Shown here piece by piece: positions 1-64,000 of a stretch of 64,000 nucleotides of DNA; within the stretch, counting starts at the first letter, position 1, and each line of letters starts with the position of its first letter. The notes below the pieces were generated by a model. That model had not been told where the DNA came from and ran no database searches. It was given only the letters and a program-made list of their open reading frames with translations. This DNA is from an uncultured Lachnospiraceae bacterium. GTDB taxonomy: Bacteria > Bacillota > Clostridia > Lachnospirales > Lachnospiraceae. Where the stretch lies: NCBI GenBank assembly GCA_947652735.1, contig CANTEG010000005.1, positions 62,001 to 126,000 on the forward strand, in the 5' to 3' direction. The position numbers and the translations under genes are program-made.

Positions 1-23
1 TAAAAATAAAAGAGGGTGGTAAT

Positions 24-806
24 TTGAAGGATTTAATAAAAGCACAGCTATATCAGCTTAAGAAAAACAGGCTCGTGCTCATTGTGTTTATTGCAGTTTT
101 TCTTTTGCAGTTTATTAATATCATCGGTGAAATTTCTTACAGCGGAAGCGGATTTTGTGCAAGCACATATATTGTTGACATGAGTCTGGAAATGATTTTC
201 ATGAGTTTAGTTTTTCCTACCATTTTTACGGGCTGTGTATGCGGTGGGGACTTTTCTGATAAGACAGTAAACTATGAGCTCATGTCAGGTCATACAAGAA
301 AACAGGTTTATTTCAGCAGAGCGGTAATAAGTCTTGTTGGCGGAGTCATTGGAGAGTTTATTATTATCGTTGCTCCTGTGGTTGTATTAAGTGAGGCATA
401 TGGATGGGGAACAGACATTTTGGTAAAGGAAGCAGTAATAAGATATCTGTTTATGCTACTTCCAATTGCAAGAATTATATGTGAATTCATTTTTTTAACG
501 TATGTGGTAAAAAATCAATATATTACCATGGCAGGCTCATGCTTTGTATTTTCGATAGGCTTATCCTTGGTGGAGCTGCTTTCCAGTGAAACATCCGTGT
601 TTTTGGGAATGACAAATATTATGAAGCTTGGGACGTATGAGTCATGGAGTACATATACCTTGGACAATACGGTAGATATGATAAAGGTGTATGATGCTTC
701 ATTAAGTACAGGAGATATCATATCAACGATTATTAGCTCGGTTCTGTTTGGCGGAGTATTTCTGTTTATTGGGTACAGATATTTCTGTGGAGATGATTTG
801 AATTAG
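24..806 (+). CDS. ABC-2 type transporter permease
   Basis: Integral membrane subunit of an ABC transporter of the ABC-2 class. About six hydrophobic segments are visible (roughly residues 17-37, 52-75, 100-125, 140-165, 168-187 and 232-254), with a short charged N-terminus typical of these permeases. The TTG start follows a GAGGGTGG ribosome site at the very edge of the window, so the partner ATPase probably lies just upstream, outside it. The substrate cannot be told; antibiotic-efflux or bacteriocin-immunity exporters are common relatives. The next gene begins 52 nt downstream and may be co-transcribed. Confidence 0.75.
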   Translation: MKDLIKAQLYQLKKNRLVLIVFIAVFLLQFINIIGEISYSGSGFCASTYIVDMSLEMIFMSLVFPTIFTGCVCGGDFSDKTVNYELMSGHTRKQVYFSRAVISLVGGVIGEFIIIVAPVVVLSEAYGWGTDILVKEAVIRYLFMLLPIARIICEFIFLTYVVKNQYITMAGSCFVFSIGLSLVELLSSETSVFLGMTNIMKLGTYESWSTYTLDNTVDMIKVYDASLSTGDIISTIISSVLFGGVFLFIGYRYFCGDDLN

Positions 807-824
807 GGATGAAAGTAAATTTGG

Positions 825-840
825 AATGGGCTGATGTTCA
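825..840 (+). repeat. Copy 1 of the 16-nt leader motif AATGGGCTGATGTTCA
   Basis: Identical to 23176-23191 and 40017-40032. It ends 18 nt before the S41 peptidase start codon, just upstream of the ribosome site. It contains the start-stop mini-frame ATG GGC TGA. Confidence 0.7.
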
Positions 841-858
841 AGAAATTGAGGTGGGAAA

Positions 859-2505
859 ATGATTTATGTGGATGTAATTTTAATAGTTTTGATAATTGGA
901 GCTTCACTGGGGCTCTATGCCCTGGCTGGTTATGCTGCGAAAGTATTAAGTCCGAAATGGAAGCTGTGTTATGTTGTTCCTTTGATTGTATGTATATTAT
1001 TTGTGGCACTTTCAGGGTTTGAGGTATCCTTATTGGGTGTTTACATAGGATGTGTGCTGTTGTTTATTGGATTTATAAAAGAGGATATAAAGATAAGACG
1101 TCTTGTGTCAACTTGTACTGTTTTGCTGGCAATTATAACAATCCCTGTGTGTCTGCTTTATTCAGGCTATCGTATGCCAAATTTTGCAACTGAATTTAAG
1201 AACGGTTTTGCGTCAATGAAAGAGCATTATTGCATGACGGAATATAAGGATATTGATTGGGACGCTTTATATAATGCATATTTGCCGAAGTTCAAGGAAG
1301 TACAAAAAAACCATGATGCGGTGGGAAATTACATTCTTTGGACAGAGCTTTGTAACAGTATGCATGATGGACACGTGGCATATTATGCTGATGACAAGGT
1401 TGTGGAAGCAGCAGTGGAAAAAATGTATGGCAATGATTACGGATTATCACTTATTACCTTATCTGACGGTAATACTGTTGCAGTAAATGTTCAAAAAGAC
1501 AGCGCAGTATATGCCGCAGGAATACGAAACGGAACAATTGTAACAGCATGGGACGGAAAGGCCGTTGATGAACGTAAGCCGAATGATATTCCAATCGTGT
1601 GGCTGCCTAACAATCCTGTAAAAGAAAATGATGATTTTAACAGTGCACTGCTTGTTGCAGGCATGGGAGGCGACACGGTTTCCATCGGGTTTATTGATGA
1701 AAATGGGGAGGAAAAGAGTGTAAGTGTGGCAAAGCTTGGCGCATATGCAAAACGGCTTAGAGATACAACAAATATTTTATATTCGGGGATAAAGGCGGAC
1801 AATATGACGTGGCATGACTTAAATGGAGAAACAACAGTGTTAAGACTTACCCGGATGATGTATGACTCAAATGCAGCAGGTTCAGGTGATTACGCACGTA
1901 TGAAGGATGAGCTTAAGGCAGGTCTGCTTGAGAAAAAAGGGGCAGGTATTAAAAATCTGATTATAGACCTTCGCAGTAATGCGGGAGGAGACCCCAATTT
2001 TATAATTGCAATTGCAGAGCTGTTATCTCCGGAAAAGGAATTTATCTATGCGTGCAGTGGTGTGTGGGATGCGGAACAAAAAGATTTTGCATACAATACG
2101 GAGACAGGAAAGTATGCTGTTGGAAATAAAATTACTTATACAGGTGAAAATGTGTGGGGTGACGGTCAGATTATTCTCTTGGTCAATATGGCTACCATAA
2201 GTGCAGGTGATCATTTTACCCGACTGATGAGTGCACTTGATAATGTGACAATAATGGGATTTACAAGCTCAAACTGTTCAGGACAGGCAATTAGGGGTGT
2301 GGAATTTGAGAAGGGAGCGTTGCAGTTTTCTTCTGTTCCAACCCTTAATGAGGATGGAACAATCTATATAGATGCAGATGTGTCAAGAAAAGCAACGGTG
2401 CAATTGGATGTGCAAATTCCGTTTGACGAGAATGCCGTAAAGGCAATATTTGATGATGGAAAGGATTATGAGCTTGATTACGCAGAGGAGTATTTGAGAA
2501 AATAG
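859..2505 (+). CDS. Membrane-anchored S41 family peptidase with PDZ domain
   Basis: Probable serine protease of the C-terminal-processing (S41) family. The first ~105 residues hold four membrane segments, an unusual anchor for this family. A PDZ-like region (about 195-270) follows, then the S41 core: a strand and glycine loop near residues 365-385 (DLRSNAGGDPNF) and the TISAGDHF motif, where Ser448 is the expected nucleophile. The usual downstream catalytic Lys is not obvious in the segment following that motif. The ATG start follows GAGGTGGG. A 16-nt motif shared with the leaders of spoIVB and ptsI ends 18 nt before the start codon. Substrate unknown. Confidence 0.75.
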   Translation: MIYVDVILIVLIIGASLGLYALAGYAAKVLSPKWKLCYVVPLIVCILFVALSGFEVSLLGVYIGCVLLFIGFIKEDIKIRRLVSTCTVLLAIITIPVCLLYSGYRMPNFATEFKNGFASMKEHYCMTEYKDIDWDALYNAYLPKFKEVQKNHDAVGNYILWTELCNSMHDGHVAYYADDKVVEAAVEKMYGNDYGLSLITLSDGNTVAVNVQKDSAVYAAGIRNGTIVTAWDGKAVDERKPNDIPIVWLPNNPVKENDDFNSALLVAGMGGDTVSIGFIDENGEEKSVSVAKLGAYAKRLRDTTNILYSGIKADNMTWHDLNGETTVLRLTRMMYDSNAAGSGDYARMKDELKAGLLEKKGAGIKNLIIDLRSNAGGDPNFIIAIAELLSPEKEFIYACSGVWDAEQKDFAYNTETGKYAVGNKITYTGENVWGDGQIILLVNMATISAGDHFTRLMSALDNVTIMGFTSSNCSGQAIRGVEFEKGALQFSSVPTLNEDGTIYIDADVSRKATVQLDVQIPFDENAVKAIFDDGKDYELDYAEEYLRK

Positions 2506-2715
2506 TTTTTTGCTGAATCAGCCCGAACTATGTTTTATGCATTTATCTATAAAATGGAACATACATATGTAAAAAATTTTTATTGTAAAAATTATCCTGT
2601 AAGTTTATAATTTATCCAGATACTTGAAAAATATATATGGTTATTATTGAAATAATCAGTAAAGTCGGTATTTATGTTTGGGGATAAAAAGATTACATAA
2701 AGAATGGGGATAGTT

Positions 2716-2997
2716 ATGACGCAATTAGTTAATTTAATGGAAGAAACGGTATTTAACAAAATTGACGAGTTATGGACAAATACAGAATATTGTAAATGTG
2801 AAAGCTGTCGTATGGATATAGCAACCTATGCGTTAAACCGTTTGCCGCCACAGTATGTTCAATCCTTAAAGGGAAAGGTGCTGTACCGTTTTGCATCCCA
2901 GCAGACACAAAGTGATGTAGATGTTACGGTAGTTGTTGAAAAGGCAATCGGGATTGTCGGGAATGCACCACATAGAAATACAGACCAGACCGAGTAA
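2716..2997 (+). CDS. comFB: ComFB family late competence protein
   Basis: Small (about 93 residues) protein resembling ComFB. The family signature is visible: an N-terminal LVNLMEE helix, a paired-cysteine segment (YCKCESCRMD), and ALNRLPPQYV in the middle. ComFB lies in the competence operon of Bacillus, and family members bind cyclic dinucleotides in some bacteria; the role here is unknown. No other competence gene is adjacent. Two in-frame ATGs exist, at 2704 and 2716; I chose 2716 because GGGGATAG lies at a suitable distance upstream. A stem-loop terminator follows. Confidence 0.75.
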   Translation: MTQLVNLMEETVFNKIDELWTNTEYCKCESCRMDIATYALNRLPPQYVQSLKGKVLYRFASQQTQSDVDVTVVVEKAIGIVGNAPHRNTDQTE

Positions 2998-3004
2998 GTA
3001 TCAG

Positions 3005-3046
3005 AGGCTGCCCCACTATTTATGTTAGTGAGGCAGCTTTTATTTT
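3005..3046 (+). terminator. Rho-independent terminator after comFB
   Basis: Inverted repeat CTGCC/GGCAG, extended inwards by CACT/AGTG, followed by CTTTTATTTTT. Confidence 0.75.
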
Positions 3047-3141
3047 TAAATTTTATTATTTACATTCTATATCTGATATTTTAATGATATAATACAATGT
3101 GATAGTTAATTTATCACATGGAGGAAAAATTTTAAAAAACA

Positions 3142-3654
3142 ATGGTCATATTAATTGCAGGAAGTTCACATACAGGAAAAACATTTTTGGCACAAAGATT
3201 ATTGGAGAAATATTATTATCCATACGTCTCAATCGACCATTTAAAAATGGGATTGATTAGAAGTAACAATACTGATTTAACAGTAGAAGATGATGAAAAA
3301 CTAACAGAATATTTGTGGGAAATAGTAAAGGAAATAGTAAAAACAAATATTGAAAATAGTCAAAATATTATTATAGAGGGTTGCTATATACCGTTTAACT
3401 GGAAACATGATTTTAGTGAGGGGTATTTAAAAGAAATACGATATGTATGTCTGATTATGACAGAAAAATATATTCAGGATAACTATAAAGATATTATAGA
3501 ATATGAAAATGTAATTGAATGCAGGAAAGAGAAAGGCTGTGTTGAGTTAGAAAAATTGGTGTCAGAAAATTTATATAATTTAGAAATGTGCAGGAAATAT
3601 AAAAATGAATATATTCTCATAGATGATAAGTATGATGTAGGCATTGCTTTGTAA
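3142..3654 (+). CDS. P-loop NTPase/kinase-like protein
   Basis: A 170-residue protein opening with a strand and a Walker A loop, GSSHTGKT (residues 7-14), then a short alpha/beta fold like small-molecule kinases, zeta-toxin or adenylate-kinase relatives. No specific substrate motif was recognised. It is clearly more AT-rich than its neighbours, with many AAA/ATA codons, which suggests recent acquisition. The nearest GGAGG is 17 nt upstream of the first in-frame ATG and an in-frame stop blocks an earlier start, so translation may be weak or the start unusual. A GTGATA/TATCAC inverted repeat lies upstream at 3100-3118. Confidence 0.6.
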   Translation: MVILIAGSSHTGKTFLAQRLLEKYYYPYVSIDHLKMGLIRSNNTDLTVEDDEKLTEYLWEIVKEIVKTNIENSQNIIIEGCYIPFNWKHDFSEGYLKEIRYVCLIMTEKYIQDNYKDIIEYENVIECRKEKGCVELEKLVSENLYNLEMCRKYKNEYILIDDKYDVGIAL

Positions 3655-3694
3655 TGTTACATATAAATTTGTAATTTCTGAAAGGAGAAAAAAT

Positions 3695-3880
3695 ATGGAT
3701 AGAAAATTAAAAATTATAATCGAAAATTGCCCACAAAACCACAAATGTCCGGCGGTGGAGGTTTGTCCTGTCGGGGCATTAAGCCAAAAAGGATTTGCCG
3801 CACCTGAAATCGATTATGAAAAGTGTATAAGATGCGGCAAATGTTCTGGATTTTGTCCTAAAAAAGCATTGGTATTGTAA
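3695..3880 (+). CDS. Small 4Fe-4S ferredoxin-like protein
   Basis: A 61-residue cytoplasmic iron-sulfur protein. A full CxxCxxCxxxCP cluster motif is near the C-terminus (CIRCGKCSGFCP). A second cysteine set near the N-terminus (ENCPQNHKCPAVEVCP) has irregular spacing and may bind a second cluster. The ATG was chosen because AAAGGAG precedes it at good spacing; an upstream in-frame extension has no ribosome site. It probably carries electrons for an oxidoreductase, but none is adjacent. It converges on the aminotransferase on the other strand, with a long hairpin between them. Confidence 0.8.
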   Translation: MDRKLKIIIENCPQNHKCPAVEVCPVGALSQKGFAAPEIDYEKCIRCGKCSGFCPKKALVL

Positions 3881-3907
3881 ATAGGAAACGAAGTTTCCTA
3901 TTTACAA
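3877..3907. terminator. Long palindrome between convergent genes
   Basis: A near-perfect hairpin overlapping the ferredoxin stop, with 14-nt arms around a GAA loop and the core GGAAAC/GTTTCC. It lies between convergent genes and so may terminate both. It lacks a strong T-run and belongs to a family of GGAAAC hairpins seen elsewhere in the window. Confidence 0.5.
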
Positions 3908-3914
3908 ATTCAGT

Positions 3915-5159
3915 CTAGCCGATTACCTCATCCACAGCTTCCTTTATAATCTCAAGTCCCTTAAGTAATGTCTCGTCAGGGATGGTGAGTGCAGGCATAG
4001 GCTTAACGACACAGTTATCCCGTCCGGCAAGCTCTATGATGAGACCACGTTTAAAGCATGCCTTGGATATGGCGGATGCCTTTTCACCGCTTCCAACATC
4101 GATTCCAAATATACATCCGATACCGCGGATTTCAATTCCATCACGTGCGACATTGTTTTCAAGGTAGTCGCGTATAACCTTCTCCTTGCGTTTTGCTTCA
4201 GCTTCAATATTGTTTTCAAGCATAAATTCTAAGCCTGCTTTTGCTGCGACGACTGCCAACTGGTTTCCGCGGAATGTTCCGTTGTGTTCTCCAGGAAGCC
4301 ATATATCAAGCTCAGGGGAAAACAGTGTGAGAGCAAAAGGAAGACCGTAGCCGCCTATGGATTTGGACATTATCAGCATGTCAGGCTTAATACCTGCTCT
4401 TTCAAATGAGAAGAAAGTTCCTGTACGGGCACAACCAACCTGTATATCATCAATAATAAGAAGAATATCATGTCTGTCGCATAATGCCCTTACATCCTGA
4501 AGCCATTTATTATCAAATATATAAACACCGCCCTCAGCTTGTACTGTTTCTATTACAAAGGCAGCAGGCTTATCAATGCCTGAGTGGTCATCCGTTAACA
4601 GGGTTTCCATATAGTTGATTGTATCAAAGTTTTCAAACATGTATGGTGCAGGAATATGGGTTACATAGTCTAACGGAACACCAGCACCGTTGCGGTCTGT
4701 TCTGTCAGTTGTAAGTGAAAGTGCACCCAGCGTCATACCGTGGAAGCATCCCATAAGAGCCCAGACATTGGTTCTCTTTTTTACCTTTCTTGCAAGCTTT
4801 AATGCTGCTTCAATTGCATTGGTGCCTGTAGGGGCAGGGAACATTATTTTGTAGTCAAGTCCACGCGGCTTTAATACCTTTTCCTCAAAATATTCTATAA
4901 AATCAGCCTTTACATTTGTCATCATATCGAGAGAGTGCAGTATTCCGTCATTTGCAAGGTAGTCAATAAGCTTTGCTTTGATGTAATCGTTGTTGTGTCC
5001 ATAGTTTACTGCGCCTGCTCCGCAGAAAAAATCTATATATTCATTTCCGTCAACATCCGTTATAATGGAACCCTTTGCCTTTGCAAATACAGATGGAAAG
5101 CTTCTGCAATAAGAGCGTACATTCGATTCATATGTTTCAAAAACTTCTTTCATTTCCAT
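3915..5159 (-). CDS. Class III aminotransferase, EctB-like (diaminobutyrate--2-oxoglutarate type)
   Basis: A PLP-dependent class III aminotransferase of 414 residues, the usual EctB length. The N-terminus (EVFETYESNVRSYCRSFP), FFCGAGAVNYGHNN, the DDIQ cofactor motif and the lysine of MSKSIGGYG (Lys266, the expected PLP Schiff base) all resemble diaminobutyrate aminotransferases, which make L-2,4-diaminobutyrate from aspartate semialdehyde and glutamate. No ectA or ectC is nearby, so ectoine synthesis is not supported. It is the last gene of a minus-strand trio with a MurT-like ligase and a GatD-like protein, which hints at a role in cell-wall or amino-acid modification. An AGGAAT-type ribosome site precedes the start. 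Confidence 0.75.
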   Translation of the reverse strand: MEMKEVFETYESNVRSYCRSFPSVFAKAKGSIITDVDGNEYIDFFCGAGAVNYGHNNDYIKAKLIDYLANDGILHSLDMMTNVKADFIEYFEEKVLKPRGLDYKIMFPAPTGTNAIEAALKLARKVKKRTNVWALMGCFHGMTLGALSLTTDRTDRNGAGVPLDYVTHIPAPYMFENFDTINYMETLLTDDHSGIDKPAAFVIETVQAEGGVYIFDNKWLQDVRALCDRHDILLIIDDIQVGCARTGTFFSFERAGIKPDMLIMSKSIGGYGLPFALTLFSPELDIWLPGEHNGTFRGNQLAVVAAKAGLEFMLENNIEAEAKRKEKVIRDYLENNVARDGIEIRGIGCIFGIDVGSGEKASAISKACFKRGLIIELAGRDNCVVKPMPALTIPDETLLKGLEIIKEAVDEVIG

Positions 5160-5261
5160 GATTTATTCCTCTTTTCCTGGTGAAATTTATATAGGACGAA
5201 ATGTCCTATTATATTAAAAATTGTGTGTGCGTTGGAAATTCCAATGCATAAATTATAAGTG

Positions 5262-5981
5262 TCAATGTGATGGTTTAAATGTTTCAAACTGCTTTAGTCT
5301 GCTGTTATAAGCACTCATAATAGTGTCTTCAAATGCAAGCTTTGGATGTTCAATGCCCATAACGGACATCAGGTATTTTACAAACAGCGGGTTGGATATC
5401 AAAAAAGGTCCGATTGTATATGTGCCATAAAAGTTGTTTCTTCTGATACCCTCAAGGTCTGACGCAGGATTGATGCCACAGCCCTTTGTCACCTTATAAA
5501 AATAGCAGTCTGTATTGTTACCGTAGGAGTGACTGAATTGGGATTTGAAGCCAAGAAGCTTCATGTCCTCAAAATTACCTAATATATAGGAGTTGTGTCG
5601 GTTAAACATATACCGCTTGGCATATGTATCAAATAGTCCGAGACATTCTATACGGCTTTTATCTTCATTTTCAATATATTGTCCGAATATTTCCATTGCA
5701 TTTCCTGTCATAAGAAATATACAGCCCTTGTCAATAAGCTCTGTTATGCGGTCCTTGTGGGGCATTAGGGCAGATACTACCAGTTCCTGCTGCTTTTCTG
5801 ACATTGCTCCCATAAAAACCATAGAGACATCCTGGCTGACAAATGCAGGCTCCTCAAAAAGATGGGTGTCTGCAAACACCGCATCAGGAATGCATTTTTT
5901 CAAATAACCGGTGTTCATTAAATCACCAAATAAGTTGGCAAATTCAGGATACAGAGTTTCTATTATTATATTGTTTTCCAT
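5262..5981 (-). CDS. GatD-like class I glutamine amidotransferase lacking catalytic residues
   Basis: A 239-residue protein with the layout of GatD, the glutaminase half of lipid II isoglutaminyl synthase, lying 17 nt after its usual partner murT. The nucleophile position (TICGGYQ in Staphylococcus GatD) reads FLMTGNAMEIFG here, so Thr92 replaces the catalytic Cys. The catalytic His of GTYLHGP reads GTYTIGP, so Ile190 replaces His. Both substitutions were confirmed from the DNA. As glutaminase chemistry needs both residues, this protein is probably catalytically dead and may be a structural or regulatory partner of MurT. There is no frameshift and the frame is intact, so it does not look like a decaying gene. 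Confidence 0.65.
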   Translation of the reverse strand: MENNIIIETLYPEFANLFGDLMNTGYLKKCIPDAVFADTHLFEEPAFVSQDVSMVFMGAMSEKQQELVVSALMPHKDRITELIDKGCIFLMTGNAMEIFGQYIENEDKSRIECLGLFDTYAKRYMFNRHNSYILGNFEDMKLLGFKSQFSHSYGNNTDCYFYKVTKGCGINPASDLEGIRRNNFYGTYTIGPFLISNPLFVKYLMSVMGIEHPKLAFEDTIMSAYNSRLKQFETFKPSH

Positions 5982-5998
5982 AGTTTTACCTCTATATT

Positions 5999-7360
5999 TT
6001 AGTGCAAACTTTCTATTATTTTGTCACGTGCAATTTTTGCTGCCGAGGTAGCGTATACCTGATGAAGTATAAATACTTTTTCAGTTTTGTCAAGCCATAA
6101 ATGCTCATGGGCAGCTTTCTCATCAGGGACGCAGCTTATTTTTTCTTCAGGAACACCTGCAAGGAGCAGTCTCAATTTGTAATCCTCACATCGTTCACCG
6201 CAGACAATCAGGTGGCTTATGTCAGTCTGATTGAGATATTCAAAATCAGCATCATACATCCATGTGACGATTTCAGGAGAGTGGGAGTGTCCGTAAATGT
6301 CCCCCAACATAAGTATTACCTCTTTGTTGCCCTCCTGTTTGCTTACGAACTCAAACACGCAGGAGCAGGCAATCGGGTTAAATCCTTTGGACAGGTGGGT
6401 AATCACTTCAAGATTACCTGCCTTGGCACTGGAATATCTGGATTCCAGTACATTTACCATGCCAAAGGATTTTTGAATTTCATCGGGTGAAAGTCCAAGC
6501 TCACGCAGTACCGCAATGGCAGTTATCTGATTATATGTGTTAAAAATGCTGTCCGTTATAAGCGGATATACTTCCGTGTTGCCATCATGTGTTACAGTAA
6601 GTGTTTTTGCCGAGAAGTCAGGGAGTGTGCTATAGTCGCTTTCTGGCGAGGTAAATCCGCAATTGGGGCAGGTTGCATGTCCGATATGATGGTATCTTAA
6701 ATAATCATATTTAAGAAGATGATAGCAATTCGGACATATCCGTGCATCATTTATAATGTTCAAATCCTCCTCATGGTCAGTGTCCATGCGGGCAATGGAA
6801 AAATATGTTCTGTCATTTGACGGTGCGAGTCCTGCACTTATGGCATCGTCAGCATTCAGTATCATATGGGTATCCTTTGGAATATGGTCCGATATAAGGT
6901 TGAATATATATTCCGTATGTGCATTTCTTTGCAGGGAATCCCGAAACAAATTTGTGCACACGGCAAAGTCAGGATGTATAAATGGGTAAATTAGCTTTGA
7001 ACTGCGCTCGTCCACCTCAAACAGTGCAAGCTTTTTCCTGACCTTGCCCCCGATTGTGGAATTGGAAAGAAGAGCAGTTGCAATACCTGCATTTAGGTTG
7101 GAACCTGCCCTGTTATTTAAAACATCATATCCACAGTCCTTCAGGACATCTAATATCATGTTGCATGCTGTTGTTTTTCCGTTTGTCCCCGTAACACAGA
7201 CTATTTTTTCAGGCTTATCAATCCGTCCGAGAAAGTCTGGACATATATTTATGGCAAGTCTTCCGGGAAAGTGGCTTGCATTCATTTTAAGAAGTTTCCC
7301 CATTCTGTATGCTGCTTTCCCTATCAATAGTGCAAATCTAAAACGCAGTGTTTTTTTCAT
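5999..7360 (-). CDS. murT: MurT-like Mur ligase family protein (lipid II isoglutaminyl synthase subunit)
   Basis: A 453-residue Mur ligase homologue. It has the ATP-binding loop TGTNGKTT (residues 57-64), a central domain carrying the four-cysteine zinc ribbon typical of MurT (two CPNC pairs about 25 residues apart, near residues 205-240), and the C-terminal DUF1727-type domain. With GatD, MurT amidates the alpha-carboxyl of D-glutamate in lipid II. It is first in a minus-strand trio followed by a GatD-like protein without active-site residues, so its amine donor is uncertain. Two TTTACCACA direct repeats lie 30-50 nt upstream. Confidence 0.8.
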   Translation of the reverse strand: MKKTLRFRFALLIGKAAYRMGKLLKMNASHFPGRLAINICPDFLGRIDKPEKIVCVTGTNGKTTACNMILDVLKDCGYDVLNNRAGSNLNAGIATALLSNSTIGGKVRKKLALFEVDERSSKLIYPFIHPDFAVCTNLFRDSLQRNAHTEYIFNLISDHIPKDTHMILNADDAISAGLAPSNDRTYFSIARMDTDHEEDLNIINDARICPNCYHLLKYDYLRYHHIGHATCPNCGFTSPESDYSTLPDFSAKTLTVTHDGNTEVYPLITDSIFNTYNQITAIAVLRELGLSPDEIQKSFGMVNVLESRYSSAKAGNLEVITHLSKGFNPIACSCVFEFVSKQEGNKEVILMLGDIYGHSHSPEIVTWMYDADFEYLNQTDISHLIVCGERCEDYKLRLLLAGVPEEKISCVPDEKAAHEHLWLDKTEKVFILHQVYATSAAKIARDKIIESLH

Positions 7361-7436
7361 TCTTGTGTCCTCTTGTAAAACAATAAAAATTTACCACAGA
7401 TTACTTTACCACAAAATGTAAGAATTATCCATATAA

Positions 7437-7553
7437 TTAATAAAAGACTATAGCAAATGTGAAAAAATCAATCATATTCCTGTGGTAAAGTGGACAACTT
7501 ACTGTTATGATGATTGGGATGACAGCTATGATGACTGGGATTTGGACTGGTAG
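7437..7553 (+). other. Open frame with Asp/Trp/Tyr-rich end, no start codon
   Basis: A 38-codon open stretch with no ATG ends in an acidic aromatic tail made of repeated YDDWD-type units, then a TAG stop. It may be the 3' remnant of a lost gene or chance. No ribosome site is visible. Confidence 0.2.
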
Positions 7554-7590
7554 GGAAACAGCAATAACGCATAGATGAAAGGTTGCCAAT

Positions 7591-7869
7591 ATGAAAAAAA
7601 ATAACTGGAGTTTGATAACAATTACAGAAGGGCATTTATCATGTGAAAATTTAAAGCTTGAGAGTGCAGAGATTAGTAATATAGAAACGATTTTAGAAAA
7701 GAAGTTTGGAAATCAGTTGAAAAGGCATGGTATTATTGTGTCTTATGATTGCTGGTCAGGTGTATTCATCATGCCGTTTTATAAAGATGCAGAATGTTAT
7801 GCATCTGCGGATAGTCTGATAAAACAGATTTACGATTATTTGTGTGAGTTGGAAAATGGGGCAGTATAG
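7591..7869 (+). CDS. Hypothetical protein (92 aa)
   Basis: I do not recognise this 92-residue protein. It is a soluble, mixed alpha/beta-looking sequence with no signal peptide or membrane segment. An aromatic middle (YDCWSGVFIMPFY) suggests a compact fold. The ATG follows GAAAGG at 12 nt. It is followed after 59 nt by a small membrane protein on the same strand, and the two may be co-expressed. Confidence 0.5.
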   Translation: MKKNNWSLITITEGHLSCENLKLESAEISNIETILEKKFGNQLKRHGIIVSYDCWSGVFIMPFYKDAECYASADSLIKQIYDYLCELENGAV

Positions 7870-7928
7870 AATGTCTGAAGCAAATGGTACAGTCACTATA
7901 AAATTAGTGATTTAAATGGCAATAAATC

Positions 7929-8384
7929 ATGGCAGTTACCCGTACAGGCGGTGCCGCTATGTTTATTGCATATATCATTTTATTTATGTTTAGTGGTATT
8001 TTTATTGAAAAGGTGAAATGTGCATTTTCTTTGCTGTATGCAGCTATAACAGTGACGGTTATGCATTTGTGCTTTGGAATTGTTAATTCCTTATTATCCG
8101 TGTGCTGCATTTCGGTTCCAATGAAAAGTCTTCAAAGTACAGGATTGATTTTTATGTGGGGTGGCAGTATTTTTTCACTTGCTATGTCCGTTTTTTGTTA
8201 TGTAATGATAGAAAAATATTTTCGGAGTGACGAGACAGATGGGACAAAATACGCACTTATGATTCTAAGTCCCATGTTACTTATATTTTTGACAACTGAA
8301 TACATTAACAGCAGCATTTATGGAAATACGGTAACAACAGATAACAATGGAAAAATATTGCTTGACACTAATTCAAAGAGATAA
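7929..8384 (+). CDS. Hypothetical small membrane protein
   Basis: A 151-residue protein with four hydrophobic segments (about residues 12-27, 32-60, 68-97 and 108-126) and a polar tail. The family was not recognised. The annotated ATG lacks a good ribosome site; an internal ATG at 7959 has AGGCGGTG upstream and is a plausible alternative start that would place the first membrane segment at the N-terminus. It converges on efp across a strong hairpin. Confidence 0.45.
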   Translation: MAVTRTGGAAMFIAYIILFMFSGIFIEKVKCAFSLLYAAITVTVMHLCFGIVNSLLSVCCISVPMKSLQSTGLIFMWGGSIFSLAMSVFCYVMIEKYFRSDETDGTKYALMILSPMLLIFLTTEYINSSIYGNTVTTDNNGKILLDTNSKR

Positions 8385-8476
8385 CGATGCATACAGGCGA
8401 CAGAACTCGGCTATTAATTTGTATGTATAAAACAAAGTGCATTTGGCATCGCAGATTTCTATTAGAAGGGGTTTCG

Positions 8477-8522
8477 TTAAAAATGGGGCTGTCGCATACA
8501 TATTTTGCGACAGCCCCATTTA
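8477..8522 (-). terminator. Terminator of efp (perfect 15-bp stem)
   Basis: Arms at 8482-8496 and 8506-8520 pair perfectly (AATGGGGCTGTCGCA and its complement) around a 9-nt loop. A run of five T follows on the minus strand, so it terminates efp and may also stop transcription from the plus-strand gene. Confidence 0.85.
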
Positions 8523-8553
8523 AGTAGCAACGTCTTAAAACGATTTTTGGTTT

Positions 8554-9111
8554 CTATACTCTTGAAAGGTATTCGCCTGTTCTTGTATCAATCTTAATTG
8601 TATCACCCTGATTGACGAAAAGAGGTACGTTCAAGGTTGCACCTGTCTCTACAGTACATGGCTTTGTTGCACCTGTAGCAGTATCGCCCTTAACGCCAGG
8701 CTCACACTCAGTGATGAGAAGCTCAACGAATAAAGGTGGCTCGACTGCAAATACGTTACCGTTGTGTGAGTTGATTTTACACATTTCATTTTCCTTAACA
8801 AATTTAAGGGAATCGCCGATTACATCTGCATTTAAAGCAATCTGGTCGTATGTTTCAACATCCATGAAGTTGTAAAGCTCACCGTCAGAATATAAGTACT
8901 GCATATCTTTTCTGTCAATGTGTGCCTTAGGACATTTCTCTGTAGGACGGAAAGTTTTTTCAACTACACCGCCGTTCTTTATATTTTTAAGCTTTGTTCT
9001 TACGAAAGCTGCACCTTTACCTGGTTTTACGTGCTGAAATTCGATTATCTGATATACGTTACCCTCAAGCTCTATTGTAACGCCATTTCTAAAATCTCCT
9101 GCTGATATCAT
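8554..9111 (-). CDS. efp: Translation elongation factor P
   Basis: EF-P of the standard 185-residue length. It binds ribosomes stalled at polyproline stretches and promotes peptide bond formation. The N-terminal KOW-like domain carries the loop PGKGAAF, whose Lys (residue 32) is the usual modified residue, and the C-terminal OB domains end in [11 protein letters not shown], a typical EF-P tail. AAGGAGG precedes the ATG. It is divergent from spoIIIAA, a common arrangement in Clostridia, with 158 nt between them. Confidence 0.95.
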
Positions 9112-9181
9112 AATTATCCTCCTTAAAAATCACATATGCCTTATTTTATTATATATGGTGCCATTTTTCAACCATTTTTTC

Positions 9182-9250
9182 TGTCGACAAAAAAATATAA
9201 CAAATAAAGTTAAATATCATAATCATATTTTTACCTGTCGGGCATATAAA
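9182..9250 (+). promoter_or_regulatory. spoIIIA upstream region: palindromic 0A-like site and possible sigma-E promoter
   Basis: The palindrome TGTCGACA (9182-9189) matches the 0A box TGTCGAA at 6 of 7 positions on each strand. Further down, TCATATT (9223-9229), a 13-nt spacer and CATATAAA (9243-9250) resemble a sigma-E promoter, the factor known to transcribe spoIIIA in Bacillus. Both assignments are inference. Confidence 0.35.
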
Positions 9251-9269
9251 TACTATAAGGGGTGAAGCT

Positions 9270-10226
9270 TTGAAAAATACAATTTACAGATTATTATCCA
9301 CCGACATAAGATGTCTGCTTGATAATATAAGGCTTGACATGGAACATCTGGTGGAACTGAGACTGAGGATAAATGAACCTCTGATTCTGATGTTCTCCTT
9401 TGGGGAATATTTTTTGTCTGAGGACGGTGAAGTTACAGAAGATACGGATAAAGCGTATTGTGTATCAGGAAAGGATATAAGGGCTACCATAGATTTTGTG
9501 TCTGATTACTCACTTTATGCATATGAGGGGGATGTCAGACAGGGCTTTATCACTGTGCGTGGAGGGCACCGTGTCGGGTTGGCAGGTCAGGTTGTCTTAG
9601 ATAATGGGAGAGTGAAAAACGTGAAACATATTTCTTTTATTAATATCAGGGTGTCACATGAGATAAAGGGCTGTGCAAAGACAGTTCTGCCTTACATAAT
9701 CAAGGATGGGAGAGTATTGAAAACGCTCATCATATCTCCGCCGGGTGGTGGTAAAACCACGCTGCTTCGGGATGTTGTACGCTGTATATCAAACGGCAGC
9801 AGTTATTGTAAGGGGATGAATGTGGGTGTTGTTGATGAGCGTTCAGAGATAGGTGCATGTTACATGGGAGAGCCTCAAAATGATGTGGGAATCAGGACGG
9901 ATATTTTGGATGGGTGTCCAAAGGCAGAAGGAATGCTTATGCTTATCAGGTCCATGAATCCCAGAGTGATTGCAGTGGATGAAATAGGAAACAGGGAGGA
10001 TGTTGATGCCATTTCCTATGTCATTAACTGTGGGTGTGCAATCATAGCAACCATTCACGGAGAGTCGGTAGATGAGATACGGACGAGACCGACACTCAGA
10101 AAGCTGATAGATGAGAGGGTTTTTGACCGCTATATTGTGCTTGGAAACAGCATTGGAAGTGTTGAGAACATATTTGACGAGAGGGGTAATGAGCTATTTA
10201 TACATTCGCTGTGTATTGCAAACTGA
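9270..10226 (+). CDS. spoIIIAA: Stage III sporulation protein AA (ATPase)
   Basis: AAA-type secretion ATPase of the SpoIIIA-SpoIIQ channel that links mother cell and forespore after engulfment. Length 318 residues is normal. The Walker A motif SPPGGGKTT lies near residue 161, followed by the Walker B segment VIAVDEIG and TIHG. The TTG start follows AAGGGGTGAAGC. First gene of an eight-gene operon; its 3' end overlaps spoIIIAB by 16 nt, implying translational coupling. Confidence 0.95.
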   Translation: MKNTIYRLLSTDIRCLLDNIRLDMEHLVELRLRINEPLILMFSFGEYFLSEDGEVTEDTDKAYCVSGKDIRATIDFVSDYSLYAYEGDVRQGFITVRGGHRVGLAGQVVLDNGRVKNVKHISFINIRVSHEIKGCAKTVLPYIIKDGRVLKTLIISPPGGGKTTLLRDVVRCISNGSSYCKGMNVGVVDERSEIGACYMGEPQNDVGIRTDILDGCPKAEGMLMLIRSMNPRVIAVDEIGNREDVDAISYVINCGCAIIATIHGESVDEIRTRPTLRKLIDERVFDRYIVLGNSIGSVENIFDERGNELFIHSLCIAN

Positions 10227-10744
10227 CAGCCTGTATTCTCATTATATTATGCAGTGGGGCACTGGGGGTTGGCTATGCCCTGTCAATGAAAAAAAGGATA
10301 GACAATTTAAAGGAGCTTCAGAGAATCATGAATTATATGGCAGGTGAAATCACGTACCGCCATGCTGTTCTCGGTGAAGTCTTTTTAAATGCCGCTTCAA
10401 AATGCGAGCCACCATTTGATACGTGGCTTGCTGGTTTGGGGGACAAGCTTACATGCAGTGAACTGGAAATCATGCCTGAATCATTTGTAAGCATATGGAT
10501 AAAATCCCTTGATTATATACGGGAAAATACAAAATTTAAGGGAAATGACATACATATTATGGAGTCACTTGGACAGGCTCTTGGATATTTGGATATCAAT
10601 ACACAGCAGATGTCGTTAAAGCTGGAACAGGAAAATTTACAAAGCATAATAAGGCAGGCGGATATGGAGCTGGCAAACAAAATGAAGGTTTCCGTTGTTA
10701 TGGGTACGCTTGGAGGCATGATGATTGTCATTTTATTAATTTAG
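10211..10744 (+). CDS. spoIIIAB: Stage III sporulation protein AB
   Basis: A 177-residue membrane protein of the SpoIIIA complex. It has one N-terminal membrane segment, a helical middle and a short hydrophobic C-terminal segment (VVMGTLGGMMIVILLI), the typical SpoIIIAB layout related to GspF-type proteins. The GTG start lies inside the end of spoIIIAA. Confidence 0.92.
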   Translation: MYCKLTACILIILCSGALGVGYALSMKKRIDNLKELQRIMNYMAGEITYRHAVLGEVFLNAASKCEPPFDTWLAGLGDKLTCSELEIMPESFVSIWIKSLDYIRENTKFKGNDIHIMESLGQALGYLDINTQQMSLKLEQENLQSIIRQADMELANKMKVSVVMGTLGGMMIVILLI

Positions 10745-10779
10745 GAATAAAAGACGTTCCAAAAGGGAGGACAGGCAAT

Positions 10780-10974
10780 ATGACGATACAAATCATATTT
10801 AAGATAGGCGCCGTAGGAATAATCGTGTCTTTGTTAAATCAGGTGCTCAAGCATTCGGGCAGAGACGACCAGGCATATCTTGTAAGCCTTGCCGGACTGA
10901 TTATCGTACTCTCGTGGATTATACCATATGTTTATCAGCTCTTTTCGGACATTAACGGACTGTTTGATTTTTAA
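10780..10974 (+). CDS. spoIIIAC: Stage III sporulation protein AC
   Basis: A 64-residue hydrophobic protein with two membrane segments, the standard SpoIIIAC size and layout. It includes the family segment LNQVLKHSGRDDQAYL between the helices. A GGGAGG ribosome site precedes the ATG. It lies between spoIIIAB and spoIIIAD in the usual order and is a membrane component of the forespore channel. Confidence 0.93.
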   Translation: MTIQIIFKIGAVGIIVSLLNQVLKHSGRDDQAYLVSLAGLIIVLSWIIPYVYQLFSDINGLFDF

Positions 10975-10988
10975 ATGGGGTGTATTAT

Positions 10989-11369
10989 ATGAATCTTGGT
11001 TCTATTATGGCACTTGTTATTATAGCGGTTATTCTTTCACTCAGCCTTAAAACGAGAAATCCTGAAATAAGCAGTGTTGTGTCACTGGCAATATGTGTTG
11101 CAATCATTGCTCTTAGCATAGGCAGGATAGGTCTTATTGTGGATACCTTAAAGCAGCTTGCATCACACATAAAGGTTGAATATGCTTACCTTGTCATTTT
11201 GCTTAAGCTGGTGGGGATTGCCTACATATGTGAATTTGCATCAGGAATAAGCAAGGATGCAGGATATGGTGCGGTGTCCTCACAAATTGAGCTGCTTGGC
11301 AAGCTTACAATGCTTATGGTGGCACTTCCGGTTTTGATACAGGTTATTGAGACAATACTTGCTTTGTAG
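10989..11369 (+). CDS. spoIIIAD: Stage III sporulation protein AD
   Basis: A 126-residue protein with several membrane helices, matching SpoIIIAD in size and position. The segment VKLVGIAYICEFASGISKDAGY-like (here LLKLVGIAYICEFASG) is characteristic. The ATG at 10989 was preferred to an upstream TTG-type extension because GGGGTG sits just before it. Confidence 0.93.
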   Translation: MNLGSIMALVIIAVILSLSLKTRNPEISSVVSLAICVAIIALSIGRIGLIVDTLKQLASHIKVEYAYLVILLKLVGIAYICEFASGISKDAGYGAVSSQIELLGKLTMLMVALPVLIQVIETILAL

Positions 11370-11408
11370 ATTGGTAAGGGGTTGACGTTTAAGTAGGAGG
11401 GAAAAGGT

Positions 11409-12617
11409 ATGTGTGGTTGTAAGGGAAAGGGTTTGGCTGTTCTTATCCTTGTAATTGCATGTGTCCTTTGCTTTGGGGGAAAATGCTATGCAGCACAGGA
11501 GGAAGAAGTACAGGAAAATGGTGGGAACAGTACGGAAGACTATAGTCAGTATCATTATGACATCCCTGATGAGACATACAACGACATTTATAATTCGATT
11601 AATTTGTACAAGGCGGACAACCTGTTAAAGCAGACAGGCATAAATAACGTAAGCCTTACAGATATATTTACCGGAATAAAAAACGGTGACACGACATATG
11701 TCAGACAGTGTATTTTCCAGATAATCAGGAACATTACCATAGAGGACATACTTCTGAATAAAGAATTTCTTTTACAGCTAATTATAATTGCGTTGCTTGG
11801 CTCAATATTTGTCAGGCTTGCAGGTACATTTGGAAACGGCTTTGTGGGAGAGCAGGGCTTTTATGTTACCTATCTTATGATTACATCCCTTTTACTCTCA
11901 TCATTTCTTACAAGTCTTGATACGGTCAGCAATGCAATTGACCATATTATTGATTTAGTCAGTATTATAGTACCCGTATATGCATTGTCAATGAATTTTA
12001 TAGGCAGCAATGCAACGTCAGTGGGCATGTATGAGCTTATTATGCTGGGAATATGGATTGTCCAGGTTGTTATTGCAGGAGTGGTACTGCCGCTTATTAA
12101 GTTTTATGTGATTGTTGCACTTGTAAATAATATTAATAAGGAAGACAGTTTTTCAAAGCTGTGTAAGCTGATACGCAACATTGTAGGATGGCTGCTTAAG
12201 ACAATCATAGTATTTATTGCGGGGCTGAGCCTGATTAAAAGTCTTCTGGAACCTCAGATGGACATACTTGGGAAACACAGCCTCGGCAGGTTTATTTCCG
12301 CAATTCCGGGTGGCGGTATGGGAGCGGTAATTACGGGAACATTTCTAAAAGCAGGAATGGTAATTAAAAACAGTGTGGGTGTTGCGGGAATTGTGATTAT
12401 CGGAATTGTCACACTGACGCCTGTCATCAAAACATTTCTTGTGATGTTTATGATTCGGATTACAGCGGCTATGCTCCAGCCCATAGGCGAAAAACGTTAT
12501 GTGGACGGTATTGAATCGCTGGCACAGGGGATGTCACTTTTGCTCCAGGCAATTGGAAGCTCAGCGGCACTTTTTATGCTGACAATCGCCATCATGGCAT
12601 TTGCAAGTAACGGATAG
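11409..12617 (+). CDS. spoIIIAE: Stage III sporulation protein AE
   Basis: The large polytopic membrane protein of the SpoIIIA complex, 402 residues. An N-terminal signal-type hydrophobic stretch (about 9-28) is followed by a polar region of about 90 residues and then six or more membrane helices; the glycine-rich IPGGGMGAVITGTFLKAG segment near residue 300 is typical. AGGAGGG lies upstream of the ATG. Confidence 0.94.
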   Translation: MCGCKGKGLAVLILVIACVLCFGGKCYAAQEEEVQENGGNSTEDYSQYHYDIPDETYNDIYNSINLYKADNLLKQTGINNVSLTDIFTGIKNGDTTYVRQCIFQIIRNITIEDILLNKEFLLQLIIIALLGSIFVRLAGTFGNGFVGEQGFYVTYLMITSLLLSSFLTSLDTVSNAIDHIIDLVSIIVPVYALSMNFIGSNATSVGMYELIMLGIWIVQVVIAGVVLPLIKFYVIVALVNNINKEDSFSKLCKLIRNIVGWLLKTIIVFIAGLSLIKSLLEPQMDILGKHSLGRFISAIPGGGMGAVITGTFLKAGMVIKNSVGVAGIVIIGIVTLTPVIKTFLVMFMIRITAAMLQPIGEKRYVDGIESLAQGMSLLLQAIGSSAALFMLTIAIMAFASNG

Positions 12618-12627
12618 GAGGTTTTCA

Positions 12628-13101
12628 ATGCTATATGGATGGATGAAAAGTCTGATTATATACCTTATTATTTCAGGCATGGTTTTAAATCTGACACCAT
12701 CGGGTAACTACAAGAAATATATATCCTTTTTTACGGGACTTCTTGTGGTTATCATACTGGCAAAACCGCTCACCATGATTTTTAAGTTCAGTGTCGGTGA
12801 TTTGGAAAAAATAACGTATGGCATGGAGCGGTATTTTGAAAATAACAAAATACTTTCGGACAGCGACGATATGTACGATTATTATGACATGGGAGTAAGG
12901 GATTCCATCAGGGTGTCAGTGGAGGAGCTTGGATATCAGGTTTTGGATGTAAGCATTACGACAGATGAGAATAAAAATATACTGGGTGTTAGAATCATTT
13001 TAAATGAAAGCAGTAATAATGTGGATGAAGATGAAATAAAAAATCGCTTAATTGAAGTCTATTATTTGAAAAAGGATAGTATAAATATAGTAAAACGGTG
13101 A
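12628..13101 (+). CDS. spoIIIAF: Stage III sporulation protein AF
   Basis: A 157-residue protein with two N-terminal membrane segments (about 5-25 and 32-52) and a soluble C-terminal domain of ring-building type. The start at 12628 follows AGGAGG at ideal spacing; an upstream in-frame extension overlaps spoIIIAE and lacks a site. Part of the mother-cell membrane ring. Confidence 0.92.
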   Translation: MLYGWMKSLIIYLIISGMVLNLTPSGNYKKYISFFTGLLVVIILAKPLTMIFKFSVGDLEKITYGMERYFENNKILSDSDDMYDYYDMGVRDSIRVSVEELGYQVLDVSITTDENKNILGVRIILNESSNNVDEDEIKNRLIEVYYLKKDSINIVKR

Positions 13102-13106
13102 TGTAA

Positions 13107-13526
13107 ATGGGGATTGATTTTAAAAAATTAAAAGGTCTTAAGGCAGATAAGTTTATAACAATTATTCTTCTGGGCATATTGGTACTCGTTGTTCTTGCAC
13201 CTACAAAAAATGCAACGGTAGACAAAACAAACGTCACCGATGAAACGGAGAAGGAAAGCAGTCAGGTTTCCGAGTATTATGAAAGTAAGCTGGATGCCAT
13301 ATTGGAAAAGTCCTACGGCGCGGGCACCATGGAGGTAATGGTACATTTGTCCGAGGAGGAGGGCTCTGGCGGATTATATGGCCAGTCAGGGAATAAGGTT
13401 GTTGTAGACGGGGTACTTATTGTGGCCGATGTGAAAAATGAAACGGCTGTGTCTGATATTACATATGCCGTATCGGCTCTTTTCGGTTTGCCGACACACA
13501 AGGTGGCGGTGATGATTAAAAAATAG
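13107..13526 (+). CDS. spoIIIAG: Stage III sporulation protein AG, short form
   Basis: Ring-forming component of the SpoIIIA-SpoIIQ channel: one N-terminal membrane helix (about 17-33), a linker, then a ring-building domain ending in SALFGLPTHKVAVMIKK, a classic SpoIIIAG tail. At 139 residues it is far shorter than the ~229-residue Bacillus protein; the stretch between the first ring-domain strand and VVVDGVLIVADV is only about 20 residues, so the beta-triangle insertion appears absent. It lies 5 nt after spoIIIAF. Confidence 0.9.
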   Translation: MGIDFKKLKGLKADKFITIILLGILVLVVLAPTKNATVDKTNVTDETEKESSQVSEYYESKLDAILEKSYGAGTMEVMVHLSEEEGSGGLYGQSGNKVVVDGVLIVADVKNETAVSDITYAVSALFGLPTHKVAVMIKK

Positions 13527-13534
13527 GAGGTTGT

Positions 13535-14149
13535 ATGAAGAAGCATATTAAAAAAAATCAAATAATTATTGCCGCCCTTACGCTGTTGCTTGGAGTGGCA
13601 GGATACATTAACTTTTCGGGGAATACGCTGGATCTTGCAAATGATGCGGGAGATAAGGAAAAGACGGAGTCAGCATTTGCGGAAACCCAGTTGGACGGTG
13701 AGATAACAACATATGATATGGAAGCAGGAGAAAATATTGAGTTAAACTCCGATGAGGATGACATAGGAGAGGCGGTATTTACTTCAGCAGACACGGCTTC
13801 CAACAGCCTTGTGAATTCCAAGCTGAATAGGGAACAGGTAAGGTCAAAGGCAAAGGAGTACTATCTGGATATTATAAATAATGATGGTATGGATGAGGCA
13901 GCAGTTGCTTCCGCAACAGACGCATACGTCAAACTCACGGAGGATATGGAAAAGGAAGCAGAGGCTGAAACACTGCTTGATGTAAACGGATTTAAAAATT
14001 CGATTGTATCCATATCGGAGGGCAGTGTTGATGTAATCGTATGTACTGCTGCACTGACGGATACCGACAAGGCAAGAATCGAGGATATATTAGTGAGAAA
14101 AACAGGCTGTCAGGTCAGTGAAATAATAATTACGACAGTCAGTGAGTAA
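13535..14149 (+). CDS. spoIIIAH: Stage III sporulation protein AH
   Basis: A 204-residue SpoIIIAH: short basic N-terminus, one membrane helix (about 8-26), an acidic low-complexity linker and a C-terminal YscJ/FliF-like domain, here ending VRKTGCQVSEIIITTVSE. SpoIIIAH pairs with forespore SpoIIQ to bridge the two membranes. Last gene of the operon; no spoIIQ is in this window. AGGAGG precedes the ATG. Confidence 0.93.
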   Translation: MKKHIKKNQIIIAALTLLLGVAGYINFSGNTLDLANDAGDKEKTESAFAETQLDGEITTYDMEAGENIELNSDEDDIGEAVFTSADTASNSLVNSKLNREQVRSKAKEYYLDIINNDGMDEAAVASATDAYVKLTEDMEKEAEAETLLDVNGFKNSIVSISEGSVDVIVCTAALTDTDKARIEDILVRKTGCQVSEIIITTVSE

Positions 14150-14173
14150 TGATTTAATAAAAATCCCTAAGTG

Positions 14174-14202
14174 TTGCATTATCACAAAATATTGGGTATA
14201 AT
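14174..14202 (+). promoter_or_regulatory. Sigma-A type promoter of the asp23-nusB operon
   Basis: TTGCAT (14174-14179), a 17-nt spacer and a perfect TATAAT (14197-14202), 34 nt upstream of the asp23 GTG start. Confidence 0.8.
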
Positions 14203-14236
14203 TACACCATATATTTTATGAATGGAGGCATGCTTT

Positions 14237-14611
14237 GTGGGAGAAATAGCAGATGGAATTGTAGAGGAGACAGAAAACAAAATAGGTAAAATAAGTATTG
14301 CTGACGACGTTGTTGCTTCTATTGCAGGAATCGCAGCTATTGAGGTTAAAGGCGTATCAAAGCTTACAGGAAATATTTCAAACGAGCTTGTTGCAAAGCT
14401 TGGAAAGAAAAATTTGTCAAAGGGCGTCAAGGTTGACATAGCAGACGGAAGCGTTACCGTTGATTTATCTTTAGAGCTTGAATATGGAAACAGTATTAAA
14501 AAGGTATCAGAGGAAGTCCAGGTTAAGGTGAAACAGGCTATAGAAAACATGACGGGTCTTAAGGTTCGCATGGTGAATGTAGTGATATCAGGTATTAAGC
14601 TGGAAAAATAA
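14237..14611 (+). CDS. Asp23/Gls24 family envelope stress protein
   Basis: A 124-residue Asp23/Gls24 (DUF322) protein, often called YqhY in the Firmicute nusB cluster. Typical motifs are ISIADDVVASIAGIAAIEVKGV at the N-terminus (written here as overlapping segments) and VQVKVKQAIENMTGLKV at the C-terminus. The GTG start at 14237 lies 8 nt after GGAGG and fits better than an ATG inside that site. YqhY is linked to control of acetyl-CoA carboxylase in Bacillus; the role here is inferred only by family. It leads the housekeeping operon. Confidence 0.85.
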   Translation: MGEIADGIVEETENKIGKISIADDVVASIAGIAAIEVKGVSKLTGNISNELVAKLGKKNLSKGVKVDIADGSVTVDLSLELEYGNSIKKVSEEVQVKVKQAIENMTGLKVRMVNVVISGIKLEK

Positions 14612-14627
14612 TAGAAGTAGGTAACAT

Positions 14628-15032
14628 ATGACTAGGAGAGAACAAAGGAACAATATATTTCGTATTTTATTTAAGGTCGAGTTTAATTCCATTGATGAGA
14701 TGGATGAGCAGATTGGTTATTCAATGGACTCACTTACCGGAATTAATGACAGTGACAGGGCGTATATTGTTGACAAAACAAAAAAAATAATTGAAATAAT
14801 AACCGATTTAGATGACATTATATCATCTGTCTCATCAGGATGGAATATTGACAGAATAGGAAAGGCGGAGCTTACAATACTGCGGCTTGGAATTTACGAA
14901 ATGAAATACGATGAGGAAGTACCGTATAAGGTAGCAATCAACGAGGCAGTTGAGCTTGCAAAGAAGTATTGCAGTGAAGATGCAAAAAGCTTTGTAAATG
15001 CACTGCTTGCAAAGGTGGAAAAACAGGCTTGA
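14628..15032 (+). CDS. nusB: Transcription antitermination protein NusB
   Basis: All-helical RNA-binding protein of 134 residues that pairs with NusE (S10) on boxA RNA in rRNA antitermination. Signature segments are TRREQRNNIFRILFKVEF at the start and VPYKVAINEAVELAKKYC with SFVNALLAKV at the end. Its stop codon overlaps the TTG start of xseA, indicating coupled translation. Confidence 0.95.
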   Translation: MTRREQRNNIFRILFKVEFNSIDEMDEQIGYSMDSLTGINDSDRAYIVDKTKKIIEIITDLDDIISSVSSGWNIDRIGKAELTILRLGIYEMKYDEEVPYKVAINEAVELAKKYCSEDAKSFVNALLAKVEKQA

Positions 15033-16216
15033 AGATATTTAGTGTCGGACAGGTAAACAATTATATAAAAAATATAATAACCCAGGACTATATGCTGAAG
15101 AATATCTCAATCAAAGGTGAGATTTCAAATTGTAAGTATCATAGCCTGGGGCACATTTATTTTTCCCTGAAGGATGAAACAGGCTCTTTACCTGCGGTTA
15201 TGTTTAAGCAGCATGCAGCAGCAGGGCTTGGGTTTAAGCTTGAGGATGGACAGGCAGTAGTCGTGTCGGGAAGTATGGGTGTGTATGAGCGTGATGGGAA
15301 GTACCAGTTATATGCAAATAAAATAACCCTTGACGGTGTGGGAAGACTTTACGAGGAGTTTGAACGGCTCAAAATGAAGCTGAATGAGGAAGGGTTGTTT
15401 GACTGTGACTTAAAAAAGCCGATTCCCAAATATCCGAAAAAGGTTGGTATCGTTACAGCAAAAACAGGAGCAGCCATACAGGATATTATGAACATAGCAA
15501 GGAGAAGAAATCCTTATGTGCAGCTTATATTATGTCCTGCAAAGGTTCAGGGTGAGGGTGCCGCAGATACCATTGTATCAGGCATAAAAAGACTGGATGA
15601 AATGGGACTTGACACCATCATAATCGGCAGAGGTGGTGGTTCTATAGAGGATTTGTGGCCGTTTAATGAGGAAAAGGTGGTACGTGCCATATATGCGGCA
15701 AAAACGCCTATCATATCGGGAACAGGACATGAGGTTGACATAACATTAGCTGATTATGCGGCTGACTTAAGGGCACCTACCCCGTCAGCAGCATGTGAAT
15801 TGGCGGTTCCTGATGTTATGACGGCTGTAAATGAGCTTAAGAAGCTGGAACAGAGTATACAGGCATATATGGAGAACCGGGTAAGTATTGCACAGTATAA
15901 GCTTGAGGCATTGTTTATACGGCTTGCAGCATTAAACCCTACGGCAAAGCTGGAACAGCAAAGCCAGTATTTGGCTGATTTATACGATAAAATGAAACTT
16001 GCAATGGACAGGAGGCTAAGTGATAAAAAACATTTACTTGATGTGTATACGGCAAGGCTCAACGGACTTTCTCCCACGGCAAAGCTTGTTGGCGGCTTTG
16101 GATATATTGAGAGTGATGGCAATGCCGTATTAAGTGTGGAACATGTAAGTGTGGGACAAGGTCTTACAATAACCCTGCATGACGGTACAATCAATGCAAG
16201 GGTTGTGGAAAAATAA
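15029..16216 (+). CDS. xseA: Exodeoxyribonuclease VII large subunit
   Basis: XseA, 395 residues, with an N-terminal OB-fold (FSVGQVNNYIKNII), the catalytic domain motif VGIVTAKTGAAIQDI and IIGRGGGSIEDLWPFNEE, and a helical C-terminal half with the repeated LNPTAKLEQQ / LSPTAKLVGG segments. With XseB it degrades single-stranded DNA. The TTG start overlaps the nusB stop. Confidence 0.95.
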   Translation: MKIFSVGQVNNYIKNIITQDYMLKNISIKGEISNCKYHSLGHIYFSLKDETGSLPAVMFKQHAAAGLGFKLEDGQAVVVSGSMGVYERDGKYQLYANKITLDGVGRLYEEFERLKMKLNEEGLFDCDLKKPIPKYPKKVGIVTAKTGAAIQDIMNIARRRNPYVQLILCPAKVQGEGAADTIVSGIKRLDEMGLDTIIIGRGGGSIEDLWPFNEEKVVRAIYAAKTPIISGTGHEVDITLADYAADLRAPTPSAACELAVPDVMTAVNELKKLEQSIQAYMENRVSIAQYKLEALFIRLAALNPTAKLEQQSQYLADLYDKMKLAMDRRLSDKKHLLDVYTARLNGLSPTAKLVGGFGYIESDGNAVLSVEHVSVGQGLTITLHDGTINARVVEK

Positions 16217-16229
16217 TCGGGAGAAAATT

Positions 16230-16421
16230 ATGGGTGAAGAAAAGTTTGTAATAGAAGATGCATTTGAAAGACTGGCGGAGATTAACAAAAGTCTTGAGTC
16301 TGGCGAGACAAGTCTTAAGGATGCCCTTTCACTGTATGGTGAGGGCGTTAAGCTTGTGGCGGCATGCAGGGAAAATCTTGAGGGTGTAGAAAAGGAGATA
16401 CAGGTTTTAAATGAAATATAG
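16230..16421 (+). CDS. xseB: Exodeoxyribonuclease VII small subunit
   Basis: A 63-residue helical protein, the normal XseB size, with FEDAFERLAEI-type N-terminus and the motif LEDALSLYGEGVKL (here LKDALSLYGEG). The start at 16230 follows GGGAGA; longer in-frame versions overlap xseA without a ribosome site. Its end overlaps ispA by 11 nt. Confidence 0.93.
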   Translation: MGEEKFVIEDAFERLAEINKSLESGETSLKDALSLYGEGVKLVAACRENLEGVEKEIQVLNEI

Positions 16422-17298
16422 TGCGAAGGATATGGAGGATATTATTTATCAATATCTTCCGAAATGTGAGGGGTATCAGAAAGACGTAATAGCAGCGATG
16501 AATTATGCCTTTATGGCAGGGGGAAAAAGATTAAGACCCTTTATGATGAAGCTTTGCCATGATATGTTTTGTAACGATGATGATGATAAGGCACTGGAAG
16601 TATTTATGGCTGCCATTGAAATGATTCACACATATTCACTGATACATGATGACCTGCCTGCATTGGATAATGATTTGATGAGAAGAGGAAAGCCTACGGT
16701 TCATGTTGAATTCGGAGAGGATATTGCAATACTGGCAGGTGACGGGCTGCTGAATCTTGCCTATGAAACTGCGGCAGAGGCATTTATCAAAAGACCTGCG
16801 GATACGGCCGTTGAGCAGGCATATATGTATCTTGCAAAAAAACCTGGCATCTATGGTATGATAGGCGGGCAAACCTTAGATGTTGTTATGTCGGGAAAGA
16901 CGCTTGACAAGGAGCAGCTTAACTATATTTATGAGAATAAAACGTCGGCACTGATTGAGTGTGCAATGGCGATTGGTGCAACCTTAGGGGGTGCTGATGA
17001 AAAAACGGTACAAAAGCTTGAGGAGGCAGGGCGTGCTGTGGGATTGGCGTTTCAGGTGCAGGATGACATACTGGACATCACAGGTGATGAGGCAAAGCTT
17101 GGGAAGCCTGTACTTAGCGACGAAAAAAATAATAAAACAACCTATGTATCAATTTACGGCATGGAGCATGCGGCTGCATATGTAAAGGATATGTCAGAAC
17201 GGGCGGAATGTATCATTCGTGAGCTTACGGTGACAAACGAAGATGCAAGGACTGAGCTGGTTAAACTGGTGAATATGTTGATTAACAGGGACAAATAA
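16411..17298 (+). CDS. ispA: Farnesyl diphosphate synthase (short-chain polyprenyl synthetase)
   Basis: A 295-residue trans-prenyltransferase that condenses IPP with DMAPP/GPP to farnesyl diphosphate. The two aspartate-rich motifs are present: DDLPALDND near residue 76 and DDILD near residue 218; the GGKRLRP substrate motif is near residue 32. It supplies precursors for undecaprenyl phosphate and quinones, and sits directly before dxs with no gap. Confidence 0.94.
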   Translation: MKYSAKDMEDIIYQYLPKCEGYQKDVIAAMNYAFMAGGKRLRPFMMKLCHDMFCNDDDDKALEVFMAAIEMIHTYSLIHDDLPALDNDLMRRGKPTVHVEFGEDIAILAGDGLLNLAYETAAEAFIKRPADTAVEQAYMYLAKKPGIYGMIGGQTLDVVMSGKTLDKEQLNYIYENKTSALIECAMAIGATLGGADEKTVQKLEEAGRAVGLAFQVQDDILDITGDEAKLGKPVLSDEKNNKTTYVSIYGMEHAAAYVKDMSERAECIIRELTVTNEDARTELVKLVNMLINRDK

Positions 17299-19167
17299 AT
17301 GGCATTACTGAATAGAATTTTAAAGGAAAATGATATAAAGAGTATTGATAAGAGTGATTATGACAGACTTGCTTATGAAATCAGGCAGTTTCTTATTGAT
17401 AAGGTCAGCAGGCAGGGTGGACATCTCGCCTCTAATTTAGGTTGTGTGGAGCTTACGATGGCACTTCATCTTGTTATGAATTTCCCTGAGGATAAGCTCA
17501 TTTTTGATGTGGGACATCAGGCATATACACATAAGCTTCTTACAGGACGGAAGAATGACTTTGATACGCTAAGAACCTATGGCGGCATGAGCGGCTTTCC
17601 AAAGACAAGGGAAAGCGACTGTGATGTGTTTAACACAGGTCACAGCTCCACAAGTATATCAGCAGCCATGGGGTTTGCAGTGGCACGTGACTTAAAGGGA
17701 GGAAATGAAAAGGTTGCGGCAGTTATTGGTGACGGTTCCCTTACAGGTGGTATGGCATATGAGGCGATAAATTGTCTGGCACAGACAAAAACAGGCTGTG
17801 TAATTGTAATTAATGACAATGAAATGTCAATTGACAAAAACGTTGGCGGACTTTCCAAATACTTAAATAGCATCAGAGTCGGAACTGCTTATAATGAGCT
17901 TAAGGTGGGAGTGGAAAACAGTCTGCTTAGTACAAAGGCAGGAGAGAAGGTTGCCAAGACAATAAAACGTTCCAAAGATACTATAAAGCAGTTTCTTGTA
18001 CCGGGAATGTTTTTTGAGGAGCTTGGAGTAACCTATGTAGGGCCTGTTGATGGGCATAATGTCAATGAAATGGTTTCCACCTTTAGAAAAGCATTTAAGT
18101 TAAATAAACCGATTATTATACATGTTAAAACAAAAAAGGGAATGGGTTACAGACATGCAGAGAGACATCCGGATTATTTTCATGGTATCGCTGCATTTGA
18201 CCAATTAACGGGAAGATTGCTTGTAAAGAAAGAATGTAAAACGTATACGGACATATTTGCAAGATATATGGTAACCATGGGAGAAAAACATGATAAGCTT
18301 GTAGCTGTTACGGCGGCAATGTCCATAGGAACAGGCTTAAACCGGTTCCAGGAGCAGTTCCCAAAAAGAATGTTTGATGTAGGGATAGCAGAGCAGCATG
18401 CAGTTACATTTGCCGCAGGACTGGCAGCCGCAGGCATGATTCCTGTCGTTGCAATTTATTCATCATTTTTGCAGAGGGCATATGACCAGATACTGCATGA
18501 TGTATGTCTTCAGGGACTTCATGTAATATTTGCAGTAGACCGTTCGGGTATTGTGGGACAGGATGGGGAGACGCATCAGGGTATTTATGATATATCCTTT
18601 CTGTCACATATGCCGGGGATGACCGTAATGGCACCGAAAAACAGATATGAGCTTGAGAGTATGATGGAATTTGCCGTATCTTATGACGGCCCTGTTGCCA
18701 TCAAATATCCGAGAGGTGATGCATATAAAGGGCTTCAGGAATATAACGCACCGGTTGAGCTTGGAAAAAGTGAGGTTATTTTTAGAGGAAGCAGGGTTGC
18801 AATCCTTGCCTGCGGTAATATGGTGGAGGAGGCAGTTAGGCTGACCGATATGCTCAAGGCAGAAGGATGTGATCCCACACTTGTGAATGTACGGTTTGTG
18901 TCAAATGCGGACCGTGAATTACTTGAGAATATATGCAGCAATCACTCGGTTTTGGTAACGATGGAGGAAAATATTATAAAGGGCGGATATGGAGAGCTTG
19001 TCGATGCTTGTATTTTGGACGAGGGAATAAAGACACCTGAACAATTTGTCCATTTAAACTGCGGAATTGACAAAGGATATGTGGAGCAGGGCTCCATAAA
19101 AAGACTGCGTGAGGAGCTTGGTATAGACGCAAACTCAGTTTTTGCAAAAATAAAGGAACTGCTTTAA
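17299..19167 (+). CDS. dxs: 1-deoxy-D-xylulose-5-phosphate synthase
   Basis: A 622-residue thiamine-diphosphate enzyme making DXP from pyruvate and glyceraldehyde 3-phosphate, the first step of the MEP isoprenoid pathway. The N-terminal HLASNLGCVELT, the ThDP motif GDGSLTGGMAYEAIN, the GHDG-type loop (GPVDGHNV) and the pyrimidine-binding region (FDVGIAEQHAVTFAAG) with DRSGIVGQDGETHQG are all present. The ATG immediately follows the ispA stop. Confidence 0.96.
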   Translation: MALLNRILKENDIKSIDKSDYDRLAYEIRQFLIDKVSRQGGHLASNLGCVELTMALHLVMNFPEDKLIFDVGHQAYTHKLLTGRKNDFDTLRTYGGMSGFPKTRESDCDVFNTGHSSTSISAAMGFAVARDLKGGNEKVAAVIGDGSLTGGMAYEAINCLAQTKTGCVIVINDNEMSIDKNVGGLSKYLNSIRVGTAYNELKVGVENSLLSTKAGEKVAKTIKRSKDTIKQFLVPGMFFEELGVTYVGPVDGHNVNEMVSTFRKAFKLNKPIIIHVKTKKGMGYRHAERHPDYFHGIAAFDQLTGRLLVKKECKTYTDIFARYMVTMGEKHDKLVAVTAAMSIGTGLNRFQEQFPKRMFDVGIAEQHAVTFAAGLAAAGMIPVVAIYSSFLQRAYDQILHDVCLQGLHVIFAVDRSGIVGQDGETHQGIYDISFLSHMPGMTVMAPKNRYELESMMEFAVSYDGPVAIKYPRGDAYKGLQEYNAPVELGKSEVIFRGSRVAILACGNMVEEAVRLTDMLKAEGCDPTLVNVRFVSNADRELLENICSNHSVLVTMEENIIKGGYGELVDACILDEGIKTPEQFVHLNCGIDKGYVEQGSIKRLREELGIDANSVFAKIKELL

Positions 19168-19214
19168 ACAAAATACATAAGAGTTACGATTGGAAATAAT
19201 AAAGAGGATTTGGT

Positions 19215-20042
19215 ATGCAGGAAAAGGTGAAAAAGGAAAGATTGGATATACTGCTTGTGAACAGGGGGCTTGCCGCTTCAAGAGAGAAGGCAAAGGCAGT
19301 TATTATGTCGGGCATCGTATATGTAGACAATGTGAAAGAGGATAAGGCAGGGACAACCTTTCCTGATAATGTGAGGATTGAGGTTCGTGGAAATACATTA
19401 AGGTATGTGAGCAGGGGCGGATTAAAGCTTGAGAAAGCCATAAATGAATTTGGGATTGTTTTAAATGAAAAGGTTTGCATGGACGTTGGCTCGTCTACGG
19501 GAGGCTTTACAGACTGTATGCTGCAAAATGGGGCAATAAAGGTTTTTTCTGTTGACGTTGGACATGGTCAGCTTGACTGGAAGCTTAGAAATGATGACAG
19601 GGTTGTCTGCATGGAAAAGACAAACATAAGATATGTCACACCTGAGGATATTGGTGAGGAAGTGGACTTTGCGTCCATTGATGTTTCGTTTATATCGCTG
19701 ACGAAGGTTCTTTTGCCTGTAAAAAATATCTTGAAGGATGACGGTAAAATCGTATGCCTGATAAAGCCACAGTTTGAGGCAGGCAGGGATAAGGTTGGTA
19801 AAAAGGGTGTAGTCAGGGATAAGGTGGTTCACAGTCAGGTTATAGACATGGTTGTAAATTATGCAAGGTCCATTGATTTATATCCGCTTATGCTTGATTT
19901 TTCACCTGTTAAGGGACCTGAAGGAAATATAGAATATCTCCTGTATCTTTCAAAGAAAGAAGCACAAAGCCTTTCAATTAATATAGAGGAAATTGTGGCA
20001 GAGTCACATACTACACTGGATAAGGAACAAATACATGAATAA
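19215..20042 (+). CDS. tlyA: TlyA family rRNA methyltransferase/hemolysin
   Basis: A 275-residue protein with an N-terminal S4 RNA-binding domain (RLDILLVNRGLAASREKAKA) and a FtsJ-type Rossmann methyltransferase domain with the SAM motif CMDVGSSTGGFTDCML. TlyA proteins 2'-O-methylate rRNA; the 'hemolysin' name is historical. It overlaps the nadK start by 8 nt. Confidence 0.9.
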   Translation: MQEKVKKERLDILLVNRGLAASREKAKAVIMSGIVYVDNVKEDKAGTTFPDNVRIEVRGNTLRYVSRGGLKLEKAINEFGIVLNEKVCMDVGSSTGGFTDCMLQNGAIKVFSVDVGHGQLDWKLRNDDRVVCMEKTNIRYVTPEDIGEEVDFASIDVSFISLTKVLLPVKNILKDDGKIVCLIKPQFEAGRDKVGKKGVVRDKVVHSQVIDMVVNYARSIDLYPLMLDFSPVKGPEGNIEYLLYLSKKEAQSLSINIEEIVAESHTTLDKEQIHE

Positions 20043-20865
20043 ATTTCTTATTTTTACAAATACGGACAAGGACTTGGGACTTGCACTGAGCAACAAAATA
20101 ACGGAATATATCATAAGCAGGGGCGGAACAGCTGCAATTGTACTGGATTTTATTGAGGACAGCGAGAAAAAAAGGGAGACTCTTTTAGATGGTGTTCAGG
20201 CAGTTATTGTGCTTGGCGGTGACGGAACAATGCTTCGTGCCGCAAGAATGATAGGAGCGTATGACATTCCATTGATTGGTATTAATTTAGGCACCCTTGG
20301 TTTTTTGACAGAGGTTGAGGAGACCAATGTTTTTAAGGCATTGGACAGATTGCTTAGCGATAACTATATCATTGAAAACCGCATTATGATTGAGGGAACC
20401 ATTGGCGGAAAAACGTATCATTCCCTCAATGACATTGTAATTACGAGAGCGGGGTTTTCACGTGTCATAGGTCTTAATGTATATGTAAACGGACAACTTC
20501 TTGATACATATGAGGCAGACGGCATCATTGTGGCAACACCTACAGGCTCCACAGGGTATAATTTGTCCGCAGGGGGTCCTATCATAAGTCCTAAGTCAAA
20601 GGTTATTGTGGTTACCCCAATATCCCCACATTCACTTACATCAAAAAGTATTGTTTTTGATTGTCTTGATGAAATTAAAATAGAGATAATAAAAAAGCGT
20701 AAAACCCAGGATACCGAGGCAATCGTATCATTTGACGGTGAAAACAGCATTGGACTTGGTACGGGAGATATAGTAACGGCCCGTACATCTGCGCGTACTC
20801 TCAGGCTTATCAAGATGTATGATGTGAATTTTTACAGTGTGCTCCGGGATAAAATAGGAGGTTGA
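20035..20865 (+). CDS. nadK: NAD kinase
   Basis: ATP-NAD kinase, 276 residues, which phosphorylates NAD to NADP. The GGDGTMLRAAR nucleotide motif is near residue 60 and the second motif, TPTGSTGYNLSAGGPI, near residue 165. The ATG at 20035, inside the end of tlyA, follows AAGGAA; a longer frame starting at 19993 has no ribosome site. Confidence 0.94.
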   Translation: MNKFLIFTNTDKDLGLALSNKITEYIISRGGTAAIVLDFIEDSEKKRETLLDGVQAVIVLGGDGTMLRAARMIGAYDIPLIGINLGTLGFLTEVEETNVFKALDRLLSDNYIIENRIMIEGTIGGKTYHSLNDIVITRAGFSRVIGLNVYVNGQLLDTYEADGIIVATPTGSTGYNLSAGGPIISPKSKVIVVTPISPHSLTSKSIVFDCLDEIKIEIIKKRKTQDTEAIVSFDGENSIGLGTGDIVTARTSARTLRLIKMYDVNFYSVLRDKIGG

Positions 20866-20869
20866 CATT

Positions 20870-21316
20870 TTGAAGGATAAACGACAAAGTGCAATTATCA
20901 AAATTATAAGTGAAAATAACATAGATACCCAGGAAATGCTTTTGAAACATTTGAATGACAGCGGATTTGACACGACACAGGCAACAGTGTCAAGGGATAT
21001 CAGGGAGTTAAACATAACAAAGCTTTCTTATGACGGAAACAAGCATAAATATGTTGTGGGTTCGGGAAACACGAACCGCTTTGATGTATCAGGTAAACAT
21101 ATAATTGAAAATTATATTTTATCAATAGACCATGCAGGGAATCTTATTGTAATCAAAACCACAGCAGGATATGCGATGGCGGTTGCGACAGTCATTGACA
21201 GTCTTAAGGAAGAGGATATTATGGGATGTATTGCAGGTGATGATACACTGTTTATAGCGATAAAGAAGCCTGAAAGGGCGGATGAAATAATTGGGAGTAT
21301 AAAAAAATGCTACTAA
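20870..21316 (+). CDS. argR: Arginine repressor ArgR/AhrC
   Basis: A 148-residue arginine-responsive regulator. The N-terminal winged helix carries the typical ATVSRDIRELNITKL motif and the C-terminal domain has the hexamer/arginine-binding AGDDTLFIAIK segment. It represses arginine biosynthesis; an argD-type gene lies at 57.3 kb. A TTG start follows AGGAGG, and the end overlaps recN by 10 nt. Confidence 0.94.
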   Translation: MKDKRQSAIIKIISENNIDTQEMLLKHLNDSGFDTTQATVSRDIRELNITKLSYDGNKHKYVVGSGNTNRFDVSGKHIIENYILSIDHAGNLIVIKTTAGYAMAVATVIDSLKEEDIMGCIAGDDTLFIAIKKPERADEIIGSIKKCY

Positions 21317-22995
21317 ATATGCACATAAAAAATATTGTTTTGATTGATGATATAGATATAAGCTTTGATGACAATTTAAACATTTTGACAGGAGAGACGG
21401 GAGCTGGTAAGTCAATTATAATCGGCTCACTTGGAATATGCCTTGGCGGTAAATTTCAAAAGGAGCTTCTCCGTGATGATACGATGGATGGAATTGTGGA
21501 GCTTACATTTTCCATTGACAGGACAGGGATAAGAAAACAGCTTGAAAAAATGGATGTTTATCCTGATGAGAATAACGAACTTCTTATTGCAAGGAGATTG
21601 AACAAAAACGGAAGAACAATAAACAGAATCAATGACAATACCGTAACAACTGCAAAGCTTAGGGAAGTTGCAGGGGTACTGATTGATTTACATGCACAGC
21701 ATGAGCAGCAGACTTTGTTAAAGCCGTCCATGCATATGGAAATTCTGGACAGATTCGGCGGTGAGGATATAGCGAAGATAAAAGCCTCTGTTAAGAATTT
21801 ATATGATACATACATAAAGCTTAATAAGGACATGGAAGAAATGTCCATAGATGAAAATGAAAAAAACAGACAGATGGATTTTCTGCAATATGAAATCAAG
21901 GAGATAAGTGCGGCAAAGCTGGTTCCTGGAGAGGATGAGGAGCTTGAGACAGCATATAAAAAGGCTGTTAATGCAAAGGAAATACTTTCCACTGCTTCGG
22001 AAATATACGATGCAACAGGGTATGGAAGCAAGGCATCTGTAGCGGACTTACTCAGTCATGCCTTAGGTCAGATGAAGCAGCTTTCGGCACTAGATACGGA
22101 TCTGGATTCTCTTTGCAGTAGTCTGATTGACATTGATTCCATGTTAAATGATTTTAACCGTGAACTTTCGGATTACATGCAGTCAATGGAATTTGATGAT
22201 GAACAGTTCGCATCAATAGAAAGCAGGCTGGATATCATTAATTCCTTAAAGGCAAAATACGGAAGAACAATTTCTGATATTTTAGCATCACTTGAAAAAT
22301 TTGAAACGGAATATGACAGTCTTGTATTATATGATGAACAAATGGAAAAGCTAAATAAAGAAATTAAAAAATTAGAAGACAGTCTCACATCTGAGTGTGA
22401 TAAACTTACAATTGCCCGGCAAAATACGGCAAAAAAGCTTTGTTCCATGATTAAGGAAGCTCTTATCGAGCTTAATTTTACATCTGTTGAGTTTGATATG
22501 AGATTTACAAAGCTGGATAAGTTTACCCAAAATGGAAATGATCAGGCGTATTTTATGATATCTACCAATGTGGGAGAAAAAATAAGACCGCTTTTTGATG
22601 TTGCATCAGGCGGTGAATTGTCAAGAGTTATGCTTGCACTCAAGTCATGTATAGCATATGAGGATGACACACCAACCCTTATATTTGATGAAATTGATGT
22701 GGGAATCAGCGGTAAAACCGCACAGAGCGTTGCAAAAAAACTCTCAATCATAGGCAGGCAGCATCAGGTAATCTGTATCACACATCTTCCACAGATAGCA
22801 TCTATGGCGGATTCGCATTTTATAATAGAAAAAAAGGTGGAAAATAATAAAACAACAACCAATATAAGGAAGCTGGATGAAACGTCAGAGATTGAAGAAA
22901 TATCAAGATTATTGGGCGGTGAGGAAGTTACCGAAGCAACACTTACAAATGCTAAGGAAATGAAGGATTTGGCAAATAAAACAAAAATATACTGA
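21307..22995 (+). CDS. recN: DNA repair protein RecN
   Basis: SMC-like ATPase for double-strand break repair, 562 residues. The N-terminal Walker A is GETGAGKS (near residue 30). Two long coiled-coil arms fill the middle (about 150-380). The C-terminal ABC signature FDVASGGELSRVMLALK and Walker B LIFDEIDVGISG complete the site. Followed by a good terminator. Confidence 0.96.
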   Translation: MLLNMHIKNIVLIDDIDISFDDNLNILTGETGAGKSIIIGSLGICLGGKFQKELLRDDTMDGIVELTFSIDRTGIRKQLEKMDVYPDENNELLIARRLNKNGRTINRINDNTVTTAKLREVAGVLIDLHAQHEQQTLLKPSMHMEILDRFGGEDIAKIKASVKNLYDTYIKLNKDMEEMSIDENEKNRQMDFLQYEIKEISAAKLVPGEDEELETAYKKAVNAKEILSTASEIYDATGYGSKASVADLLSHALGQMKQLSALDTDLDSLCSSLIDIDSMLNDFNRELSDYMQSMEFDDEQFASIESRLDIINSLKAKYGRTISDILASLEKFETEYDSLVLYDEQMEKLNKEIKKLEDSLTSECDKLTIARQNTAKKLCSMIKEALIELNFTSVEFDMRFTKLDKFTQNGNDQAYFMISTNVGEKIRPLFDVASGGELSRVMLALKSCIAYEDDTPTLIFDEIDVGISGKTAQSVAKKLSIIGRQHQVICITHLPQIASMADSHFIIEKKVENNKTTTNIRKLDETSEIEEISRLLGGEEVTEATLTNAKEMKDLANKTKIY

Positions 22996-23022
22996 TTATA
23001 TACCACTGTTTTTTTTGATACT

Positions 23023-23053
23023 AAGAGTACATGCAAATTGTGTACTCTTTTTT
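23023..23053 (+). terminator. recN terminator
   Basis: Arms AAGAGTACA (23023-23031) and TGTACTCTT (23041-23049) followed by six T. Confidence 0.85.
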
Positions 23054-23060
23054 ATATTTG

Positions 23061-23166
23061 TGTCAGGTTTGATGAAAACCTGACATGTAGCGTCTGCCCC
23101 ATTTGCTGGAAGCAAATTTGGGTTTATGGGAAACGCAGTTTCCCATAGGCACGTTCCTAAAGGAAC
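23061..23166. repeat. Array of four consecutive hairpins between recN and spoIVB
   Basis: Four separate inverted repeats follow one another: 23061-23070/23076-23085 (TGTCAGGTTT), 23101-23106/23112-23117 (ATTTGC), 23125-23134/23138-23147 (TATGGGAAAC) and 23053-style GTTCC at 23153-23157/23162-23166. They follow the recN terminator and precede the 16-nt leader motif. Confidence 0.6.
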
Positions 23167-23175
23167 CTGCTAAGT

Positions 23176-23191
23176 AATGGGCTGATGTTCA
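23176..23191 (+). repeat. Copy 2 of the 16-nt leader motif AATGGGCTGATGTTCA
   Basis: Identical to the copies at 825 and 40017; it ends 18 nt before the spoIVB start codon. Confidence 0.7.
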
Positions 23192-23209
23192 GGTTTAGGA
23201 GGTATATAT

Positions 23210-24364
23210 ATGAGCGTTAAATATTATAGAAATATTTTATGTGCAATGCTGCTTTCAATATGCAGTTTAATATTTGTATCAGTATATAACGATGTAAGTT
23301 CGTTTTATGATAATACAACGGTAAGTGGAAAAGGAAGCATTTCTATCAATGAAGGGGAACCTGATATGAATCCTATCATTGCCGCTGAATCAACAGAGGG
23401 AGTCAGTGAGGAGAATACTGATGAAAAAGATAATGCCGTTCATATGGTTATGCCGTCGGGACAGCCGATTGGAATATATGTTAAAACAAAGGGCGTAATG
23501 GTAATTGGAACGGGAGAAATACAAACCCTTCAGGGTAATGATGTTTCTCCATGCCGTAACCTGATTGAGACTGGTGACTACATTATGGAAGTAAACGGTA
23601 CGGAAGTAAACGACAAGGAGGGACTGATTAATGCCATAGAGGCAAGTAAGGATAAGGAAATCATTATGAAGGTAAACAGAAAAGGTAATGAAATAAATGT
23701 TGCCGTAACACCCATTTTGTCGTCAAACAAAAAATACATGCTTGGTTTATGGGTAAAGGATGATATATCAGGAATAGGAACCTTAACCTATATAGATGAA
23801 AATGGTTTCGGAGCACTAGGACACAGCATAAATGATAATGATACAGGGGAGCTGTTTGATATTTCAGATGGAGCTATTTATCAGACGGAGCTTGTAAATA
23901 TAGTGAAATCTGATGGTGAGAGTCCGGGTCGGCTTGAGGGGATAATCAATTATTCGTCGTCTAATGTAATAGGACGTGTAAAAAACAATACGTTATACGG
24001 AATAAAGGGATATATGACAAAAAATGCATATGATTATCTTGCTTCAGGTGAATGGATGCCGATTGCGCATAAGAAGGATGCACATCTCGGAGAAGCCCTC
24101 CTTTTATCATCGGTATCAGGTAAGCCTGAATACTATGAAATTGAGATTACAGGTGTGGATATCAGTGACAGCAGCGGTAATAAGGGTTTGGAAATTACAA
24201 TTAAAGACTCACGGCTTTTGCAGCTTACAAGTGGAATCGTACAGGGTATGAGCGGTACGCCGATTATTCAGGATGGAAAGCTTTTAGGTGCGGTTACACA
24301 TGTATTTTTGAAGGATTCAGCCAAGGGGTATGGAACCTTTGTTGAGGATATGATGAAAAACTGA
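23210..24364 (+). CDS. spoIVB: SpoIVB peptidase (S55 family)
   Basis: Forespore-secreted serine protease, 384 residues, that signals pro-sigma-K processing. An N-terminal membrane/signal segment (about 8-26) is followed by a PDZ domain (about 85-170) and the S55 domain. The catalytic His is expected in GALGHSI (near residue 206) and the nucleophile in GMSGTPII, where most family members read GMSGSPI; the Ser of GMSG is kept. AGGAGG precedes the ATG. In most spore-formers spo0A follows directly; here three other genes intervene. Confidence 0.93.
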   Translation: MSVKYYRNILCAMLLSICSLIFVSVYNDVSSFYDNTTVSGKGSISINEGEPDMNPIIAAESTEGVSEENTDEKDNAVHMVMPSGQPIGIYVKTKGVMVIGTGEIQTLQGNDVSPCRNLIETGDYIMEVNGTEVNDKEGLINAIEASKDKEIIMKVNRKGNEINVAVTPILSSNKKYMLGLWVKDDISGIGTLTYIDENGFGALGHSINDNDTGELFDISDGAIYQTELVNIVKSDGESPGRLEGIINYSSSNVIGRVKNNTLYGIKGYMTKNAYDYLASGEWMPIAHKKDAHLGEALLLSSVSGKPEYYEIEITGVDISDSSGNKGLEITIKDSRLLQLTSGIVQGMSGTPIIQDGKLLGAVTHVFLKDSAKGYGTFVEDMMKN

Positions 24365-24465
24365 CCATATAAAAAATAACTAAAATGGCAATTTATAATA
24401 TTGCCAAAAAGAGGTAAGGTATAAAAGCAATTTAAGCTTAAAGCGTTTTAGGAGGGATTTTTATA

Positions 24466-25296
24466 ATGGCATACAAAAGAATTTTGACAATACAGGATAT
24501 ATCGTGCTTGGGACAATGCTCACTTACCGTGGCACTTCCTATTTTATCAGCATGTGGGCTTGAGACATGTGTACTTCCGTCAGCAGTGCTATCAACACAT
24601 ACAGGCGGCTTTACAGGTTACACATTCAGGGACTTAACAGATGATATGCCTGAAATTTTAACTCATTGGAAGAAAGAGCAAATAAGCTTTGACGGCTTTT
24701 ATACCGGTTATCTTGGAAGTACAAAACAGATTGACTATGTTAAGGAAGTTATGAACAATGTGGGAAAAGACACAAGTGTAAAGATTGTTGACCCGGCAAT
24801 GGCGGATGGTGGAAAGCTTTATCCGGGTTTTGATGAGGTATTTGCGGAGGCAATGGGAAGCTTATGTGAAGAGGCTGATATCATTCTGCCGAATATTACG
24901 GAAGCATGTTTTATAACCAAGTCTGAGTATATGGAAAAATATGACGAGGACTATATTGAAATGCTTCTTGAAAAGCTGACGGAAAAAAGCGACAAAACAG
25001 TCATACTTACTGGAGTTTCATTTGATGATGACAGCACAGGTGTTATGGTATTTGAAAATAAAAAGAAACAGTACTACAAGCATCAGAAAATAACTAAGGG
25101 CTGTCACGGTACGGGAGATATATTTGCATCTGTATTTGCAGGTTCCTATATGAAGGGGAAAGACGCATATGCTTCCGCGGTTATCGCTGCTGATTATGTA
25201 GTGGACTGTATCAAGGAAACAATCGGCGATGAGTCACATTGGTATGGTGCGAAATTTGAGCCTGTACTTGGAAGGCTGATTGAAAAACTAGCATAA
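24466..25296 (+). CDS. Pyridoxal/pyridoxamine kinase
   Basis: A 276-residue ribokinase-fold kinase (PdxY/PdxK type) that phosphorylates B6 vitamers. The N-terminus ILTIQDISCLGQCSLTVALP, the STHTGGF substrate loop and the C-terminal catalytic motif GCHGTGDIFASV, whose Asp is the base, support the call. AGGAGG precedes the ATG. Its position between spoIVB and the spo0A genes interrupts a usually tight pair. Confidence 0.88.
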   Translation: MAYKRILTIQDISCLGQCSLTVALPILSACGLETCVLPSAVLSTHTGGFTGYTFRDLTDDMPEILTHWKKEQISFDGFYTGYLGSTKQIDYVKEVMNNVGKDTSVKIVDPAMADGGKLYPGFDEVFAEAMGSLCEEADIILPNITEACFITKSEYMEKYDEDYIEMLLEKLTEKSDKTVILTGVSFDDDSTGVMVFENKKKQYYKHQKITKGCHGTGDIFASVFAGSYMKGKDAYASAVIAADYVVDCIKETIGDESHWYGAKFEPVLGRLIEKLA

Positions 25297-25459
25297 AAGA
25301 CTTGCACATATAACGTATATTAGATTAAAATAAGGCTGTTATGGTGAGGGGCTGTTATCAAAAGCTATGGTAGACAGAAACTCAGCGTAGCAGCTTTATT
25401 ATTAAATATAATTTAAGCTTCTACAGCAAAGATGCAACGGTTTTTATGAGGTGGATGAA

Positions 25460-25654
25460 ATGGCAGATAAAAAGGAAAGACAATCGTGTTGTGAGTCGTG
25501 TGCATATTTTATGTACGATGATGATTATGAATGTTATGTGTGCGATGTAAATCTTGATGAGGATGAAATGTCCAGATTTATGTCGGACTCATTTTTTAAT
25601 TGTCCATACTACAAGTATGGGGACGAATATAGTGTGGTAAGAAAACAGATGTAA
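25460..25654 (+). CDS. Small cysteine-rich protein (64 aa)
   Basis: An acidic 64-residue protein with six cysteines: CCESC near the N-terminus, then CYVC and a single C before PYYKYGDEY. The spacing suggests a zinc-binding domain of the kind found in small conserved Lachnospiraceae proteins (DUF6472-like; family assignment from memory). The ATG follows GAGGTGG. It sits between the B6 kinase and shikimate kinase. Confidence 0.6.
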   Translation: MADKKERQSCCESCAYFMYDDDYECYVCDVNLDEDEMSRFMSDSFFNCPYYKYGDEYSVVRKQM

Positions 25655-25663
25655 GGAGTTGTG

Positions 25664-25686
25664 TCAAGTTTTCTATGAAAACTTGA
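25664..25686. repeat. Perfect hairpin before aroK
   Basis: Ten-nt arms TCAAGTTTTC and GAAAACTTGA around a TAT loop. It resembles the hairpin at 23061 with a paired G-C to A-T change in the stem. Confidence 0.55.
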
Positions 25687-25705
25687 GCTTGGAGGTTATG
25701 GTTAC

Positions 25706-26203
25706 ATGGGTAATATAGTGCTGATAGGCATGCCGGGGGCAGGAAAGAGTACAATCGGGGTTCTACTTGCCAAGGCATTGAATTATGGATTTATTGATAC
25801 AGATTTAATAATACAAAATAAGACAGGAAAATTGCTTTTTCAGATAATAGAGGAAAATGGCATAGATGGTTTCTTAAATATTGAAAATGATATTATAAAA
25901 AATGTCGATACAGATAAAATGGTGATTGCAACAGGCGGAAGTGCAGTATTTGGAACAGAAGCAATGGGACATCTTAAGGAAAACGGGACGATTGTATATT
26001 TAAAACTGCCCTGTGAGGAGGTTGTAAGGAGAGTCAATAACATTACAACAAGAGGCATTGCAATGCAAAAGGGGAAATCGCTTGAGGATGTTTATGTGGA
26101 AAGAACTCCTTTGTATAATCAATATGCTGATATTACCATAGATTGTAACGGAACAACAATAGAGGAGTGTGTTGAAAAAATTGTGAATTTGCTGAGTGTT
26201 TAG
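25706..26203 (+). CDS. aroK: Shikimate kinase
   Basis: A 165-residue P-loop kinase that phosphorylates shikimate in the chorismate pathway. The Walker A motif GMPGAGKSTIG (residues 8-18), the shikimate-binding FIDTD and the TGGSAVF segment replacing the usual GGG loop are present. A typical lid Arg is seen in TTRGIAMQKG. GGAGG lies 17 nt upstream of the ATG, further than usual. No other aro gene is adjacent. Confidence 0.88.
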   Translation: MGNIVLIGMPGAGKSTIGVLLAKALNYGFIDTDLIIQNKTGKLLFQIIEENGIDGFLNIENDIIKNVDTDKMVIATGGSAVFGTEAMGHLKENGTIVYLKLPCEEVVRRVNNITTRGIAMQKGKSLEDVYVERTPLYNQYADITIDCNGTTIEECVEKIVNLLSV

Positions 26204-26253
26204 AGGGTAATATGTCGATAAAAAAATGACTGAAAATGTTGTCAAACGCTAGT

Positions 26254-26268
26254 GTCGCAACTTGCGAC
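26254..26268. promoter_or_regulatory. Perfect 15-bp palindrome upstream of the first Spo0A-like gene
   Basis: GTCGCAA-C-TTGCGAC, about 80 nt before the start codon. Each arm with its flank (TGTCGCA) is one base from the 0A box TGTCGAA, and TGTCGAT occurs at 26214-26220. Candidate operator. A possible promoter (TTGTTC, 17 nt, TATAAT at 26302-26307) lies just downstream. Confidence 0.4.
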
Positions 26269-26349
26269 CTCTTTGGTCTTGTTCCTCAAATATTGCAATT
26301 ATATAATGACAAGGAACAACAAAAAGATTATAGAAAGAGGGAAGATATT

Positions 26350-27138
26350 ATGAGGATAAAGGTTCTTGTCATTAAGCATGATGTTAGAAGTGCGAATGAA
26401 TTAAAAAGAATGCTTGAGGCCAAAAGTGAGTTTTGTGTATGCGGTTGTATGACAGATGGACAGGAGGGTATGAAAGCAATTACAAAAAATAATCCTGATG
26501 TTGTTATCATTGATTTACTTCTTCCGAACATGGATGGAATTGCAATTATGGATGAGTTAAATAAGGATGGTGACAAAGGACTGAAGTTTATTGTAAAAGC
26601 AAATGCGAATCAGATAAAATTTGTTGAAAGGGTATATAAAGGGCAGCTTAATAATGTATACATAAGTATTATAGATGAATCTGCCAATGATGTTGATATA
26701 TGCCAGGAGGTGATAAATGCAAGTAAGACGAAGCTTAAGGGTATCTATGTTTACGAGTCGTCAGATGAGGCATATGAAAGTGCTCTTGAGTTGAATGTAA
26801 CAGAAATAATACACGAGATAGGGGTTCCTGCCCATATTAAGGGATACCAATATTTAAGAAGCTCCATTATTATGGCAGTAAAGGATATGGATGTACTTAA
26901 TTCGATTACAAAGCAGCTTTATCCGTCAATTGCGAAGGAACATGGGACAACCTCCTCGAGAGTGGAACGGGCAATACGTCATGCGATAGAAGTTGCATGG
27001 GGACGAGGAAAAACAGATACAATTAATGAGCTGTTTGGATACACAATGAGTCAGGGAAAATTGAAGCCTACAAACTCCGAATTTATAGCACTGATTGCGG
27101 ATAAAATAAGACTGGACAATAAGATGAAAAGTGCCTAA
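26350..27138 (+). CDS. Spo0A-like regulator with degenerate receiver
   Basis: A 262-residue protein with the Spo0A layout: N-terminal receiver, linker and a full C-terminal Spo0A DNA-binding domain ([51 protein letters not shown]). The receiver keeps the Asp of DLLLPNMDG (Asp55) but the acidic pair ADD reads IKH, the conserved Thr is Ala84 and the conserved Lys is Ile107. It therefore probably cannot be phosphorylated normally. The ATG at 26350 follows AGAGGGA; a longer frame from 26236 crosses the palindrome. It likely arose by duplication of the downstream gene and may act as a constitutive or antagonistic partner. Confidence 0.8.
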
Positions 27139-27184
27139 GTCGAAGGCTGTCGAACTCTTGTGGTAAAATCCTTGGAATTCGACT
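27138..27184. promoter_or_regulatory. Cluster of 0A-box-like sites between the two Spo0A genes
   Basis: AGTCGAA (27138-27144, 6/7), perfect TGTCGAA (27148-27154), exactly 10 bp further on, and inverted TTCGACT (27178-27184, 6/7) touching the -35 element. Matches to the Spo0A consensus TGTCGAA; autoregulation is inferred. Confidence 0.55.
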
Positions 27185-27212
27185 TGACAATGCAAAAATG
27201 AAATTATATTAT
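27184..27212 (+). promoter_or_regulatory. Sigma-A promoter of the second Spo0A gene
   Basis: TTGACA (27184-27189), 17-nt spacer, TATTAT (27207-27212), 52 nt before the start codon. Confidence 0.8.
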
Positions 27213-27264
27213 CTCCATATGGTTATCTTGATTGGTATGGAGAAATAGCTAAAGGGGAGATTAT

Positions 27265-28056
27265 ATGACTGAACAAAAGGTTCGGGTTGTAATTGCAGAT
27301 GCAGGCTATGAAATCCTATCAAGGCAGTTACAAGTTCAAAGTGGTGAAGCAATCGATGTTGTAAAAACGACTGAAGATGGCGCAGAGGTTTATGATATTG
27401 TATCTAATTTCAAACCTGATGTGTTACTGATAGATGTATTTATAACAAATGTAGACGGCTTAGAAGTCGTTGAGCAAATTCGTGCTAATGAAGAACTTGC
27501 AGGAACAAGTATTATTTTTATAACCAACGTAGGCTCTCCAAGAATTATAAGCATGGCTTTTAATCTTGGTGCAGACTATTATATCATGAAACCATGTAAT
27601 CCTGATATTTTATGCAAGAGAATCATGCAGATTGCAGGTCTGGCAAAAGAAGCTGAGACCGATGATGCAGAGGATGAAATTAAGGGAGGACATGAGCTAA
27701 GTACAATAGAAAATGACGTTACGGAAATCATAAGAGAAATAGGCATACCAGCACATATAAAAGGATATCAGTATATACGTGAAGGTATAATAATGTCTAT
27801 AAATGACATGAACATGCTCAATTATATTACAAAGCTTCTGTATCCGAGCATTGCAAAGAAATATAAAACTACCTCAAGCAGCGTTGAAAGGGCAATCAGA
27901 CATGCCATAGAGGTAGCTTGGAGCAGAGGAAAGATTGAGGTTATAGAGGAAATGTTTGGCTATACAGTCAGTGCAGGAAAAGGAAAACCTACAAATTCCG
28001 AATTCATTGCACTTATCGCTGATAAGCTACGCATAGAATACAAGATGCACGCGTGA
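27265..28056 (+). CDS. spo0A: Sporulation master regulator Spo0A
   Basis: A 263-residue Spo0A. The receiver has the phosphorylation Asp (Asp57 in [12 protein letters not shown]), the conserved Thr87 and Lys109 (YYIMKPCN). In the acidic pocket only one of the two aspartates is kept (ADAG instead of ADDN), so magnesium binding may be weakened. The C-terminal domain closely follows Bacillus Spo0A, including [19 protein letters not shown] and [17 protein letters not shown]. It has its own strong promoter with 0A-like sites. GGGGAG precedes the ATG. This is the better candidate for the functional master regulator of the pair. Confidence 0.9.
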
Positions 28057-28073
28057 TGAAAGGAGATACGAAA

Positions 28074-28502
28074 GTGGCAACGCAAGGAACAAATGATGGA
28101 GGTTCCGGTATGAACAGGGCAAAGGATAAGTTTAACGGTTCAAGAAATGCCGGAACAAGAAATGCATTTGAGGCAAGGAATGGTGGATATTCTAACCGAA
28201 AACCGAAGCAGGGAAATTCAAAATACCAGCCGAGATATTCAGGTAAGGATGAGGATGACGATGATAACAACAGGAGGAGCAGACCGTCCAAGCCTAAAGA
28301 AAGCAAAACCGGCGTAACGCTGCCGGACAAAAATAAGACTATGCTTCGTCTTGAAAAGGAACAAAAGTCAATTAAAAAGAAGCAGAGTCGAAAAAAAGAA
28401 AGCAGCAGACCACAACCTAAGGTTAAGAGGGCGAATAATGTAAATTACACTCGTTCGTATGCAAATGGGGATTACGACGATTACGATGAATATTATGATT
28501 AA
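28074..28502 (+). CDS. Basic low-complexity hypothetical protein
   Basis: A 142-residue hydrophilic protein rich in Lys, Arg, Asn, Ser and Gly, with an acidic Tyr/Asp tail (DYDDYDEYYD). It is probably disordered and possibly nucleic-acid binding. No family recognised. A GTG start at 28074 lies 8 nt after AAAGGAG, 17 nt past the spo0A stop, so it is likely co-transcribed with spo0A. Confidence 0.55.
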   Translation: MATQGTNDGGSGMNRAKDKFNGSRNAGTRNAFEARNGGYSNRKPKQGNSKYQPRYSGKDEDDDDNNRRSRPSKPKESKTGVTLPDKNKTMLRLEKEQKSIKKKQSRKKESSRPQPKVKRANNVNYTRSYANGDYDDYDEYYD

Positions 28503-28516
28503 TGTGTTTTCGTAAA

Positions 28517-28546
28517 TAAAAAACCAGTCCAGGGACTGGTTTTTTA
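28517..28546. terminator. Bidirectional terminator
   Basis: AAAAAACCAGTC / GACTGGTTTTTT hairpin with A-run on the left and T-run on the right, between convergent genes. Confidence 0.85.
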
Positions 28547-28562
28547 TTTTGATTTCATGTTT

Positions 28563-28766
28563 TTATTCTTCAATTGTAAAGCTTCCTGATTCATCATCAT
28601 TAAATACATAATAAACTGCGTTTTCTTCAGGCTTTACATACAGGCTTAAAGATTTTAAATCAGCAGCTTTTTTTCCACTTTTTGTCCATATATTTTTTGC
28701 CGTTTTAACTAATGATGCTTCATCAATTTGTTTTCCATAATATTCAATATAGAAAGATGATTTCAT
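28563..28766 (-). CDS. Small conserved hypothetical protein (DUF6465-like)
   Basis: A 67-residue protein starting MKSSFYIEYYGKQID, with a helical middle and a C-terminal beta segment (LSLYVKPEENAVYYVFND). It resembles small Lachnospiraceae proteins of the DUF6465 type; I assign this from memory with modest certainty. AAGGAGG precedes the ATG. It is divergent from the large acidic protein, sharing a regulatory region that holds an 0A box. Confidence 0.6.
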   Translation of the reverse strand: MKSSFYIEYYGKQIDEASLVKTAKNIWTKSGKKAADLKSLSLYVKPEENAVYYVFNDDESGSFTIEE

Positions 28767-28864
28767 GTACTGTACCTCCTTATATATTTTTCATTTAATA
28801 GACCATTTTAATCTAACAGTACTAATGATATAACATTATTGTGAAAAAAGCAATAATAAGCTTT

Positions 28865-28871
28865 TGTCGAA
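28865..28871 (+). promoter_or_regulatory. Perfect 0A box
   Basis: TGTCGAA within TTTTGTCGAAAAAG, the extended Spo0A consensus, in the divergent region between 28766 and 29021. Confidence 0.55.
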
Positions 28872-28937
28872 AAAGAGTGTAATTTTGGTCAAAAACTATA
28901 TAATAATGTGTACGCTATGAGCAAATTTCAAAAAATC

Positions 28938-28966
28938 TTGTTAATTAAAGTGTTATATGATATAAT
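28938..28966 (+). promoter_or_regulatory. Sigma-A type promoter of the acidic membrane protein gene
   Basis: TTGTTA (28938-28943), 17-nt spacer, perfect TATAAT (28961-28966), 54 nt before the start codon. Confidence 0.65.
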
Positions 28967-29020
28967 TAGCCGTGCGATGGTCTGTTGCAAAAACTGCCGG
29001 TACTACTGCGGAGGTACAAA

Positions 29021-30595
29021 ATGGACGAGAATTATCTTGACAATCTATTAAATGATTTATCAAATGAAGAAGAACAACAAAATATAGATATAAACATATC
29101 AGAGGACTCAGGGGTAAATTTAGATTTATCGGATCTTGGGGATATCTCCCTTGATGAGCTTGATGAGCTTGATGATATAGATTTATCTTCCCTTGAGCTT
29201 GATGACATAGATTTTGATGATGTTGATGTCACAAAGCTTGATGGTGGTTCCATACCTGCTTCGGGAAACTCATTTAATGAACCGGGGGATTTTGACATGA
29301 GTGCCCTTCTTGAGGATGAGGAGGATATGCAGGATATGGCCTCACAAAGTATTGAGGACATTGCTGATATGATGCAGGCGGTTGAAGAATATCCAAGTGC
29401 GGATGCTTTAGGTGGGTATGCTGATACAGGTGTGCCTGATGGCTTTGCAGGTGCCGATGGCGGTGTTTTTGAGGAAGCGGAAACGGCACAGCAGTTTGAT
29501 GAGGACTTTATGGGTATGGTTATGGATGAGGAGAAAAGTGCAGAGGCTGTTTCTTCACAGAGTGCACCTGCTGGTGCTGAAGATACTACACCGAAAACTG
29601 CCGAGGAAATAGACCAGATGGATTTGGATGACTTATTTTCTGCTCTTGGAATAGACGATGACAAGTCAGATGATGAGGAAGATTATACGGCAAATCAGGG
29701 TAAGCTTGATGACTTGATAAATTCATCTTCAGAGTTTGATTTTGAGGATGGGGATATTTCTGATATAGAAGAAATAGAAGAAAAAGATGCAGGTGGTAAG
29801 AAGTCTAAGAAGCGGGGAAAAAAGGAAAAAGGCGAGAAGAAACCGTTATCCGTCATTTTGTTTGGTGAACCTGATGAGGACGAAGAAGAAGAAAACAAGG
29901 CACTTGAGGCAAAGAAAGCAGAAGAAAAGGCACAGAAACAGGCATTAAAGGAAGAAAAGAAAGCACAAAAGAAGGAAAAGCAAGCATTAAAGCAAAGAGC
30001 CAATTCCGAGAAAAAGAAAGCAAAGGAACAGGAAAAACAGGAAAAGCTTGCAGAGATAAGTGCAGAGCTGGAATTAGAGAAAGACGAAAAGAAAGTATCA
30101 GTGGCAGTTGTTGCGATTGTATTTTCTTTATTTGCTGTGCTTTGCGTACTTGTGGTGTTTGGTTCAAAGATATTTAGCTATTCACAGGCTGTCAAGAAAG
30201 CAGAAGATTATTTTGAAAGACAGAGATACAGACTTGCATATGATGAGGTGTCTGGTGTAGAGATTAAGGAAGATGATAAGACACTGCGCGACAAGATATA
30301 TACGATTATGTATGTGGAGCGACTTTACGAGTCTTACGAAAACAACATTTCCATAGGACATCCTGACAGAGCTTTGGATGCACTCATACGTGGTTTGGAG
30401 AAGTATGATTTACATTATCAGGAAGCGGTATCACTTAATATTGTTGCTGACATTGATTCCTGTAAGAGCAAGATAGTAGCTGCACTGAATGAGACCTATG
30501 GACTGTCAGAGGAGGAAGCATATGAGATTATTTCTCTTGATGGGCAGGCATATTCCTCTAAGTTAATGGAGATTTCCTCAAAGGTTAAACAATAG
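29021..30595 (+). CDS. Large acidic single-pass membrane protein of unknown function
   Basis: A 524-residue protein not assigned to a family. The first ~270 residues are extremely acidic, with DELDEL/DDIDLSSLELDDID repeats. A strongly charged Lys/Glu coiled-coil-like stretch (about 270-355) follows, then one membrane helix (about 358-382), and a ~140-residue helical domain outside. The orientation suggests a large cytoplasmic acidic tail. The ATG at 29021 follows GGAGG. It lies behind a sigma-A type promoter with a perfect 0A box 73 nt upstream of that promoter's -35, so it may belong to the Spo0A regulon. Confidence 0.6.
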   Translation: MDENYLDNLLNDLSNEEEQQNIDINISEDSGVNLDLSDLGDISLDELDELDDIDLSSLELDDIDFDDVDVTKLDGGSIPASGNSFNEPGDFDMSALLEDEEDMQDMASQSIEDIADMMQAVEEYPSADALGGYADTGVPDGFAGADGGVFEEAETAQQFDEDFMGMVMDEEKSAEAVSSQSAPAGAEDTTPKTAEEIDQMDLDDLFSALGIDDDKSDDEEDYTANQGKLDDLINSSSEFDFEDGDISDIEEIEEKDAGGKKSKKRGKKEKGEKKPLSVILFGEPDEDEEEENKALEAKKAEEKAQKQALKEEKKAQKKEKQALKQRANSEKKKAKEQEKQEKLAEISAELELEKDEKKVSVAVVAIVFSLFAVLCVLVVFGSKIFSYSQAVKKAEDYFERQRYRLAYDEVSGVEIKEDDKTLRDKIYTIMYVERLYESYENNISIGHPDRALDALIRGLEKYDLHYQEAVSLNIVADIDSCKSKIVAALNETYGLSEEEAYEIISLDGQAYSSKLMEISSKVKQ

Positions 30596-30624
30596 CAGTT
30601 TGTGAATTTACGAATGGAGACATT

Positions 30625-31230
30625 ATGGTAGCTATTATAGATTATGATGCAGGCAATATAAAAAGTGTTGAAAAGGCTGTTGAGTACCTTGGTGATACGG
30701 CAGTTATAACGAGAGACAGGGACTTGATTATTTCAGCGGATAAGGTTATTTTGCCAGGAGTGGGAAACTTTGGAGACGCAATGGATAAGCTGCGCAGATA
30801 CGGCTTAGATAAGGTTATATATGATGTGTGTGATTTAAAAAAACCATTTTTGGGCATATGTCTCGGATTACAGCTTTTGTACAAGACAAGTGAGGAGAGC
30901 GAAGGTGTTACCGGGCTTGGAATACTTGATGGTGAAATACGGAAAATACCAGATGCACCGGATATTAAAATACCCCAGATTGGATGGAATTCCCTCAATA
31001 TCAATGAGGGGGCAAGGTTATTTAAGGGAATCGAAAATAACTCTTATGTATATTTTGTACATTCTTATTATCTGAAATCTGCAAATTATGAGGATGTTGC
31101 TGCAAGCACAATGTATGGTGTTGAAATACACGCTTCCGTGGAAAAGGATAATATATTTGCATGTCAGTTTCATCCTGAAAAAAGCTCTGCGACGGGACTT
31201 GCAATTTTAAAGAATTTTTTAGAATTGTAG
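30625..31230 (+). CDS. hisH: Imidazole glycerol phosphate synthase subunit HisH
   Basis: Glutaminase subunit of the histidine-pathway enzyme, 201 residues. The nucleophile is the Cys of LGICLGLQLLY; the catalytic His and Glu are in CQFHPEKS. It delivers ammonia to HisF, encoded next after 31 nt. Other his genes are not in the window. Confidence 0.95.
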   Translation: MVAIIDYDAGNIKSVEKAVEYLGDTAVITRDRDLIISADKVILPGVGNFGDAMDKLRRYGLDKVIYDVCDLKKPFLGICLGLQLLYKTSEESEGVTGLGILDGEIRKIPDAPDIKIPQIGWNSLNINEGARLFKGIENNSYVYFVHSYYLKSANYEDVAASTMYGVEIHASVEKDNIFACQFHPEKSSATGLAILKNFLEL

Positions 31231-31261
31231 CTTTAAAATTGCTACATAAAAGGAGAGCTTT

Positions 31262-32023
31262 ATGCATACGAAAAGAATTATTCCATGTTTAGATGTAAAT
31301 AACGGCAGGGTTGTTAAAGGCATAAACTTTGTAAATCTAAAGGATGCAGGAGACCCTGTAAGTGTAGGCGCTGCTTATGATAAGGCTGGGGCGGATGAAC
31401 TTGTTTTTCTTGATATAACTGCATCATCAGATGCAAGAAATATCGTTGTGGATATGGTAAGGCGTGTTGCTGAAACGGTGTTTATACCGTTTACTGTAGG
31501 CGGCGGAATAAGAACCATTGAAGATTTTAAGGAGATATTGCGGGAAGGTGCCGATAAGGTGTCCGTAAATTCTGCAGCAATAGACAATCCGAGACTGATA
31601 AGTGATGCGGCTGATAAATTTGGTAGTCAGTGTGTTGTTGTGGCAATCGATGCAAGAAAAAGACAGGACGGCTCAGGTTGGAATATTTTTAAGCATGGGG
31701 GAAGAATCGATACAGGCATAGACGCTGTTTGGTGGGCTATGGAGGCTGACAGGCTTGGTGCAGGTGAGATATTGCTTACAAGCATGGATTGTGATGGAAC
31801 AAAGGCAGGATACGATACAGAGCTGACAAGGCTTGTAGCTGAAGCTGTATCTGTTCCGGTTATTGCATCAGGAGGAGCAGGTACAAAAGAACATTTTTAT
31901 GATGCACTTACGGAAGGAAAAGCGGACGCAGCACTTGCGGCATCGCTGTTTCATTACAAAGAACTTGAGATTATGGATTTAAAGGGATACCTTGCTGACA
32001 GGGGAATTCCTGTAAGACTTTAA
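31262..32023 (+). CDS. hisF: Imidazole glycerol phosphate synthase subunit HisF
   Basis: TIM-barrel cyclase of 253 residues forming imidazole glycerol phosphate and AICAR. The N-terminal [16 protein letters not shown] with catalytic Asp, [10 protein letters not shown] and [12 protein letters not shown] are all typical. AGGAGAG precedes the ATG. Paired with hisH. Confidence 0.96.
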
Positions 32024-32041
32024 TTTGATTGGAAAATAGTT

Positions 32042-32476
32042 ATGATACATTTAGTTGAAAATTCTTTAACTGTTGAGGAACAATTATATCTTAGGAAAAA
32101 GGTGGGCTGGAACCCTATTTCAAGAAAACAGTCAGAGCTTTCCATAAAAAATTGTCTGTTTCATGTAAAGGCAGTTGATGATGACGGAAATGTAGTTGGT
32201 ATGGGAAGAATAGTAGGTGATGGTGCGGTTATTTCGTATATTCAGGATTTGATTGTGATTCCTGAGGTGCAAAAACAGGGCGTCGGCTCAATGATAATAG
32301 AGAGGCTCATACAGTATGTTGAATCGATAAGGGAAAAGGACACCACAATGATGCTTTGCCTGATGTGTGCAAAGGGTCGTGAGAACTTTTACATAAAGCA
32401 TGGTTTTGTGCCGAGACCTACGGAAACTTTGGGACCGGGAATGATACAGTATTTAAGGGAAGATAAAGTTTCCTGA
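32042..32476 (+). CDS. GNAT family N-acetyltransferase
   Basis: A 144-residue acetyltransferase. The acetyl-CoA loop is IPEVQKQGVGSMIIERL, followed by the C-terminal YIKHGF-type segment (FYIKHGFVPRPTETLGPGM). The substrate is unknown. It starts 18 nt after hisF and is probably the last gene of that unit, ending at a strong terminator. Confidence 0.85.
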   Translation: MIHLVENSLTVEEQLYLRKKVGWNPISRKQSELSIKNCLFHVKAVDDDGNVVGMGRIVGDGAVISYIQDLIVIPEVQKQGVGSMIIERLIQYVESIREKDTTMMLCLMCAKGRENFYIKHGFVPRPTETLGPGMIQYLREDKVS

Positions 32477-32486
32477 TTTAACCTAA

Positions 32487-32520
32487 AAAAGGCTGATGCG
32501 TTTAACATCAGCCTTTTTTA
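32487..32520. terminator. Bidirectional terminator
   Basis: AAAAAAGGCTGATG / CATCAGCCTTTTTT hairpin between the convergent acetyltransferase and HPr-like genes. Confidence 0.88.
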
Positions 32521-32526
32521 GATTGT

Positions 32527-32760
32527 TTAATCTGCTAAATATGGCTTGATAGCAGCCATAATGTCTTCGTCATTATCTTCAGTGTGTATGTTAAGATCAA
32601 TTGGTTTGGATATGTCTAAGCTGAATATTCCCATTATAGATTTTGCATCTATTACATATCTGCCGGAAACCAAGTCAAACTCAGCGTTAAATGCGCTTAT
32701 ATCATTTACAAAGCTCTTTACCTTTTCAATTGAATTCAGTGATACCCTAACTTCTATCAT
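32527..32760 (-). CDS. HPr-like (PTS phosphocarrier fold) protein
   Basis: A 77-residue protein with the HPr fold pattern: SIMGIFSLDISKPIDL matches the regulatory Ser46 region of HPr. The N-terminal HxRP active-site motif is missing, so it cannot serve as a PTS phosphocarrier and may be regulatory, like the HPr-like proteins common in Clostridia. An AGGAGG site precedes the ATG. It is divergent from mtaB. Confidence 0.75.
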   Translation of the reverse strand: MIEVRVSLNSIEKVKSFVNDISAFNAEFDLVSGRYVIDAKSIMGIFSLDISKPIDLNIHTEDNDEDIMAAIKPYLAD

Positions 32761-32859
32761 TTCTAGAACCTCCTTGTTTACATTTCATAAATATGTATGT
32801 TACTATAATATAAGCTATATACACAAAAGTCAATAATCGTTGGGAGAATTTTTAGTAAA

Positions 32860-34152
32860 ATGTTTGTAAATATAAAAGGAAAGAAAGTTTCCATATATAC
32901 ATTAGGATGCAAGGTTAACCAGTATGAGTCGGATAGTATGATGAATATGCTTGAGGCTGAGGGGGCATGTATTGTTCCTTTTGATGATAAGGCAGATATT
33001 TATATTATAAATACATGTTCCGTTACTAATATGGCGGAAAGAAAATCGAGACAGATTATTCACAGGGCAAAGAAAAAGAATAAAAATGCAATTATAGTGG
33101 CGGCAGGATGTTATGTTCAGGCGGCAGAGGACAGCCTCCGTCAGGATGAACATATCGATATTATTGTGGGAAACAACAGAAAGGGTAATATAGCAAAAAT
33201 CCTTGATGAATTTATTGAAACACACAGTGTGAATGATACCGTTATAGACATTAACAGTACGAATGAATATGAGCATATGGTTCTTGTGAAGCCAAATGAG
33301 CATTGCCGTGCATATGTAAAGATACAGGACGGCTGTAATAATTTTTGCAGCTACTGCATTATACCATACACCAGAGGAAGAATAAGAAGCAGAAAAAAGG
33401 AGGAGGTTATTACAGAGGTAAAAAGAGTTGTGTCATCAGGAGTTAAGGAGATTGTTCTTACGGGAATTAATCTGTCATCATACGCGGATGAAAACGGGAA
33501 TACACTTTTGGAGCTGCTTTTGGATTTATGTAATATATCAGGCTTATGCAGAATAAGGATGGGTTCTTTGGAGCCGCGGGTTATAACTGAAAAATTTTTG
33601 GCGGAGATAAGCAGGCAGGATAAAATATGCCCTCACTTTCATCTGTCCCTGCAGAGTGCCTGTAATGAGACTTTAAAAAGAATGAACCGAAAATATACGA
33701 TAGAAGAATATGAGGAAAAGTGCAGACTAATTAGGAAATATTATGACAGACCTGCAATAACAACGGATATTATAGTGGGCTTTCCAGGGGAGACAACGGA
33801 GGAATTTAACATTACAAGAAAGAATCTGGAACGGATAAACCTGTATGAAATGCATATATTTAAATATTCCAAAAGAAACGGTACAGTGGCATACTCCATG
33901 CCAAATCAGGTGTCTGACAAGGATAAGGAGGAGCGAAGCAACATCCTCATAGACATGGCGAAAAGGCATAAGGAGGAGTACGAGTGCTCATTTAAAGGTG
34001 AAAGCCTCCAGGTACTCGTCGAGGAATATGTGGAAGAAAATGGAATATATTATATGAAGGGGCATACGGAACGTTACATTCTTGTGCAAAAAGAATCGGA
34101 TGCGTGTACATGCAGAAATAGTATCAATAATATTCTTGAGGTCACATATTAA
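32860..34152 (+). CDS. mtaB: tRNA N6-threonylcarbamoyladenosine methylthiotransferase MtaB
   Basis: A radical SAM methylthiotransferase of 430 residues that makes ms2t6A at position 37 of tRNA. The N-terminal domain begins VSIYTLGCKVNQYESD, the MtaB signature, with Cys for an auxiliary cluster; the radical SAM motif is CNNFCSYCIIPYTRGR; a TRAM-like domain follows. The start has no strong ribosome site (AGAATTTTTAG only). Confidence 0.92.
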   Translation: MFVNIKGKKVSIYTLGCKVNQYESDSMMNMLEAEGACIVPFDDKADIYIINTCSVTNMAERKSRQIIHRAKKKNKNAIIVAAGCYVQAAEDSLRQDEHIDIIVGNNRKGNIAKILDEFIETHSVNDTVIDINSTNEYEHMVLVKPNEHCRAYVKIQDGCNNFCSYCIIPYTRGRIRSRKKEEVITEVKRVVSSGVKEIVLTGINLSSYADENGNTLLELLLDLCNISGLCRIRMGSLEPRVITEKFLAEISRQDKICPHFHLSLQSACNETLKRMNRKYTIEEYEEKCRLIRKYYDRPAITTDIIVGFPGETTEEFNITRKNLERINLYEMHIFKYSKRNGTVAYSMPNQVSDKDKEERSNILIDMAKRHKEEYECSFKGESLQVLVEEYVEENGIYYMKGHTERYILVQKESDACTCRNSINNILEVTY

Positions 34153-34185
34153 AAATAAAAAGAACAAAGTTTTAGATTAAGTAAA

Positions 34186-34217
34186 TAAAAAGCTCAGAAG
34201 AAAATATCTTCTGAGCT
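34186..34217 (-). terminator. Terminator downstream of tRNA-Glu
   Basis: Arms AGCTCAGAAG (34191-34200) and CTTCTGAGCT (34208-34217), followed on the minus strand by TTTTTA. Confidence 0.85.
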
Positions 34218-34224
34218 GTAAGAG

Positions 34225-34296
34225 CAGTTCGTAGGGGAATCGAACCCCTGTTTTCGCCGTGAGAGGGCGACGTCTTAGCCGCTTGACCAACGAACC
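34225..34296 (-). tRNA. tRNA-Glu (anticodon CTC)
   Basis: Minus-strand cloverleaf: acceptor arm GGTTCGT/ACGAACT (one G-U pair), D-arm GGTCAAGCGGCTAAGAC, anticodon stem TCGCC/GGCGA with loop CTCTCAC (anticodon CTC, reading GAG), and T-arm GGGGTTCGATTCCCC. The terminal CCA is not encoded. Confidence 0.93.
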
Positions 34297-34485
34297 ACGT
34301 TTGAACCTTTGTCAGTATAACAGAGGTTAATAATAATTGCAAGCTTTTTTTGTAAATTTTTTTATATATTATACTTTTTACAATTTTCACATATAAAATT
34401 ATGGTAGATTGCAGCCAAAATGAGAAATAAAACCACTACATTTTGTGGTATTGCATAAAAAACCACTGAAAATTGTATTTTTTTG

Positions 34486-34514
34486 TTGAAAGTGTAACAT
34501 ATATATTATATAAT
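34486..34514 (+). promoter_or_regulatory. Sigma-A promoter of the PH-domain gene
   Basis: TTGAAA (34486-34491), 17-nt spacer, perfect TATAAT (34509-34514). A degenerate copy of the 16-nt leader motif core (GGCTGATTTTCA) follows at 34517. Confidence 0.85.
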
Positions 34515-34576
34515 AAGGCTGATTTTCATTTGCTGGAAACTTTGTTTTCCTTAATTATATGCTGTTGGAGGATGGT

Positions 34577-34975
34577 ATGGTTGATGTAGTTTGGAATGAT
34601 AGAAAAAGAATAATTTTCGGTCTTCCCTGGACGTTTACAAAGTATGGTTTATCAGAAGACAGAATTTTTATTGAAACGGGATTGTTTAATCTAGGTGAGA
34701 ATGAGGTCAGGTTATACAGGATAATGGATGTTTCGCTGGAGAGAAAATTTTGGCAGCGCCTGTTTGGGTTAGGAACCATTACGTGTCATTCTTCAGATAA
34801 GACGATGGGCATATTTAAAATCGAAAATATAAAAAAGCCAAGTGAGGTCAAAGAGCTTATATCCTCTTATGTTGAGGAAGAACGTTCGCGAAAGAGGGTT
34901 ACAAGCAAGGAATTTATTGTCGATGACAGCGGTTCTGGAGATGATATAGAGGATGATGATATCGATGCGTTATAA
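34577..34975 (+). CDS. PH-like domain (bPH_2/DUF304 type) protein
   Basis: A 132-residue protein with the bacterial PH pattern: RIIFGLPWTFTKYGLSEDRIFIETGLFN, LYRIMDVSLERKFWQR and a G-x-I-T-C-H strand (spread over residues 10-75), then an acidic tail (GDDIEDDDID). No membrane segment. The ATG at 34577 follows GGAGG at 5 nt and is preferred to one 18 nt upstream. It has its own promoter and is likely co-transcribed with the next gene. Confidence 0.7.
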   Translation: MVDVVWNDRKRIIFGLPWTFTKYGLSEDRIFIETGLFNLGENEVRLYRIMDVSLERKFWQRLFGLGTITCHSSDKTMGIFKIENIKKPSEVKELISSYVEEERSRKRVTSKEFIVDDSGSGDDIEDDDIDAL

Positions 34976-35039
34976 AGACGTTTCAGTTTAAACACAATTT
35001 CTTATTAAATCAAATAAAATTTGGAAGGAGATTATGTCT

Positions 35040-35867
35040 ATGAAAACATGTCATGTATGTGGTGCACAGGTAGATGACAAGGAACTGATATGTCCTGATT
35101 GTGGGGCGACAGTAGTGGCTGCAACAGGAGGGCTGTCACTAAAAGCACAGGAACCTCCCAAAAAAAAGAAAGCTTCTAATCCAATGGGAATGACTGTCAG
35201 TACAGGTTCAGGTCTGACTGACTTGCTTAGAGGCGATGACGATGGGGAGGATGTTGAGGATGATTTGTCAGGCGGTTCCATACCATTGTCATTTGCCAAA
35301 ACCGTCATTGATGATGATTACGATTATAAAACAAGACAGGAAAATAAAAGAATTAAAAAGAATGTATTTAGGCTTGTTTTGGTACTTGTGTTAGTGATTG
35401 CAGCTTATTTTATTGTTACAACTGTAATGAATAAGGAGAAGGGTGCGGAAACACCGGAACAGCTTCTTGATATTTACATGGAAGCAATAAACAATGCTGA
35501 TGCGGATAAACTGGATTTGATTATGCCTGCATATTTGGGTGACACACATGCAAAGGCTGAGCAGATGCTTGCAGATATGAAGAGTGCCCACATTGACTCT
35601 TATAACATATCAAAGAAAGAGGAACTTGGGCAGGCGGAGATTACTGAACTTCAAGATTCAATCAAGTATCAGACTTCAAAGACTGCCAATATTAAGGGAG
35701 CCATAAAGCTTACCATTGTTATGAATGGTACTGCCGAAAGATTGGGAGAGAATGTTTCGGTAAGGTCTGAGACTGAAATGACCATTGTTTTACTGAAAAA
35801 AGGAATGGGCGAATACTATTACATACATATTGATACATATGATAATCCGGATTTTAATTACAGATAA
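35040..35867 (+). CDS. Zinc-ribbon single-pass membrane protein
   Basis: A 275-residue protein opening with a zinc ribbon (CHVCGAQVDDKELICPDCG), then a disordered acidic linker, one membrane helix (about 113-130, LVLVLVLVIAAYFIVTTV) and an extracellular domain of about 140 residues starting EKGAETPEQLLDIYMEAIN, similar to DUF4878/NTF2-like lipoprotein domains. The function is unknown; such proteins are frequent in Clostridia. The start at 35040 is 9 nt from AAGGAG. A terminator follows. Confidence 0.7.
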   Translation: MKTCHVCGAQVDDKELICPDCGATVVAATGGLSLKAQEPPKKKKASNPMGMTVSTGSGLTDLLRGDDDGEDVEDDLSGGSIPLSFAKTVIDDDYDYKTRQENKRIKKNVFRLVLVLVLVIAAYFIVTTVMNKEKGAETPEQLLDIYMEAINNADADKLDLIMPAYLGDTHAKAEQMLADMKSAHIDSYNISKKEELGQAEITELQDSIKYQTSKTANIKGAIKLTIVMNGTAERLGENVSVRSETEMTIVLLKKGMGEYYYIHIDTYDNPDFNYR

Positions 35868-35883
35868 ATAAAATAAAAATTAG

Positions 35884-35927
35884 ACTGCCATGCTTATAAG
35901 TAGTGAAAGCATGGCAGTTTTTATTTT
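35884..35927 (+). terminator. Rho-independent terminator
   Basis: 12-bp stem ACTGCCATGCTT/AAGCATGGCAGT, 11-nt loop, then TTTTTATTTTAAT. Confidence 0.9.
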
Positions 35928-36055
35928 AATCTAATAGGAAACTTCATTTCCTTTGATATGTTTCTATAGAATCTGATGATGTATATACTTCAGCATTAAA
36001 GATGCTTTGTTCTATCTTCTTTTTTGATTTTTTCTGACTTTTTTTGGAATTATAC

Positions 36056-36084
36056 TTGACGTTTTTTGGAAGTTATGCTATTAT
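36056..36084 (+). promoter_or_regulatory. Sigma-A promoter of the fru operon
   Basis: TTGACG (36056-36061), 17-nt spacer, TATTAT (36079-36084). Confidence 0.88.
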
Positions 36085-36093
36085 TAATCAAAA

Positions 36094-36123
36094 TAATTCA
36101 AAAGAGTTCAAAATGATTCAATG
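36094..36123 (+). promoter_or_regulatory. Likely FruR operator: three 10-bp phased TTCA repeats
   Basis: TTCA occurs at 36097, 36107 and 36117, each within a (A/G)TTCAA context, exactly one helical turn apart and just downstream of the -10. DeoR-family repressors bind repeated short direct repeats of this kind; binding by FruR is inferred. Confidence 0.6.
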
Positions 36124-36145
36124 GTTAGAGAAAGGGGGTTAGTAG

Positions 36146-36895
36146 ATGCTCACAGAAGAAAGGTATGCACAGATTTTAGGGATTGTGAATGAAAAGAGAA
36201 GCATAAAGCTTACAGAGCTTTGTGATATTCTCGATGCATCCGTCTCAACTGTACGCAGAGATTTAAATGCCCTGCATGATATGAGAAAGCTTGTAAAGGT
36301 TCACGGCGGAGCAATTGCAATTGATGATAATTTTTCATTTATTGAACATAATGTAGAGGAGAAGTCCATATTATACACAGAGGAAAAAACTGCAATATCA
36401 AAATATGCAGCGTCTCTTATCAAGGACAATGACTTGGTTTTCATTGATGCAGGAACGACAACAGAGAAAATGGTTGATTTCATTACAGCCCATAATGTCA
36501 CATTTGTTACCACAGGATTTATAAATGCAAAGAGACTTGCGGCAAAGGGATATAAGGTTTTTATTCCAGGCGGTGAAATTAAGGCATCCACGGAAGCAAT
36601 CGTAGGAGCTGAGTGTGTACTCAATCTAAAGGCATACAATTTTACAAAGGCATTTGTGGGGGTAAACGGTATTTCCTTAACAGGTGGATATTCAACTCCT
36701 GATAAAAATGAGGCAATTGTAAAACGTACTGTGATTGAAAACAGTTTTGAGTCCTATATTGTGTCTGACCATTCCAAAATTGACAAGGTGTCGGGAGTTA
36801 CATTTGCCGGCATAAAAGAAGCAGGTTTCATTTCAGATGGACCTGTTGATAAAAAATACAAGGAAATTACATATGTAAAGGAGGTGAAGATATGA
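36146..36895 (+). CDS. fruR: DeoR family fructose operon repressor FruR
   Basis: A 249-residue DeoR regulator. The N-terminal helix-turn-helix (LTEERYAQILGIVNEKRSIKL, VSTVRRDLNAL) is followed by the DeoRC sugar-phosphate sensor domain with DAGTTTEKMVDFI and a GxxG-rich core. It probably responds to fructose 1-phosphate. AGGGGG precedes the ATG. Its end overlaps fruK by 4 nt. Autoregulation is likely because the operator precedes it. Confidence 0.92.
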   Translation: MLTEERYAQILGIVNEKRSIKLTELCDILDASVSTVRRDLNALHDMRKLVKVHGGAIAIDDNFSFIEHNVEEKSILYTEEKTAISKYAASLIKDNDLVFIDAGTTTEKMVDFITAHNVTFVTTGFINAKRLAAKGYKVFIPGGEIKASTEAIVGAECVLNLKAYNFTKAFVGVNGISLTGGYSTPDKNEAIVKRTVIENSFESYIVSDHSKIDKVSGVTFAGIKEAGFISDGPVDKKYKEITYVKEVKI

Positions 36896-37791
36896 TTTAT
36901 ACCGTAACATTTAACCCGGCTGTTGACTATGTTGTTCATACTGATAATTTTTCGTTGGGAACAGTCAACCGCTCCGAGGGTGACGAAATTTATTTTGGAG
37001 GCAAGGGAGTTAATGTATCTTTTGTTCTAAGAGAGCTTGGTGTCAAATCCAAGGCATTGGGATTTATAGCAGGCTTTACGGGAGAGGCAATTGAAAAAAG
37101 TATGCGGGAACATGAAATTGAAACTGATTTTGTAAAGCTTGAGAAAGGATTTTCAAGAATTAATGTAAAAATCAAAGCAGGAACGGAAACGGAGCTTAAC
37201 GGTCAGGGACCTGAAGTTTCACAGGGGGATATACAAAAGCTCTTTGCAAAGCTTGCCAAACTACAGGATGGCGACACAATTGTGTTGGCAGGAAGCATTC
37301 CGAATTCACTGCCGTCTGATATTTACGAGAAAATCATGGAACGACTTCAAAATAAAAACATCAGGGCTGTTGTGGACGCAACGAAAGATTTACTTATGAA
37401 TGTACTTAAGTATAAACCATTTCTGGTAAAGCCAAACAATTTTGAACTGGAGGAAATGTTTGACGTAAAGTTTGAGGCTGATGAGGATATCGTTAAATAT
37501 GCAGGCAAGCTAAAGGAAATGGGTGCACAAAATGTACTTGTTTCTATGGCAGGTGACGGGGCAATACTTCTTGACGAAAATGGAAATATCCATAAATGCG
37601 GAGTTTGCAAGGGTAAGGTAAAGAACTCAGTAGGTGCTGGAGATTCAATGGTAGCAGGATTTTTGGCAGGATGCGACAAGGGGGATTATGAATATGCGTT
37701 GAAGCTGGGAACGGCAACAGGCGGAGCAACAGCATTTTCAGATGGACTGGCAAAAAAGGAACTTGTGTATGAACTAATAAAACAATTGTAA
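36892..37791 (+). CDS. fruK: 1-phosphofructokinase
   Basis: A PfkB-family kinase of 299 residues converting fructose 1-phosphate to fructose 1,6-bisphosphate. The N-terminal TFNPAVDYVVH, GGKGVNVSFVLRELG and C-terminal NSVGAGDSMVAGFLAG with the catalytic Asp are typical. AGGAGG-like site lies within the end of fruR. It uses the product of the adjacent FruA transporter. Confidence 0.95.
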   Translation: MIYTVTFNPAVDYVVHTDNFSLGTVNRSEGDEIYFGGKGVNVSFVLRELGVKSKALGFIAGFTGEAIEKSMREHEIETDFVKLEKGFSRINVKIKAGTETELNGQGPEVSQGDIQKLFAKLAKLQDGDTIVLAGSIPNSLPSDIYEKIMERLQNKNIRAVVDATKDLLMNVLKYKPFLVKPNNFELEEMFDVKFEADEDIVKYAGKLKEMGAQNVLVSMAGDGAILLDENGNIHKCGVCKGKVKNSVGAGDSMVAGFLAGCDKGDYEYALKLGTATGGATAFSDGLAKKELVYELIKQL

Positions 37792-37805
37792 GGGAGGTAG
37801 TGTTT

Positions 37806-39716
37806 ATGAGAATTGTTGACTTACTTGGCAAAGACAGTATTTCGTTAAATGCTTCACCGAAAAGCAAGCAGGAAGCAATTGACATGCTTGTTGAACTCCA
37901 GGTTAAAGGAGGAAAGATAGCTGATAGGGAAGCGTACAAAAAGGGAATTCTTGCAAGAGAGGAGCAAGGTTCAACAGCGGTTGGAGAAGGAATTGCAATA
38001 CCGCATGCAAAGAGCGATGCAGTCAAGGGACCGTCACTTGCAGCAATGACAGTTCCTGATGGTGTGGATTACGAGGCACTTGATGATGAGCCGTCAAATC
38101 TTTTGTTTATGATTGCGGCACCTATGGACGGAGATGTACATCTTGAGGTATTGTCGAGACTTATGACCATACTGATGGATGAGGATTTCAGGGCAAAGCT
38201 TCTTAGTGCAAAGGATAAAAAAGAATTCATCAGCATAATTGATGAGATGGAAAAGGAAAAGTATCCGGACGAGAAGCCTGCCACAGCTTCAGTGGATGAT
38301 GGCTCATACAAGGTACTTGCCGTAACAGCCTGCCCGACAGGTATCGCCCACACATACATGGCGGCAGAGGCACTGGAAAAAGCAGGAAAAAAGATGGGAA
38401 TTTCCATAAAGGTTGAGACAAATGGTTCAGGCGGAGCAAAAAATGTTCTCACCAAGGATGAGATCGCAACATGTGACGGTATCATAGTTGCGGCAGACAA
38501 GGCAGTGGAAATGTCCCGTTTTAATGGCAAAAAAGTGTATAAGACGAAGGTTTCGGACGGAATTAAAATTCCTGAGGAACTGATTGATAAAATTGTTTCG
38601 GGAAATGCACCTGTATATCACCATGACGGTGAGGTTGCCGATGGTGGCTCAGGTGATGATGAAACTTTTGGAAGAAAGATTTACAAGCAGTTGATGAACG
38701 GTGTATCAAATATGCTTCCATTTGTAGTTGCAGGCGGTATATTCATTGCATTGGCATTCCTGATAGATACAATAGCAGGAGCACCGCAGGATGCAACGTT
38801 CGGAACACATACAGCGGCAGCAAGCTTTTTTAAGACCATAGGCGGTTATGCATTTAATTTTATGGTTCCTATACTTGCGGCATATATTGGTATGAGTATA
38901 GCGGACAGACCAGGATTTCTGGTAGGTTTGGTAGGCGGATACCTGGCAACGACAGGTTCTACATTTGCAAATGTAGGCGGAGATGTCCCGTCAGGATTTT
39001 TGGGAGCACTTTTTGCAGGCTTTGTAGGTGGTTACATTATGCTTGGTATTGAAAAGCTTTGCGATAAAATGCCAAGGGCATTAAACGGAATTAAGCCTGT
39101 TCTCATATATCCTTTGATAGGACTTGGTATTATAGCGGTTATTATGTGTGCGATAAATCCGATTATGGGATACCTGAATACAGGTCTTTCAAATTTCTTA
39201 AGCAACATGGGAGACAGCAGTAAGATAGTTCTTGGCTGCATACTCGGTGGCATGATGTCAATCGACATGGGCGGACCGTTTAATAAGGCGGCATACACAT
39301 TTGGTATAACAGCAATTGCCGCTGGCAGCTATGATATTATGGCGGCAGTTATGATAGGTGGAATGGTTCCTCCGATAGCGATAGCACTTTCTACATCATT
39401 CTTCAAAAACAGATGGAATGATGAGGAGAGAAAGAATGGGCCTGTAAACTATATTATGGGACTCAGCTTCATAACAGAAGGTGCAATTCCTTATGCGGCT
39501 GCGGATCCGCTTAGGGTAATCCCAGCATGTCTTGTAGGTGCTGCCACAGCAGGCGGTCTTTCCATGGCATTTGACTGTACACTTATGGCACCGCATGGAG
39601 GCGTGTTCGTATTTGCAGTAGTCGGAAACTGGCCTATGTACATTTTGTCACTTGCAATCGGCTCTTTGGTTGGCATGTTGCTTTTGGCACTGTTAAAGAA
39701 AAAAGTGAGTGAATAA
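37806..39716 (+). CDS. fruA: PTS fructose transporter subunit IIABC
   Basis: A 636-residue fructose permease with domains in the order IIA, IIB, IIC. The IIA active-site His is in IPHAKS (near residue 65); the IIB Cys is in TACPTGIAHTYMAAE (near residue 178); the IIC domain (about 290-632) has eight or more membrane helices. It imports fructose as fructose 1-phosphate. GGGAGG precedes the ATG at 8 nt. Confidence 0.95.
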   Translation: MRIVDLLGKDSISLNASPKSKQEAIDMLVELQVKGGKIADREAYKKGILAREEQGSTAVGEGIAIPHAKSDAVKGPSLAAMTVPDGVDYEALDDEPSNLLFMIAAPMDGDVHLEVLSRLMTILMDEDFRAKLLSAKDKKEFISIIDEMEKEKYPDEKPATASVDDGSYKVLAVTACPTGIAHTYMAAEALEKAGKKMGISIKVETNGSGGAKNVLTKDEIATCDGIIVAADKAVEMSRFNGKKVYKTKVSDGIKIPEELIDKIVSGNAPVYHHDGEVADGGSGDDETFGRKIYKQLMNGVSNMLPFVVAGGIFIALAFLIDTIAGAPQDATFGTHTAAASFFKTIGGYAFNFMVPILAAYIGMSIADRPGFLVGLVGGYLATTGSTFANVGGDVPSGFLGALFAGFVGGYIMLGIEKLCDKMPRALNGIKPVLIYPLIGLGIIAVIMCAINPIMGYLNTGLSNFLSNMGDSSKIVLGCILGGMMSIDMGGPFNKAAYTFGITAIAAGSYDIMAAVMIGGMVPPIAIALSTSFFKNRWNDEERKNGPVNYIMGLSFITEGAIPYAAADPLRVIPACLVGAATAGGLSMAFDCTLMAPHGGVFVFAVVGNWPMYILSLAIGSLVGMLLLALLKKKVSE

Positions 39717-39745
39717 ATATATTGTAGTTGAAAGGAGAAAAGAGT

Positions 39746-40012
39746 ATGGTAACGAAAACGATTAAGGTTGTAAATGAGCAGGGAATTCACATGAGACCGG
39801 CAGGAATGCTGGTTGCGGAAATGAAAAAGTTTCCAAATTGCAATGTAACGCTTAAATGCGGGGATAAAACAGCAAAGGCAACTGCCGTTATGCAGATTAT
39901 GGCATCGGGAATCAAATGCGGTTCAGAAGTAGAAATAACGGCTGAAGGTGAAAATGAGCAGGAGGCACTTAACAAGGCTGTGGAGCTTTTTGAAACTGGT
40001 TTTGGAGAGTAA
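39746..40012 (+). CDS. ptsH: Phosphocarrier protein HPr, lacking the Ser46 site
   Basis: HPr of 88 residues carrying phosphate from enzyme I to EIIA domains. The active-site His15 is in EQGIHMRPAG. In the regulatory region, normally KSIMGVMSLG, the sequence is TAVMQIMASG: Ala47 stands at the Ser46 position. HPr kinase could therefore not modify it there and CcpA co-repression through this HPr is unlikely. AAAGGAG precedes the ATG. It sits between fruA and ptsI. Confidence 0.92.
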   Translation: MVTKTIKVVNEQGIHMRPAGMLVAEMKKFPNCNVTLKCGDKTAKATAVMQIMASGIKCGSEVEITAEGENEQEALNKAVELFETGFGE

Positions 40013-40016
40013 CCCA

Positions 40017-40032
40017 AATGGGCTGATGTTCA
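40017..40032 (+). repeat. Copy 3 of the 16-nt leader motif AATGGGCTGATGTTCA
   Basis: Identical to copies at 825 and 23176; ends 19 nt before the ptsI start and begins 4 nt after the ptsH stop. Confidence 0.7.
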
Positions 40033-40051
40033 ATGGAAGAGGAGTTTGCTT

Positions 40052-41686
40052 ATGAACAAATATACAGGGAAAGGCGTATATAGTGCGATTGCGATAGGTA
40101 AAATATCTGTTTACAAAAGGCAGGAAGCAACTGTAAAGCGTGTCCGCATACAGGATGCTGATGCTGAGAAGAAGAGGGTTGCAAAGGCTAAGGAGCTTTC
40201 CAATCAGGAGCTTTCGGAAATTTATGAGAAAGCACTTAAGGAGGTTGGAGAAACCAATGCACAAATATTTGAAATTCATATGATGATGCTTGAGGATGAG
40301 GACTACAATGAGTCAATTGAAAACATTATAGAGACTCAGATGGTAAATGCTGAATATGCCGTGGCTGTTACATCAGATAATTTTGCGGAAATGTTCGCCT
40401 CCATGGATGATGCATATATGCAGGCAAGATCTGCGGATGTTAAGGACATTTCAAACCGCATTATCAAAAATTTGTCGGTAGATAGCAACGAGGAGAGTGC
40501 AGTTACAGGCAAAATGATAGTATGTGCCGATGACCTTGCCCCTAGTGAGACGGTGTCTCTGGATAAGGATAATGTTTTGGCATTTGTAACAGCCAAAGGC
40601 TCCTCAAACTCACACACAGCAATACTCGCAAGAAACATGAATATACCTGCAATTATAGGTGTGGGTGAAGAATTCCTTAAGCAGATAAAGGATGGAGACC
40701 TTGCCATAGTGGACGGATTTAAGGGTGAGGTGTATGTAAATCCTGATGATGATACGTTGGCAGAGATGGAGAAAATACAGAATGAGGATAACGAAAAGAA
40801 ACAGCTTCTTCTGGAACTCAAGGGCAAGGAAAATGTAACGATAGACGGTACGAGGATAAATGTTTTTGCCAATATAGGCGGAGTTGCCAACATAGGTGCG
40901 GTGCTGCAAAATGATGCCGGCGGCATCGGACTGTTCCGAAGTGAGTTCCTATATCTTGAAAACAGTGATTATCCTACTGAGGAGCAGCAGCTTGCTGCAT
41001 ATAGGAAAGTGCTTGAAAGCATGGCAGGGAAAAAGGTTATTATAAGAACCCTTGATATTGGTGCAGACAAACAGGTGGATTATTTTAACCTTGATAAGGA
41101 GGAAAATCCTGCACTTGGTTACAGGGCAATCAGAATTTGCCTGACAAGACCTGAGATTTTCAAAACACAGCTTCGGGCACTGTACAGGGCATCGGTTTAT
41201 GGTAATCTTGGAATTATGTTCCCGATGATTACTAGTGTGTCAGAAGTCAGCCGTATCCTTGAAATCTGTGACGAGGTGAAAAAAGAGCTTGATGCGGATG
41301 GGCTTAAATATTCGGAACATGTTGAGCTTGGTATTATGATAGAGACACCGGCAGCAGCGGTAATCAGTGATTTACTTGCACCAATGGTTGATTTCTTCAG
41401 TGTGGGAACAAATGACCTGACACAGTATACACTTGCATGTGACAGACAAAATCCAAATATTGAAAGCTTTTGTGATACACACCACGAGGCGATACTCAGG
41501 CTGATTCAAATGGCGGCAGATAATGCCCATAAACATGGTGCCTGGATAGGAATTTGCGGGGAGCTCGCAGCAGATACGACATTGACAGAGCAGTTCCTGC
41601 GAATGGGAATTGATGAGCTTTCCGTATCACCAGGCTTTGTACTTAAAGTGAGAAATCAGGTAAGAAATACGGATTTGTCAAAATAG
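40052..41686 (+). CDS. ptsI: PTS enzyme I
   Basis: Phosphoenolpyruvate-protein phosphotransferase, 544 residues. The phosphorylated His is in AKGSSNSHTAILARN (near residue 192); the PEP-binding barrel has GIGLFRSEFLYL, DIGADKQ and the C-terminal IGICGELAAD cysteine motif. It starts the phosphate relay to HPr. GAAGAGGAG precedes the ATG. Last gene of the fru operon. Confidence 0.95.
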   Translation: MNKYTGKGVYSAIAIGKISVYKRQEATVKRVRIQDADAEKKRVAKAKELSNQELSEIYEKALKEVGETNAQIFEIHMMMLEDEDYNESIENIIETQMVNAEYAVAVTSDNFAEMFASMDDAYMQARSADVKDISNRIIKNLSVDSNEESAVTGKMIVCADDLAPSETVSLDKDNVLAFVTAKGSSNSHTAILARNMNIPAIIGVGEEFLKQIKDGDLAIVDGFKGEVYVNPDDDTLAEMEKIQNEDNEKKQLLLELKGKENVTIDGTRINVFANIGGVANIGAVLQNDAGGIGLFRSEFLYLENSDYPTEEQQLAAYRKVLESMAGKKVIIRTLDIGADKQVDYFNLDKEENPALGYRAIRICLTRPEIFKTQLRALYRASVYGNLGIMFPMITSVSEVSRILEICDEVKKELDADGLKYSEHVELGIMIETPAAAVISDLLAPMVDFFSVGTNDLTQYTLACDRQNPNIESFCDTHHEAILRLIQMAADNAHKHGAWIGICGELAADTTLTEQFLRMGIDELSVSPGFVLKVRNQVRNTDLSK

Positions 41687-42074
41687 GTGCGGTTGTAAAG
41701 GGATGTTGTGTTAAGAAATTTATAACGTAATAATGAAAATATGTTTTCAGTTGGTTAAAGATGTAGTGGGTGAACAAAGTGCTTTTGGCAGAGTGATTCG
41801 GATACTGGTGGATTCTTCTTGACACCAAATCTATTTCAAAAGAAATAATTGCAGAAGTAGAAAGAGATATTATTTGTTATTAAATATATCTGATATGTGT
41901 AAAATTTGTATAATGGAATAGATTTTACTTAAGGTAGTGATTTGTCTTAACGGAAATCACTACCTTTTTATTTTCAGGCACAATAAACACAGTGAAGAAA
42001 GCATGAGAATAAATATTGCAAGCGTTACGTCACATTTCATAGACACTATGCGGATGCAACTAATTATAAAATAT
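41687..42074. other. Intergenic region after ptsI
   Basis: A 388-nt stretch without a convincing gene. The only clear structure is the terminator at 41932-41970; the rest shows no ribosome site or conserved RNA pattern that I recognise. Confidence 0.5.
41932..41970 (+). terminator. Strong terminator, probably for the fru-pts operon
   Basis: AGGTAGTGATTT/AAATCACTACCT stem with a 10-nt loop, followed by TTTTATTTT. Confidence 0.88.
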
Positions 42075-42890
42075 TCAAATATATTTTTTTACTTCCTCAG
42101 CAGACAACTTGAAATTTTTAATAAGGGCATCAGTTATTTGCACATTTGAGAAACCGTTTTCTTTTAGGAGCGACACCATAGTTGAAATTGTTTGGGTAAT
42201 GCCATCGTCACGCCCTTTTTCATATCCGATTTCCTGCAAGGTTTTTTCGTGAAGTTCCGCATCATATTCAAATATACTCATGGCAATTACCTCCCTTTTG
42301 TTCTTTCTTAAAAAGTCAGACAGTATGTTTTCGCTTATACAGTCATTGACGGCATGGGTCACCGCAGTGTTAGTATCCATATTCTGACTGTATTTTCGTA
42401 TCCTTTCAACAAACAACATATATTCCCTCAGAGTAGGACAGGCTTGCATCAAATCATCATTATAGCTGGGATTGATATTAAGCTGAAGAACCACAAGCTC
42501 AAGGCTTGGATGTTCTTCCATGTGTGTATATGCATCTGAAAGCTTAAATTCTTTCCGTTCGGGCTGTTTGTCCACACCGTTGTAAAATACGACAAACCTC
42601 GGATTAGGAAGATGAATCAGCCTTGTAGAATATACATCCTTACCCGCATAAAAGTGACTGAAGATGTGTGTTACGTACTCCAAGTTCCGAAGCGGCATGT
42701 TCGGGTTTACAGATGATTGGTGCTCGTACAGGTTAAGTCTCATGTCAATGACACAGGATAAGTCGTTCTTGACCGCCATGTAAACCGCATTTTCCAAAGT
42801 TGTGATTTCCAGTTCATCAGGATTGTCATAGCTTGTTCCGTTTACGGCATTGTAGAGCGTAAGTAACTCCTTTTTGTCCGAAAACAGCAT
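42075..42890 (-). CDS. Rpn family PD-(D/E)XK nuclease/putative transposase
   Basis: A 271-residue (from the first ATG) member of the recombination-promoting nuclease family. It shows LEITTLENAVYMAVKNDLSCVIDMRLNLYEHQSSVNPNMPLR (spread over residues 27-68), with Asp and Glu of the PD-(D/E)XK site, and RFVVFYNG. The family's N-terminal segment HKDTVFR is encoded upstream of this ATG, in frame. A good AAGGAGG at 42968-42974 sits 8 nt before an ATA codon (42957-42959), so the true start may be this ATA, giving 294 residues, or the original ATG has mutated. Confidence 0.75.
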   Translation of the reverse strand: MLFSDKKELLTLYNAVNGTSYDNPDELEITTLENAVYMAVKNDLSCVIDMRLNLYEHQSSVNPNMPLRNLEYVTHIFSHFYAGKDVYSTRLIHLPNPRFVVFYNGVDKQPERKEFKLSDAYTHMEEHPSLELVVLQLNINPSYNDDLMQACPTLREYMLFVERIRKYSQNMDTNTAVTHAVNDCISENILSDFLRKNKREVIAMSIFEYDAELHEKTLQEIGYEKGRDDGITQTISTMVSLLKENGFSNVQITDALIKNFKLSAEEVKKYI

Positions 42891-43202
42891 CCTAAAAACG
42901 GTATCCTTGTGGTGTCTGTTAGCAGTTAATGTATCTGCATAATTATTTTGTGTTTTTATTGTCTTTTCCTCCTTGTTATGTGTGGCAGGAAGAAAAGTGG
43001 AAATCTATCTTTCACTTTCGGTTTCAGACCAATTTCCAAAACAGCTTCTTCGCTGCCATTTTTTTATGGAATAAAGCATCGAAGTAACTTGTTTTGTTTA
43101 GACTTGAATTACAGCACAGATGTGCCCTTTTCTTTGAATGTCTGAACTGGTTTTAACCGTGAAAGAAAATACTATAATAATGCTTTAAAGGGATACTACC
43201 AT

Positions 43203-43307
43203 ATGCGTGTAAAAATTGCAAGAGCTTTTAAGAAGATAGTATGGAAATGTAAAATCTATTATGATAAAATGCATTATGATAAAGTTAAATGTTTGAGGAA
43301 TGGGTAA
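43203..43307 (+). CDS. Possible 34-residue basic peptide
   Basis: A small ATG frame with AAAGGGA 9 nt upstream and a stop 2 nt before the next gene's start. The peptide is strongly cationic (many Lys/Arg) with aromatics and two Cys. It may be a leader peptide, a small membrane-active peptide or chance. Tight spacing suggests translational coupling. Confidence 0.3.
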   Translation: MRVKIARAFKKIVWKCKIYYDKMHYDKVKCLRNG

Positions 43308-43309
43308 GT

Positions 43310-43891
43310 ATGGATATTCAGAAATTGCTTGAAGAAATATTAAATTGTCATAAAGAAAAAAATATTATTGCATACAGCAGAAAATTGCTTAAAAAATGTT
43401 CGTTTAACAGTGGCGAATGTGCCCGGAATCTTTGTAATTTGACATATTGGTTATATGTCTATGGCTATGAAGATGCGGTAATCGCTCTATGTGAAATTAC
43501 ACACGATGTTGAATTTCCAGGCAAAGGAAAATTTAATGTATGGGATTATCTTTTGCTTGTGTGGGGATTAGAGGTTTATATATTAAAGAAAAATGGAAAA
43601 AACGTTGAGGCGGAAGATAGAATTAAAATTATGGATAAGTATTGGAAATCTTCTCCGTTATCAGAACAGGAAGAAATCGAGCGGAGAAATAGATTTACTT
43701 ATGAGTATGCGGCAAAACAGGATAGAATCTTAAATGAAACGTCAAAAGTACAAGCAAATCGTTATAGGCTTTTGGCATTAACTCACCTGATAGGACTTAC
43801 CTATACAGGGTTATTTCCAAAATTGTGGGAGGCAAAAGCGTTAGTAGATAAAACGATAGATGATTACATATTAATATTAAAAGAAGTGTAA
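43310..43891 (+). CDS. Hypothetical helical protein
   Basis: A 193-residue soluble, mostly helical protein containing paired helices with NLCNLTYWLYVYGYEDA and the segment FNVWDYLLLVWGLEVYI. This pattern resembles a DUF6707-type family of accessory or immunity-like proteins (low-certainty recollection). The start at 43310 was chosen over one 21 nt upstream because it follows the small upstream frame. A bidirectional terminator follows. Confidence 0.5.
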   Translation: MDIQKLLEEILNCHKEKNIIAYSRKLLKKCSFNSGECARNLCNLTYWLYVYGYEDAVIALCEITHDVEFPGKGKFNVWDYLLLVWGLEVYILKKNGKNVEAEDRIKIMDKYWKSSPLSEQEEIERRNRFTYEYAAKQDRILNETSKVQANRYRLLALTHLIGLTYTGLFPKLWEAKALVDKTIDDYILILKEV

Positions 43892-43966
43892 GTGCTTTTT
43901 GCGTAGTAAATTTAATATGTGTAATTAGATATATAAAATGGATATCAGAAAGATAACAAAAAGTTA

Positions 43967-44005
43967 AAATTCCTATACCTAACATGAGATTAGGCATAGG
44001 AATTT
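43967..44005. terminator. Bidirectional terminator
   Basis: 16-bp stem with one mismatch, AAATTCCTATACCTAA against TTAGGCATAGGAATTT, 7-nt loop; A-run on the left gives T5 on the minus strand. Confidence 0.8.
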
Positions 44006-44010
44006 GTTTG

Positions 44011-45249
44011 TCATCCACCGATTTTTGTTACACCCACATATATCTGTGATATTTTATACCATGTAGGATAGTCAACGATACCCGACTGCGGCATGTTGAA
44101 TACTCTCTGGAAGACCTTTACGGCATTTGCGGTGCCCTGACCATATATTCCGTCAACGGCAATTGTCGGTATTGCACTGTAAACCTGTGCAATACGGTTT
44201 AGCTGTTCCTGAATCTGCAATACGGCTTCACCGCTTGAGCCTATAGTTAGGTCGTAGCCTGGATAGGATGCAGGTATTCCTGATATAATTTCAGCAGAGT
44301 TAATATATACGTTATCTCCGTAGTAATATCTTAGAATTTCTATTGCAGAAAAGCCGTCATCTCCAAGTGCCTTTGAACCCCATTGTGTCATCCAGTTCGG
44401 GCAGGAAACACGTTTTCCGTCACAATACTGGGTAAGAATCGGCTGCTTTATGTTCGGACGCGATATGAAATTGTTGTATAGACTGTCAACGACACGCTCT
44501 ATACTTTCGTATGTGGTTTTTCCATATATCCACTTATGGTCAAAAGCAGTGGATGAGGTGATTGTAAAATTATATCCCTTATTGCGATACCATTCCGTGT
44601 AAACTCTGTTTAGCGTAAACGACATAATTGCCAGAACATTTGCCTGTATTGTCGATTCGGGCCATGTTGAGTATATTTCGCAGCTTGCTACATTTTTGAT
44701 ATAGTCGAGATATGGTACATAGTAGTCGGTAGCAGTTGAATCGCTTGGTGTTCCGTTGTGGACAACAATTGTTTCGGGAACAACAACACTTCTTAGGACA
44801 ATTTCGCCTGATTCGTTAATCGGTTTTATTTCCGCCTCGGCAATCTTAGGTGGATAATATTCCCATAATGTGTGTCCGCCGATAACGGTTGGATTGTATA
44901 TGTATTGCTGTGTAACATCTGGAATCAGCTTAATATTCTGCACACCTGTCTGTGTGGAGAATATTTGTACACCAGTTATCAGTTGCTCGTAATATCCTGG
45001 AGCGGTTATCCTGATATTATATTCGGAATAGGGTTGGTTGTCAGTAGGTTCCATACTGTATTCAATAGGTGGAGCAGCAAGGTCAATTGTTTCTGAATTT
45101 CCACTTTCATCAGTTTCTAAAGTTTCAAGGACGGTATTCGGTGTTCCTGTATTTGCAATTTCAATTGTTGCATTTTCTATAGGGACAACACCACTTTCTC
45201 CTGTAACATTTATCCTCAGCATTCCTGTATCAATGTTATTTGAATCCAT
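44011..45249 (-). CDS. SpoIID-like protein with C-terminal peptidoglycan-binding domain
   Basis: A 412-residue protein. The N-terminal ~120 residues are beta-rich, Ig-like. The middle resembles the SpoIID/LytB transglycosylase domain: ASCEIYSTWPESTIQANVLA with the expected catalytic Glu, followed by a Tyr/Arg-rich helical region. The C-terminus is a PG_binding_1 domain (about 338-400, GSSGEAVLQIQEQLN and GIYGQGTANAVKVFQ). It likely acts on cell wall or spore cortex. No signal peptide is seen, so it may act inside the mother cell. Only a weak ribosome site precedes the ATG. Confidence 0.75.
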   Translation of the reverse strand: MDSNNIDTGMLRINVTGESGVVPIENATIEIANTGTPNTVLETLETDESGNSETIDLAAPPIEYSMEPTDNQPYSEYNIRITAPGYYEQLITGVQIFSTQTGVQNIKLIPDVTQQYIYNPTVIGGHTLWEYYPPKIAEAEIKPINESGEIVLRSVVVPETIVVHNGTPSDSTATDYYVPYLDYIKNVASCEIYSTWPESTIQANVLAIMSFTLNRVYTEWYRNKGYNFTITSSTAFDHKWIYGKTTYESIERVVDSLYNNFISRPNIKQPILTQYCDGKRVSCPNWMTQWGSKALGDDGFSAIEILRYYYGDNVYINSAEIISGIPASYPGYDLTIGSSGEAVLQIQEQLNRIAQVYSAIPTIAVDGIYGQGTANAVKVFQRVFNMPQSGIVDYPTWYKISQIYVGVTKIGG

Positions 45250-45361
45250 ATATTTAATCCTGAAATGACGTTGTTATATTATATGCCTGCGGAGAATAAA
45301 AATGTCAAAGGAGATTATTTTTATATCATGATAAGAACCGAAAAATTCTTTTTACTTCCTA

Positions 45362-45390
45362 TTGACGATTTGAAAAACAGGGAATATTAT
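45362..45390 (+). promoter_or_regulatory. Sigma-A promoter
   Basis: TTGACG (45362-45367), 17-nt spacer, TATTAT (45385-45390), 35 nt before the next start codon. Confidence 0.8.
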
Positions 45391-45425
45391 AAATAGGTAA
45401 AATTTAACATTAAGGAGGTATAAGT

Positions 45426-45767
45426 ATGAATAGCAGACAATTAGCTTTTACGGTTATTGCATCTTTACAGCAAGAAATAATCGGAGCCAACATTATGTAT
45501 CTTGACGGCGCAAATGCATACACGAAAACACAGGCAAAAGCACATGATATAGTTCATAATTACCTTAATGTCGTGAAATGCGATTCAGGGGACGCATTAG
45601 TCGCTGCCAAGAAGTTTGTCAATTCAGAGGAATCTGATTTGATTGTGATTGATTCAATTCATGAATCGGATCTAGTTAAAAACATGAGCGATAAGGAAAT
45701 AACCGCTTTTTTTAATAGTGTCTTAAAAGATGCCAAGAAATCAAAAGTCGCAGTGCTCGTTATCTGA
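45426..45767 (+). CDS. Hypothetical protein (113 aa)
   Basis: A 113-residue soluble protein of alternating helices and strands, ending KKSKVAVLVI. The family is unrecognised. The N-terminal half is rich in Ala and Gln; the middle has an acidic SEESDLIVIDSIHESD segment. Strong AAGGAGG site and a clear promoter indicate a real, expressed gene. A nested inverted repeat follows. Confidence 0.6.
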   Translation: MNSRQLAFTVIASLQQEIIGANIMYLDGANAYTKTQAKAHDIVHNYLNVVKCDSGDALVAAKKFVNSEESDLIVIDSIHESDLVKNMSDKEITAFFNSVLKDAKKSKVAVLVI

Positions 45768-45800
45768 AATTATTTTTGTAAATTATTAGTTACATGTGTT

Positions 45801-45861
45801 GAAGCTTTTTTAGAACTTTTATTAAGTGCATGAGCACTTTTCAAGGCTCTAAAAAAGCTTC
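45801..45861. repeat. Nested inverted repeats
   Basis: Outer 14-nt arms GAAGCTTTTTTAGA (45801-45814) and its complement (45848-45861) enclose an inner AAGTGC/GCACTT hairpin. No long T-run follows. Confidence 0.6.
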
Positions 45862-45907
45862 ATTATTAATGTACAGCTTCACAATTGGTTCATTCAATAT
45901 ATAAAGT

Positions 45908-46555
45908 TTATGCATTTTTTGCAGAGAAAGAAAGGGAGAAGGTAATTCCCTTTCCTGCATTTGGGATAATCAGGGCAGCCACGCAGTCTGCTGCGAAAAT
46001 CAGAAGCAAAATTATGTTGATAATATTTCGCATGGGTCGAGGAATTTTCAGCCAGAGTCTGGTTATAAAATCAGACAGAAAGCAAATCCAGACAGTGCCT
46101 GCAATGCCAAACCCCAGAGCAGATGCCAGACAGATATAACCATGGTAATTTAAAAAGTATCCACCATAGTCCCAGTAGCGGAGTCCCCAAACTGCATCTA
46201 AAAAATATCCAATGCCTAATTCCAAAAGAGTTCCAATTAGCATAGTAAGGAAAAAGATGGTAATAGGATGATGCTTTTTGACTGGTGCGGAATGAGAGAT
46301 ACGCCGTAGAGGATTTCCAAGCAAAAGATAGAACAGAACAGCACCTGTCCCATAAACGGGCAACCACGGACCATAAAGAAAGCCACGGTTGCAAAAGCGT
46401 CCATCCTTAAATAAAAAAATCAGAACCTCCCAGAGAAATCCGCCAATAGAGGCAAGGAAAAAGAAGAATACCATTTGGGAGATTAGGAAGAAAAATGTTT
46501 TATTCTTAGGGCAATTGAGTTGTGGAAAAATTGTTTTGTCTTTATTCTTTTTCAT
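45908..46555 (-). CDS. CmpB-type putative membrane protein (ABC_trans_CmpB)
   Basis: A 215-residue integral membrane protein with five or so helices. The family motif FLASIGGFLWEVLIFLF, GFLYGPWLPVYGTGAV and the later WDYGGYFLNYHGYICLASALGFG identify the ABC_trans_CmpB group, annotated as putative ABC permeases though the function is unproven. The start at 46555 is the first ATG inside the conserved part; the upstream open frame to 46795 does not look like protein. The nearest GGAGG is about 15 nt away. Confidence 0.75.
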   Translation of the reverse strand: MKKNKDKTIFPQLNCPKNKTFFFLISQMVFFFFLASIGGFLWEVLIFLFKDGRFCNRGFLYGPWLPVYGTGAVLFYLLLGNPLRRISHSAPVKKHHPITIFFLTMLIGTLLELGIGYFLDAVWGLRYWDYGGYFLNYHGYICLASALGFGIAGTVWICFLSDFITRLWLKIPRPMRNIINIILLLIFAADCVAALIIPNAGKGITFSLSFSAKNA

Positions 46556-46738
46556 ATTCTTGTGTGGTAGTCCTCCGATATTGCTTATATAGGTACATGG
46601 GATGCTTTTGCAGTCAATGTCAGAGATAGTATATCCAAAGAGAAACAATGTATGTGAGTGAATGATTGAAATATAAAAATCTAAAACCGTTGTAGATGTT
46701 ATTTTGGTAGAATAGCAGGTGCGTTTATGGTAGAATAG

Positions 46739-46891
46739 AAAAGTACGAATGAAGTTGTTAAGGTGAATGACCCTTTGTATGGGCAAGAGTATCAATTTGA
46801 CATTTATACAGTTATTATCAATGGGCAGGAACAGAAATTTGTGGCAGGAGAGTTTAATAACTGCGTTTGGGGATTCTATATTCTCAAATAA
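46739..46891 (+). pseudogene. 3' remnant of a gene
   Basis: An open frame of about 50 codons without ATG, preceded in frame by TAG, with protein-like C-terminus (GQEYQFDIYTVIING, then VWGFYILK). It looks like the end of a secreted or small conserved protein whose front is gone. No recognisable start or ribosome site. It occupies the 400-nt gap between the CmpB and GNAT genes, in which I see nothing else. Confidence 0.4.
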
Positions 46892-46955
46892 TAAATGAAA
46901 ATTTATTTAGGTCGGATTGGGATTTTTATTAATTTCCGGTAATAGGAGCAACAAT

Positions 46956-47372
46956 ATGATAATGAAATATATGGAGAAACAGGATAAGGACTTTGTGATA
47001 AGCATTGATAAGCATGTAAGTGATATTGGGTATGATAGGCATGTTTATACAAAAACAGGTTATATAATGTGGGAAGAAAATGTATCCATAGGGTTGCTGC
47101 ATTACAGCATTATATGGGACAATCTTCCCTTTTTGAATTTTATATTTGTGGACAAAAAATACAGAAATAGGGGATTTGCTTCGCAGGCACTTGCTTTTTG
47201 GGAAGAGGATATGAAGCAGCAAGGCTATAAAATGACTTTAGTTTCAACACAGGTTGATGAAGAAGCACAACATTTATATCGAAAATTAGGATATATAGAT
47301 TGTGGAGGATTGGTATTGAATAATACCCCTTTTGACCAACCTATGGAACTGTTTCTTAGAAAAGTTTTGTAG
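46956..47372 (+). CDS. GNAT family N-acetyltransferase
   Basis: A 138-residue acetyltransferase. The core has FLNFIFVDKKYRNRGFASQALAFWE, the acetyl-CoA binding R-N-R-G-F-A loop, and a C-terminal AQHLYRKLGY segment. The substrate is unknown. The start at 46956 follows GGAG at 7 nt and is preferred to an upstream in-frame codon. Confidence 0.85.
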   Translation: MIMKYMEKQDKDFVISIDKHVSDIGYDRHVYTKTGYIMWEENVSIGLLHYSIIWDNLPFLNFIFVDKKYRNRGFASQALAFWEEDMKQQGYKMTLVSTQVDEEAQHLYRKLGYIDCGGLVLNNTPFDQPMELFLRKVL

Positions 47373-47400
47373 AAGATAACGACACGAGGAGATGTAACTA

Positions 47401-48069
47401 ATGTTTGAAGAAATATTTAAGAGAAAAAAGCTGAATGTAACAAAGCTTCTTGCATATGGTTTTGAGCATGCAGACGGAACATATACATATAAAACAAGCA
47501 TTATGGACGACAGCTTTTCGCTGTATATCACCATTGATAAAAAAGGTATGGCCGATACATCGTTGACGGATGTAGAAAGTGGCGAGGAATACACACTTTA
47601 CAAGACAAATGCACTTGGTGCATTTGTGGGTGAGGTGCGGCTTAAAATTGAAGAGGTTTTACTTGATATTTCGGATAAATGTTACAGTCCTGAGATATTT
47701 AAGGCAAAGCAGTCCAAAATGCTGATAGAGTATGTCAGGGAAACGTATGGGGATGAACTTGAATTTTTGTGGCCATCGTCACCTGACAATGCCATATGGC
47801 GAAGAAAAGACAATAAAAAATGGTATGGTGTTCTTCTTACCATTCCAAGGTGTAAACTTGGCATTGACTCACTGGAGATTGTGGAGGTGGTTGACCTTAG
47901 GGCGGAACCAAAGGAGCTGGAAGAACTGGTTGATAGGGAGCTTTATTTTCCAGGGTGGCATATGAACAAGAAACACTGGTATACGATTATTTTGGATGGC
48001 TCAGTGCCAAATGATGAACTGTTTCGAAGAATAGACCAAAGCTATGCCTTGGATGACAAGAAATCATAA
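47401..48069 (+). CDS. MmcQ/YjbR family protein
   Basis: A 222-residue protein with an N-terminal domain of about 90 residues and a C-terminal YjbR domain. The latter is marked by EFLWPSSPDNAIWRRKDNKKWY, LYFPGWHMNKKHWYTIILDG and the end LFRRIDQSYAL, all typical of this double-wing DNA-binding-like fold. The precise function is unknown. GAGGAG precedes the ATG. Confidence 0.82.
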   Translation: MFEEIFKRKKLNVTKLLAYGFEHADGTYTYKTSIMDDSFSLYITIDKKGMADTSLTDVESGEEYTLYKTNALGAFVGEVRLKIEEVLLDISDKCYSPEIFKAKQSKMLIEYVRETYGDELEFLWPSSPDNAIWRRKDNKKWYGVLLTIPRCKLGIDSLEIVEVVDLRAEPKELEELVDRELYFPGWHMNKKHWYTIILDGSVPNDELFRRIDQSYALDDKKS

Positions 48070-48157
48070 TATGGCATTTTGTTTTAACTGGCACCTGAAA
48101 ATATCTGCACTATTATGACAGAGAAACTTTGTTGTAATAGATGTAAAGAAAAAATAC

Positions 48158-48186
48158 TTGACATTGTCCTTTCGATGGTTTATGAT
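48158..48186 (+). promoter_or_regulatory. Sigma-A promoter of the ylxM-ffh operon
   Basis: Consensus TTGACA (48158-48163), 17-nt spacer, TATGAT (48181-48186). Confidence 0.88.
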
Positions 48187-48231
48187 ACAGAAGATTTGTA
48201 AAGCAAAATAACTTTACAGGTGGTGTGGAAT

Positions 48232-48588
48232 ATGGAAAAGATTGTCAGGCAGTCGTTACTTTATGATTTTTATGGTGAACTGTTGACAGAGCATCAAAAA
48301 AGTATATACGAGGATGTGGCAATGAATGACCTATCCTATTCCGAGATAGCAAGGTTGAACGGAATATCCAGACAGGGCGTTTATGATATGATAAAACGCT
48401 GTGATAAGATACTGGAGGATTATGAGGCGAAACTTAAACTGGTTGAGCGGTTTGCTGCTGCAAGAGAAAAAGCCGAGAACATAAAAAGTAAGGTACTTAT
48501 CATTAAGGAACAAAATACAAATCCTGATTTAGAAGAGATGATTGATTGTCTGGGTGAACTTACAGATGGATTATTAGATGAGTTTTAA
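48232..48588 (+). CDS. ylxM: YlxM family DNA-binding protein
   Basis: A 118-residue protein (UPF0122) with an N-terminal sigma-70 region 4-like helix-turn-helix: [24 protein letters not shown] and [13 protein letters not shown]. It is nearly always next to ffh and is thought to modulate the signal recognition particle pathway. The ATG at 48232 follows AGGTGGTG. First gene of the operon. Confidence 0.92.
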
Positions 48589-48634
48589 CGAAATGTGAAT
48601 GGGTAAAGTATGACTATATTTTAGGAGGTATTGC

Positions 48635-49981
48635 ATGGCTTTTGATAGTTTGACGGACAAACTGCAAAATGTATTTAAGAGGCTTAGAAGCAAGGGTATG
48701 CTTACGGAAGCTGATGTTAAGGAAGCCATGAAAGAGGTTAAGAGAGCACTTCTTGAGGCTGATGTTAACTTTAAGGTTGTAAAGCAGTTTATTAATTCAG
48801 TAAGCGAAAGAGCAGTTGGTGAGGAAGTTCTGAAAGGACTAAATCCTGGTCAGATGGTCATAAAGGTAGTGAAAGAGGAAATGGATAAGCTTATGGGTTC
48901 AGAGACCACAGAGCTTAAATTTCTTCCGTCAAATGAAGTTACCGTTATTATGATGTGCGGTCTTCAGGGTGCAGGTAAAACTACTACGGTTGCAAAGCTT
49001 GCAGGAAAATACAAGAATAAGGGTAAGAAACCGTTACTGGTTGCTTGTGACATATATAGACCTGCTGCAATTAAGCAGCTCGAAATCAATGGAGAAAAGG
49101 TTGGTGTTCCCGTATTTACAATGGGAGATGGTCATAAGCCTGTCAATATAGCAAAGGCAGCCATAGAACATGCACAAAAAAATGGTCTCAATCTCGTATT
49201 TTTAGATACGGCAGGACGTCTTCATGTTGACGAGGACATGATGAACGAGCTGATTGAGATAAAAGAAAATGTTTCGGTCACACATACAATACTCACCGTT
49301 GATGCGATGACAGGACAGGATGCAGTAAATGTGGCAACAAGCTTCAACGACAAGATAGGCATTGACGGGGTAATCCTTACAAAGCTGGACGGTGATACGA
49401 GAGGCGGTGCCGCACTGTCAATCAAGGCAGTAACGGGAAAGCCTATATTATTTGCAGGTATGGGAGAAAAGCTTGAGGATTTGGAACAGTTTTATCCTGA
49501 CCGTATGGCGAGCCGTATTCTTGGAATGGGAGACGTTGAAAGTCTCATAGAAAAGGCGCAAAATGCAATTGATGAAGAAAAAGCAAGGGAGATGGAGCAG
49601 AAGTTCAAAAAGGCGAGCTTTGACTTCAACGACCTTTTAGATAACATGGAGCAAATGGAGAAAATGGGAGGCATAGGGGATTTGCTTAATATGCTTCCAG
49701 GATTTGGCTCAAATAAGCAGCTAAGGGACATTGAAATTGACGATAAGGCAATGAACATGCCAAAAGCAATCATACTTTCCATGACACCACAGGAAAGAAG
49801 TAATCCTGACATAATCAATCCGAGCAGAAAAAAGAGGATTGCAGACGGTGCAGGTGTACCTGTAAGCGAGGTGAACAAGCTGATTAAGCAGCTTGAACAG
49901 TCAAGAAAAATGATGAAGCAGATGTCGGGTCTTATGGGTGGAAAGAAGAAAGGCGGTTTCAGGCTGCCGTTTGGATTATGA
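48635..49981 (+). CDS. ffh: Signal recognition particle protein Ffh
   Basis: SRP GTPase of 448 residues. The N domain is followed by the G domain with GLQGAGKTTTVAKLA, DTAGRLHVD and TKLDGDTRGGAA, then the methionine-rich M domain ending KMMKQMSGLMGGKKKGGF, which binds SRP RNA and signal peptides. AGGAGG precedes the ATG. Confidence 0.97.
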   Translation: MAFDSLTDKLQNVFKRLRSKGMLTEADVKEAMKEVKRALLEADVNFKVVKQFINSVSERAVGEEVLKGLNPGQMVIKVVKEEMDKLMGSETTELKFLPSNEVTVIMMCGLQGAGKTTTVAKLAGKYKNKGKKPLLVACDIYRPAAIKQLEINGEKVGVPVFTMGDGHKPVNIAKAAIEHAQKNGLNLVFLDTAGRLHVDEDMMNELIEIKENVSVTHTILTVDAMTGQDAVNVATSFNDKIGIDGVILTKLDGDTRGGAALSIKAVTGKPILFAGMGEKLEDLEQFYPDRMASRILGMGDVESLIEKAQNAIDEEKAREMEQKFKKASFDFNDLLDNMEQMEKMGGIGDLLNMLPGFGSNKQLRDIEIDDKAMNMPKAIILSMTPQERSNPDIINPSRKKRIADGAGVPVSEVNKLIKQLEQSRKMMKQMSGLMGGKKKGGFRLPFGL

Positions 49982-50030
49982 TAATAGATTTAACTATTAT
50001 AGATAATATTAAATTCAAGGAGGTGAAAAC

Positions 50031-50276
50031 ATGGCAGTAAAAATCAGACTTAGAAGAATGGGATACAAGAAGCATCCTTTTTATAGAGTAATCGTAGCTG
50101 ACTCTAGATCACCTAGAGATGGTAGATTTATCGATGAGATAGGTACTTACGACCCAAATCAGGAACCTGCAGCTGTAAAGATTGATGCAGATGCAGCAAA
50201 GAAGTGGCTTGCAAACGGTGCGCAGCCTACAGAAACAGTAGCTAAGCTTTTGAAGCAGGCAGGTATCGAGAAGTAA
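50031..50276 (+). CDS. rpsP: 30S ribosomal protein S16
   Basis: S16 of 81 residues, beginning [20 protein letters not shown] and carrying [16 protein letters not shown], both invariant features. AAGGAGG lies 8 nt before the ATG. In the conserved ffh-rpsP-khpA-rimM-trmD order. Confidence 0.98.
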
Positions 50277-50296
50277 TACAAGGGAGGTGCATTTTT

Positions 50297-50524
50297 TTGA
50301 AAGAATTAGTAGAATTTATAGCAAAATCTCTTGTTGATAGCCCTGATGAGGTTGTTGTAAATGAAACCATCGAGGAAGATACTATTACAATTGAATTAAA
50401 GGTTGCACCAGATGATATGGGTAAAGTTATAGGTAAACAGGGAAGAATAGCTAAATCCATTCGTACTGTTGTTAAGGCAGCAGCGTCAAAGGGTGACAAG
50501 AAGGTAATTGTAGATATTAAGTAA
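50297..50524 (+). CDS. khpA: KH domain RNA-binding protein KhpA
   Basis: A 75-residue single KH-domain protein (YlqC). The GKVIGKQGRIAKSIR motif is the RNA-binding GxxG loop. KhpA partners with KhpB in RNA control of cell division in Gram-positives. TTG start after GGGAGGTG. Confidence 0.93.
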   Translation: MKELVEFIAKSLVDSPDEVVVNETIEEDTITIELKVAPDDMGKVIGKQGRIAKSIRTVVKAAASKGDKKVIVDIK

Positions 50525-50532
50525 TTTTGTAT

Positions 50533-50566
50533 AAGGGCTGTCACGTGTGGACAGTCCTTTTATTCT
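50533..50566 (+). terminator. Terminator after khpA
   Basis: AAGGGCTGTC / GACAGTCCTT stem followed by TTATTCTTTT. Confidence 0.75.
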
Positions 50567-50622
50567 TTTAAAAAATAAACCTTGTTTTGTATGTTTATTT
50601 TGTGGAGTATTTAGGAGCACAT

Positions 50623-51132
50623 ATGGAGGATATATTTAGAATAGGCGTTATAACAAGAACGCATGGATTAAAGGGAGAGGTAAAGGTTTACCCGACAACT
50701 GATGACGTAAACAGATTTAAAAATCTGAAGAAATGCTTCATCAGGACAAAAAAAGGTGATATTCATGTTGAAAAAAAGTCCTGTAAATTCTTTAAAAACA
50801 TGGTTATTTTAGCTTTTAAGGAATTTGATAATATAAATGATGTTGAAGTATTTAAGGATTGTGATATATATGTTACAAGGGAAGATGCAGTTCCTCTTAA
50901 GGAGGATGAGTATTATATATCGGATGTCATAGATTCAGATGTTTATGATGAAAAAGGGAAAGGTCTCGGAAAAATAAAGGATGTTATCCAGACAGGTGCA
51001 AATGATGTATTTGTTGTTTCTATGGAGGACGGCAAGGAGCTTCTCCTGCCTGTTATAAATGACTGTGTACTTGAAATAAATGCTAAGGAAAAAACAGTTG
51101 TTGTAAAGTTAATGAAAGGAATGCTTGATTAG
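50623..51132 (+). CDS. rimM: Ribosome maturation factor RimM
   Basis: A 169-residue 16S rRNA maturation factor that binds S19. It has an N-terminal beta-barrel (FRIGVITRTHGLKGEVKVYP) and a C-terminal PRC barrel (EYYISDVIDSDVYDEKG, LLPVINDCVLEIN). The ATG at 50623 follows TTAGGAG; an upstream start gives a spurious extension. It abuts trmD. Confidence 0.95.
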   Translation: MEDIFRIGVITRTHGLKGEVKVYPTTDDVNRFKNLKKCFIRTKKGDIHVEKKSCKFFKNMVILAFKEFDNINDVEVFKDCDIYVTREDAVPLKEDEYYISDVIDSDVYDEKGKGLGKIKDVIQTGANDVFVVSMEDGKELLLPVINDCVLEINAKEKTVVVKLMKGMLD

Positions 51133-51834
51133 ATGAATTTTCATATATTAACCCTGTTTCCTGACATGGTTATGTCAGGTCTTAAGGAAAGTATAACAGG
51201 GCGTGCAATGGAAAAAGGCTTAATAAATATAAATGCCATAAATATAAGAGACTTTGCAGGAAATAAATACGGGCATGTGGATGATTATACTTATGGCGGA
51301 GGAGCAGGAATGCTGATGCAGGCGGAACCTGTTTATAAGGCGTACAAATTTGTTGAGGAAACAGTGACAAAGCCGAGAGTACTTTACATGACACCTCAGG
51401 GGAAGCGTTTTGACCAAAAAATGGCAGAGGAGCTTTCGAAGGAGGATGACATTATTTTACTTTGCGGTCACTATGAAGGCATAGATGAGCGTGTTTTGGA
51501 TATGATAGTAACAGATCATGTATCCATAGGAGATTTTGTATTAACAGGCGGGGAGCTTCCTGCAATGATGATAGCAGATGCGGTGTCAAGACTTGTTCCG
51601 GGTGTTTTGGGGAGCGATGAAAGTGCAGTTTACGAATCATTTTACGATGGTCTGCTTGAGTATCCCCAGTACACAAGACCGGAAGAATTCATGGGTGTGA
51701 AGGTGCCTGAGGTACTTTTATCCGGACACCATAAGAACATAGAAAAATGGAGACATGAGCAGGCACTGCTAAGAACAAAGGAACGCAGGCCTGATTTGTA
51801 CGAGAAATATGTGAAAGAGCATGATAATAAATAA
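51133..51834 (+). CDS. trmD: tRNA (guanine-N1)-methyltransferase TrmD
   Basis: SPOUT methyltransferase of 233 residues making m1G37 in tRNA. The trefoil-knot motifs are [13 protein letters not shown] and [26 protein letters not shown] is in the N-terminal half. Its ATG follows the rimM stop directly. rplS, which usually follows, is absent here and a tandem repeat takes its place. Confidence 0.96.
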
Positions 51835-51872
51835 AATGATTTCTTGTATTGCGCTGTTGAATGATGTATAAT

Positions 51873-51961
51873 ATGTCCGAGCCGAAGGCGAAGCGGCTTA
51901 TGTCCGAGCTAAAGGCGAAGTGACCAATGTCCGAGCCGAAGGCGAAGTGACCAATGTCCGA
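51873..51961. repeat. 27-bp tandem repeat, three copies plus a partial
   Basis: Units 51873-51899, 51900-51926 and 51927-51953, each beginning ATGTCCGAG and containing AAGGCGAAG, then a partial ATGTCCGA. Each full unit has a GCCGAAGGC-type mini-hairpin, weakened in unit 2. It lies between trmD and a lipoprotein gene. Confidence 0.85.
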
Positions 51962-51990
51962 TATTTTTATTTTTAATGAGGAGAGTACTT

Positions 51991-52533
51991 ATGAAAAAGA
52001 AGCTATATATTTTTGCCATTACAGCAGTTATGGTTTTTAGTTTTGCAGGATGCGGCAAAAAAGGAAAAAATGAGACCGTGGATGTCAAGGCTGATGTGAT
52101 AGAATTTGTTAACGAGGAGCTTTCAGCAATAGATGAAAAGAGAAGCTCCGCAGTGGACGTATATAATTCCTATTTTTCTGATAAAAAAGTGAATCTTGAT
52201 ATATTTTTATCTGACATGGAGCGTGTTGCAATTCCGAGCATGGAAGAGTATATGAAAGATTTAAATGCCATAGAAACAGGAACAGATGAGGTTGAAAACT
52301 TAAAGGAGCTTTATAGTCTTGGGGCACAGTTCCAGCTTGATGCAATGAATAAGGTTGTGCTTGCAATAAAGGAAGAAAACCCTGATTATCTCACAGAGGC
52401 ATCAGAAATGATAAAACAGTCTGAATCATATTTTGGAGAATATGAAGCACAGCTTCAGCTTTTGGCAGTGGATAACGGTATCAATATAAATGGAACATTT
52501 TCAGGGACAAATGCTTCTACAGAGGTTGAGTAA
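51991..52533 (+). CDS. Lipoprotein of unknown function
   Basis: A 180-residue predicted lipoprotein: lysine-rich start, hydrophobic core and FAGC lipobox with Cys21. The mature part is helical and acidic, like DUF3829-type helical lipoproteins, with no catalytic motif visible. The ATG at 51991 follows GAGGAGAG. It begins 30 nt after the tandem repeat. A terminator follows. Confidence 0.7.
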   Translation: MKKKLYIFAITAVMVFSFAGCGKKGKNETVDVKADVIEFVNEELSAIDEKRSSAVDVYNSYFSDKKVNLDIFLSDMERVAIPSMEEYMKDLNAIETGTDEVENLKELYSLGAQFQLDAMNKVVLAIKEENPDYLTEASEMIKQSESYFGEYEAQLQLLAVDNGININGTFSGTNASTEVE

Positions 52534-52545
52534 AAAGGATGATAG

Positions 52546-52592
52546 GCTGCAAACATGAGGGTATTATGTAAACCTTGTGACGCAGCCTTTAT
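52546..52592 (+). terminator. Probable terminator
   Basis: AGGCTGC / GCAGCCT arms around a long loop, followed by TTATTTTCTTTTATTT. Confidence 0.55.
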
Positions 52593-52657
52593 TTTCTTTT
52601 ATTTGATGTAAATTTAGGTGACAAAGACGCTTTGTTCATTGATAGGGAGGGATATAT

Positions 52658-53224
52658 GTGATTGACGATGCAAAGCTTGTAGTTGACGGATATATTTTCA
52701 GAAGTAAAAAAGAATTTGAGCGTGCAAAAAAAGAATATGAAACTGTACATAATATAATGGAAAACATAAGTATGGACAATGAGGAAGAAATTATAAAGCT
52801 GTACAGTAAGCTTGTTGCAAAAAAATATTTTCAAACACCTGTGGGGCTTTCTTTTCTTCACGACCTCAGGCAGGCTGTTCTTAAGGGTAAGGAAAATGCA
52901 AGTATGCCTTACATTCCTGTCGTTCCATCAGTCAGAATGAGAGCACCGGAACAGCAGGAGAGGGAGTATAGGAAATTAAAAGACCAGTTTGACCGTCAAA
53001 GTATGATAAAAAGCAGGCTGACTATTGCGGTTGTTGCTATGGCGGTTATTATTATAGGAATGATATTTATAGTGATGACAAACGACAATGTCGGTTTTTT
53101 TAAAGCTGAGGAAAAGGTATTAAACAAATATTCCACCTGGCAGGAGCAGCTTGATAAGCGTGAGGAAGAACTGAACATCAGGGAAGAAAAAATAAAAGAG
53201 GCAGAAAAAAGTATAGAAAAATAG
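52658..53224 (+). CDS. Hypothetical protein with membrane segment and C-terminal coiled coil
   Basis: A 188-residue protein. A charged helical N-terminal region of ~120 residues, including YIFRSKKEFERAKKEYE and a conserved-looking TPVGLSFLHDLRQ segment, is followed by a membrane helix (about 122-144) and a Glu/Lys-rich coiled coil. The family is not recognised; similar proteins occur in Lachnospiraceae. A GTG start follows GGGAGGG. Confidence 0.6.
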   Translation: MIDDAKLVVDGYIFRSKKEFERAKKEYETVHNIMENISMDNEEEIIKLYSKLVAKKYFQTPVGLSFLHDLRQAVLKGKENASMPYIPVVPSVRMRAPEQQEREYRKLKDQFDRQSMIKSRLTIAVVAMAVIIIGMIFIVMTNDNVGFFKAEEKVLNKYSTWQEQLDKREEELNIREEKIKEAEKSIEK

Positions 53225-53302
53225 ACGATTTTCACAATTTCTCCATAATATAATTATACAATATGCTTATGCTATTTTTGTTTGAGATAGGAGGTATAGC
53301 AT

Positions 53303-53977
53303 ATGGAAGGAACTAAAATTCTCGTCGTGGACGATGAGAGCCGTATGAGAAAACTGGTCAAGGATTTTCTTGTCAAGGAAAACTTTTCTGTTTTGGAGGC
53401 CCAGGATGGGGAACAGGCAGTTGATATATTTATGTCAACCAAGGATATATCACTTATTATACTTGATGTGATGATGCCGAAGCTTGACGGATACGGTGTT
53501 GCTGAGGAGATTCGTAAAATATCAAAGGTTCCTATTATAATGCTTACTGCAAAAAGTAGTGAGAGAGACGAGATACATGGCTTTGAGCTTGGAATAGATG
53601 AATATATTACTAAACCGTTCAGCCCTAAAATACTTGTGGCACGTGTACAGGCGGTGCTTAGAAGAAGTATGTCGGGGCAGGAAGAAAATACCATAAGCTG
53701 CGGCGGAATCAATATGGATATATCAGCACATAAGGTTATGGTTGACAATGAAGAAATTGAGCTTAGCTATAAGGAGTTTGAGCTTCTTAATTATTTCCTT
53801 GTAAATCAGGGAGTGGCACTTTCCCGTGAAAAGATACTGAACAATGTATGGAATTATGATTATTTTGGTGATGCAAGAACAATAGATACACATGTTAAGA
53901 AGCTTAGAAGTAAACTTGGAAGCAAGGGTGATTACATTAAAACCATTTGGGGAATGGGATATAAGTTTGAGGTTTAG
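53303..53977 (+). CDS. OmpR family response regulator
   Basis: A 224-residue response regulator: receiver with the acidic pair VDDE, phosphorylated Asp in LIILDVMMPKLDG, MLTAKS Thr and TKPFSP Lys, then a winged-helix DNA-binding domain ending GDYIKTIWGMGYKFEV. AGGAGG precedes the ATG. It lies 2 nt before its likely cognate sensor kinase. The stimulus is unknown. Confidence 0.93.
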   Translation: MEGTKILVVDDESRMRKLVKDFLVKENFSVLEAQDGEQAVDIFMSTKDISLIILDVMMPKLDGYGVAEEIRKISKVPIIMLTAKSSERDEIHGFELGIDEYITKPFSPKILVARVQAVLRRSMSGQEENTISCGGINMDISAHKVMVDNEEIELSYKEFELLNYFLVNQGVALSREKILNNVWNYDYFGDARTIDTHVKKLRSKLGSKGDYIKTIWGMGYKFEV

Positions 53978-53979
53978 AC

Positions 53980-55458
53980 ATGAGAAGCTCTTTGAGAACA
54001 AAAATTACATTCATGGTTGTTATTTTTTCAGGAATCATTGTTGGTACATCATGGATTCTCAGCAAGTATTTTATAGAAGATATTTTTATTTATAATGTCA
54101 AGAAAAACTTAAAGGCAACCTATGAGTCCTGTAATGCTTTTTTTAGTGAAAATGTTGCTGATGACGGTACATTGAATGCCGATTTATATGGAAGCATATA
54201 TAATCCCTCTGACTCCATAGTTCTGATATTGGACAGGGAAAATGCCAATATATATACGTCCATAAATGATCAGGGAAAAATGATGGACAGTCTTTATAGC
54301 TTAATTCAGACAACTAATGGCTCGGATGTAGTGTCAAAGAGTATATATACTAATTTCGTTATAATAAAAAATCATGATAATGTAATAAACGCTGACTATT
54401 ATGATTTGATAGGAAATTTGGATAACGGATTTGACATAATTGTCAGAAGCCCTGTGTCAAGAATTGATTCTGTAGTTGTTGTTGTAAAGAACGTATTTAC
54501 AAAAATTGCCATAGGGCTGATTGCGTTTGGTTCTCTTTTCATGCTGGTATTCAGCAATATTTTTGTTTTTCCAATCAAAAAGTTATGCAATGTGGCAAAA
54601 CGTATGACACACCTGGATTTTGATGTCAAGGTTCCAATCGCGACAAAGGATGAGATTGGTGAGCTTGGTCAATGCATGAATGAAATGTCAGGCAAGCTTG
54701 AGACAACAATATCGGAATTAAAGTCTGCCAATGCAAAGCTTCAGCAGGATATAGAACAAAGAGAACAGATTGACGATATGAGAAAAGACTTCCTGTCTCA
54801 TGTTTCCCATGAACTCAAGACACCGATTGCACTGATACAGGGGTATGCTGAGGGACTTAAGGATAACCTTATGGATGATGAGGAAAGCAGGGAATTTTAC
54901 ACGGATGTCATTATAGATGAGGCGAAGAAAATGAACACTCTTGTAATGAAACTGTTAAATCTGAATGAACTGGAGTTTGGAACAGCTCCTTTAAATATTG
55001 AACGGTTTGAACTTGTAGAGTTTATCAATGAGATTATTTCCGCATCAAAAATTTTGGTTGATGACGGAGAGGTAAATGTTATATTTGATGAAGAAGGACC
55101 GGTTTATGTTTGGGCTGACGAGTATATGATTGAGGAGGTATTTACAAATTATTTCGTAAATGCACTTAATCATGTAAGCTATGACGGAGAGATAAAGGTA
55201 TTTTTCGAAAAAATGGATAACGACGTGAGGGTGTGTGTATATAACCGTGGTGAACAGATACCTGAGACGGATATCGATAAACTGTTTGAAAAATTTTATA
55301 AGGTTGATAAGGCGAGAACAAGGGAATATGGAGGCAGCGGTATCGGTCTTTCCATAGTGGCGGCAGCAATGAAAGCACATGGAAAGAAGTATGGAGTAAA
55401 TAATGTTTCTGACGGAGTTGTATTTTATTTTGATTTAGATGCGAATATGCCTTGCTGA
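53980..55458 (+). CDS. Sensor histidine kinase
   Basis: A 492-residue sensor: N-terminal membrane helix (about 8-30), extracellular domain of ~130 residues, second membrane helix (about 170-192), HAMP linker, HisKA with the phosphorylated His in FLSHVSHELKTPIALI, and an HATPase domain with NALNHV, FYKVDKAR and GGSGIGLSI. It pairs with the regulator just upstream. The extracellular domain is not recognised. Confidence 0.92.
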   Translation: MRSSLRTKITFMVVIFSGIIVGTSWILSKYFIEDIFIYNVKKNLKATYESCNAFFSENVADDGTLNADLYGSIYNPSDSIVLILDRENANIYTSINDQGKMMDSLYSLIQTTNGSDVVSKSIYTNFVIIKNHDNVINADYYDLIGNLDNGFDIIVRSPVSRIDSVVVVVKNVFTKIAIGLIAFGSLFMLVFSNIFVFPIKKLCNVAKRMTHLDFDVKVPIATKDEIGELGQCMNEMSGKLETTISELKSANAKLQQDIEQREQIDDMRKDFLSHVSHELKTPIALIQGYAEGLKDNLMDDEESREFYTDVIIDEAKKMNTLVMKLLNLNELEFGTAPLNIERFELVEFINEIISASKILVDDGEVNVIFDEEGPVYVWADEYMIEEVFTNYFVNALNHVSYDGEIKVFFEKMDNDVRVCVYNRGEQIPETDIDKLFEKFYKVDKARTREYGGSGIGLSIVAAAMKAHGKKYGVNNVSDGVVFYFDLDANMPC

Positions 55459-55511
55459 TAAAGAAAAAAAGTGGTAAAATTATATGTGATTTATGTTTGA
55501 AAGCGTGGTGG

Positions 55512-56303
55512 ATGAAAGTGAAAAAATATTTGATTACAGGCTGCATATTTATTTTAGCACTTTTTGCCGTTGGATGTGAGAAGACAATAGATTTAACGGA
55601 CGAAGAAAGTAAGATGATTGCAGAGTATGCGGGACAATTGTTACTTAAATATGACAGGAACACTAATTTTAAATATGATGAGTCAGAAGTTACAACAGCG
55701 TCTATGGATGTGACGGTAAGGGAAGACGAAACTGCTACAGGCTCGGATGCAAAAAATGATGCTACAACGGAAAAAAAGCCGACAACAGAAGAAGACAAAG
55801 AGCCTATCGGAGACGGAGTTATCGTACAGGTTGGTGAAGAACAAAATGTAAGTGGTGTTGTTGCCGATGAAGATTCTTCCTTTGATATTGCCTCCTTTTT
55901 AGGGGAAGACAATATTGCAATTGGGTATGAGTATTATATGCTGCTTGACAAGTACCCGTCATATGATGAAAATGGAGTATACATAGAGCTTGAGGCTCCA
56001 GAGGACTACAAGCTGTTAGTATTAAAGTTCAGCATCGAAAACAAAACAAATGAACACCATGACATAGACCTTTATTCTAAGGATGTCAAGTATAACATTA
56101 TCGTAAATGATTCAAAGAGTGCAAGACAGATGCTTACGCTTCTTATGGATGATATGTATACGTATCAGAAAGGAATAGACGGAAGTGTCAGGGAAGAAGC
56201 AGTTCTTTTGTATCAGATATCTGAAAAAGCAGTTGATGATATCAGTGATTTAAAGCTTAAGATATCTTATAATGGCAGTGACAAAGTGATGCAGCTGCAA
56301 TAA
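55512..56303 (+). CDS. Lipoprotein of unknown function
   Basis: A 263-residue predicted lipoprotein with signal peptide and AVGC lipobox (Cys22), then a Thr/Glu-rich disordered linker (about 70-110) and a C-terminal beta-rich domain resembling DUF4352-type domains (DYKLLVLKFSIENKT). The start is uncertain: ATG at 55512 is used, but GTG at 55518 fits the GGTGG site as well. It begins 53 nt after the kinase gene and may be part of that unit. Confidence 0.7.
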   Translation: MKVKKYLITGCIFILALFAVGCEKTIDLTDEESKMIAEYAGQLLLKYDRNTNFKYDESEVTTASMDVTVREDETATGSDAKNDATTEKKPTTEEDKEPIGDGVIVQVGEEQNVSGVVADEDSSFDIASFLGEDNIAIGYEYYMLLDKYPSYDENGVYIELEAPEDYKLLVLKFSIENKTNEHHDIDLYSKDVKYNIIVNDSKSARQMLTLLMDDMYTYQKGIDGSVREEAVLLYQISEKAVDDISDLKLKISYNGSDKVMQLQ

Positions 56304-56317
56304 CAGGGAGGGCACAT

Positions 56318-57229
56318 ATGGATACTAATATTTTATTGGAAACTGGAACGAATGAGCTGGAAATACTGGAGTTTGTCATAAACGGAAACCACTACGGAAT
56401 TAACGTGGAAAAGGTTCGGGAAATTCTTCCGTTTCAGGACATAACACCAGTGCCTAATTCCCATCCTTGCATTGAGGGTATATTTATGCCCCGTGGAAGC
56501 ATTATCACTGTAATTGATTTAATACAGGCAATTGGTTTTTCGGGTGGACAGGATAGGAATAATTTTCTTATTGTAACCAATTTTAATAATCTCAATATTG
56601 CCTTTGACGTTGAAGCTGTTCTTGGCATACAAAGGATTTCGTGGTCTGAGGTAGTAAAACCTGACCAGACGGTAAGTGGTCCGGGTGTAGGAGTTGCGAC
56701 AGGTATTATAAAAAACAAGGATAACCTTATTATTATACTTGATTTTGAGCGGATTGTTGAGGAGATATGTCCTGAGACAAGCCTTAAGGTTTCAGAGATT
56801 ACAGGTCTTGAGACAAGAGAAAGAAACAACATTCCTGTTTTGGTTGTTGAGGATTCCCATATGCTTTGTAAGCTGATTGAAGATTCGCTTCATACGGCAG
56901 GATACACGAAGCTTACGGTGAAGAACAATGGTCAGGAGGCTTGGGATTTCCTTACGCAACTGAAAAAGAATAATGGTGTTGAATACGGGGCAAAATGTGT
57001 TATCACTGACATTGAGATGCCACAGATGGACGGACACAGACTGATAAAGCTTATCAGAGATACAGAGGGACTGAAGCATATTCCTATTATTGTATTTTCA
57101 TCACTGATAAATGATGATATGAAACGAAAGGGTGAATCTTTAGGAGCAAATGCACAAATCAGTAAACCGGAAATAGGCCAGCTTGTCAGTATACTCGATG
57201 GTCTTGTTGCAGGTCAGATATACGGATAA
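56318..57229 (+). CDS. cheV: Chemotaxis protein CheV (CheW-receiver fusion)
   Basis: A 303-residue coupling protein: CheW domain (about 10-155, EFVINGNHYGINVEKVREIL, FMPRGSIITVIDL) followed by a receiver (about 175-298) with phosphorylated Asp in CVITDIEMPQMDG and Lys in ISKPE. It links chemoreceptors to CheA and aids adaptation. GGGAGG precedes the ATG. No other chemotaxis gene is in the window. Confidence 0.93.
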   Translation: MDTNILLETGTNELEILEFVINGNHYGINVEKVREILPFQDITPVPNSHPCIEGIFMPRGSIITVIDLIQAIGFSGGQDRNNFLIVTNFNNLNIAFDVEAVLGIQRISWSEVVKPDQTVSGPGVGVATGIIKNKDNLIIILDFERIVEEICPETSLKVSEITGLETRERNNIPVLVVEDSHMLCKLIEDSLHTAGYTKLTVKNNGQEAWDFLTQLKKNNGVEYGAKCVITDIEMPQMDGHRLIKLIRDTEGLKHIPIIVFSSLINDDMKRKGESLGANAQISKPEIGQLVSILDGLVAGQIYG

Positions 57230-57254
57230 GGGATAGAATAAAAAATTCTTAATG

Positions 57255-57295
57255 TGGGGGTGTCATTTATTTGACAGCCCCATATAGATTTTATT
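57255..57295 (+). terminator. Terminator after cheV
   Basis: TGGGGgTGTCA / TGACAgCCCCA stem with one mismatch, 6-nt loop, then ATTTTATTTTA. Confidence 0.7.
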
Positions 57296-57312
57296 TTAGG
57301 AGTGAACATATT

Positions 57313-58524
57313 ATGAAACTGAAAGATTTTGACATGACAAAGGAGGAGCTTGAGAACCTCTATAACATATATTTTTATGAAACCTTTAAACGGTTTGATT
57401 TTGTTGCTGAGCATGGAGAAGCATCCTATATTATAGATGAATCAGGAAACAAATATCTGGATTTTATGGCAGGGATTGCAGTAAACAGTACAGGACACTG
57501 CAACAAAAATGTTGTGGATGCCATCAAAACACAATGTGAAACTATGATTCATGCATCAAATTATTGTTATACAATACCTCAGGCAAAGCTTGCAGAGCTG
57601 ATATGCAAATCCATAGGCATGGAAAAGATTTATTTCCAAAATTCGGGAGCTGAGGCAAATGAGGCAATGATTAAGTTAGCAAGAAAATATGGAAAAGACA
57701 ACTATGGTGCAAACAGATATAATATTGTCACCGCATACAACAGCTTTCACGGAAGAACGCTTGCAACACTTGCGGCAACAGGGCAGCCGGGTACGCCTAT
57801 ACAAAATAACTATGACCCGTTTATCCCGGGCTTCCAATATGCAGAGTATAACAATCTTACAACCTTTGAAGCGGCATGCACAGAGGACACAATTGCAATT
57901 CTCGTAGAGCCTGTGCAGGGTGAAGGTGGAGTTATTCCAGCAACAAAGGAATTCATTCAGGGGCTGAGAAAACTTTGTGATGAAAAGGATATGCTGTTGC
58001 TGTTTGATGAGGTTCAGACAGGATGGGGACGAACAGGCTCGCTCATGGCATTTATGGATTATGGTGTAAAGCCTGACTGTGTCAGCATGGCAAAAGCAAT
58101 GGGAGGCGGTATGCCAATTGGTGCAATGTGCACGAGCAGCAAACTGGCACTTACATTTGGTCCAGGTGCACACGGAAGCACATATGCGGGAAATCCTGTA
58201 TGTTGTGCCGCAGCATATGCACAGATAAATGAGATAATTGAAAATAAGCTGCCTGAAAATTCTGCTGCAATGGGAACCGTTTTTTCTGAGATGCTTAAAA
58301 AACTTCCTTGCGTAAAGGAGGTTCGCGGTAAAGGTCTTATGATTGGTGTTGAATTCGAAAAAGATATCGCTACTGATGTAAAGTATAACTGCTCTGACGA
58401 GGGACTGCTCATTACGGCAGTCAGACCAAACACCATACGTCTTGTACCTCCGCTTAATGTGACTGAGGAAGAATGTAAGCTTGCCTATGAAATATTGGAT
58501 AGGGTAGTAAAGGGTTTGATGTGA
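57313..58524 (+). CDS. argD: Acetylornithine/class III aminotransferase
   Basis: A 403-residue PLP aminotransferase of the ArgD group, converting N-acetylglutamate semialdehyde to N-acetylornithine. Motifs: FQNSGAEANEAMIKLARK, LLFDEVQTGWGRTG with the cofactor Asp, and SMAKAMGGGMPIGA with the PLP Lys. Close paralogues (succinylornithine, GABA types) cannot be excluded. The ATG follows TTAGGAG. No other arg gene adjoins it, though argR is at 20.9 kb. Confidence 0.88.
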   Translation: MKLKDFDMTKEELENLYNIYFYETFKRFDFVAEHGEASYIIDESGNKYLDFMAGIAVNSTGHCNKNVVDAIKTQCETMIHASNYCYTIPQAKLAELICKSIGMEKIYFQNSGAEANEAMIKLARKYGKDNYGANRYNIVTAYNSFHGRTLATLAATGQPGTPIQNNYDPFIPGFQYAEYNNLTTFEAACTEDTIAILVEPVQGEGGVIPATKEFIQGLRKLCDEKDMLLLFDEVQTGWGRTGSLMAFMDYGVKPDCVSMAKAMGGGMPIGAMCTSSKLALTFGPGAHGSTYAGNPVCCAAAYAQINEIIENKLPENSAAMGTVFSEMLKKLPCVKEVRGKGLMIGVEFEKDIATDVKYNCSDEGLLITAVRPNTIRLVPPLNVTEEECKLAYEILDRVVKGLM

Positions 58525-58646
58525 TTATTTTACATAAACTGGATATAATATAGTTGATTAAGCGGCTTTGGGTTATCTGTACAATGATGTTTTATTGACC
58601 ATATTGGCGGATATACTGACATTGATGGAAAGAAAAGGAGCATAGA

Positions 58647-60026
58647 ATGAAAAGAGTAAATGCATGGACAACATATAATAAAAAGCAATTGACAGAGCTG
58701 GAAAAGGTTTGCAGCGGATATATGGATTTTCTTGATAACGGAAAAACTGAACGGGAATGTGTCAAGGTAATAGAGTCTCTTGCAAAGGAGCACGGATATG
58801 TAGACCTTAAAGATGTGATTAAAGATAAGAAGAAGCTGAAGTCGGGAGACAAGGTTTATGCCATATGCATGAATAAGACTGTGGCAATGTTCAATTTAGG
58901 TAAGAAAAAGCTTGAAAACGGACTGAATATTTTAGGTGCACATATTGATTCACCGCGTATGGATGTAAAACAAAATCCACTCTACGAAAATGGGGATTTT
59001 GCCTATTTTGATACCCATTATTACGGGGGAATTAAAAAGTACCAGTGGGTTACGCTTCCACTGGCAATTCACGGAGTCGTTGTAAAGAAGGATGGAAGTA
59101 CATTGGACATATCCATAGGAGAGGATAAACGTGACCCTGTATTTTGTGTAACTGATTTGTTGATTCATCTGGCGGGAGAACAGCTTGAGAAGAAGGCAAA
59201 CAAGGTCATTGAGGGTGAAAAGCTTGATATACTCGTTGGAAGCATTCCACTCAAGGATAAAGATAAGGATGCAGTAAAAGAGAATATTCTTGTGCTGCTT
59301 AAGGATAAGTATGACATAGAGGAAGAAGATTTTATGTCAGCAGAGCTTGAGGTCGTTCCTGCCGGTAGGGCAAGAGAGGCGGGCTTGGATAAGAGTATGA
59401 TTATGTCGTACGGACAGGATGACAGAGTATGTGCTTACACATCACTTCTTGCAATGCTTGAGGTTGACAATGTGGAGAAGACTACCTGCTGTCTTCTGAC
59501 AGACAAGGAAGAAATAGGCAGCGTAGGAGCAACAGGTATGCAGTCAAAATTCTTTGAAAATACGGTTGCTGAGATTATGAATGCAATGGGAACATACAGT
59601 GATATTTCCCTAAGAAGATGTCTGGCATCTTCCTGTATGCTGTCATCAGATGTAAATGCAGCGTATGACCCTTTGTTTGCCGAGGCATTTGAAAAGAACA
59701 ATGCTTCTTATTTTGGACGTGGAATGGTATTTAGCAAATTTACGGGCTCCAGAGGAAAATCAGGCTCAAATGATGCCAATGCAGAATATATTGCAAAAAT
59801 AAGAAACATGATGGATGACAATTCAATATGCTATCAGACTGCTGAGCTTGGCAAAGTAGATGTAGGCGGCGGTGGAACCATTGCATATATACTTTCCCTT
59901 TATGGTATGGAGGTTATAGATTGCGGAGTTGCAGTCCTTAATATGCATGCACCTTGGGAAGTAACATCGAAAGCAGATGTTTACGAAACATTAAAAGGAT
60001 ATAAGGTATTTTTGAGGGAGGCATAA
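58647..60026 (+). CDS. M18 family aminopeptidase
   Basis: A 459-residue zinc aminopeptidase. The metal-site segments are visible: LGAHIDSPRMDVK, the DDRVCAYTS motif, DKEEIGSVGATG and an HAPWEVTSKADVYE C-terminal signature. It removes N-terminal residues from cytoplasmic peptides. A short AAAGGAG precedes the ATG. It lies 11 nt before the giant hybrid kinase gene. Confidence 0.92.
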   Translation: MKRVNAWTTYNKKQLTELEKVCSGYMDFLDNGKTERECVKVIESLAKEHGYVDLKDVIKDKKKLKSGDKVYAICMNKTVAMFNLGKKKLENGLNILGAHIDSPRMDVKQNPLYENGDFAYFDTHYYGGIKKYQWVTLPLAIHGVVVKKDGSTLDISIGEDKRDPVFCVTDLLIHLAGEQLEKKANKVIEGEKLDILVGSIPLKDKDKDAVKENILVLLKDKYDIEEEDFMSAELEVVPAGRAREAGLDKSMIMSYGQDDRVCAYTSLLAMLEVDNVEKTTCCLLTDKEEIGSVGATGMQSKFFENTVAEIMNAMGTYSDISLRRCLASSCMLSSDVNAAYDPLFAEAFEKNNASYFGRGMVFSKFTGSRGKSGSNDANAEYIAKIRNMMDDNSICYQTAELGKVDVGGGGTIAYILSLYGMEVIDCGVAVLNMHAPWEVTSKADVYETLKGYKVFLREA

Positions 60027-60037
60027 GGTACTCACCT

Positions 60038-63000
60038 ATGAATTTAAAGAAATTCAAAAATATTATATCGATACTCATTACGGCACTCCTTCTGGTGTGC
60101 CTTTTTGTAGTGTCGGACAGTCTCATCCTTGCAAAGGATTCATTTATGGCAGGATATGTACAGACAGTGTATAACACGAAAAACGGAATAGGAAGCAATG
60201 AGGTCAACTGTCTGTATCAATCTACCTCAGGATACATCTGGGTTGGCACGGATGGGGGACTGTACCGTTCAAGTGGTGCCGGTTTTTCACCTGTCAATCT
60301 ATGGGATACTGACAGAACGGATGTATACTCCATAAACTGCATGTTTCAAGATACGAAGAGCAGAATGTGGATAGGGACGGATAACTACGGGTTATTTTAC
60401 ATAGAACAGGGAGAAACGTATCATCTTCAGGATGAGTATTATGACGGAGTAAAAACTATACTTGATATATGTGAAACAGATAACGGGAATATATATGTTG
60501 CCACAGCGAATGGTTTGTATCTTTGTGTATCCGGAGAAAAAAACGGTGATGGTATGGTTCTCGAGCCGTACATGAACAACGCTGTCGCAAACTATAAATT
60601 TACTGAAATAGAGGCATTTAATGATTCAATATGGGGTATTTATGGTTCTGATAAACTATATATTATGGGTGACCTTGGTGTTGAAAATGTTATAGATACA
60701 TCAGAGCTTGTCCGTGATGAGTTAAGATGCTTAAGCCAGATTGACGGAAGAATGTATGTGGGAACATCAGGCAGTAATGTTCTTGTATTTAAAAATAAAA
60801 ATGCAAGAAGTGCGTCAATCCTGAATGCAAAAATTGAGGGAATCAATGAACTGATGGCTGATAATGAGGGCAGGGTTTGGGCATGCTCTGATATCGGAAT
60901 CGGTTTCTTTAATAAAAGGGGGAATTTTAACCAGTTAAATGATTGTCAGGTAGATAATTATCTTTCGGATATTATACAGGATTACGAGGGAAACTTTTGG
61001 GTTGCCTCCACACGTATGGGTGTTTTAGCCTTATATAAAAGCAAGTTTATTGACTTTAATACCAATGTTGGAATGTCAGAGTCCATGGTTAACTGCGTAT
61101 ATCTAAGGGGGCAGAATAAATTTATCGGTACAGATGATGGATTGGTAGTATACAACAGAAAAAATGAGTTGGTTTCCAGTGACCTGACCAAGATGTTAGA
61201 GGGTGTCAGTATAAGGCACATTATGGAAGACAGTGCCGGAAACATGTGGATTAGTACCCACAGAAAGTATGGTATTGTAAGAGTTGCAAAGGATGGAACT
61301 ATCACCAATATAACAAGAACAGACGGGCTTCCAAGCTATGGTGTTAATGTTACATTTGAGCTTGCGGACGGAAGAATTGCAGTTGCCACTGAGGGTGGTG
61401 TTGCAATTGTTGAAAAAAGCGGAGCAATATATAGCGTCTATAATGCCCAAAATGGAATGGAATATGAAAATGTGCTGTGCCTGTATCAAGATGGGGAAGG
61501 AAATCTGCTCTGTGGAACTGATGGTGGTGGGTTATACCAAATCTATTTAAAAAGCGGGGCAATAGAAAATTATGATACGGAAAGCGGTCTGAATTCTAAT
61601 GTTGTGACATCAATGGCTGAGGGTAAGGAAGGCTTGTGGATAGGTACGGACAATGGCTTGTGCTTTTATAATGATGCATTCAGAACGATTAGTAACATAG
61701 ATTATTCAAATAATATATATGAGCTGATTGTCAATGATACATCCGTATGGATTATAGGTTCAAAGGGTGTTCTTTGGACAACGGAGGAGGAGCTTCTAAG
61801 CAGTCAGGGAATGATTAGCAGGGCACTTGACAAAAATGATGGGCTTACAAAGGATATCAACAATATATGTAACTCTGCCATGGACAGGGAGGGTGTGCTT
61901 TATATCTGTTGTAATACGGGAATATGTACCTTGGATACAAAAAATATTCCATACAATACGGTTGCTCCAAAGGTTAAAGTTACGGCTATAGATGTGGATG
62001 GAATTCTGTATGAATTGGACGACCTTGCAGACGGGTTGAATGTTGGAAAGGATGTATCCAGAATTACGATACATTTTGCTGTATTTTCCTTTACAAACAG
62101 AGAAAATATTTCTGTGGAATATTCTCTGGAGGGCTTTGATGAAACACCTATCGTGATTGACGGCAGCAGTAACATGGAAGCAGTTTACACAAATTTGGAT
62201 GGCGGAGATTACCGCTTCAAATTAAAGGCATATAACGGTGACGGAAAGTCGTGCGATGAGGAACTGTCCTTTAGAATTGAAAAGGAAAAAAAGCTGATTG
62301 AAAGACCAATGGCAAGAGCTATGTTGCTATTCATTATTATCATGGGTGCGGTTATGATAGTATATGCAAGTCTGCGTGTAAGAAAGATACTCTTATCCAA
62401 TAACAAGGAGATAGAAAAGCTTTCGAAGCAGCATGAGGAGGCTGTCAAATCAAGCAGTGCAAAAAATGACTATCTTGCCAATATGAGTAATGAGATAAAG
62501 ACACCAATCAATGCCATTATGGCAAAGGCGAATGAGCTGCTTTCGCTCCCTGAAACAAATGAACAATATAGGGATAATATTGCAAGCATATATGAGACAA
62601 GTAATAATATACTTGAAAAGGTTGATGATATTATTCTGCTTGCAAGACTTGAGGCGGGAAAGTCTGATGTGGTAAATGATAAGTACTCTGTCACTACAAT
62701 GATGTATGAAATATCAGAGCTTACCATGAGACTTATTGGTGATAAAACCGTCAAGTTTTTTGTTGAACTTGGTGACAATATCGTTGATATGGTTGTTGGT
62801 GATGGAGAAAAAATAAAGGACATTCTTTTAAGACTTTTGGATAACGCTGTACGGTATACAAAGGAAGGTTCAATTACTATTTCCGTTGACTGTTACGAGT
62901 ATGCAGACAGGGCAAACAAAAATGCTGTCAATTTTGTTTATACTGTATCAGATACCGGAATCGGTATACAGCCTGATATGCTTGAAACTGTATTTGAAGT

Positions 63001-64000
63001 TACCCAAATAACAGGTAATATGAAAAACAACAGCCGCTACGGATACGGCGTGGGTCTTGCCATAGCAAAGGGTTATGCCGATGTGATGGGAGCAGAGCTT
63101 GAAGTAGAGAGCACATATGGGGCAGGTTCTTCCTTTACACTCTCAATCAACCAGACGGTTGCAGATACAAAAAGCACGGCATTAAATGCGTCAAAGGTTG
63201 AGGAAACCGTCACAAAGGACGTTGCATCAAAGCTTTGGCTGCCTGATGTAACGGCACTTCTTGTAGATGATGACGAGGTGAGCCGTGATGTTGCAGTAAA
63301 TGTTTTGGGACAGTTTGACGTGAAGATTGACATTTCAACATCAGGTTTTGAAGCAATTGATATGGTTTTAAGTAATAACTATGATGTTGTGTTTATGGAT
63401 TTGTCCATGCCCGTTATGAATGGAATGGATGCCATGAAAGAAATAAGAGAGCTTGACGGGGATGTTTACAACTTTATGCCGATTATTTCAATGGATGCAA
63501 ATGCCATTGCGGACAACAAGCAGACTCTGCTTGAAGCAGGCTTTACCGATACTCTGATTAAGCCGCTGGATATAAGGAGAGTTGCTGCTATTTTAAAGGA
63601 TTGTCTTCCAGAGGATAAGATTAAGGAAAAGCCTGGGGATGGAAACGATTACATTGAAGCTTCAAAATACAGGGATGGGCTTAAGAACCTCGAACCATAT
63701 ATTGATGCAATGGATGCAATCAACAAAATTGGCGGAAATGTAGATGTATTTAATAAGCTGATTACGGCATACTATAATCAAAATAAAAATGCAGTAGAGG
63801 ATTTGTATGACAAGCTGGGAAATGACATGCGTGGCTTTAAGGCAAAAATTCATACAATCAAGACGACAAGTATAAATATTGGTGCTTTTAAATTTTCAAA
63901 GGAAGCGGCAAGGTTTGAGGCAGCAATAAGCAAGGGCAATAGGGATTATGTCAAAAAGAATATGGAAGATTTTGCAGATAATCTTGCCATGCTGATAGAG
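60038..64000 (+). CDS. Propeller-sensor hybrid kinase (HisKA His replaced by Asn), 3' truncated by the window
   Basis: At least 1,321 residues, still open at the window end. Order: N-terminal signal/membrane helix (about 9-30), two-component propeller repeats (about 45-640; units such as YIWVGTDGGLYR and MWIGTDNYG), a Y_Y_Y domain (about 670-740), membrane helix (about 760-780), HisKA-like dimer helix, HATPase (Asn936 in LLDNAVRYT), receiver (Asp1121 in FMDLSMPVMNG) and HPt (His1272 in IHTIKTTS). The HisKA motif reads YLANMSNEIKTP, so Asn818 stands where the phosphorylated His should be. In the receiver, the conserved Thr is Asp1153 (IISMDANA); Lys1175 is kept. The input is extracellular, probably a saccharide-type ligand by family. 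Signalling may be phosphatase-like or use another partner. Confidence 0.85.
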   Translation, partial: MNLKKFKNIISILITALLLVCLFVVSDSLILAKDSFMAGYVQTVYNTKNGIGSNEVNCLYQSTSGYIWVGTDGGLYRSSGAGFSPVNLWDTDRTDVYSINCMFQDTKSRMWIGTDNYGLFYIEQGETYHLQDEYYDGVKTILDICETDNGNIYVATANGLYLCVSGEKNGDGMVLEPYMNNAVANYKFTEIEAFNDSIWGIYGSDKLYIMGDLGVENVIDTSELVRDELRCLSQIDGRMYVGTSGSNVLVFKNKNARSASILNAKIEGINELMADNEGRVWACSDIGIGFFNKRGNFNQLNDCQVDNYLSDIIQDYEGNFWVASTRMGVLALYKSKFIDFNTNVGMSESMVNCVYLRGQNKFIGTDDGLVVYNRKNELVSSDLTKMLEGVSIRHIMEDSAGNMWISTHRKYGIVRVAKDGTITNITRTDGLPSYGVNVTFELADGRIAVATEGGVAIVEKSGAIYSVYNAQNGMEYENVLCLYQDGEGNLLCGTDGGGLYQIYLKSGAIENYDTESGLNSNVVTSMAEGKEGLWIGTDNGLCFYNDAFRTISNIDYSNNIYELIVNDTSVWIIGSKGVLWTTEEELLSSQGMISRALDKNDGLTKDINNICNSAMDREGVLYICCNTGICTLDTKNIPYNTVAPKVKVTAIDVDGILYELDDLADGLNVGKDVSRITIHFAVFSFTNRENISVEYSLEGFDETPIVIDGSSNMEAVYTNLDGGDYRFKLKAYNGDGKSCDEELSFRIEKEKKLIERPMARAMLLFIIIMGAVMIVYASLRVRKILLSNNKEIEKLSKQHEEAVKSSSAKNDYLANMSNEIKTPINAIMAKANELLSLPETNEQYRDNIASIYETSNNILEKVDDIILLARLEAGKSDVVNDKYSVTTMMYEISELTMRLIGDKTVKFFVELGDNIVDMVVGDGEKIKDILLRLLDNAVRYTKEGSITISVDCYEYADRANKNAVNFVYTVSDTGIGIQPDMLETVFEVTQITGNMKNNSRYGYGVGLAIAKGYADVMGAELEVESTYGAGSSFTLSINQTVADTKSTALNASKVEETVTKDVASKLWLPDVTALLVDDDEVSRDVAVNVLGQFDVKIDISTSGFEAIDMVLSNNYDVVFMDLSMPVMNGMDAMKEIRELDGDVYNFMPIISMDANAIADNKQTLLEAGFTDTLIKPLDIRRVAAILKDCLPEDKIKEKPGDGNDYIEASKYRDGLKNLEPYIDAMDAINKIGGNVDVFNKLITAYYNQNKNAVEDLYDKLGNDMRGFKAKIHTIKTTSINIGAFKFSKEAARFEAAISKGNRDYVKKNMEDFADNLAMLIE

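Follow-up and report, generated by a model that had tools for sequence, protein, structure and literature searches.

Tandem Spo0A paralogues with incomplete receiver pockets at the recN-spoIVB-spo0A locus of Lachnospiraceae

Entry into endospore formation is usually regarded as gated by phosphorylation of Spo0A. The locus described here raises the question of what this gate might look like in a bacterium which carries two Spo0A copies side by side, neither of them with a complete phosphorylation pocket. It lies in a stretch of 64,000 nucleotides (hereafter the window) from the genome of an uncultured Lachnospiraceae bacterium (GCA_947652735.1, contig CANTEG010000005.1). A preliminary description of the window had reported two full-length Spo0A-type genes lying head to tail with intact DNA-binding domains, and both statements hold. 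The whole-protein scores against the Spo0A equivalog model TIGR02875 amount to 245.2 bits for the first gene product (A) and 278.7 bits for the second (B), both above the curated cut-off of 200 bits, and each protein contains a receiver match (PF00072; A 50.2 bits, B 64.4 bits) as well as a Spo0A_C match (PF08769; A 149.8 bits, B 151.6 bits at a cut-off of 25). The genes and domains are located as follows:

21307-22995, recN, named by eye and position, upstream of spoIVB
23210..24364, + strand, spoIVB (Peptidase_S55), upstream of gene A; together with recN it marks the usual spo0A locus
26350..27138, + strand, gene A, first Spo0A paralogue, 262 aa, degenerate receiver and intact DNA-binding domain
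26362..26640, + strand, receiver of A, PF00072 match, residues 5-97, with Lys9-His10, Asp55 and Ala84
26797..27108, + strand, DNA-binding domain Spo0A_C of A, residues 150-253, recognition helix SRVERAIRH, the same in B. subtilis
27265..28056, + strand, gene B, second Spo0A paralogue, 263 aa, Ala13 replacing the second acidic Asp
27319..27624, + strand, receiver of B, PF00072 match, residues 19-120, with Asp57, Thr87 and Lys109; Asp12-Ala13 lie just N-terminal of the match
27718..28029, + strand, DNA-binding domain Spo0A_C of B, residues 152-255, recognition helix SSVERAIRH

The gene pair and its receiver pockets

The pair lies downstream of recN and spoIVB and hence at the usual spo0A locus; a phosphomethylpyrimidine/pyridoxal-kinase-type gene and shikimate kinase are upstream as well. 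Among 22 named loci used for comparison, the available upstream flank shows recN and spoIVB in 15, spoIVB alone in one (L110) and neither in six. The ATG at 26350, which is preceded by an RBS-like stretch, is taken as the start of gene A; the ORF listing also offers a longer form starting at 26236, and the starts in relatives favour 26350. The ATG of gene B likewise follows an RBS-like stretch. Within the genome of 2.77 Mb, rated 100% complete, A and B are the sole two Spo0A_C matches, and having a PF00072 match each they fall outside the receiver-less class of Spo0A homologues known from phages. Judged by descent and score, A and B are Spo0A proteins, for which we withhold the label “phospho-switched Spo0A”. 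Two genes without Pfam match (28053-28502 and 28985-30595) lie downstream of B. Relatives of the former are present at 15 and relatives of the latter at 20 of the 22 named genus loci, where both precede hisH-hisF as far as the sequence reaches.

In the alignment, the pocket positions (the two residues of the DD pair, the phospho-Asp, the Thr and the Lys) read K-H-D-A-not K in A and D-A-D-T-K in B. In A, the DD pair is replaced by Lys9-His10 and the Thr by Ala84, while the Lys is absent and Asp55 is retained; the placement of the Lys column may shift by one residue, and neither placement has a Lys. The earlier claim that, Asp55 apart, the phosphorylation residues are gone from the first receiver is thereby borne out, as is the claim that the second copy retains Asp57, Thr87 and Lys109 (and Asp12) with one acidic Asp replaced, namely by Ala13. 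These states are largely fixed in the 23 rows comprising the 22 named loci and the window. At the first DD position A has Lys in 20, Arg in two and Asn in one, at the second His in all 23; the phospho-Asp is invariant, the Thr position is occupied by Ala (18), Gly (4) or Cys (1), and a Lys occurs at the Lys position in none. B has Asp at the first DD position in 22 rows (Ser in one), whereas the second is Ser (9), Ala (7), Gly (3), Ile (2), Leu (1) or Lys (1) and acidic in none; Asp and Lys are retained in all 23 and Thr/Ser in 22, with Ala at this position in one. This second residue of the DD pair binds the metal directly (PMC12632262, section 7, seen in excerpt), and it is also missing in all nine B genes read from other genera. 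In addition, the B rows of the genus have lost the Pro at D+4 and no longer carry Ala/Gly at T+1, and both kinds of change are tied to pseudo-receivers in the excerpt of PMC12632262.

A receiver which lacks any of DD, D, T/S or K is a pseudo-receiver by the definition given in the excerpt of PMC12548384, and by this definition both A and B are pseudo-receivers. Since A is devoid of DD, T and K and B of the second D, neither copy has a complete DD-D-T/S-K pocket, and the window genome contains no remaining Spo0A copy with one. Of 28 genus genomes in which A or B is present, 27 likewise lack an intact receiver as far as the drafts go. One genome of the genus, G023, possesses a third, non-adjacent full-length Spo0A (L244, G023:C148) with a pocket, DD-D-S-K, that is intact by eye and with a diverged DNA-binding domain; its contig may be a contaminant.

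The recognition helices had been described as nearly the same. Near-identity is indeed found, full identity is not: A keeps the Arg in all 23 rows, whereas B reads SSVERAIRH in all 23 genus rows and has the Ser at the same place in nine of nine B genes from other genera. In the IIHEIG stretch A has His and B has Arg (IHE versus IRE) in 18 of 18 genus rows each, five near-copies being omitted from this comparison. Within residues 219-238 of A (11 rows), which we take to be the sigma-A contact region, R219, G220, D223-I225 and F229 are invariant and 232-238 variable. For a role of Spo0A Arg211 in DNA contact no source was found in the open-licence literature. B as a normal Spo0A, and hence the second copy as the normal partner of an aberrant first one, is ruled out by its non-acidic metal-ligand position together with the Arg to Ser exchange in its helix.

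Distribution, descent and conservation

The adjacency search which the preliminary description had proposed places the pair, as two Spo0A_C matches about 0.8-1.1 kb apart on one contig, in 27 of 37 genus genomes, a frequency beyond chance; the receiver alignment, likewise proposed there, gave the pocket states described above. At least one Spo0A_C match is present in 29 of the 37; in G033 this is a solitary B at a contig end, in G016 just a short 153-aa ORF. The domain match is free of stops in 27 of 27 pairs, the A gene of G032 being cut by a contig end, and the first gene is thus neither rare nor frameshifted in relatives, as the earlier description had considered it might be. When named genome contigs were searched with the receiver of A, 53 loci were obtained, of which the best 22 (L092-L113) are A-type. 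All are uncultured MAGs, labelled Lachnospiraceae (18), Clostridium sp. (2), Bacteroides sp. (1) and Eubacteriales bacterium (1), several of them from ruminant gut according to the record titles. The genus genomes (G handles) and the named loci (L handles) overlap, so that their counts are not additive.

Beyond the genus, we used a DNA pattern for IIR[ED]xGIPA with zero mismatches as a signature of B, which makes the following counts lower bounds. The signature occurs in 10 of 397 family genomes, each from another genus (10 of 334 genera), and in none of 375 class-level genomes outside the family; across the whole class-level sample it occurs in one of 391, the window's own genome, 16 of the 391 belonging to the same family. 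A first gene adjoins B in nine of the ten family genomes. In the tenth, G275, the 4.3 kb read before B contain no Spo0A-like gene; this genome has one other Spo0A_C match. The pockets of first and second copy, in the order DD1, DD2, D, T, K, read:

G354, first DDDTK, second DNDSK (canonical first copy)
G278, first DDDSK, second DSDTK (canonical first copy)
G294, first DDDSK, second GNDSQ (canonical first copy)
G198, first DDDTK, second DSDGK (canonical first copy)
G187, first DDDCK, second VSDSK
G142, first NHDMQ, second DQDTK
G076, first KHDTC, second DNDTK
G106, first KHDAN, second DNDTK

A canonical first-copy pocket thus persists in four other genera. The A-receiver profile matches 142 of the 397 family genomes at E up to 1e-12 and fails to single out A, because canonical receivers match it too; beyond the window genome, just its two best matches (G106 and G076) are A-type on pocket reading. 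The statement that most spore-formers have one spo0A needs correction for this family, in which 266 of 397 genomes have at least one Spo0A-domain match and more than one per genome is common.

In a tree of 68 rows calculated with the pocket columns excluded, 25 first genes form one clade (support 100/96) and 25 second genes another (100/99). A tree of the DNA-binding domain alone (78 rows), a check suggested at the outset, likewise separates first copies (99/91) from second copies (100/99). Five near-identical genus pairs, the G198 pair and the G275 gene were left out of both trees, and the first tree was also calculated without the short Spo0A rows described below. A recent duplication within the genus is ruled out by both trees. 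Trees, locus and gene order show that spo0A was duplicated once in tandem, long ago, at the recN-spoIVB-spo0A locus, and that A and B are the products. G142 groups with G106, G076 and the genus (100/93), and the canonical or near-canonical first genes branch outside this clade, from which it follows by parsimony that B changed first (metal ligand and helix) and that the pocket of A was lost later, once. Several B rows and the L155 first gene have long branches, which makes the branch order within the clades less sure. The genera with a canonical first and an altered second copy would represent living intermediates from which the order of loss can be read.

Between the window and L092, dN/dS values (given as dN/dS pairs) amount to 0.024/0.568 for the receiver and 0/0.523 for the DNA-binding domain of A, and to 0.003/0.409 and 0.004/0.711 for those of B. 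Across 17 receivers of A, conservation is higher at the pocket face than elsewhere (0.779 versus 0.652; p 0.0022 by permutation), and the residues His, Asp, LLLPN, DG, Asn and Gln do not vary. The corresponding values for 17 canonical Spo0A rows are 0.827 and 0.673, while the pocket face of B is not special (0.770 versus 0.722, 17 rows, p 0.16). In B it is beta5 (0.99) and alpha4 (0.88) which exceed canonical Spo0A (0.82 and 0.71; 17 rows each), and a 17-row alignment of B shows no variation at Tyr106 and Lys109. The element borders were drawn after the general topology of receivers, and the rows share ancestry, so that these p-values are a guide at most. That A is a decaying relic of the duplication might be supposed from its receiver evolving faster than that of B (dN 0.207 versus 0.080, window versus L094). 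Yet the absence of stops, the low dN/dS and a pocket face conserved above the rest of the receiver rule out decay, and we consider a relic scarcely conceivable.

Upstream sequences and the link to sporulation

The following elements were found in front of the two genes:

26239..26266, + strand, conserved 28-bp element TTGTC-N6-TA-N-TGTC-NN-AACTTGCG, upstream of A
26279..26307, + strand, promoter-like TTGTTC-17-TATAAT before A, recognised by eye, outside the promoter-scan list
27148..27154, + strand, intergenic 0A-box core TGTCGAA without mismatch, 110 bp ahead of the start of B
27184..27212, + strand, promoter-like TTGACA-17-TATTAT before B, 11 of 12 positions matching

Allowing up to two mismatches, a single match to the 28-bp element is present in each of 22 genus genomes (of 37), always at the A locus; these are 22 of 27 pair-bearing genomes and none of ten without the pair, a reversed control pattern giving one match (G007). 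Among the matches listed, the 37 genomes show no further copies elsewhere. AACTTGCG is invariant in 15 rows aligned (of 23), and downstream of the element the TATAAT of the -10 region is conserved in 15 aligned rows (of 23). The right half of the element (up to two mismatches) matches three times in the window, once exactly, versus 3.8 times by chance. The promoter scan returned 10 promoter-like sites versus 11.5 in shuffled sequences, a count which by itself proves nothing. The TTGAC box before B is seen in 13 of 16 aligned rows (of 23), missing in L103, L109 and L113. The RNA fold of the A-B intergenic region is barely better than that of shuffled sequences (z -1.96, 7 of 200 as good).

The core 0A box is the target of Spo0A, whose free DNA-binding domain can bind targets unphosphorylated (PMC3485338, seen in excerpt). 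Of the 23 rows, 15 have TGTCGAA in the A-B interval and eight do not. This corresponds to 15 sites in 2,861 bp of intergenic sequence versus 58 in 325,266 bp overall (22 loci plus window), where about 0.5 would be expected, the rows being related. In the 250 bp preceding A, the 23 rows together (5,750 bp) contain seven sites, to which the window contributes none. TGTCGAA occurs no more than 300 bp upstream of spoIIAA at one of 30 genus loci, and aligning the upstream sequences of 20 such loci revealed nothing clear.

SpoIVA is encoded in 31 of the 37 genus genomes. A/B and SpoIVA are both present in 27, A/B alone in one (G032), SpoIVA alone in four and neither in five (Fisher p 0.0016, uncorrected for relatedness), the pair being conserved and tracking sporulation genes. 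The four genomes with SpoIVA in which A/B were not found (G001, G016, G017 and G034) are drafts of 71-91% completeness. Of the five with neither (G015, G025, G028, G029 and G035), two reach 99-100%. Strong SpoIIAA-type matches are missing in these same five and also in G002 (no match at all) and G034; the genus matches to TIGR02886 all lie under its curated cut-off.

Seventeen family genomes chosen among the matches have a short ORF (179-223 aa from stop to stop) as their best Spo0A_C gene, and these genomes have no other Spo0A_C ORF of at least 240 aa and above 100 bits, save one in G039. Nine were read in sequence (L035, L047, L050, L051, L054, L055, L061, L159 and L160): eight retain of the receiver just its start (beta1-alpha1-beta2), followed by an intact DNA-binding domain, while the short Spo0A of G308 has a beta5-like piece in addition and falls into a separate group; the remaining eight of the 17 were judged by ORF length. 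In G416, the short gene follows recN, spoIVB and another ORF. SpoIVA is present in all 17. A best Spo0A with a truncated receiver in other SpoIVA-bearing Lachnospiraceae points the same way as the A/B pair.

Readings of the pair and known counterparts

The fixed alterations in both copies suggest that sporulation is switched on by an unusual two-protein route. We give about even weight to a divided Spo0A in which a phosphorylation-free A would act together with a non-canonical B, by analogy with BldM-WhiI in Streptomyces. A and B would jointly replace the single Spo0A. A would bind 0A boxes unphosphorylated, its activity being set by the amount made and by its partner, and B would be this partner, forming homo- and heterodimers on paired boxes. 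By way of the 0A box and the strong sigma-A-type promoter before B, A (or A together with B) could switch on B, and entry into sporulation would wait for enough of both proteins, as with BldM-WhiI. A is taken to bind without phosphorylation because it keeps a DNA-binding domain of the 0A-box type and a re-fixed pocket which, apart from the Asp, is devoid of phosphorylation residues. B is taken as the partner because it keeps Asp, Thr/Ser and Lys and a highly conserved, presumed alpha4-beta5 face, while lacking the metal ligand and having a changed helix. Several findings weigh against the divided Spo0A: the eight rows of 23 without a perfect intergenic 0A box, the occurrence of canonical boxes at just one of 30 spoIIAA loci of the genus, so that no downstream sporulation target with such boxes emerged, the intact-looking third Spo0A of G023 unless its contig is a contaminant, the four SpoIVA-bearing drafts in which A/B were not found, and G032 with A/B and no SpoIVA.

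Whether constitutive binder, competitor or heterodimer partner, the roles offered at the outset for the first protein, sequence cannot tell apart, and B may or may not still take phosphate. If it does, B could be the signal receiver, accepting phosphate on Asp57 despite a weakened metal site, and A a phosphate-blind co-regulator in an asymmetric switch. The retention in B of the first acidic residue, Asp, Thr/Ser and Lys, the invariance of Tyr106 and Lys109 and the conservation of beta5 and alpha4 above canonical Spo0A speak for this reading, which remains a real though lesser possibility in view of the consistently non-acidic metal-binding position, the lost Pro at D+4 and the changed T+1, the latter two being linked to pseudo-receivers in the excerpt of PMC12632262. 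A somewhat doubtful alternative has the phosphorylation switch dismantled in both copies, the pocket of A sensing a non-phosphate signal, perhaps a metal or small ligand, and the A:B complex deciding on sporulation entry; the re-fixed site of A consists of Lys/Arg-His-Asp, Asp-Leu-Leu-Leu-Pro-Asn-x-Asp-Gly, Asn and Gln.

It is improbable that A and B serve separate regulons by subfunctionalisation and never meet, one alone governing sporulation. Their differing fixed residues (Arg versus Ser in the helix, IHE versus IRE) and a promoter-like site for each would fit such a division, but A and B are absent together in the five genomes which also lack SpoIVA, and they adjoin each other in every one of the 27 genomes with both. 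Even less probable, in our judgement, is A as a brake, that is, a constitutive binder which occupies 0A boxes or poisons B through mixed dimers until displaced by rising B. The helix Arg kept in A throughout would allow competition for the same boxes; the descent of A from a normal Spo0A, seen in the canonical first copies of four other genera, and the partial retention of the presumed sigma-A contact region argue the other way, although a brake stays compatible with both.

BldM and WhiI are response regulators of the NarL type. Like A and B, they form a couple of atypical developmental regulators with sporulation as output, and WhiI lacks the Lys and one residue of the DD pair; their heterodimer is proven (PMC4125116, seen in excerpt), whereas one of A and B is a proposal. 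The system does not concern endospores. Its genes are not co-transcribed (PMC12548384, excerpt). According to the same excerpt, CmrR-CmrT of C. difficile also combines two response regulators, one a likely pseudo-receiver, which are encoded in one operon and form homo- and heterodimers in pull-downs; it differs in belonging to the OmpR family, in having a kinase gene in the operon, in an origin by duplication being judged unlikely and in the typical receiver of CmrR. With the single Spo0A of B. subtilis and C. difficile, the pair shares the two-domain family, the recN-spoIVB-spo0A locus, Spo0A_C and a 0A box near the gene, but here two adjacent copies both lack the complete DD-D-T-K pocket and the B helix has Ser for Arg. 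C. thermocellum, too, has two Spo0A in one genome, the second being Cthe_3087 / Clo1313_0637 (PMC3804516 and PMC4890492, excerpts); from the distant locus numbers its genes are not adjacent. A tandem or pseudo-receiver Spo0A pair was not found among the open-licence matches listed (titles and beginnings of abstracts), is not described in the excerpts of PMC3416734, PMC8340488, PMC6136694 and PMC3533761, and no paper on the spo0A receiver domain in Lachnospiraceae was found in this literature.

A and B mark a lineage linked to sporulation whose two Spo0A copies both have incomplete pockets. If the two-protein route is true, phosphate control of sporulation is dispensable and kinase-based models fail for part of the gut microbiota; the pair would also offer a natural model for the study of pseudo-receiver function, a mystery according to the abstract of PMC12632262.

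Receiver-less phage homologues (PMC10294663, excerpt) resemble the pair in that the Spo0A DNA-binding domain is freed from phosphate control; they have no receiver, whereas A and B are full-length and located at the spo0A locus. Six of the 37 genus genomes (G016, G005 and G014, corresponding to L030, L247 and L248, as well as G006, G008 and G011) contain a third Spo0A_C gene, which is devoid of a receiver (ORFs of 128-154 aa). In two larger regions it is divergent to a regulator which by eye looks XRE-type and has similar neighbours in both, and on account of these surroundings it appears chromosomal rather than phage-borne.
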